DNA of 21,540 nt, from the IMG/VR virus record IMGVR_UViG_3300024354_000087, positions 1 through 21,540 of that record, one strand, 5' to 3'. The notes beneath the pieces were generated by a model that saw only the letters and a program-made list of their open reading frames with translations, did no database searches and was not told the origin of the DNA. Source of the DNA: a virus. Made by a program: the position numbers and the translations under genes. Of the stretch, positions 1 to 21,540 are shown piece after piece (the first letter of the stretch is position 1; the number at the start of each line of letters is the position of its first letter).

Positions 1-1
1 G

Positions 2-124
2 AACCTTAGTGGCTACTACGAAGGACAGTGGGTGCATTACACACCAGAGATGCGACTGCAACTCTACAAAGACACAGTCCTGACAAATGGAATGTCTCTC
101 GTTAGGCATTCAATTTATTATTAA
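2..124 (+). CDS. 3' end of an unidentified gene, start beyond the left edge
   Basis: An open frame runs from the left edge (first full codon at base 2) to TAA at 122-124. It encodes 40 residues rich in aromatics (GYYEGQWVHYTPEMRL near the start, RHSIYY at the end). The other two forward frames close sooner, one at a TAG at 7-9. The following gene begins about 70 bases later in the same direction, so this fits the tail of an upstream co-directional gene. I do not recognise the family. The fragment is too short for a function call. Confidence 0.5.
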   Translation, partial: NLSGYYEGQWVHYTPEMRLQLYKDTVLTNGMSLVRHSIYY

Positions 125-193
125 TCTTGGGGTTAGTCCCTATTGATTATCACGGATAATGACTTAAACTTACTAACTAAACGGAGCAACACC

Positions 194-838
194 ATGGCTT
201 ATGTAGCTATTAGCACATCACTTATGAACGAAGTCGAGAGCAAAATCAACCGCATGAAGGAGGCAGACGCAAACCTTATTCAGAAACCAATTGATGAGGT
301 CACTTACCAAACATTACCCAACGATCTTGAACAATTACTGTGGGGTAGCCACTACCACCTGAAGGATGTAATTCCTGATGACTGGAAAGTCTACAACAAA
401 GAATTTCGTGCTAACACAAGGTTCCTGCACGATGGTACCGAACTCAAATCCATGGTGGCTATCAAGACTGCCATGAATACTGCGGCACCACCCAAGACTT
501 CAACCTATACAGCACACTTTGACATACCTGCTGACCACCCAATCATTGCAGAAGTTGTGCAACGTGACATTGCATACTACGAGAACAATAAGAAGTGGAA
601 AGCTATTCGGTCTCAGATCAGAGACTTCTTGAACAACTGCAAATCACTTAACGAGGCAGTCAAGCTGTGGCCTGATGTACGCATCTATATCCCCAACTCA
701 TACATGGAGCGTATGTTGGCTAAGTCTGAGCGCACTGCTGAGAAGATCAGCAAGGCATCGGAATTCCTTAAACAAATTGACACAGACAATGCCGTAGCTG
801 CGGCAGTCGGTGCACGTATGGCAGGAGCCAAACTATGA
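194..838 (+). CDS. Conserved phage protein of unknown function (214 aa)
   Basis: The frame is open from a TTG at 143, but I place the start at ATG 194. GGAG lies seven bases before that ATG, and the protein then begins MAYVAISTSL, a plausible soluble N-terminus. The product is hydrophilic and mostly helical. Its C-terminal half has the stretch KSLNEAVKLWPDVRIYIP followed by a basic helix. From memory this resembles a conserved family of phage proteins found near replication genes, with no established activity. I see no catalytic motif, signal peptide or membrane segment. The stop codon overlaps the next ATG in an ATGA arrangement at 835-838, so the two genes are probably translationally coupled. 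Confidence 0.85.
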   Translation: MAYVAISTSLMNEVESKINRMKEADANLIQKPIDEVTYQTLPNDLEQLLWGSHYHLKDVIPDDWKVYNKEFRANTRFLHDGTELKSMVAIKTAMNTAAPPKTSTYTAHFDIPADHPIIAEVVQRDIAYYENNKKWKAIRSQIRDFLNNCKSLNEAVKLWPDVRIYIPNSYMERMLAKSERTAEKISKASEFLKQIDTDNAVAAAVGARMAGAKL

Positions 839-1008
839 CAGAGTACCAACTCATGCGCAAAGCAATCAACACATTTAAATCATATGAAGTAGAAAAACAT
901 GTTAAACGCTATTACCAACGTCAGTGGATTCTTTCGATCAAAACCCTCGGAGACAAGTGGCGCGGTCTCCCGCAAGTCAAGCGACTTGAACAGCCTTTCC
1001 AATATTGA
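835..1008 (+). CDS. Small hypothetical protein (57 aa), overlapping the next ORF
   Basis: This short ORF begins at the ATG that overlaps the stop of the preceding gene (ATGA at 835-838), the junction style used throughout this operon. The 57-aa product is basic and aromatic-rich (for example HVKRYYQRQWIL in the middle) and ends at TGA 1006-1008. Its last 110 bases overlap a second ORF that starts at 899 in another frame. The coupled start supports this one being translated. The product matches no family I recognise. It could be a stand-alone microprotein, or the N-terminal half of a frameshifted product with the next ORF. Confidence 0.55.
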   Translation: MTEYQLMRKAINTFKSYEVEKHVKRYYQRQWILSIKTLGDKWRGLPQVKRLEQPFQY

Positions 1009-1093
1009 ACGACGCTTGGCGAGGATGGAGTCTCGTCTTGTCCAACTCATGATTCATTTAGAACTAGACCCGAAAAGGAAATCATATGAATAA
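899..1093 (+). CDS. Small coiled-coil-like hypothetical protein (64 aa)
   Basis: This ORF starts at ATG 899 with only a weak ribosome site upstream. Its stop overlaps the start of the DUF3310 gene by eight bases (1086-1093). The C-terminal half is a charged amphipathic helix (RRLARMESRLVQLMIHLELD), a common pattern in small phage proteins and the part I trust most. The N-terminal half is Ser-rich and lies in the stretch that also encodes the 57-aa ORF in another frame. Either the start is wrong, the two genes genuinely overlap, or a ribosomal frameshift joins them. The function is unknown. Confidence 0.55.
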   Translation: MLNAITNVSGFFRSKPSETSGAVSRKSSDLNSLSNIERRLARMESRLVQLMIHLELDPKRKSYE

Positions 1094-1322
1094 ACCACTA
1101 GCCAGTGAAACACAAATAGGAGGTGACCACTATCGAAGCAAAGATATTCAGCCGTGGACAGCCATGGAATCTTGGATGACAGCCGAAGAATTTGAAGGCT
1201 TCTTGCGTGGCAACGTCATCAAATACATCGCTAGATACAAAGATAAAGATGGGGTAAAGGATGTCCTCAAAGCTCGCCACTACCTTGAACGATTACTTGA
1301 ACACTTGGATAGGAACTCGTAA
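1086..1322 (+). CDS. DUF3310 protein (T7 gp1.7-like nucleotide kinase family)
   Basis: The 78-aa product has the DUF3310 pattern: an N-terminal GGDHYRSKDIQPW segment, a central EGFLRGNVIKYIARYKDKDG segment and a C-terminal KARHYLERLLEHL helix. The family includes phage T7 gp1.7, reported as a nucleotide kinase acting on dTMP/dGMP. Most homologues in other phages have not been tested, and this protein is shorter than gp1.7. The start at 1086 follows an AAGGAA site by six bases. Its place in a replication operon suits a role in nucleotide supply. Family assignment is firm; activity is inferred. Confidence 0.88.
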   Translation: MNKPLASETQIGGDHYRSKDIQPWTAMESWMTAEEFEGFLRGNVIKYIARYKDKDGVKDVLKARHYLERLLEHLDRNS

Positions 1323-1326
1323 GAAG

Positions 1327-1641
1327 ATGTCAAACGAACAAATAAAATCCGCAACACTGAGACAGATGATGGACTCAGGGGCAATCAACTCCTCAATCCT
1401 AAATAGCCCAGCGGTTGCTAAGACCAACCCTAACCACATTGCCTATTACGGAGGGTCCATCATGGACTACATCACAGATACACCACTTAACATTCGAATC
1501 CATAGAGTCGCCAATGGGTTCCTAGTGCAATCAGCGACACGAGAAGGTGACAGAGCAACGACTCACATTGCAACCACCATCGAGCAAGTACACGAAATCA
1601 TCACAACTGAATTGGTAACTAAAAAACTAGAAGGGAAATAA
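1327..1641 (+). CDS. Hypothetical protein (104 aa)
   Basis: The frame is open from an ATG at 1261, but that would overlap the DUF3310 gene by 62 bases. ATG 1327, four bases after the DUF3310 stop, is the more likely start and gives MSNEQIKSATLRQMM. The product has an N-terminal helix, a middle section with NHIAYYGGSIMDY and a C-terminal mixed strand/helix region (IRIHRVANGFLVQSA, then a helix ending TTELVTKKLEGK). The second half looks like a small beta-hairpin plus helix fold. I see no zinc or nucleotide-binding motif and do not recognise the family. The next gene starts two bases after its stop codon. Confidence 0.75.
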   Translation: MSNEQIKSATLRQMMDSGAINSSILNSPAVAKTNPNHIAYYGGSIMDYITDTPLNIRIHRVANGFLVQSATREGDRATTHIATTIEQVHEIITTELVTKKLEGK

Positions 1642-1642
1642 C

Positions 1643-2191
1643 ATGCCTGACTTACGGAGCGAACTCATGAAACTTAACGACCTTAAATTTGACGATGATG
1701 TAGCAGATGCACCGTCACCTATCACGACTGACAAAACCAACGTCAGTAAACAAATTTGGGATGCAATCAAAGCAACTCCCGACATCTCAAGCATTCAGGT
1801 AGCCAACGCGGTGAACAATGGTGACATGACTGGAATATCCACTCGCCTCAAGCAGATGCTAGACCGTGGAATACTTAGCCGTTCAAGAAGCGATAGCGGG
1901 ATGTATGTGTATCAAGCAGTTGGAGATGCGTACCCGACATTCAACAGGCACGAAGCACTTGCCAAAGCACATGCCTCTCGGATGGAGAAGAAGGCCAAGC
2001 GCGATAAACAGCGTCAGTACAACGCCAAGTACAAAGCCAAGAAACAGATCACATTGTCAACTGCAGGGCCCCTGGCCATACCACCAACTTCACTGACAAG
2101 TTCTCCTAACGCTGAACAGCTTGTTAACTCAATGTCGATTGGCTTGGCCAAAGCTGTGTACCTTGAACTCAAGAAGGTGTTTGAAGCATGA
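1643..2191 (+). CDS. Putative winged-helix DNA-binding protein (182 aa)
   Basis: A GAAGGGAAA site seven bases before ATG 1643 supports the start. Residues about 33-90 look like a winged helix: QIWDAIKATPDISSIQVANA, then a second helix with STRLKQMLDRGILSRSR and a short hairpin (GMYVYQAV). This is the usual plan of phage wHTH proteins that sense a 'next strand' after the recognition helix. A highly basic helix follows (about residues 108-135, MEKKAKRDKQRQYNAKYKAKK), which could add nonspecific DNA contact. The C-terminus ends in an amphipathic helix. It may regulate transcription in this operon or bind DNA structurally. Its stop overlaps the next start in an ATGA. Confidence 0.75.
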   Translation: MPDLRSELMKLNDLKFDDDVADAPSPITTDKTNVSKQIWDAIKATPDISSIQVANAVNNGDMTGISTRLKQMLDRGILSRSRSDSGMYVYQAVGDAYPTFNRHEALAKAHASRMEKKAKRDKQRQYNAKYKAKKQITLSTAGPLAIPPTSLTSSPNAEQLVNSMSIGLAKAVYLELKKVFEA

Positions 2192-2559
2192 GCTCGTTCT
2201 ACTACTCACCCACTGTCCACTCTGTGACCGATGCATTTAGCAACTACTCAACCGGAGGTAATAAATACTTGGTCAATGAACAAAACCTTAATCAGTTCAA
2301 ATCTGATACAGATAAAGCGTTCAAGGATGTGAGCGCGTCAACCATGAACTTGTCTGACAAGATATACAAACTCGAAGCAAGTGTGGCTGAAGTTCAAGCT
2401 CATAACCAGCAGTTGCTCAAGTCCTTAAATTGGATTGGCGCAAACTTTCCTGAAGCAATCGAAGCACTTATTAAAACTGCAAAGGTTGCACAGAAGTTCG
2501 ATGAGGCTGACAACCAAATCGCTTGGGAAGAATCAGAAGGAGTACAGGCAGGACCATGA
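2188..2559 (+). CDS. Hypothetical coiled-coil protein (123 aa)
   Basis: Translation begins at an ATGA overlap with the preceding wHTH gene and ends in another ATGA overlap at 2556-2559. The N-terminal 30 residues are Ser/Tyr-rich (MSSFYYSPTVHSVTDAFSNY). Residues about 45-90 form a heptad-like helix (TMNLSDKIYKLEASVAEVQA and onward), typical of an oligomerising coiled coil. The C-terminus is acidic. I see no cysteine cluster, nucleotide-binding motif or membrane span. I do not recognise the family. Coupling on both sides suggests it is made together with the wHTH protein and the small acidic protein. Confidence 0.72.
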   Translation: MSSFYYSPTVHSVTDAFSNYSTGGNKYLVNEQNLNQFKSDTDKAFKDVSASTMNLSDKIYKLEASVAEVQAHNQQLLKSLNWIGANFPEAIEALIKTAKVAQKFDEADNQIAWEESEGVQAGP

Positions 2560-2723
2560 ACTTATCACAAGAAAAGTTAGCCGATGGCATGGTCGGTGAA
2601 CTCTTGGCGGTAATCGACAAGTACGAGGACTCAATGATCTTGCCAACCGTACTTGGCATTCTAGATATCGTGAAGGTTTACCTTATGCAAGAACACTTCG
2701 AGGACGATGAAGATGAAGATTGA
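2556..2723 (+). CDS. Small acidic hypothetical protein (55 aa)
   Basis: The start ATG 2556 overlaps the previous stop (ATGA). A longer in-frame TTG start at 2523 would overlap the upstream gene and lacks support. The product is helical (LADGMVGELLAVIDKYEDSM) and ends in a strongly acidic tail (FEDDEDED). Its stop overlaps the start region of the glutaredoxin gene. Acidic tails on small phage proteins can mimic DNA or recruit basic partners, but nothing here proves such a role. The family is unknown to me. Confidence 0.68.
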   Translation: MNLSQEKLADGMVGELLAVIDKYEDSMILPTVLGILDIVKVYLMQEHFEDDEDED

Positions 2724-2940
2724 AATTTACACAAAACATAACTGCCCCAACTGTGTGATGGCTAAGCAACTGCTTAATGCAAATAACTTGGACTACACTG
2801 AATTGGATGTTAGTGAACCTGACGTTATGCTGCAGCTGATCATGCGTTATCCTGATGTGCGTCAGATGCCACAGATATTCATTGATGACCAACGTGTTGG
2901 CGGACTTGCGGGGCTACAAGCCGCATTGGAACAGCTATGA
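2713..2940 (+). CDS. Glutaredoxin-like thiol-disulfide oxidoreductase
   Basis: The 75-aa protein has the glutaredoxin fold signature. There is a beta strand (KIEIYT), the redox motif CPNC (Cys11 and Cys14 from this start), the cis-proline segment MPQIFID (Pro53) and the GG turn of VGGLAGLQ near residues 63-64. I chose ATG 2713 over ATG 2707 because AGGA at 2701-2704 is eight bases from the former but only two from the latter. Phage glutaredoxins usually reduce ribonucleotide reductase or other thiol enzymes. No reductase gene is in this window, so the partner may be phage-encoded elsewhere or host-derived. The CPNC active site differs from the classical CPYC. Confidence 0.9.
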   Translation: MKIEIYTKHNCPNCVMAKQLLNANNLDYTELDVSEPDVMLQLIMRYPDVRQMPQIFIDDQRVGGLAGLQAALEQL

Positions 2941-3032
2941 CATGGCCTTTTCCACCGTTTCCTAATCCGAAACACAAAGACCAACGCAAGCCTAAGTTCA
3001 ACCCTGAGAACGAAGAAGACGCCCCTGTATGA
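2937..3032 (+). CDS. Proline-rich microprotein (31 aa)
   Basis: An ORF of 31 codons bridges the glutaredoxin gene and the next wHTH gene. Its ATG overlaps the glutaredoxin stop (ATGA at 2937-2940), and its own TGA overlaps the next ATG (ATGA at 3029-3032). This double coupling in a tightly packed operon is good evidence that it is translated. Without it, the interval would be a rare non-coding gap. The peptide is Pro-, Lys- and Glu-rich (MTWPFPPFPNPKHKDQ at the start, ENEEDAPV at the end) and probably disordered. The function is unknown. Confidence 0.6.
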   Translation: MTWPFPPFPNPKHKDQRKPKFNPENEEDAPV

Positions 3033-3277
3033 AAAGTAACCACAACACCATCCGAAAAGTTTTGATAGAGCATCCGGATGGTTTGACATCACGACAAATT
3101 TCAGAGATGACTGGAATCAGTTATCGCTCAGTTAGGAAGTCACTTGAATCTGTATTTGGTGTCTATATTGATCGGTATATCACGGCAAGGTACAGGAATA
3201 ACTTGACAGCGGTGTGGGTTGTTGTCGACGTACCTGATAACTGCCCCAAGCCCGACCACATTAGGAACAAAAAATGA
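3029..3277 (+). CDS. Small winged-helix DNA-binding protein (82 aa)
   Basis: The product reads as a compact helix-turn-helix with a wing. Helix 1 is NTIRKVLIEHPDG, the HTH is TSRQISEMTGISYRSVRKSL, and hairpin strands follow with YIDRYITARY and LTAVWVVVDV. The TSRQISEMTG/SYRSVRKSL arrangement is typical of MarR/LexA-type winged helices, in which a degradation or operator-binding role follows the recognition helix. The gene starts in an ATGA overlap with the microprotein and overlaps the DNA polymerase start by four bases (3274-3277). It could control the polymerase operon or assist DNA binding; the target is unknown. Confidence 0.8.
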   Translation: MKSNHNTIRKVLIEHPDGLTSRQISEMTGISYRSVRKSLESVFGVYIDRYITARYRNNLTAVWVVVDVPDNCPKPDHIRNKK

Positions 3278-5124
3278 AATACATTACACTGGATTTTGAG
3301 ACCTACTACTCAAAAGAGTTTAGTCTGTCCAAGATGACAACCGAGGCGTACATACGTGACCCGCAGTTCGAGGTGATTGGCTTCTCGTACAAGATCAACA
3401 CTGAGCCTGCCAAGTGGGTGACTGGTTCCAATGGCGAGATCGCTATGGCACTGGAAGAGTTGGACATTCCAAACAGCTACTTGATCTGTCACAACATGGC
3501 GTTCGATGGAGCCATCCTTGCTTGGCGTTACAACATCATGCCCAAGTACTATTTAGATACGCTGTCCATGGCGCGACCTATCACAGGCTTGACTGTCGGT
3601 GGTTCACTCAAGGCATTGGCTGACAAGTATGACATCGGGCAAAAAGGCACAGAGGTAGTAAATGCGCTTGGTAAAAGACGCAGTAATTTTACCCCTGAGG
3701 ACCTTGCCAAGTACGGTGACTACTGCAACAACGATACAGAACTTACTTGGACTTTGTACAACATCCTGAAGAAAGACAACCCTCCCAAGGAACTGTATAT
3801 ACAAGACCTGATGATACGCATGTTCACTGACCCAGTGCTTGAGTTGGATAAGGATGTATTGATTGCTCACCTGAACAGTGTGCAAGACAAGAAAGCCAAA
3901 CTGATGGAGCGTATTGACCTGTCGATTGGTAGAGATGCACTCATGTCCAACCCACAGTTTGCTGAAGTGCTGAAGAAGTTAGGCGTTGAGCCGCCAGTCA
4001 AGACAAGCCTGCGCACTAATAAAGAAGCGTATGCGTTCAGTAAGACTGACTACGAGTTCAAGGCACTGCTTGAGCATCCCAACACTGCAGTACAAGCTGT
4101 CGTTGCGGCACGACTTGGAATTAAATCCACACTGGAAGAAACTAGAACCGAATCGTTTTTGGGTATCGCTGATCGTGGGGCACTGCCAATCCTCTTAAAC
4201 TACTGGGGTGCGCACACTGGTCGTGCATCGGGTGGTGACAAGATGAACTTGCAGAACCTGCCAAGGGGCGGTGCACTTAGACGTTCAATCACAGTACCTG
4301 AGAACCATGTACTTGTTGCAGTGGACTCAGCACAGATTGAAGCACGAGTTGTCGCGTGGCTGGCGGGCCAAGAAGACTTGCTTGTTGACTTCCGCAACAG
4401 CGTGGATATTTATTCCAAGTTTGCATCGATCGTGTATGGCAAGCCTGTCACCAAAGCAGACAAGGTTGAACGGTTTGTTGGTAAGACCTGCATCTTGGGC
4501 CTAGGCTACGGCATGGGACCTGATAAGTTCCAAGGTACATTGAAGATTGGTCAAGGTGGTATCTCAGTTGATATGGATGCAGGCGAAGCCAAGCAGACTG
4601 TGACGACATACCGAACCAAGTACGCCATGATTGCCGAGCTATGGAAGGATGCGCAGAAGGCACTGGACAAAATGGCACAGGGTTATGAGACAACATTCGG
4701 TGTTGGCATCGAGTTACGCTGTACACCTGAAGGCATCCACTTACCCAACAGCACAATGATTCGTTATCCTGAACTGAGTAAGTCCGGTGATGGATGCGAG
4801 TACAAAGGTCGCTATGGTCCTGTCAAGATATACGGTGGTAAGGTAGTTGAGAACGTAGTCCAAGCACTTGCCAGGATTGTTGTGTTCGATCAGATGGCGA
4901 AAATCGACATGGAGATGCGCAAGAACGACAACCCACTAGCCGACTGCCGATACAAAGTTGCTCTGACTGTGCACGATGAGGTGGTATGTGTAGTTCCACG
5001 AAGTGCCGCACAGTGGGCGCTTGAGTTTATGACGACCACAATGTCAGTGCCTCCGAAGTGGTGTGCCAACTTGCCAGTGTCGTGTGAAGGAGACATTGGA
5101 AATAATTATGCAGATGCCAAATAA
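3274..5124 (+). CDS. polA-like: Family A DNA polymerase with 3'-5' exonuclease domain
   Basis: This 616-aa protein replicates the phage genome. The N-terminal DnaQ-like exonuclease shows motif I DFET (Asp7, Glu9), motif II HNMAFD (His73 to Asp78) and motif III YCNND (Tyr150, Asp154), so proofreading should be intact. The polymerase domain has motif A DSAQIEARV (Asp351), motif B with Arg400, Lys404 and Tyr412 (RFVGK...GYG), and motif C VHDEV (His567, Asp568, Glu569). All key catalytic residues are present. There is no 5'-3' exonuclease domain. The residue aligned to E. coli Pol I Phe762 (Lys404 plus four) is Leu408. The start overlaps the wHTH gene and has an AGGA site. Confidence 0.97.
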   Translation: MKYITLDFETYYSKEFSLSKMTTEAYIRDPQFEVIGFSYKINTEPAKWVTGSNGEIAMALEELDIPNSYLICHNMAFDGAILAWRYNIMPKYYLDTLSMARPITGLTVGGSLKALADKYDIGQKGTEVVNALGKRRSNFTPEDLAKYGDYCNNDTELTWTLYNILKKDNPPKELYIQDLMIRMFTDPVLELDKDVLIAHLNSVQDKKAKLMERIDLSIGRDALMSNPQFAEVLKKLGVEPPVKTSLRTNKEAYAFSKTDYEFKALLEHPNTAVQAVVAARLGIKSTLEETRTESFLGIADRGALPILLNYWGAHTGRASGGDKMNLQNLPRGGALRRSITVPENHVLVAVDSAQIEARVVAWLAGQEDLLVDFRNSVDIYSKFASIVYGKPVTKADKVERFVGKTCILGLGYGMGPDKFQGTLKIGQGGISVDMDAGEAKQTVTTYRTKYAMIAELWKDAQKALDKMAQGYETTFGVGIELRCTPEGIHLPNSTMIRYPELSKSGDGCEYKGRYGPVKIYGGKVVENVVQALARIVVFDQMAKIDMEMRKNDNPLADCRYKVALTVHDEVVCVVPRSAAQWALEFMTTTMSVPPKWCANLPVSCEGDIGNNYADAK

Positions 5125-5130
5125 AACCCC

Positions 5131-5158
5131 TTGACATATGCTATGGATGCCCTAACAT
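5131..5158 (+). promoter_or_regulatory. Candidate sigma-70 promoter inside the replication block
   Basis: A perfect -35 hexamer TTGACA (5131-5136) is followed after 16 bases by TAACAT (5153-5158), which matches TATAAT at four of six positions. It sits in the only sizeable gap of this stretch, between the polymerase stop (5124) and the nuclease start (5202), where a promoter would be expected. Transcription would start near 5165, just upstream of a hairpin. The call rests on sequence alone; the -10 is only moderate. Confidence 0.5.
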
Positions 5159-5169
5159 ACACACCAATA

Positions 5170-5191
5170 CCTGAGGTTTTTACCCCTCGGG
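5170..5191 (+). other. Hairpin in the 5' leader of the nuclease gene
   Basis: CCTGAGG (5170-5176) can pair with CCTCGGG (5185-5191) in a seven-base-pair stem with one G-U pair and an eight-base loop (TTTTTACC). The 3' arm runs directly into the likely Shine-Dalgarno GCGGA before ATG 5202. No T-run follows, so it is not a terminator. It may protect the 5' end of the mRNA or tune translation initiation. Confidence 0.4.
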
Positions 5192-5201
5192 CGGAACACC
5201 T

Positions 5202-5855
5202 ATGAGCATACCCGCTTGGACATATAGTCAGCTTGAAAAGTTCGAGAACTGTCCTCGACAGTTTTACCACGTGCGTGTCAAACGAGACGTAGTAGAGCCT
5301 CCCACGGAAGCCACGCTGTGGGGTGGGCGGGTGCATGAAGCTATGGAATATCGTATCAAAGATGGTACGCCTTTGCCAGAGGGCATGACTCAGTGGGAAG
5401 GTTTGGCTACCAAGATATCCAACATGGCGGGTGAAAAGTTCTGTGAAGTTGAGATGGCACTGGATGAGAATTTCCAACCTGCTCCATGGGGTAACGCTTG
5501 GACTCGAGGTATCGCTGATTTACTTATCGTCAATGGTGACAAGGCAGTCAACCTTGATTACAAAACAGGCAAGCGTAAGCTGACTCATCAACTGATGCTG
5601 TATGCCGGATATACGTTTGCAATATACCCACAGGTCAATACTGTGGTGACTGGATTCGTGTGGATGCGTGACAAAAAGATCGACAAGGAAACGTTTACGC
5701 GGGACCAAGTGCCGATGATTTGGCAAACATTCATTCCGAAGGTGCGTAAGTTGGAATCGGCTTATGAGCGAGACGCTTGGCCTGCACGACCCTCAGGGTT
5801 ATGTAAGGGATGGTGTCCAGTTAAAACGTGTGAGTTCTACAAGGATAAGCAATGA
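5202..5855 (+). CDS. Cas4/RecB-like PD-(D/E)XK nuclease with Fe-S cysteines
   Basis: The 217-aa protein has the full layout of the RecB/Cas4/AddB nuclease family. These are an N-terminal CPRQF segment (Cys17), GGRVHEAM with His45, GIADLL with Asp106, LDYKTG with Asp119 and Lys121, and the QLMLYA helix (130-135). Three C-terminal cysteines (Cys201, Cys205, Cys210 in CKGWCPVKTC) complete a likely four-cysteine 4Fe-4S site with Cys17. Such enzymes degrade or resect DNA ends with metal ions; in phages they are linked to recombination or host DNA breakdown. No Cas1/Cas2 genes are nearby, so a CRISPR role is not supported. Its stop overlaps the next gene in an ATGA. Confidence 0.93.
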   Translation: MSIPAWTYSQLEKFENCPRQFYHVRVKRDVVEPPTEATLWGGRVHEAMEYRIKDGTPLPEGMTQWEGLATKISNMAGEKFCEVEMALDENFQPAPWGNAWTRGIADLLIVNGDKAVNLDYKTGKRKLTHQLMLYAGYTFAIYPQVNTVVTGFVWMRDKKIDKETFTRDQVPMIWQTFIPKVRKLESAYERDAWPARPSGLCKGWCPVKTCEFYKDKQ

Positions 5856-6169
5856 CATTACTAATTCAAACAAGCGAATACGATGATGCAATTATATGCC
5901 CAGTATGCGGTGGAACCAATCTGCACCACGCAGATGTATCTGTCTTTGACCGCAACGAAGACGCAGTGAAAACCACAGTAACAAAAGTTGCTGAGAGCGG
6001 GGAAATTACTGTTCGAACTGAAGACTCATTAGAAAGTCTCAATCCTAGCCGACGTAGACACGGATTGTTAATTCAGTTTTGGTGTGAAAGCAATTGCAAA
6101 GTACCTAGTTTGGCTGTATACCAACACAAAGGCAGTACTTATATGGAGTGGGGCGGGGGTGGAAAATGA
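5852..6169 (+). CDS. Putative zinc-ribbon protein (105 aa)
   Basis: Two cysteine pairs are arranged as a likely zinc site: CPVC (Cys16, Cys19) near the N-terminus and CESNC (Cys78, Cys82) about 60 residues later. Between them is a Ser/Thr/Glu-rich region with a possible beta-hairpin. A 4-Cys ribbon with a long insert is known in phage DNA-binding or RNA polymerase-binding proteins, but I cannot name this family. Both ends are coupled: ATGA with the Fe-S nuclease upstream and ATGA with the VRR-NUC gene downstream. That places it between two nucleases, so a partner or regulator role for them is plausible but inferred. Confidence 0.75.
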   Translation: MTLLIQTSEYDDAIICPVCGGTNLHHADVSVFDRNEDAVKTTVTKVAESGEITVRTEDSLESLNPSRRRHGLLIQFWCESNCKVPSLAVYQHKGSTYMEWGGGGK

Positions 6170-6483
6170 CACCTGAAGGCCGCGTCAAAGAGGCAGTAAA
6201 GAAAGAACTAAAGAAACGCAACATTTGGTTCTTCATGCCCATGCAAAACGGTATGGGTGTAGTAGGCATACCTGACTTTATCTGCTGCGATCGTGGACAG
6301 TTTATTGGTGTAGAGACTAAGGCCCCGGGGAAGCGGGGATGTACAACTGCAAACCAAGAACGTACATTAGAAGCTATCTTTGAGCATGGTGGATGGTCTA
6401 TCGTGGTCGATGATGTTCAACAACTTATTGATTTTTTGGAGGTGAAGAATGAACAAAGGCGGACCAACAAAAGCGGCTTATGA
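6166..6483 (+). CDS. VRR-NUC domain nuclease
   Basis: The 105-aa product is a stand-alone VRR-NUC domain of the PD-(D/E)XK superfamily. Helix 1 (EGRVKEAVKKELKKRNI) precedes the catalytic core GIPDFICC (Asp37), GVETK (Glu50, Lys52) and Gln64 in TANQERTL. Stand-alone phage VRR-NUC proteins are thought to cut branched or flap structures and often sit beside SNF2-type helicases, as here. I use ATG 6166, which overlaps the upstream stop as ATGA, rather than a GTG at 6148. The last 35 bases overlap the next gene. Confidence 0.92.
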   Translation: MTPEGRVKEAVKKELKKRNIWFFMPMQNGMGVVGIPDFICCDRGQFIGVETKAPGKRGCTTANQERTLEAIFEHGGWSIVVDDVQQLIDFLEVKNEQRRTNKSGL

Positions 6484-6712
6484 CAAGGCATACAACGCAC
6501 GTCCTGAGCAAGTTAAGAAACGCGAGATGCGTAACCAAGCACGAGCAGAGATGGCACGTGATGGCAAGGTACACAAGGGCGATGGCAAAGACGTTGACCA
6601 TAAAAAGATGCTTGATGGCAAGGGCACAAACGCTAAGTCAAATCTTCGTGTCGTAGATAAAGAGAAGAACCGTGGCTGGAGAGGAAGCAATGGAAGCGCA
6701 TATGGAAAATAA
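6449..6712 (+). CDS. Small HNH endonuclease-like protein (87 aa)
   Basis: The start at 6449 is set by a strong GGAGG (6438-6442) six bases upstream, although it overlaps the VRR-NUC gene by 35 bases. The C-terminal half carries DVDHKKMLDGKGTNAKSNLR followed by KNRGW. This matches the core of small HNH nucleases (DH, then N in SNLRVV, then NR), with Asp50, His51, Asn65 and Asn74. The N-terminal 45 residues are very basic and helical. There is no cysteine pair for a structural zinc, so the fold may be the minimal zinc-free type. It may nick DNA during replication or packaging; homing activity is possible but no intron is seen. Confidence 0.8.
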   Translation: MNKGGPTKAAYDKAYNARPEQVKKREMRNQARAEMARDGKVHKGDGKDVDHKKMLDGKGTNAKSNLRVVDKEKNRGWRGSNGSAYGK

Positions 6713-8281
6713 ATGCTAGTCAGACAAGATAAGAGGGCGCTGATCCTCAAACTAAAACATCCGACAAGAGTAACCACACCGATACCAACAGCTAAGTTGG
6801 TAACGCACAAAGGGCAGACACTAGTGGCTGTCCCACACAGACCTGATGAAGTTAAGGTGCTGAGAAACTTGGGGTTCAATGCCCCTGACCCGATGAGCTA
6901 CTACTATAAGTGGCCCGGACGTTTCAAACCTTTTGCTGCACAGATCGAGACTGCAAACTTTTTATCCATGAATGATCGTGCGTTCTGTTTGAACAGCATG
7001 GGCTTGGGTAAAACAGTTACGTCACTATGGGCGTATGACTATATGCGAGATGCCAAGTTGGTCAACAAAGCATTGGTTATCTGTCCACTGTCTACGATGG
7101 AGCGTACTTGGGCTGACGAAGTCTTCAAGACATTCCCACACTTGGATGCCACAGTTGTGTATGGCACACGAGAGCGTCGCAAGAAATTATTGGCGCAACC
7201 CTCTGATATTTACATTATCAATACCGATGGTATTAAGACGATTCAAGACGAGTTAGCCAACAGACCCGACATCAATTTAATTATTGTTGACGAGATTGCG
7301 ATGTTCCGTAATGCCAGTACAGACCGCTGGAAAATCTTGAACAGCATATGTAATAAGCAGACGCACAGACGCATATGGGCTCTGACTGGTGCACCCACAC
7401 CACACGAACCTACAGATGCATGGGCTCAATGCCGTATCGTATGTCCAACCAACCCCGATGTGCCTAAGTACTTTGGTCAGTTCCGTGATTCGGTCATGAA
7501 GCAGATCACACAGTTCAAATGGGTGCCTCGCCACGATGCAGTTGAGACAGTCAAGAAGGTGATGCAACCTGCTGTACGTTTTGCACTTGACGACTGTATT
7601 GACTTGCCTGAGCAAACATTTATCAACCGCGATGTTGAGATGACTGATGAGCAGAAGGTGGCATACAAGGGTATGCTTGAGAAGCTGATAACTGAATACG
7701 AAGGCGGTGAGGTCCTTGCAGTCAACGAGGCAGTTAAAGCCAACAAGCTTGTGCAGATTGCTTGCGGAGTTGCCTATGGCAAAGACGGTGAGTACATCAA
7801 CATACCAAGTAAGCCTAGGCTTGACGTACTGCGTGAATTGATCGAGGGTTCAGAAGGCAAAGTCATTGTGTTCGTACCGCTGACTGGTGTGCTTGAACAC
7901 TTGGTCGAGGAACTGTCTAAAGAGTGGTCAGTTGCGGCTGTCCATGGTGGCGTTGGCAAGGCCGAGCGAGACAGGATATTTGGTGAATTCCAAAACGGCA
8001 CTGGCCTGCGAGTACTGGTGGCAAACCCTGCCACGATGTCTCATGGGCTGACATTAACTGCGGCAACCAATATTGTTTGGTACGCACCCATCCACAGCAA
8101 CGATGTGTATGAACAAGCCTGCGCACGAGTGCGAAGACCTGGGCAGACTAGAACGACAGTGATTGCTCACATTGCTTGTTCAGATATCGAAAGACGCATT
8201 TACACCCGCTTACGCACCAAGCAGAAACTGCAAGGTGCACTACTTGAAATCATGAAAGGAATTGAAAATGATGAGCCCTGA
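6713..8281 (+). CDS. SNF2/DEAD-like superfamily 2 helicase
   Basis: This 522-aa protein has the two RecA-like lobes of SF2 helicases. Lobe 1 includes motif I NSMGLGKT (Lys100, Thr101), motif Ia VICPLSTMERTW, motif II VDEIAMF (Asp193, Glu194) and motif III LTGAP (about 224-228). Lobe 2 includes VIVFVPL, the VHGGVGKAERD segment and motif VI QACARVRRPGQ (Gln468 to Gln478). The RRPGQ ending and DEIA motif II fit the SNF2 branch used by phages. It should translocate on double-stranded DNA using ATP. It follows the HNH stop with no gap (TAAATG). Pairing with VRR-NUC suggests joint processing of forks or junctions. Confidence 0.95.
   Translation: MLVRQDKRALILKLKHPTRVTTPIPTAKLVTHKGQTLVAVPHRPDEVKVLRNLGFNAPDPMSYYYKWPGRFKPFAAQIETANFLSMNDRAFCLNSMGLGKTVTSLWAYDYMRDAKLVNKALVICPLSTMERTWADEVFKTFPHLDATVVYGTRERRKKLLAQPSDIYIINTDGIKTIQDELANRPDINLIIVDEIAMFRNASTDRWKILNSICNKQTHRRIWALTGAPTPHEPTDAWAQCRIVCPTNPDVPKYFGQFRDSVMKQITQFKWVPRHDAVETVKKVMQPAVRFALDDCIDLPEQTFINRDVEMTDEQKVAYKGMLEKLITEYEGGEVLAVNEAVKANKLVQIACGVAYGKDGEYINIPSKPRLDVLRELIEGSEGKVIVFVPLTGVLEHLVEELSKEWSVAAVHGGVGKAERDRIFGEFQNGTGLRVLVANPATMSHGLTLTAATNIVWYAPIHSNDVYEQACARVRRPGQTRTTVIAHIACSDIERRIYTRLRTKQKLQGALLEIMKGIENDEP
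8254..8275 (+). repeat. Left copy of a 22-bp imperfect direct repeat
   Basis: GAAAGGAATTGAA at 8254-8266, followed four bases later by ATGAG, recurs at 8954-8975 with 19 of 22 positions identical. The copies are exactly 700 bases apart. This copy covers the 3' end of the helicase gene and the ribosome site and start of the following gene. Confidence 0.7.
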
Positions 8282-8978
8282 GTTCTCAAAGTACATTTCC
8301 ATATGGGAGGACAAAGTAAACAGTGCGGGATACGGTGCTTATCTGGAAGGGACTAAGTACTTTGTGTGCCATGATGATTTTCCACAGATTGCCATTGATG
8401 CTATTGAAAAGGATGAGCCTTTAGAGATAACACACCTGCCGTTTCCACGGACGGGCATAGTGTGTAAAGCCAATGGGATGGTAGTCGTGCTTAATCTTTG
8501 GATGGACAAGGATGGCTTGAATGTTCACGGGGCATTAGGTGACAGGGATGGAGTTTCAGAATTACCGCATACATTACTGAACGAGGGGAAAAAAGTGATG
8601 TATGTAGACCATAGTATGGGCAAACAGGCTGTTAACCTTATGCATGGATTAGCTTATTCTGCAATAATTTTTCTAATACATGTTAATGAGTCAGGTGGCA
8701 CCGCTTTTGTGTCATCCCCACATGAGTCTAATGCAAGGCGTAAGGCTAAAGGTAAGCGCCCATTGTTTACATGGACAACCGTGAACCTAGACGCCCCTCG
8801 ATACAAGAGCGAACCCAAAGGCGGAACACATGCTTCACCTCGACTGCACGACAGACGTGGTCATTGGGTAACCAGTAAGTTGGGCAAACGTTTTTGGCGT
8901 AAAGACACGAAAGTAGGAAGCGCTAAGAACGGTATAGCATTTCAAACATATCAGAAAGGAATTGAATCAGATGAGTGA
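8268..8978 (+). CDS. Hypothetical phage protein with a conserved C-terminal motif (236 aa)
   Basis: I start at ATG 8268, seven bases after AAAGGA, overlapping the helicase 3' end by 14 bases. The first 110 residues look like a mixed alpha/beta domain, and the region near 115-140 is hydrophobic (NLMHGLAYSAIIFLIHV). Basic residues follow (NARRKAKGKRP). The C-terminus has HASPRLHDRRGHWV (His188 to Trp200 or so), then GKRFWRKDTKVG and an aromatic end. I recall this PRxHxRRGHW...G pattern from many phage proteins of unknown role. The gene looks more AT-rich than its neighbours and is flanked by a direct repeat, so it may be a late addition. Confidence 0.8.
   Translation: MMSPEFSKYISIWEDKVNSAGYGAYLEGTKYFVCHDDFPQIAIDAIEKDEPLEITHLPFPRTGIVCKANGMVVVLNLWMDKDGLNVHGALGDRDGVSELPHTLLNEGKKVMYVDHSMGKQAVNLMHGLAYSAIIFLIHVNESGGTAFVSSPHESNARRKAKGKRPLFTWTTVNLDAPRYKSEPKGGTHASPRLHDRRGHWVTSKLGKRFWRKDTKVGSAKNGIAFQTYQKGIESDE
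8954..8975 (+). repeat. Right copy of a 22-bp imperfect direct repeat
   Basis: This copy matches 8254-8275 at 19 of 22 positions, including the first 13 bases and the final ATGAG. It covers the end of the hypothetical gene (tail KGIESDE, compared with KGIENDEP at the helicase end). It also carries a ribosome site and an ATG at 8971 that opens only a five-codon frame (MSENT). Confidence 0.7.
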
Positions 8979-9035
8979 AAACACTTAGCACAAACACACC
9001 AAATAAGAGTAAGCTAACACCCCCTTAGGATAAAT

Positions 9036-9416
9036 ATGAAAATATCAGAACTGGTAGCAAAATACGTAGAAATACGCGACAAAAAAGCTCAGATCAAAGC
9101 TGAGTATGATGGCAAAATAGCCAAGGTCGATGAAGTACTAGACAAGATTGAAGCCGCCCTGCTCAAGACATTTGAGACCACAGGCATGGATTCTGTACGC
9201 ACGGAATTTGGCACGGCATACACTTCTTCAAAGACAACTGCATCCATTGCAGACCCCGATGCGTTCATGACTTTCTGTAAAGAAAACAACGCATGGCATA
9301 TGTTGCAAAAACGTGTGGCGCAATCCGCTGTCGAGCAATATAAAGACGAACACGAGACACTGCCCCCCGGCATTGACTGGCGTGTAGAACGAACCATCAA
9401 CGTTCGTAGATCATAA
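9036..9416 (+). CDS. Conserved phage protein, coiled-coil N-terminus (126 aa)
   Basis: An AGGA site lies seven bases before ATG 9036. Residues 1-50 form a charged helix with heptad character (KYVEIRDKKAQIKAEYDGKI, then VDEVLDKIEAALLKTF). A strand region (VRTEFGTAYTSSKTTAS) and a conserved-looking end (LPPGIDWRVERTINVRR) follow. I recall a common phage family with exactly this plan (charged helix, GTAY segment, LPPG-W-E-INVRR ending), usually beside ssDNA-binding or recombination genes and without a proven activity. It sits 20 bases before the SSB-like gene, which fits that context. A helper in single-strand DNA handling is possible but inferred. Confidence 0.82.
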   Translation: MKISELVAKYVEIRDKKAQIKAEYDGKIAKVDEVLDKIEAALLKTFETTGMDSVRTEFGTAYTSSKTTASIADPDAFMTFCKENNAWHMLQKRVAQSAVEQYKDEHETLPPGIDWRVERTINVRRS

Positions 9417-9436
9417 TTTTTAACCGGAGAAAACAC

Positions 9437-10324
9437 ATGAGCGATATCATTCCATTTGAATCTGGCAACCTGCCTGCATACTTAAAGAACGTAAACGTTG
9501 AGGACTTGAACTCTGACTTGGCAGCAGCCAATACAGGCTTCCCAGTTATCTCTATCAAAGGCAAGGTGTTTACCATCGTACGTGGTGGTGAGCGTACAAC
9601 CATGATGAACCCTAAAGACCCTGACAGCGCGGCAACTGCGATTGAGGTGGTCTTGATCAAAGCCAACAAAGGCTTGTCCAAGGTGTACTACGCCAAAGGT
9701 TACGACGAGAAGGCCGAGAACCAAAAGCCTGATTGCTTCAGCAATGAAGGCACTAAACCCGATTCAAGCGTGGACAAACCCCAGTCCAAATCTTGCGCAA
9801 CTTGCCCACATAACCAATGGGGTAGCAAGATTGGTGACAACGGTGGCAAGGGCAAGGCATGTCAGGATTCCAAGCGTATGGCGATTGCAGCCCCTGGCCT
9901 CATCAATGACCCATACCTGATTCGTGTACCCCCTGCATCCATCAAAGCACTGAGCGAATACGGCAGTGGATTGGCTAAACGCGGTGTACCTTACAGTGCA
10001 GTCGTGACCAAGGTGGGCTTTGTTATGGAAGAAGCTACACCTAAACTGACATTTAAAGCTGTTGGTCTGTTGCCTGATGCCATGTTCCAAGAAGTGCAGT
10101 CTGCCATGGACAGCGAAGTTGTGCATAGCATCTTGGGTACTGTCGGTACACATACCGAGGCTGATGAACTGCCAGTCATTGAAGCTCCTGCTCCAGTGGT
10201 TGAGAAGCCAAAGGCCGAAGCCAAACCAAAACCCAAGGCTGAGCCAAAACCTGAACCCAAGCCAGTTGCGGTTACAGAACCCGAAGTCGATCTGAACCTA
10301 GACGACCTGAACTTCGACGACTAA
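9437..10324 (+). CDS. Predicted phage ssDNA-binding protein with zinc site and acidic tail
   Basis: This 295-aa protein resembles phage single-strand DNA-binding proteins in layout. There is an N-terminal beta-rich domain that could be an OB fold (residues about 30-90 and 155-225), interrupted by a cysteine cluster (Cys100, Cys120, Cys123 in CATCPHN, Cys142) that probably binds zinc. A Lys/Pro/Glu repeat linker follows at about 255-275 (KPKAEAKPKPKAEPKPEPKP). The protein ends in the acidic tail DLNLDDLNFDD. A tail of this type in SSB and T7 gp2.5 recruits replication partners. A GGAG site precedes ATG 9437. The fold is inferred from layout, not from close sequence similarity. Confidence 0.72.
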   Translation: MSDIIPFESGNLPAYLKNVNVEDLNSDLAAANTGFPVISIKGKVFTIVRGGERTTMMNPKDPDSAATAIEVVLIKANKGLSKVYYAKGYDEKAENQKPDCFSNEGTKPDSSVDKPQSKSCATCPHNQWGSKIGDNGGKGKACQDSKRMAIAAPGLINDPYLIRVPPASIKALSEYGSGLAKRGVPYSAVVTKVGFVMEEATPKLTFKAVGLLPDAMFQEVQSAMDSEVVHSILGTVGTHTEADELPVIEAPAPVVEKPKAEAKPKPKAEPKPEPKPVAVTEPEVDLNLDDLNFDD

Positions 10325-10329
10325 TTAAC

Positions 10330-10378
10330 GAGGGGAAAGCCGTGCAACTTAGCTTGCGGACGAGCGGTTAGTACCCTC
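10330..10378 (+). promoter_or_regulatory. Candidate structured leader RNA before the 83-aa gene
   Basis: The 77-base gap after the SSB-like gene can fold. An outer stem pairs GAGGG (10330-10334) with CCCTC (10374-10378). Inside it, GCTTG (10352-10356) pairs with CGAGC (10361-10365) around a CGGA tetraloop. The ATG at 10402 lies 23 bases downstream with an AGGA site. No T-run directly follows the outer stem. I do not match it to a known riboswitch or ribozyme. Confidence 0.4.
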
Positions 10379-10401
10379 ACCCTTTTGTTTCAGGAATACA
10401 T

Positions 10402-10653
10402 ATGTCATATCAAATAGATCAGAGAAAAGTTGTCGGTGTTGTTTTGGAAGCTAACGCGGCCTTGAACGACAAAGGTTTCAATCATGGTGAAGTTATCCTT
10501 GGGTTGTCTGAGTTAGTGGGCCGCATCATTGTTGAAGCCGCTGAGACACAAATCCAAGCAAGTGAGCTTCTCAATGTGGCTGTTGCCCATATTGGCAAGA
10601 CCATCAAGATCGGGGCCGAAGCCCAAGACAAACGCATCATTACAGGGGTGTAA
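10402..10653 (+). CDS. Small helical hypothetical protein (83 aa)
   Basis: An AGGA site lies seven bases before ATG 10402. The product is almost wholly helical and hydrophobic-faced (VVGVVLEANAALNDKGF, then EVILGLSELVGRIIVEAAET, then SELLNVAVAHIGKTI), as in a small helical bundle or dimer. There are no cysteines and no nucleotide-binding motif. It ends three bases before the primase-helicase start. Its position between the SSB-like gene and the primase-helicase hints at a replication accessory role, but I do not recognise the family. Confidence 0.72.
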   Translation: MSYQIDQRKVVGVVLEANAALNDKGFNHGEVILGLSELVGRIIVEAAETQIQASELLNVAVAHIGKTIKIGAEAQDKRIITGV

Positions 10654-10656
10654 TCC

Positions 10657-13620
10657 ATGGACACTCTCAAGTTCCTGCAAACAATCCTTCCTGAGGAGGG
10701 GTTTAAGTTCGTAGGGTTGGGACGTGTTGGACGCGATGGTATTGCCCACAAAGCCTATGAGTCTCTTGAACTCATGGCGAAAGCCATCGAATCTTATGAT
10801 GCACAAAGCAACCTGATTGTCTACCACGCATGCTGTTCCTATAAGGCGGCAAGCTACGAAGCTGAGGTCAATGGCGTAACCAAAACCAAATACCGAGGCG
10901 CACAGAACTGGCATAAAGCCAAGTCATTTTGGATTGATATCGACTGCGGTGAAGACAAAGCGGCTGAAGGTAAAGGCTATCTGAATAAAACAGAAGCCGC
11001 CAAAGCCATCCTTGGTTTCTGTAAGACACACCAGTTTCCTAACCCCATGCTTGTTGATTCAGGCGGTGGACTACATTGCTACTGGCCTTTGACTAAACCC
11101 ATTGGCCCTAACAGTTGGCGAACCATTGCCAACGAATTCAAAGCCGCACTCAATGCCGCTGGACTGTTGGTTGACCCAACCCGAACTGCTGACTTGTCTT
11201 CTATCCTACGACCTGTAGGTTCACATAATCGCAAAGCCGGACGTGAAGTCCGTGAAGTCAAGGTCAAAACTCAACCCACATTTGTTGAGCCACAAGAATT
11301 TGCAGCCACAGTCTCACGCGCAGTGAAGGCCCTCCAAGCTCATGTACCAAAGCAATCATCAGCGCCTGGTTTAAATGATGACTTGATCACACCATACGAT
11401 GGGCCACAGTACGAGACTTCTGCTCGGTTGATTGCTGACCACTGCCAACAGGTAAGAATCATGCGGGATACCAAGGGCGATGTTGAATACCACACATGGT
11501 TTAACGTCATTGGGATTATTAGACACTGTGTTGAAGGCATTGACCTTGCGCATGAGTGGAGTGAAAACCGTTCTGCTAAACATTCTAATGTTGACGTAAC
11601 CACACGATACGAGACATGGAACGCAGGTTCCACTACCTGTGACAGATTTGAAACTGATAATCCTGCAGGCTGTGTTGGTTGCCCTCACCGTGGGAAAATC
11701 AATACCCCCATGGTTTTAGGTAGGGTTATCCCTGAGCCTGTTGAACAGGTCATGGAAGTTGTGGATGATGACGAAGTCGTAGAGACCATTGTGCCCCCAC
11801 TGCCTGAGAACTATGAGTTTCAGAATAACCGGATGATTCGTTTCATCAAGGACAAGGATGGTGTAAACCAGCCCTTTACATTCTGCTACCAGTTGTTCTA
11901 TCCTATTCAGCGTATTCGTAAGGCTGACGGTGCGTATGCGTTTACCATTCGTATGCACTTGCCGGACAAGCGAATCAGGGAATTTGAGGTGGACACAGCA
12001 TCCATTGCTTCATCGGCTGATTTACTCAAGGCCATGTCCAAGTATGAACTTATGCCTTCAAATAATAAGGATGCAACGATGCATTTGACTGCGTATATTC
12101 GTGACTCAATTACCAAGCTGATGACCGAGCAGAGGGAGGTGGACACACTGACTTCATTTGGTTGGCGTGACAACATGTCAGGGTTTTTACTAGGTGACAG
12201 GCTGTATCACACTGATGGTTCAGTTCGCCATGTGTATGTAGGTGGCGGGGCTTCTGCGTATAAGAATGTTTATCCTGCGCCTCGTGGGTCACTTAAAGCG
12301 TATTCCGACGCTGTTAATTTTGTCTACAACCGTGAGAGCAGTGAAGCCGCTCAGTATGTTTTCTGCAATGTCTACGGTTCAATCCTGACGCCATTTGGTG
12401 AAGACAGCTACAACGGTGTATTGGTCGCTGTTAACTCAGGCCACTCGGGTAAAGGTAAAACGACTGTATGGCGTGCCGCGCTGTATGGCTTTGCTGATGC
12501 CAACCAGTTGATCGTGGGTGGTAAAGAAGGGGTGACGCAGAAAGCTCGGTGGAATACCATTGGTACACACAAAAACATCCCAATCGTGTTGGACGAATTG
12601 ACTGACTTGGATGCGGCTGAAGTTAGTAGCATGGCCTATACCGTCTCCCAAGGCGCAGATCGTGTGCGTCTTACATCATCAGGTGGCAAGGTCAGTGTAG
12701 CTGAAAGGCATACATGGAAGTCTGTAGTAGGTATAACTGCTAACGAAGACTTGCACTCTAAGTTGGCCGCACATAATGCAAATACTCAGGCAGAAGGTGT
12801 GCGCATGATCGGCATCAACTTCGAGACTTATGGTGTACCTGTGTTCAAAAACGCTGTGGAAGTTTCTGCCGCTGTTGATCAGATGCGGGACAACTGGGGT
12901 CATGCAGGCGATGTGTTTTTAAAGTACGTGGTTACACACCAAGAGGAAGTTTCCAAGCTGTGGTCTAAGATTGAGTCTGAAATGTCTGTTGCCCTGCCAG
13001 AGAGTGAATACAGGTTTTGGCGTAGCCATGCCACTGCAACACTGGCAGCAGCTCGCATCCTGATTGACTTGAAGATTGTGGAATTTGACTACGACATGCT
13101 TGTTGCTTTTACCAAGCGACTGATGGTAGATATGAGTCAAGCGGTTACCACTGGCAACATGACAACCCCTGAGGACGCTCTGAACCGCATGATCCGCGAC
13201 TTGTCCAACCGCATCATAGTGACAGCAGAGTACCGTGACATTCGTACAGACGCTCGTGGCCCTGAAGATTCAATCTCAAGAATCGTTGGTGCACCCGCAG
13301 GTCGACGCATTATTGGTAATCAGACGACCAAGGGCAAAGACAAGTACATCGGTAAGCTGTTCTTAGCCAAAAAAGAATTTGGCGAGTGGTGTGCCAAGAA
13401 CCGGATGGAGCCCAAAGAACTTGTCAAATGCGCTGTCAAGCACGGTTGGATTATTCCTTGGCAGGAAAAGTTCAATATTGGTAGGGGGACAGCCCACTCG
13501 ACTGGTAGCTGTACTTGCTATGCGTTTGACTTCTCAGCCATGGAAGGTGCTGTAGAAAATACCAGTGGTCCAGTAACACTTGTACAAACTGAGGAAAGTG
13601 CAGTATCATCTGCTCACTAA
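10657..13620 (+). CDS. Primase-helicase: AEP-type primase fused to DUF927-like helicase
   Basis: The 987-aa protein joins primer synthesis to DNA unwinding. The N-terminal archaeo-eukaryotic primase domain shows FWIDIDCG (Asp94, Asp96), SGGGLHCYWP (His140) and RPVGSHN (Arg185 to Asn191). A cysteine cluster at 328-344 (Cys328, Cys339, Cys342, His344 in CVGCPH) follows and may bind zinc. The C-terminal DUF927-like ATPase has Walker A GHSGKGKTT (595-603) and Walker B IVLDEL (Asp646, Glu647). This domain pairing occurs in phages and plasmids that carry their own replisome. A GGGG site precedes ATG 10657. It is the last gene of the plus block, 49 bases before the terminator stem. Confidence 0.93.
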   Translation: MDTLKFLQTILPEEGFKFVGLGRVGRDGIAHKAYESLELMAKAIESYDAQSNLIVYHACCSYKAASYEAEVNGVTKTKYRGAQNWHKAKSFWIDIDCGEDKAAEGKGYLNKTEAAKAILGFCKTHQFPNPMLVDSGGGLHCYWPLTKPIGPNSWRTIANEFKAALNAAGLLVDPTRTADLSSILRPVGSHNRKAGREVREVKVKTQPTFVEPQEFAATVSRAVKALQAHVPKQSSAPGLNDDLITPYDGPQYETSARLIADHCQQVRIMRDTKGDVEYHTWFNVIGIIRHCVEGIDLAHEWSENRSAKHSNVDVTTRYETWNAGSTTCDRFETDNPAGCVGCPHRGKINTPMVLGRVIPEPVEQVMEVVDDDEVVETIVPPLPENYEFQNNRMIRFIKDKDGVNQPFTFCYQLFYPIQRIRKADGAYAFTIRMHLPDKRIREFEVDTASIASSADLLKAMSKYELMPSNNKDATMHLTAYIRDSITKLMTEQREVDTLTSFGWRDNMSGFLLGDRLYHTDGSVRHVYVGGGASAYKNVYPAPRGSLKAYSDAVNFVYNRESSEAAQYVFCNVYGSILTPFGEDSYNGVLVAVNSGHSGKGKTTVWRAALYGFADANQLIVGGKEGVTQKARWNTIGTHKNIPIVLDELTDLDAAEVSSMAYTVSQGADRVRLTSSGGKVSVAERHTWKSVVGITANEDLHSKLAAHNANTQAEGVRMIGINFETYGVPVFKNAVEVSAAVDQMRDNWGHAGDVFLKYVVTHQEEVSKLWSKIESEMSVALPESEYRFWRSHATATLAAARILIDLKIVEFDYDMLVAFTKRLMVDMSQAVTTGNMTTPEDALNRMIRDLSNRIIVTAEYRDIRTDARGPEDSISRIVGAPAGRRIIGNQTTKGKDKYIGKLFLAKKEFGEWCAKNRMEPKELVKCAVKHGWIIPWQEKFNIGRGTAHSTGSCTCYAFDFSAMEGAVENTSGPVTLVQTEESAVSSAH

Positions 13621-13668
13621 TTGAGGTTGCCCTTTGTTAGTGTGTTTTGCTCTCCTAAGTTGGATTTA

Positions 13669-13699
13669 CCCCCTAGCCTAAAAACTAGGGGGTTTTTTT
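13669..13699 (+). terminator. Strong intrinsic terminator closing the plus-strand block
   Basis: CCCCCTAG (13669-13676) and CTAGGGGG (13685-13692) form a perfect eight-base-pair stem with an eight-base loop, followed by seven T residues (13693-13699). It lies 48 bases after the primase-helicase stop. In the minus direction the stem is followed by TAAATCC rather than a T-run, so it should act mainly on plus-strand transcripts. The minus-strand Endo VII-like gene runs into the stem: its TAG stop is within the 3' arm. Confidence 0.93.
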
Positions 13700-14068
13700 A
13701 TCACCAAGTTCTTCTAGATACTGCGCGGCAAATTTAAGCAATTCAGGATCATCTCGAAAATGCCCTAAACCTCTATTGCAGTGATTGCAAAGCATACCTC
13801 GAACCTTACCAGTTACGTGGTCATGGTCTACAACCAATGGTTCATTGCTCCCACAAATCACGCATTCTGTTACTGTAGCTTTTATTTCTGCCAATTGTGC
13901 ATCAGAGATAACAGCGCGAAACTTCCCACGACAGTTAGCGTTTCTATAAATAGACCTACATGCCCGACACCAGCTGTCTAGCCCATTCCGCTTTTTATTA
14001 TGCGGTGGAAAAAACTCCAGTGTACTAGGCTTACTCAGTTTACATTTAGTGCAGGTTAGCAGTTCCAT
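13685..14068 (-). CDS. Endonuclease VII-type HNH nuclease
   Basis: The 127-aa product has the recombination endonuclease VII (His-Me finger) core. VVDHDHVTGKVRGMLC gives Asp81, His82, Asp83 and His84, and CNHCNRGLGHFRDD gives Cys94, Cys97 and Asn98. CVIC (Cys69, Cys72) supplies the other half of the structural zinc site. An N-terminal four-cysteine segment (CTKC, then WCRAC; Cys6, Cys9, Cys34, Cys37) forms a second zinc unit, common in phage members. T4 Endo VII resolves branched DNA before packaging; free-standing relatives may act that way or as homing nucleases. It overlaps the DUF6321-like gene by 13 bases, and its stop lies in the terminator stem. Confidence 0.9.
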   Translation of the reverse strand: MELLTCTKCKLSKPSTLEFFPPHNKKRNGLDSWCRACRSIYRNANCRGKFRAVISDAQLAEIKATVTECVICGSNEPLVVDHDHVTGKVRGMLCNHCNRGLGHFRDDPELLKFAAQYLEELGDKKTP

Positions 14069-14316
14069 GCTTTCAATGATAACGCTTTTCTAGTTGGCTT
14101 ACCTTTTTCATCCTTCATAGGGCCGGGCATGCCTGACATTCGAGCACAAAAAGATGCACGGCGATTAGCGTCTTTCTCAGTCTTGGGATGAGGAGCAGGC
14201 GGTTTCAGTCCGGGCTTGCCGGGGTTTGCTTTGTTGTAAGATGCACGACCTTTGGCGTTTAATCCGCCTTCAGGGTTCTTACCTTCTTTGCGTTGCCATG
14301 CTGGTGACTTAGCCAT
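14056..14316 (-). CDS. DUF6321-like small phage protein (86 aa)
   Basis: I start at the ATG whose first base is 14316, four bases after an AGGAAT site, instead of a TTG at 14352 inside the giant gene. The product begins MAKSPAWQRKEGKNPEGGLN and continues with AKGRASYNKANPG. It ends with RRASFCARMSGMPGPMKDEK, then GKPTRKALSLKAWNC. This is the pattern I associate with the DUF6321 family, short Gly/Lys-rich proteins in phages near structural genes. No function is known. It begins ten bases after the giant gene's stop and overlaps the Endo VII start by 13 bases. Confidence 0.82.
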   Translation of the reverse strand: MAKSPAWQRKEGKNPEGGLNAKGRASYNKANPGKPGLKPPAPHPKTEKDANRRASFCARMSGMPGPMKDEKGKPTRKALSLKAWNC

Positions 14317-14326
14317 ACGTATTCCT

Positions 14327-17300
14327 TTATTGGTTAACTTGTGACTCAACAAACCTACGATTCGATTTAGTGGTTTCTACACCACCAACAACACCACGTT
14401 CACGCTTACGCGCTTCGGCTGGTGCACGGAACAACTCAGACATTCCCTGACGCTTGTATCCGTTCCTAACTCTCGACTCTTGCAACTTCTGCCAGTCATC
14501 TCGTGCTTCAGCCATTGCTGCTGAGTCACTTGCTCGAGAGCTTTCAACATAACTTGCTTTAATATCTTTGGCACGTTCTGCATAGAACTTGTCAAACTCG
14601 GCAACCACTTTCTGAGTGAATTGTCTGTCTGTAACGGTCGAAGTGGGGAGACCAACCAGTTGGAAACCAGCATCAATCATGCTGACTTCATCAGGACTCA
14701 TCACCAAATCCCCATTGCGCATCGTAATCCCTTGGGTTGGGAAACGATATGCTTTCATCACATTGGCTACGCCATTAGGCATCGCCATCTCTAGGCCCTT
14801 GTAGTAATTGCCTTTGGAAATCAAATCCAATGCATCTGCAAACTTCAGCCCCATACTTGCGGCTGGGCCCATCATACCCACCAACATCTTCTCAGCACCG
14901 GAGCGGGAAGCCAAGTCAGGTTCAACGAATGGACCGAATGGAGACGCAACGTTTTCCATGGACAGCTTCTTGCCCAAAGACTCCAAACCAAAATAAGCAG
15001 GCACACCGCGAAGCAACAGGTCAGCGGCAGGGCCGTCACCTATCATGCGACGTAGTTTGTACTCGTAATCATCGGGTTCATCGGGGTCACCAAACGCTTT
15101 CGATGCAAGCCAAGCAATCTGTGAAACAAACGGCACGCCCAAAGCACCGCCAAGAACTGCCATGTGCGCAACAATGAATTTCAATGAAGCAAACGCTACA
15201 GCTCTTTCTTCTTTACTTGCGCCACGGAATGAGTTGTTAATCAACTTAATCAACATGGACAACTGAATAATTTGGAAGCGTTTGAATTGCCCCAATAAAG
15301 AAGCTGTGTTTCCTTGCAGTATGCGAGGCGCACTTGTGGAAGTGTATGAACCGTGAGTATTGTCAATAACTTCAGCAGCGTACTTGGTAGCAGCAGCCGT
15401 ATCACCGTTCTTATAACGCTCAAGGTATCCACGATAAGCAGCTACGGCAGCGGCAGCACGATTGATTGACTCAATACGTGTATTGACACCTTTGAGTTTA
15501 GCCATGGCTACCTCGAAGGGACCGCGTTCTTCTGTGCGTGCCTTGATGTCTGTCTCAATACCAATGTCGATCTTACCCATGCCAACCAATGTGTTGAGCA
15601 TATTGCGCACATCAGAGGGAGCTTGGTTAAAGTCAATGTGGCCTTCAATCCCAATGTCTTTGGTCAATGGGGCAATATCGCTGTAGGCACGCTTAAGCGC
15701 ACGACCTGTACGGAAGTAACCAAGACGTCCTGCCATGTATGGCTGAGAAAGCACCATGGTCTGCACCATCTGCTGGAGATAGAACGCTGGGTTAGTGGAC
15801 AAAGTCCACAGACTTGTCATGCGTGTTAAGGCAGTTACCAAGTCGCTGACTGGTTTGTAATCCATACTGAGCGCATTGCGGGCATACAACTCGTTGTACA
15901 GGGGGCGTGCTTCTTTCAAATTCTTCTGAGCTTCGACACGCATTGACTCTAATGAATCAGAGATGGCATCGTTACTTGCCATGGAAGCCAAGAAGTGTGC
16001 ATCGGCACGGCCACTGGTAGCCAAGTTGCGCATCATGTTCTTAGAAGCACCAGCCACATTCTTACGTTGACGGGCACTGGACTCAGCCACAACCATTAGA
16101 TACAGATCACCAATAGCTTTGGTCAAAGCAGGATTAGTATCCTCACCACCGCGCTCAGCCATGCCGCGCAAGCGAGACAGACCATACATTAAATCAGCAC
16201 CACCTGCGTAAGACGCATGAGCTTCTTTTTCCGCAGCGTCTTCGGGTTGCACATCATATTGACCAGTTGCGCCCAGTTGAGCAGCAATTTCATCCGCTTC
16301 AGCTTGTGTCTCAGCAAATTCCACAACGTAATGGTTGGGGTCTGAGATGTGGTCTTGCAACCAGTTTTTGGCCTGCTGTGGGTCACCAATGATTGAGTTA
16401 TCTTTGGTGCGGCTTTCTGTTCCTGAAGCAGCTTTTTCGTATGCAATAAACTCAGGTGACTTGGCGACCACTACATAGTTTCCGTAGCGTCCAAGGTATG
16501 CGTAAGGATTACCGACCTGTACTTGTTGCAAGCTGGCGATGCGTTTGAGCGCACTTGCCTTTTCTTTGGCAATCTTATCCAACAGATCAGCATCATTGGC
16601 TGCAGCTTTTTCGCGTGACTCATATTCACGGTCGACAGCATCTCTAGCCGCTTGCTTCTTCATTTGCAATGCTTGGTATCCATGCTCAAATACATCTTTA
16701 ATGAGCTGAGCAGCCGCAGGACTTTGCGCTTGAATTTTATTAAACCGTTCTTCAAAGTCTGGGTCGACCTCAAACAACTTAGTACCCACTTGATGTTCAC
16801 CGGGGTAGTAGCCCCACTTCTTCTCACGAGTGGAATCAAAAATAAATTCATTGACGCTACCAGAGCCTTCGCCTTTTAGATTGGCAGGCAGTCTGTCATA
16901 AGCAGTCAGAATTTTGTTGATGCGGTTTTCAAACTGAACACGTGTGGCATACCGAGCGTACTGTGCATCCAAATACTTGGTTGCCGATGGCATAAACTTC
17001 TTAGCCATACTGACAATGTCTTCAGTCATTGCCGCAGAATATAAACCCTTCTTAGCTGCGCTAAGTAGGTTGGTCACAACATTACGAACTGGCTTTCGTA
17101 ATACCCGTGGTAGTGCGCTGATTACAGTGTCTGTTGTAGATGGTGCGTTAACACCGAACTTCATAGCCATACCAGTTTTATCTACCAACAATGTAGCATT
17201 GCTGTCTAATTCTAGTTTGGGAAGTGTAGTAGCCAGTTTATCTACTGGTACAGTAAGTCGACCTTCCACCATACGGGCTTCTTGTTCACCTGCAATTCCA

Positions 17301-20300
17301 TAATACAAGTAACTTCGCATCTGCTCTTCTGTAATTTTGTACAGTTCTAGAGCTTGCTGTGCCTTTAAAACATAAGTGTCTACCGCCCTGTCTAAATTCA
17401 TTTGCAGCCCTGCAGTTTTTACAGGATCAGTGTTTAAGACTAACTGCAATTGAGCTTCGTTGACCAGATCATCATACCGCGCTATGTGAGAGAGTATTTT
17501 TTCAATAGCAAGCGCTGCTTTTTGCTGACCCGTCTGTCGCAAAATAGCTTCAAACTTAACGAAAGAAACTATAGAGAGTGGATCAGCAATATGGTTTGGT
17601 GACCCGCCGGGATCAAAACCTTCAATCTGTTGAATAGCGTGTTGGATTTCATGTAGTAATGTAGGCATGTCATCTGGATACTGCCCAGACATTGTTATAC
17701 GCCCATTGAACGGATCAAAACTGGCATTTTTTGGTGGCATATCTGCATCAAAAACTAAAGTATAGTCTTTGAGCTGAGGGTACGCTTTAAATAAAGCTGG
17801 GTGCTCAAGAACATCCTGCAGCTCGTAGTCGTGGTCAATTTCGACTCTGTCGTTTTTGAATGGTTTAAATTTGGCATTGGTGTCGGGAATTTCATATTTC
17901 CATTTCCCATCTATGCCTTTAAACCAGCCGGTTTCAACCCACATTTTGTCTTCTGTGGCACCTGCAGCAAACATCAATTTGGCTTTAACCAATTGAGCTT
18001 TAAGCTTATCAGTTTCAGCAGGGTCTAAATTATAGAATGAACGTTGCCCAGCAATGCCAAACTGTGTGCGATTTGCAGTAGACATGTTGCGCTGTGCGTC
18101 TGACATTTCAATTTTTGCAGCACCATAAGCCATGTTAACCACGTCTTGTGCAGTCAATTTATCGGTTCTAAAACCAAGCTTACGTGCAATGGCTTGAATG
18201 GCTGACCACAAAGTGCGAAACCAAGTAGCTAACGGGCCAGTTAACTTTCCTGATGCAGCTGGATCAATACCAGCCAGCATGGATTCTTCAACAAAATATG
18301 CCAACAATTCTGCAGGTTTATCTTGAGTTTCAGTTTGAGCAGCATCTACTCGTGCTTGAGCTTTCTTGGCTATACGGGACTCAAGTGAATTGTCTTTGGA
18401 TGCAACCCAACGGGCTAACTGCGCAGTAAGTTGATCGTAAACAACTTTGGGCAGTAATTTTTCTAAACCCAAATGGGCTCCGACTTCGTGCATAAATTTA
18501 GCACGACCTTCGCCTTTACTGATGCGGTTGGCAATCAGATACGCAGTGCCGTTTGCTGTAACACCATAAGCACCTTTATTGCCAATAGCTTTGGCAAGGT
18601 TCTGTAGGTCTGCTGAATTTGAATTTGCTAAGTCTTCTAAGCTGCCAACAATAACCAGTTTGCGACCAAGGATGTCTGCACGAATAAAGTCTTTAATGTC
18701 TTTGACCAGTTCAGCAGCAGTGTATGGATTAGTGGCTACACCGTCTTTACCAAACTTGGGGTTTACCGCTTCAGCAGTTCCATCAGTGCCTGTTGTCTCA
18801 GGCTTTTCACTGGCCAATACTGTGCCAGCAGGTTGAGGCTTCTCACCGACAATTTTGACAGCAGCAGCAAGGTTAGCTTGTCCACGGTGGACGAGATCAT
18901 CCCAACGAGTTTTTTCAGATTTTGCAAGAAGTTCATATGCGGGTAACTCCGGTGCTAATTGTGATAATGCGGCCCACTCTTCAGCGGGAGTTTTTACTTC
19001 TTCGGCTTTGGCTTCTTGCTTGGGCTCGACTTTGACTTCAGCTTTTCCGGCAGATTTTTTGGGTTTGGCGTTTCCTTTGCCCACCTTTTTGCCACCTCCG
19101 GCTGGTTCGCGAACATTTCCCTCATCTGCGCTTTCGACTTGAACGGCATTCTCATCTCCTTCTTCGGTTACAGCAGCTTCGCCTTTGGCTCTGCGTTTCT
19201 CTTGGCCTTTGGCATAGTCTGCCCACAGCTTCTGAAGCTGTTCTGCTTTGGCAGCACGACGTGGGTCTTTAGGAGGCATTGCTTCCAACTCAGCCTGTAG
19301 TTTTTCAACTTTGGCAAAGAACGCAGCACCTTCACTATCTACAGCACCTTGGCTACCACCAGCGGTGGACACCATGCCCATGGTCTGACCCTCAGCGTTT
19401 TCTTTACCGCCAAGTTCTTCTTGGAGCTTGGCTCCAGGTTTGCCTTCTTGTTCTCCAGCTTCAAGTTCTTCTGCTAATGATGCGGCAGATTGCTCTTCAC
19501 CTTCGTAACGAGTATTATATAGACCAGCCAACTCACCTTGACCAATGCCATCGGGGAATTCAGGTGCTCTATATGCAGCAGCGGCTTCGACAAAACGTGC
19601 GGCAAACGCAGGGTCTACTACTTGGAATTCGCCATCGACCAACTTAACGCCCATGCGTTCCAGTTGTTTTTCAACAGCGTCAACTTTAAGTCCTGTGTAC
19701 GCTGCAATATCTGCATGACGAAACTGCTCAAGCAAAGCCAAGCGAAGGATTTCTGCACGCTTTTCAGCGGGTACAGTATTAGTCCGGTTTTGGATTGGGG
19801 CCAAAACACGTAGCAGCAAATCAGAGATTAGCTGGACGCGACGCTCGCTTGAGATGTGGCTAAGGTCGGTTGAGTAGAAGCTGATGCGGGGGTCGTATGT
19901 GCGTGGGCCATTCTGTACAGATTGTTGATCCACGTTGGGTGTACCGGCTTGCTGGGATTGACCGGATGTTTCCCCGCCACCCAAAGCGCTTTGGCTGGCT
20001 TGTTCACTTGTAGCTCCAGTTACTTGCGACGGCGCGTTACCATTGCCAACATTGGCATCTGCACTGGTGCCAGTCCGTATTCCTTCTCCTGATAACTGTC
20101 CAGTTTGGAGACCAAGCGATCCTTCAGGGACACTTCCTGATTGGACGGATTGAACTCCGCTGGGTTGTACAGTCCCATCTGCTGTTGTAGTTGTTTCTCC
20201 TGTTCCGCCTTCGACTGGAACTGTTCCCAGCCCGGTAGTTGTTTGCAGTGGCAGTTTTCCATCTTTAGCTCCTTTTTCCGCTTTAGCGGTTTGTGCTGCG

Positions 20301-21540
20301 ATAAATCCATCTGTATCTTGACCAGTAATGGCTTCGTAGATGGCGTTGAGTTGCTCCAGTTGATTACCTTTGGTAGTCGTCGAGAGTTTGTTAAGAATCT
20401 GTACGGCCTCATCCAGTGATTGCACATGGTCAATCTGGAACTTGGTCATGGTTTTACCCAAGGCGGCTATGGCTTTTTCAGCGGAACCGCGTGGGTTTGT
20501 GGCATTAAAACTGAAGCTGACCAATGGGCTTGGCTTTTCAGGTGTTGCAAACGCTTTGTTTGCTTGCACGATTGCTTTAGCAATCTGCTGCACATGAGGG
20601 GGCAGTGTATTGAATACATCTGCAAACCGGTTACCAAACGGTGCAATACGTGGGCCAGTAATTGTCTGACCAAAAATGCTTACCGTATCAGGTGAGTACT
20701 CGGATGCCAGCACACCAAGAACATCGTCACGCTTGGCTTGTTGCTGTTGAGCAATTTCAGCTTGTTGATTTTGTGCTGCAGCAGCTTGAGACTGCTGAGC
20801 AATATCAGTTGTACCACCTGTGACGACAGGCGGTGTCATGTTTGCCACTTGGGCTTTGAGTGCTTTGTACTCTTGCTGTTCTTCAGGTGTAAAGAAACGA
20901 CCTTCAGTGGCTGGAATTTTTAATGGTTGACCATCGGGGCCTTCCACGGTGCGTGCAGGTGTGCCTCTACCGATTGCTTCCAACTCAGCCAAACGTGCCA
21001 TGGGGTCTGGGTGGTTTGCTGGCGTAATAGGGGGCGTAACGGGTGGGGCTACATTGGCAGTAGGTGTACCACTAACTTCTGGTTGATTAAAGGCTTGCTG
21101 AATATCGTTAGTCGCAGGAGTGCTTCTACGCCAACCTCCAAGGCCACCACCCATCAAACCGCCAAGGGTTGCACCACCAATAAACGATTCTTTATATCGC
21201 TCAAGCGCTTCAGGATCAGTAAGTGTCGCGTTGGGGTCAACGGCCATACGGCCTGCTTGATTCAATACTTCTTGCCCAGTTTCAGAAATACCTTCTTTCA
21301 GTCCAACACCAGTGGCTGTAGCAGTAGTACGAGCCGCAGCACCCAAGAGACCGCCCGGACGATCAAGTAAATTGATTGTGTTCTTAAATGCACTTCCGCG
21401 CATTAACGCAGTGTCAACACCTAAAGCATTTAAACCTGCATAAGGAATAGCCAATGCCCCAGCAGCCAATAAATCTGTCTTGCCACTTTGCTCACGTTGG
21501 TTACTCAGAATGTCGCCAACAGCAGATGGATATGATGCAG
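14327..21540 (-). CDS. Giant polyvalent virion protein with zincin-like domains, N-terminus outside the window
   Basis: The frame is open to the right edge, so the start lies beyond it; 2403 residues are visible (numbered from the codon at 21538). Gly-rich hydrophobic segments (LAAGALAIPYAGLNAL; GGATLGGLMGGGLGGW) come first, then long Gln/Ala/Gly- and Lys/Glu-rich linkers to about residue 850. A first zincin-like motif HEVGAH is at 1017-1022. A TGWFKGIDGKWKYEI segment leads to HEIQH (1296-1300) with GEQEAR (1417-1422), a likely HExxH metalloprotease. YLGRYG (1681-1686) matches a degenerate PLxRFG motif. The C-terminal part (NPAFYLQQMVQ at 1916, GQFKRFQ at about 2083) resembles large polyvalent protein C-termini. 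It is probably packaged and ejected with the DNA. Confidence 0.88.
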   Translation of the reverse strand, partial: ASYPSAVGDILSNQREQSGKTDLLAAGALAIPYAGLNALGVDTALMRGSAFKNTINLLDRPGGLLGAAARTTATATGVGLKEGISETGQEVLNQAGRMAVDPNATLTDPEALERYKESFIGGATLGGLMGGGLGGWRRSTPATNDIQQAFNQPEVSGTPTANVAPPVTPPITPANHPDPMARLAELEAIGRGTPARTVEGPDGQPLKIPATEGRFFTPEEQQEYKALKAQVANMTPPVVTGGTTDIAQQSQAAAAQNQQAEIAQQQQAKRDDVLGVLASEYSPDTVSIFGQTITGPRIAPFGNRFADVFNTLPPHVQQIAKAIVQANKAFATPEKPSPLVSFSFNATNPRGSAEKAIAALGKTMTKFQIDHVQSLDEAVQILNKLSTTTKGNQLEQLNAIYEAITGQDTDGFIAAQTAKAEKGAKDGKLPLQTTTGLGTVPVEGGTGETTTTADGTVQPSGVQSVQSGSVPEGSLGLQTGQLSGEGIRTGTSADANVGNGNAPSQVTGATSEQASQSALGGGETSGQSQQAGTPNVDQQSVQNGPRTYDPRISFYSTDLSHISSERRVQLISDLLLRVLAPIQNRTNTVPAEKRAEILRLALLEQFRHADIAAYTGLKVDAVEKQLERMGVKLVDGEFQVVDPAFAARFVEAAAAYRAPEFPDGIGQGELAGLYNTRYEGEEQSAASLAEELEAGEQEGKPGAKLQEELGGKENAEGQTMGMVSTAGGSQGAVDSEGAAFFAKVEKLQAELEAMPPKDPRRAAKAEQLQKLWADYAKGQEKRRAKGEAAVTEEGDENAVQVESADEGNVREPAGGGKKVGKGNAKPKKSAGKAEVKVEPKQEAKAEEVKTPAEEWAALSQLAPELPAYELLAKSEKTRWDDLVHRGQANLAAAVKIVGEKPQPAGTVLASEKPETTGTDGTAEAVNPKFGKDGVATNPYTAAELVKDIKDFIRADILGRKLVIVGSLEDLANSNSADLQNLAKAIGNKGAYGVTANGTAYLIANRISKGEGRAKFMHEVGAHLGLEKLLPKVVYDQLTAQLARWVASKDNSLESRIAKKAQARVDAAQTETQDKPAELLAYFVEESMLAGIDPAASGKLTGPLATWFRTLWSAIQAIARKLGFRTDKLTAQDVVNMAYGAAKIEMSDAQRNMSTANRTQFGIAGQRSFYNLDPAETDKLKAQLVKAKLMFAAGATEDKMWVETGWFKGIDGKWKYEIPDTNAKFKPFKNDRVEIDHDYELQDVLEHPALFKAYPQLKDYTLVFDADMPPKNASFDPFNGRITMSGQYPDDMPTLLHEIQHAIQQIEGFDPGGSPNHIADPLSIVSFVKFEAILRQTGQQKAALAIEKILSHIARYDDLVNEAQLQLVLNTDPVKTAGLQMNLDRAVDTYVLKAQQALELYKITEEQMRSYLYYGIAGEQEARMVEGRLTVPVDKLATTLPKLELDSNATLLVDKTGMAMKFGVNAPSTTDTVISALPRVLRKPVRNVVTNLLSAAKKGLYSAAMTEDIVSMAKKFMPSATKYLDAQYARYATRVQFENRINKILTAYDRLPANLKGEGSGSVNEFIFDSTREKKWGYYPGEHQVGTKLFEVDPDFEERFNKIQAQSPAAAQLIKDVFEHGYQALQMKKQAARDAVDREYESREKAAANDADLLDKIAKEKASALKRIASLQQVQVGNPYAYLGRYGNYVVVAKSPEFIAYEKAASGTESRTKDNSIIGDPQQAKNWLQDHISDPNHYVVEFAETQAEADEIAAQLGATGQYDVQPEDAAEKEAHASYAGGADLMYGLSRLRGMAERGGEDTNPALTKAIGDLYLMVVAESSARQRKNVAGASKNMMRNLATSGRADAHFLASMASNDAISDSLESMRVEAQKNLKEARPLYNELYARNALSMDYKPVSDLVTALTRMTSLWTLSTNPAFYLQQMVQTMVLSQPYMAGRLGYFRTGRALKRAYSDIAPLTKDIGIEGHIDFNQAPSDVRNMLNTLVGMGKIDIGIETDIKARTEERGPFEVAMAKLKGVNTRIESINRAAAAVAAYRGYLERYKNGDTAAATKYAAEVIDNTHGSYTSTSAPRILQGNTASLLGQFKRFQIIQLSMLIKLINNSFRGASKEERAVAFASLKFIVAHMAVLGGALGVPFVSQIAWLASKAFGDPDEPDDYEYKLRRMIGDGPAADLLLRGVPAYFGLESLGKKLSMENVASPFGPFVEPDLASRSGAEKMLVGMMGPAASMGLKFADALDLISKGNYYKGLEMAMPNGVANVMKAYRFPTQGITMRNGDLVMSPDEVSMIDAGFQLVGLPTSTVTDRQFTQKVVAEFDKFYAERAKDIKASYVESSRASDSAAMAEARDDWQKLQESRVRNGYKRQGMSELFRAPAEARKRERGVVGGVETTKSNRRFVESQVNQ

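Follow-up and report, generated by a model that had tools for sequence, protein, structure and literature searches.

Whether a single residue of a DNA polymerase can reveal the lifestyle of a phage is the question raised by the stretch of viral DNA analysed here (21,540 nucleotides of the IMG/VR record IMGVR_UViG_3300024354_000087, in the following termed the window). It carries a polA gene with leucine at the position of E. coli Pol I residue 762, and residue 762 serves to read phage lifestyle from metagenomes. A link between this residue and lifestyle has been published, and the association of Leu762 with slower or temperate phages, from which the initial annotation of the window concluded that this phage may be temperate or slow, exists in the literature as stated there (PMC6302109, PMC9069017).

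Identity of the polymerase and its gene neighbourhood

The polA reading frame is complete and matches the Pfam family DNA_pol_A (PF00476) with 112.7 bits against a cut-off of 34.3. In addition, the exonuclease domain PF01612 scores over its cut-off, and the 3′-5′ exonuclease is intact (Table 1). The residues of motif B reported in the initial annotation (R400, K404, L408, Y412, and G413) were read exactly so in the translation, and its assignment of column 762 was confirmed by a MAFFT alignment with E. coli MG1655 Pol I and T7 gp5, each taken from its own record. In this alignment, R400, K404, L408, and Y412 correspond to R754, K758, F762, and Y766 of E. coli, and L408 to Y526 of T7, while the catalytic residues D351, D568, and K404 fall on D705, D882, and K758. 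An AlphaFold model (mean pLDDT 88) places L408 within helix 397-412, the O helix, and its best Foldseek match is the Klenow structure 1kfs_A (E 1.4e-21, TM 0.72), which indicates the Pol I polymerase fold. A search of the PDB by sequence gave no entry closely matching the Leu762 subfamily. Most likely, the gene encodes the replicative polymerase of its phage, whose genome, judged from relatives of 51-61 kb, would measure roughly 60 kb.

Table 1. Features of the window discussed in the text (residue equivalents refer to E. coli Pol I unless stated otherwise).
Feature	Position	Strand	Basis or remark
polA, family A DNA polymerase, 616 aa	3274..5124	+	3′-5′ exonuclease and polymerase domain, without 5′ nuclease domain
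Exonuclease motif I, D7-F-E9	3292..3300	+	D7 and E9 invariant
Exonuclease motif II region, H73-NMAF-D78	3490..3507	+	alignment
Exonuclease motif III, Y150-D154	3721..3735	+	both residues invariant
Motif A Asp351 (D705)	4324..4326	+	invariant in alignment
Tyr380 (His734; T7 His506), always Tyr when 762 is Leu	4411..4413	+	
Motif B (O helix) R400-G413, RFVGKTCILGLGYG, including Gly403 (757) and Gly411 (765)	4471..4512	+	
Leu408 (F762; T7 Y526)	4495..4497	+	alignment
Motif C HDE, residues 567-569 (881-883)	4972..4980	+	alignment
RecB-family PD-(D/E)XK exonuclease	5202..5855	+	PF12705, phrog_69
VRR-NUC-type endonuclease	6148..6483	+	phrog_93; syntenic with annotated VRR-NUC of RHph_TM3_14A
SNF2-family helicase	6713..8281	+	PF00176, phrog_62
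DUF927 primase-helicase, left edge of integrase slot	10657..13620	+	PF06048, phrog_8841
Endonuclease VII gene, at the junction that holds the integrase in a prophage relative	13685..14068	-	PF02945, phrog_2633
98-aa protein without assigned function, same junction	14056..14352	-	phrog_4689; conserved in relatives
Giant 2380-aa large polyvalent DarB-like protein, right slot edge	14327..21469	-	PF18838, phrog_10089; homologue in prophage

The genes next to polA (RecB-family nuclease, VRR-NUC, SNF2, and DUF927) and the absence of ribonucleotide reductase, for which none of 39 related records gave a match over the cut-off, fit the published profile of the Leu762 Group I. For PolA of this virioplankton group, RecB-like and SNF2 neighbours without ribonucleotide reductase have been described (Nasko 2018, PMC6302109; the Leu clades of Keown 2022, PMC9069017). 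The likeness is one of residue and neighbours. The RecB-like gene of the window differs in that it encodes a nuclease of 217 aa without a helicase domain. A glutaredoxin gene is located at 2707-2940, although ribonucleotide reductase was not detected in the group, and the region 143-838 shows a weak match, under the curated cut-off, to Nmad5, a nucleotide-modification-associated domain.

Among isolated phages, the Rhizobium phage RHph_TM3_14A, a complete circular genome of 60.9 kb, has the same gene order, namely polA, RecB exonuclease, VRR-NUC, SNF2, primase-helicase, and the giant gene on the opposite strand. Its PolA is 38% identical to that of the window and differs by Phe at the position of Tyr766. 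The region 30610-33693 of its record (MN988472.1), annotated as a putative integrase, is homologous to the window's DUF927 primase-helicase and gave no match to PF00589. The Pseudomonas phage KPP25 (Kochitakasuvirus) shares Leu762, Tyr734, Gly757, Gly765, and the lack of an integrase with the window but shows only 37% identity and another helicase arrangement; its nearest neighbours are prophages that carry an integrase, for instance the one in Uliginosibacterium.

Leu762 is fixed in a clade of temperate and lytic phages

A scan of IMG/VR yielded 80 PolA relatives with identities of 51-100%; among them are a 41.5-kb contig whose PolA is 100% identical to that of the window and a 49-kb contig with 94% identity. 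Together with KPP25, RHph_TM3_14A, Rollin, and phiA008, 83 relatives could be read at column 762, and since all 83 have leucine there, Leu408 is not a chance variant. In the polA trees, built as the initial annotation had proposed, the window lies inside a Leu762 clade (SH-aLRT 99-100%) apart from the Phe/Tyr762 phages, so that the grouping with the latter, which would have spoken against its view, did not appear. That the polymerase belongs to a large, already known Leu762 subfamily of phage family A polymerases is hence supported.

The clade comprises two main branches. Branch B contains the window, its IMG/VR relatives, and the isolates KPP25, RHph_TM3_14A, Rollin, and phiA008. None of these four isolates gave a tyrosine integrase. 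Tyrosine integrases were detected in six Leu762 isolates, all belonging to branch A, the temperate members of which are phiFL4A, QT1, Jacinda, Stiles, Javan385, and the Microcystis phage Mae-Yong1326-1. The same branch includes K1ind3, wksl3, YSD1, BcepNY3, 83-24, BU2-2, and SJC16 without integrase, several of which are generally known as lytic. The Jersey- and Chi-like phages in the sample, reputedly lytic as well, likewise gave no tyrosine integrase. The Leu762 subfamily holds both temperate and lytic phages.

All Leu762 enzymes other than that of the Enterococcus phage VD13 group together in one clade. The first tree hinted at an independent origin of Leu762 in VD13; this was dropped, since the data do not reject a common clade with VD13 (AU p 0.70).

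Other genes occupy the window at the site of a sister prophage's integrase

The most informative relative is a prophage of about 61.5 kb on a 304-kb contig of a Burkholderiaceae metagenome-assembled genome (CALXQR010000002.1). Its PolA is 56% identical to that of the window in the best segment and sister to the window's group in the tree (99%). The prophage is bounded by ferrochelatase and queC and spans from a primase-helicase (47.3 kb) to an integrase (107.7-108.9 kb), a full-length tyrosine type with arm, central, and catalytic domains. Only 12-bp matches were found as candidate attL/attR sites, about what chance gives, and no att site is therefore claimed. The replication module and the giant gene are common to prophage and window; in contrast to the window, the prophage is chromosomal, has its own tyrosine integrase, and carries an intein in motif B.

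In the circularised prophage, the integrase is flanked by the primase-helicase and the giant structural gene. At the same junction of the window (13,620-14,327), the endonuclease VII gene and the 98-aa gene are located, without an integrase. The junction measures 349-2629 bp in 27 relatives, below 1.1 kb in 23 of them, and holds an integrase in none. Because the slot that contains the integrase in the sister prophage is occupied by an endonuclease VII gene here, the phage most likely cannot integrate.

Genes for lysogeny were also searched for. The initial annotation had stated that integrase and repressor are absent from the window, and neither PF00589 nor the CI/Cro-type repressor domain HTH_3 had a match in this 21.5-kb fragment. 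An integrase or a repressor may be located elsewhere in the genome, outside the window. The search of the remaining genome for integrase, repressor, and ParA/B that had been suggested was run on the relatives. None of 35 relatives of 25-60 kb gave a match to PF00589. They are not independent records and cover on average 72% of a 61.5-kb genome (16 exceed 50 kb); if each carried an integrase at some random site in such a genome, it would very unlikely be missed in all 35. The partition-type ParA (PF13614) had no match over the cut-off in 57 records. HTH_3 was likewise not found in the long relatives of the window's group. It was detected in K1ind3, wksl3, BcepNY3, and G1, which are generally known as lytic; since it occurs in such phages and is missing from the window's own group, this domain was rejected as a sign of lysogeny and given no weight.

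A phage could also be temperate without a tyrosine integrase, by means of a serine recombinase, transposition, or a plasmid-like prophage. Two records are in line with such a lifestyle: no tyrosine integrase turned up within 60 kb of a related PolA in a Vreelandella chromosome, and a 16.8-kb Candidimonas scaffold with another related PolA likewise lacks one. Against it stand the searches for the resolvase PF00239 and for ParA of the type PF13614, the former also without a match in any of the 57 records, long relatives included, and a single-sequence scan of 84,980 bacterial genomes, in which no close relative appeared as a chromosomal copy; we regard it as very improbable. The negative single-sequence scan alone would mislead, as a profile scan of bacterial genomes detected 35 matches with related PolA where the former gave none. 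Since motif B served as the pattern of the profile scan, Leu762 in these 35 matches is partly given by construction.

Two of the bacterial records deserve separate mention. The prophage of Uliginosibacterium gangwonense has a KPP25-like replication module (36-41% identity) with an integrase about 9.5 kb after polA and represents a temperate cousin of the KPP25 group. The Candidimonas nitroreducens scaffold, from an isolate genome, encodes a PolA of 47-48% identity and a primase-helicase and may be a prophage fragment, a plasmid-like phage, or contamination.

Leu762 does not tell the lifestyle

The rival reading, which follows Schmidt 2014 and Nasko 2018 and is that of the initial annotation, takes Leu762 as the sign of a temperate or pseudo-temperate phage whose polymerase is slow and accurate. 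Besides the published association, it can draw on the matching helicase-containing neighbourhood without ribonucleotide reductase, on the integrases of the six isolates, and on prophages with related PolA in genomes of Azoarcus, Uliginosibacterium, Parendozoicomonas, Pasteurella, and Aggregatibacter and in a Planctomycetaceae bin, in which an integrase lies 8.5-12 kb from polA. As the clade includes many temperate phages, a weak statistical link of Leu762 to lysogeny may exist. For the phage studied here, however, this reading is improbable: the window and its 35 long relatives lack a tyrosine integrase, the slot is taken by other genes in the window and is free of an integrase in 27 relatives, and the sample contains many lytic Leu762 phages. 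Furthermore, the lytic KPP25 group has Leu762, and so, according to the literature, do virulent B. elkanii phages (PMC12632393). The step from Leu762 to 'temperate or slow' in the initial annotation is not supported.

The sister prophage serves as a natural control on the inference of lifestyle. Integrases are present or absent between sister lineages while Leu762 remains unchanged, and the residue consequently does not show the lifestyle. We consider it probable that Leu762 is a fixed, inherited mark of the lineage and not a lifestyle switch, and that the phage is most likely unable to integrate. A contig should not be labelled temperate on the basis of Leu762 alone, since the residue stays constant while integrases come and go.

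Leu762 is coupled with Tyr734

Fold, exonuclease, and catalytic residues are common to the window's enzyme, E. coli Pol I, and T7 gp5, but where the latter two have Phe/Tyr762, His734, Ala757, Ile/Leu765, Asn845, and Trp924, the window has Leu762, Tyr734, Gly757, Gly765, Glu845, and Tyr924. A comparison of 141 Leu762 with 92 Phe/Tyr762 enzymes, a post hoc scan of the columns of the polymerase domain, revealed clade-fixed differences at 711, 734, 757, 764, 765, 845, 850, 853, 924, and two more positions. The coupling with residue 734 was without exception in 415 sequences, a set including two scans whose search patterns avoided positions 734, 757, 762, and 765: Tyr734 in all 244 Leu762 enzymes and His734 in all 167 Phe/Tyr762 enzymes. 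The same holds after reduction at 80% identity (125 and 95 enzymes, respectively). Leu762 is almost always accompanied by Gly757, Gly765, and Glu845, the exceptions at 757 and 765 being VD13, BcepNY3, Rollin, and YSD1.

In Taq polymerase, the residues H639, F667, K663, and R659, equivalent to 734, 762, 758, and 754, contact the incoming nucleotide (PMC6345897). In T7, the exchange Y526L alone leaves 3% of the activity (97% lost) and gives no phage, and the authors of that study asked which compensatory changes the natural Leu enzymes have (PMC13228545). Judged from the sequence comparison, Tyr734 is a candidate for the main compensating residue. Leu762 would then be part of a different nucleotide pocket, together with Tyr734 and usually Gly757, Gly765, Glu845, Arg853, and Tyr924. 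Tyr734, located on the neighbouring helix, might take over the aromatic contact to the incoming dNTP that is lost at 762 or compensate for its loss, and Gly757 and Gly765 may allow repacking.

As there are only one or two evolutionary origins of Leu762, compensation is not separable from shared descent. Tyr734, Gly757, Gly765, and Glu845 could simply reflect common descent and be functionally unconnected with Leu762; every member may have inherited the set, given that all Leu762 enzymes but VD13 form one clade and that VD13 may belong to it. This explanation is a serious though doubtful one. Against it, residues 734 and 762 both contact the nucleotide in Taq, and Y526L by itself inactivates the T7 polymerase. 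Moreover, Tyr734 is found in every Leu762 enzyme, including proteins of only about 25% identity, and is kept in VD13, BcepNY3, and Rollin despite missing parts of the Gly/Glu set; VD13 has the Tyr734-Leu762 pair but not the rest.

A bolder reading, nearly as probable as not, is that Leu762 polymerases possess a distinct, co-adapted pocket, with Tyr734 standing in for the contact of His734 as well as for the ring lost at 762. If true, the pair would explain why the exchange of Tyr for Leu alone inactivates the T7 polymerase while Leu762 phages thrive, and Leu762 phages need not be slow or temperate. Full-text literature searches gave no published link of His734 to Tyr with Leu762, which does not prove its absence. 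We regard the pair as a new observation, which offers a specific two-residue test of the compensation left open by the T7 study (PMC13228545).

Further variation in motif B

Two other changes were observed around the O helix. Arg754, a dNTP contact kept in nearly all sampled family A polymerases, is replaced by Gly in 16 close relatives, which also have a basic insertion (DRKK...) just ahead of the O helix. The tree requires three such changes, each accompanied by Lys749; unlike these relatives, the window keeps Arg400 at this position. In addition, inteins or intein-like inserts are located within motif B of Leu762 polA genes, between K758 and L762. They were found in the Burkholderiaceae prophage, among others, and also in Jersey-like phages.
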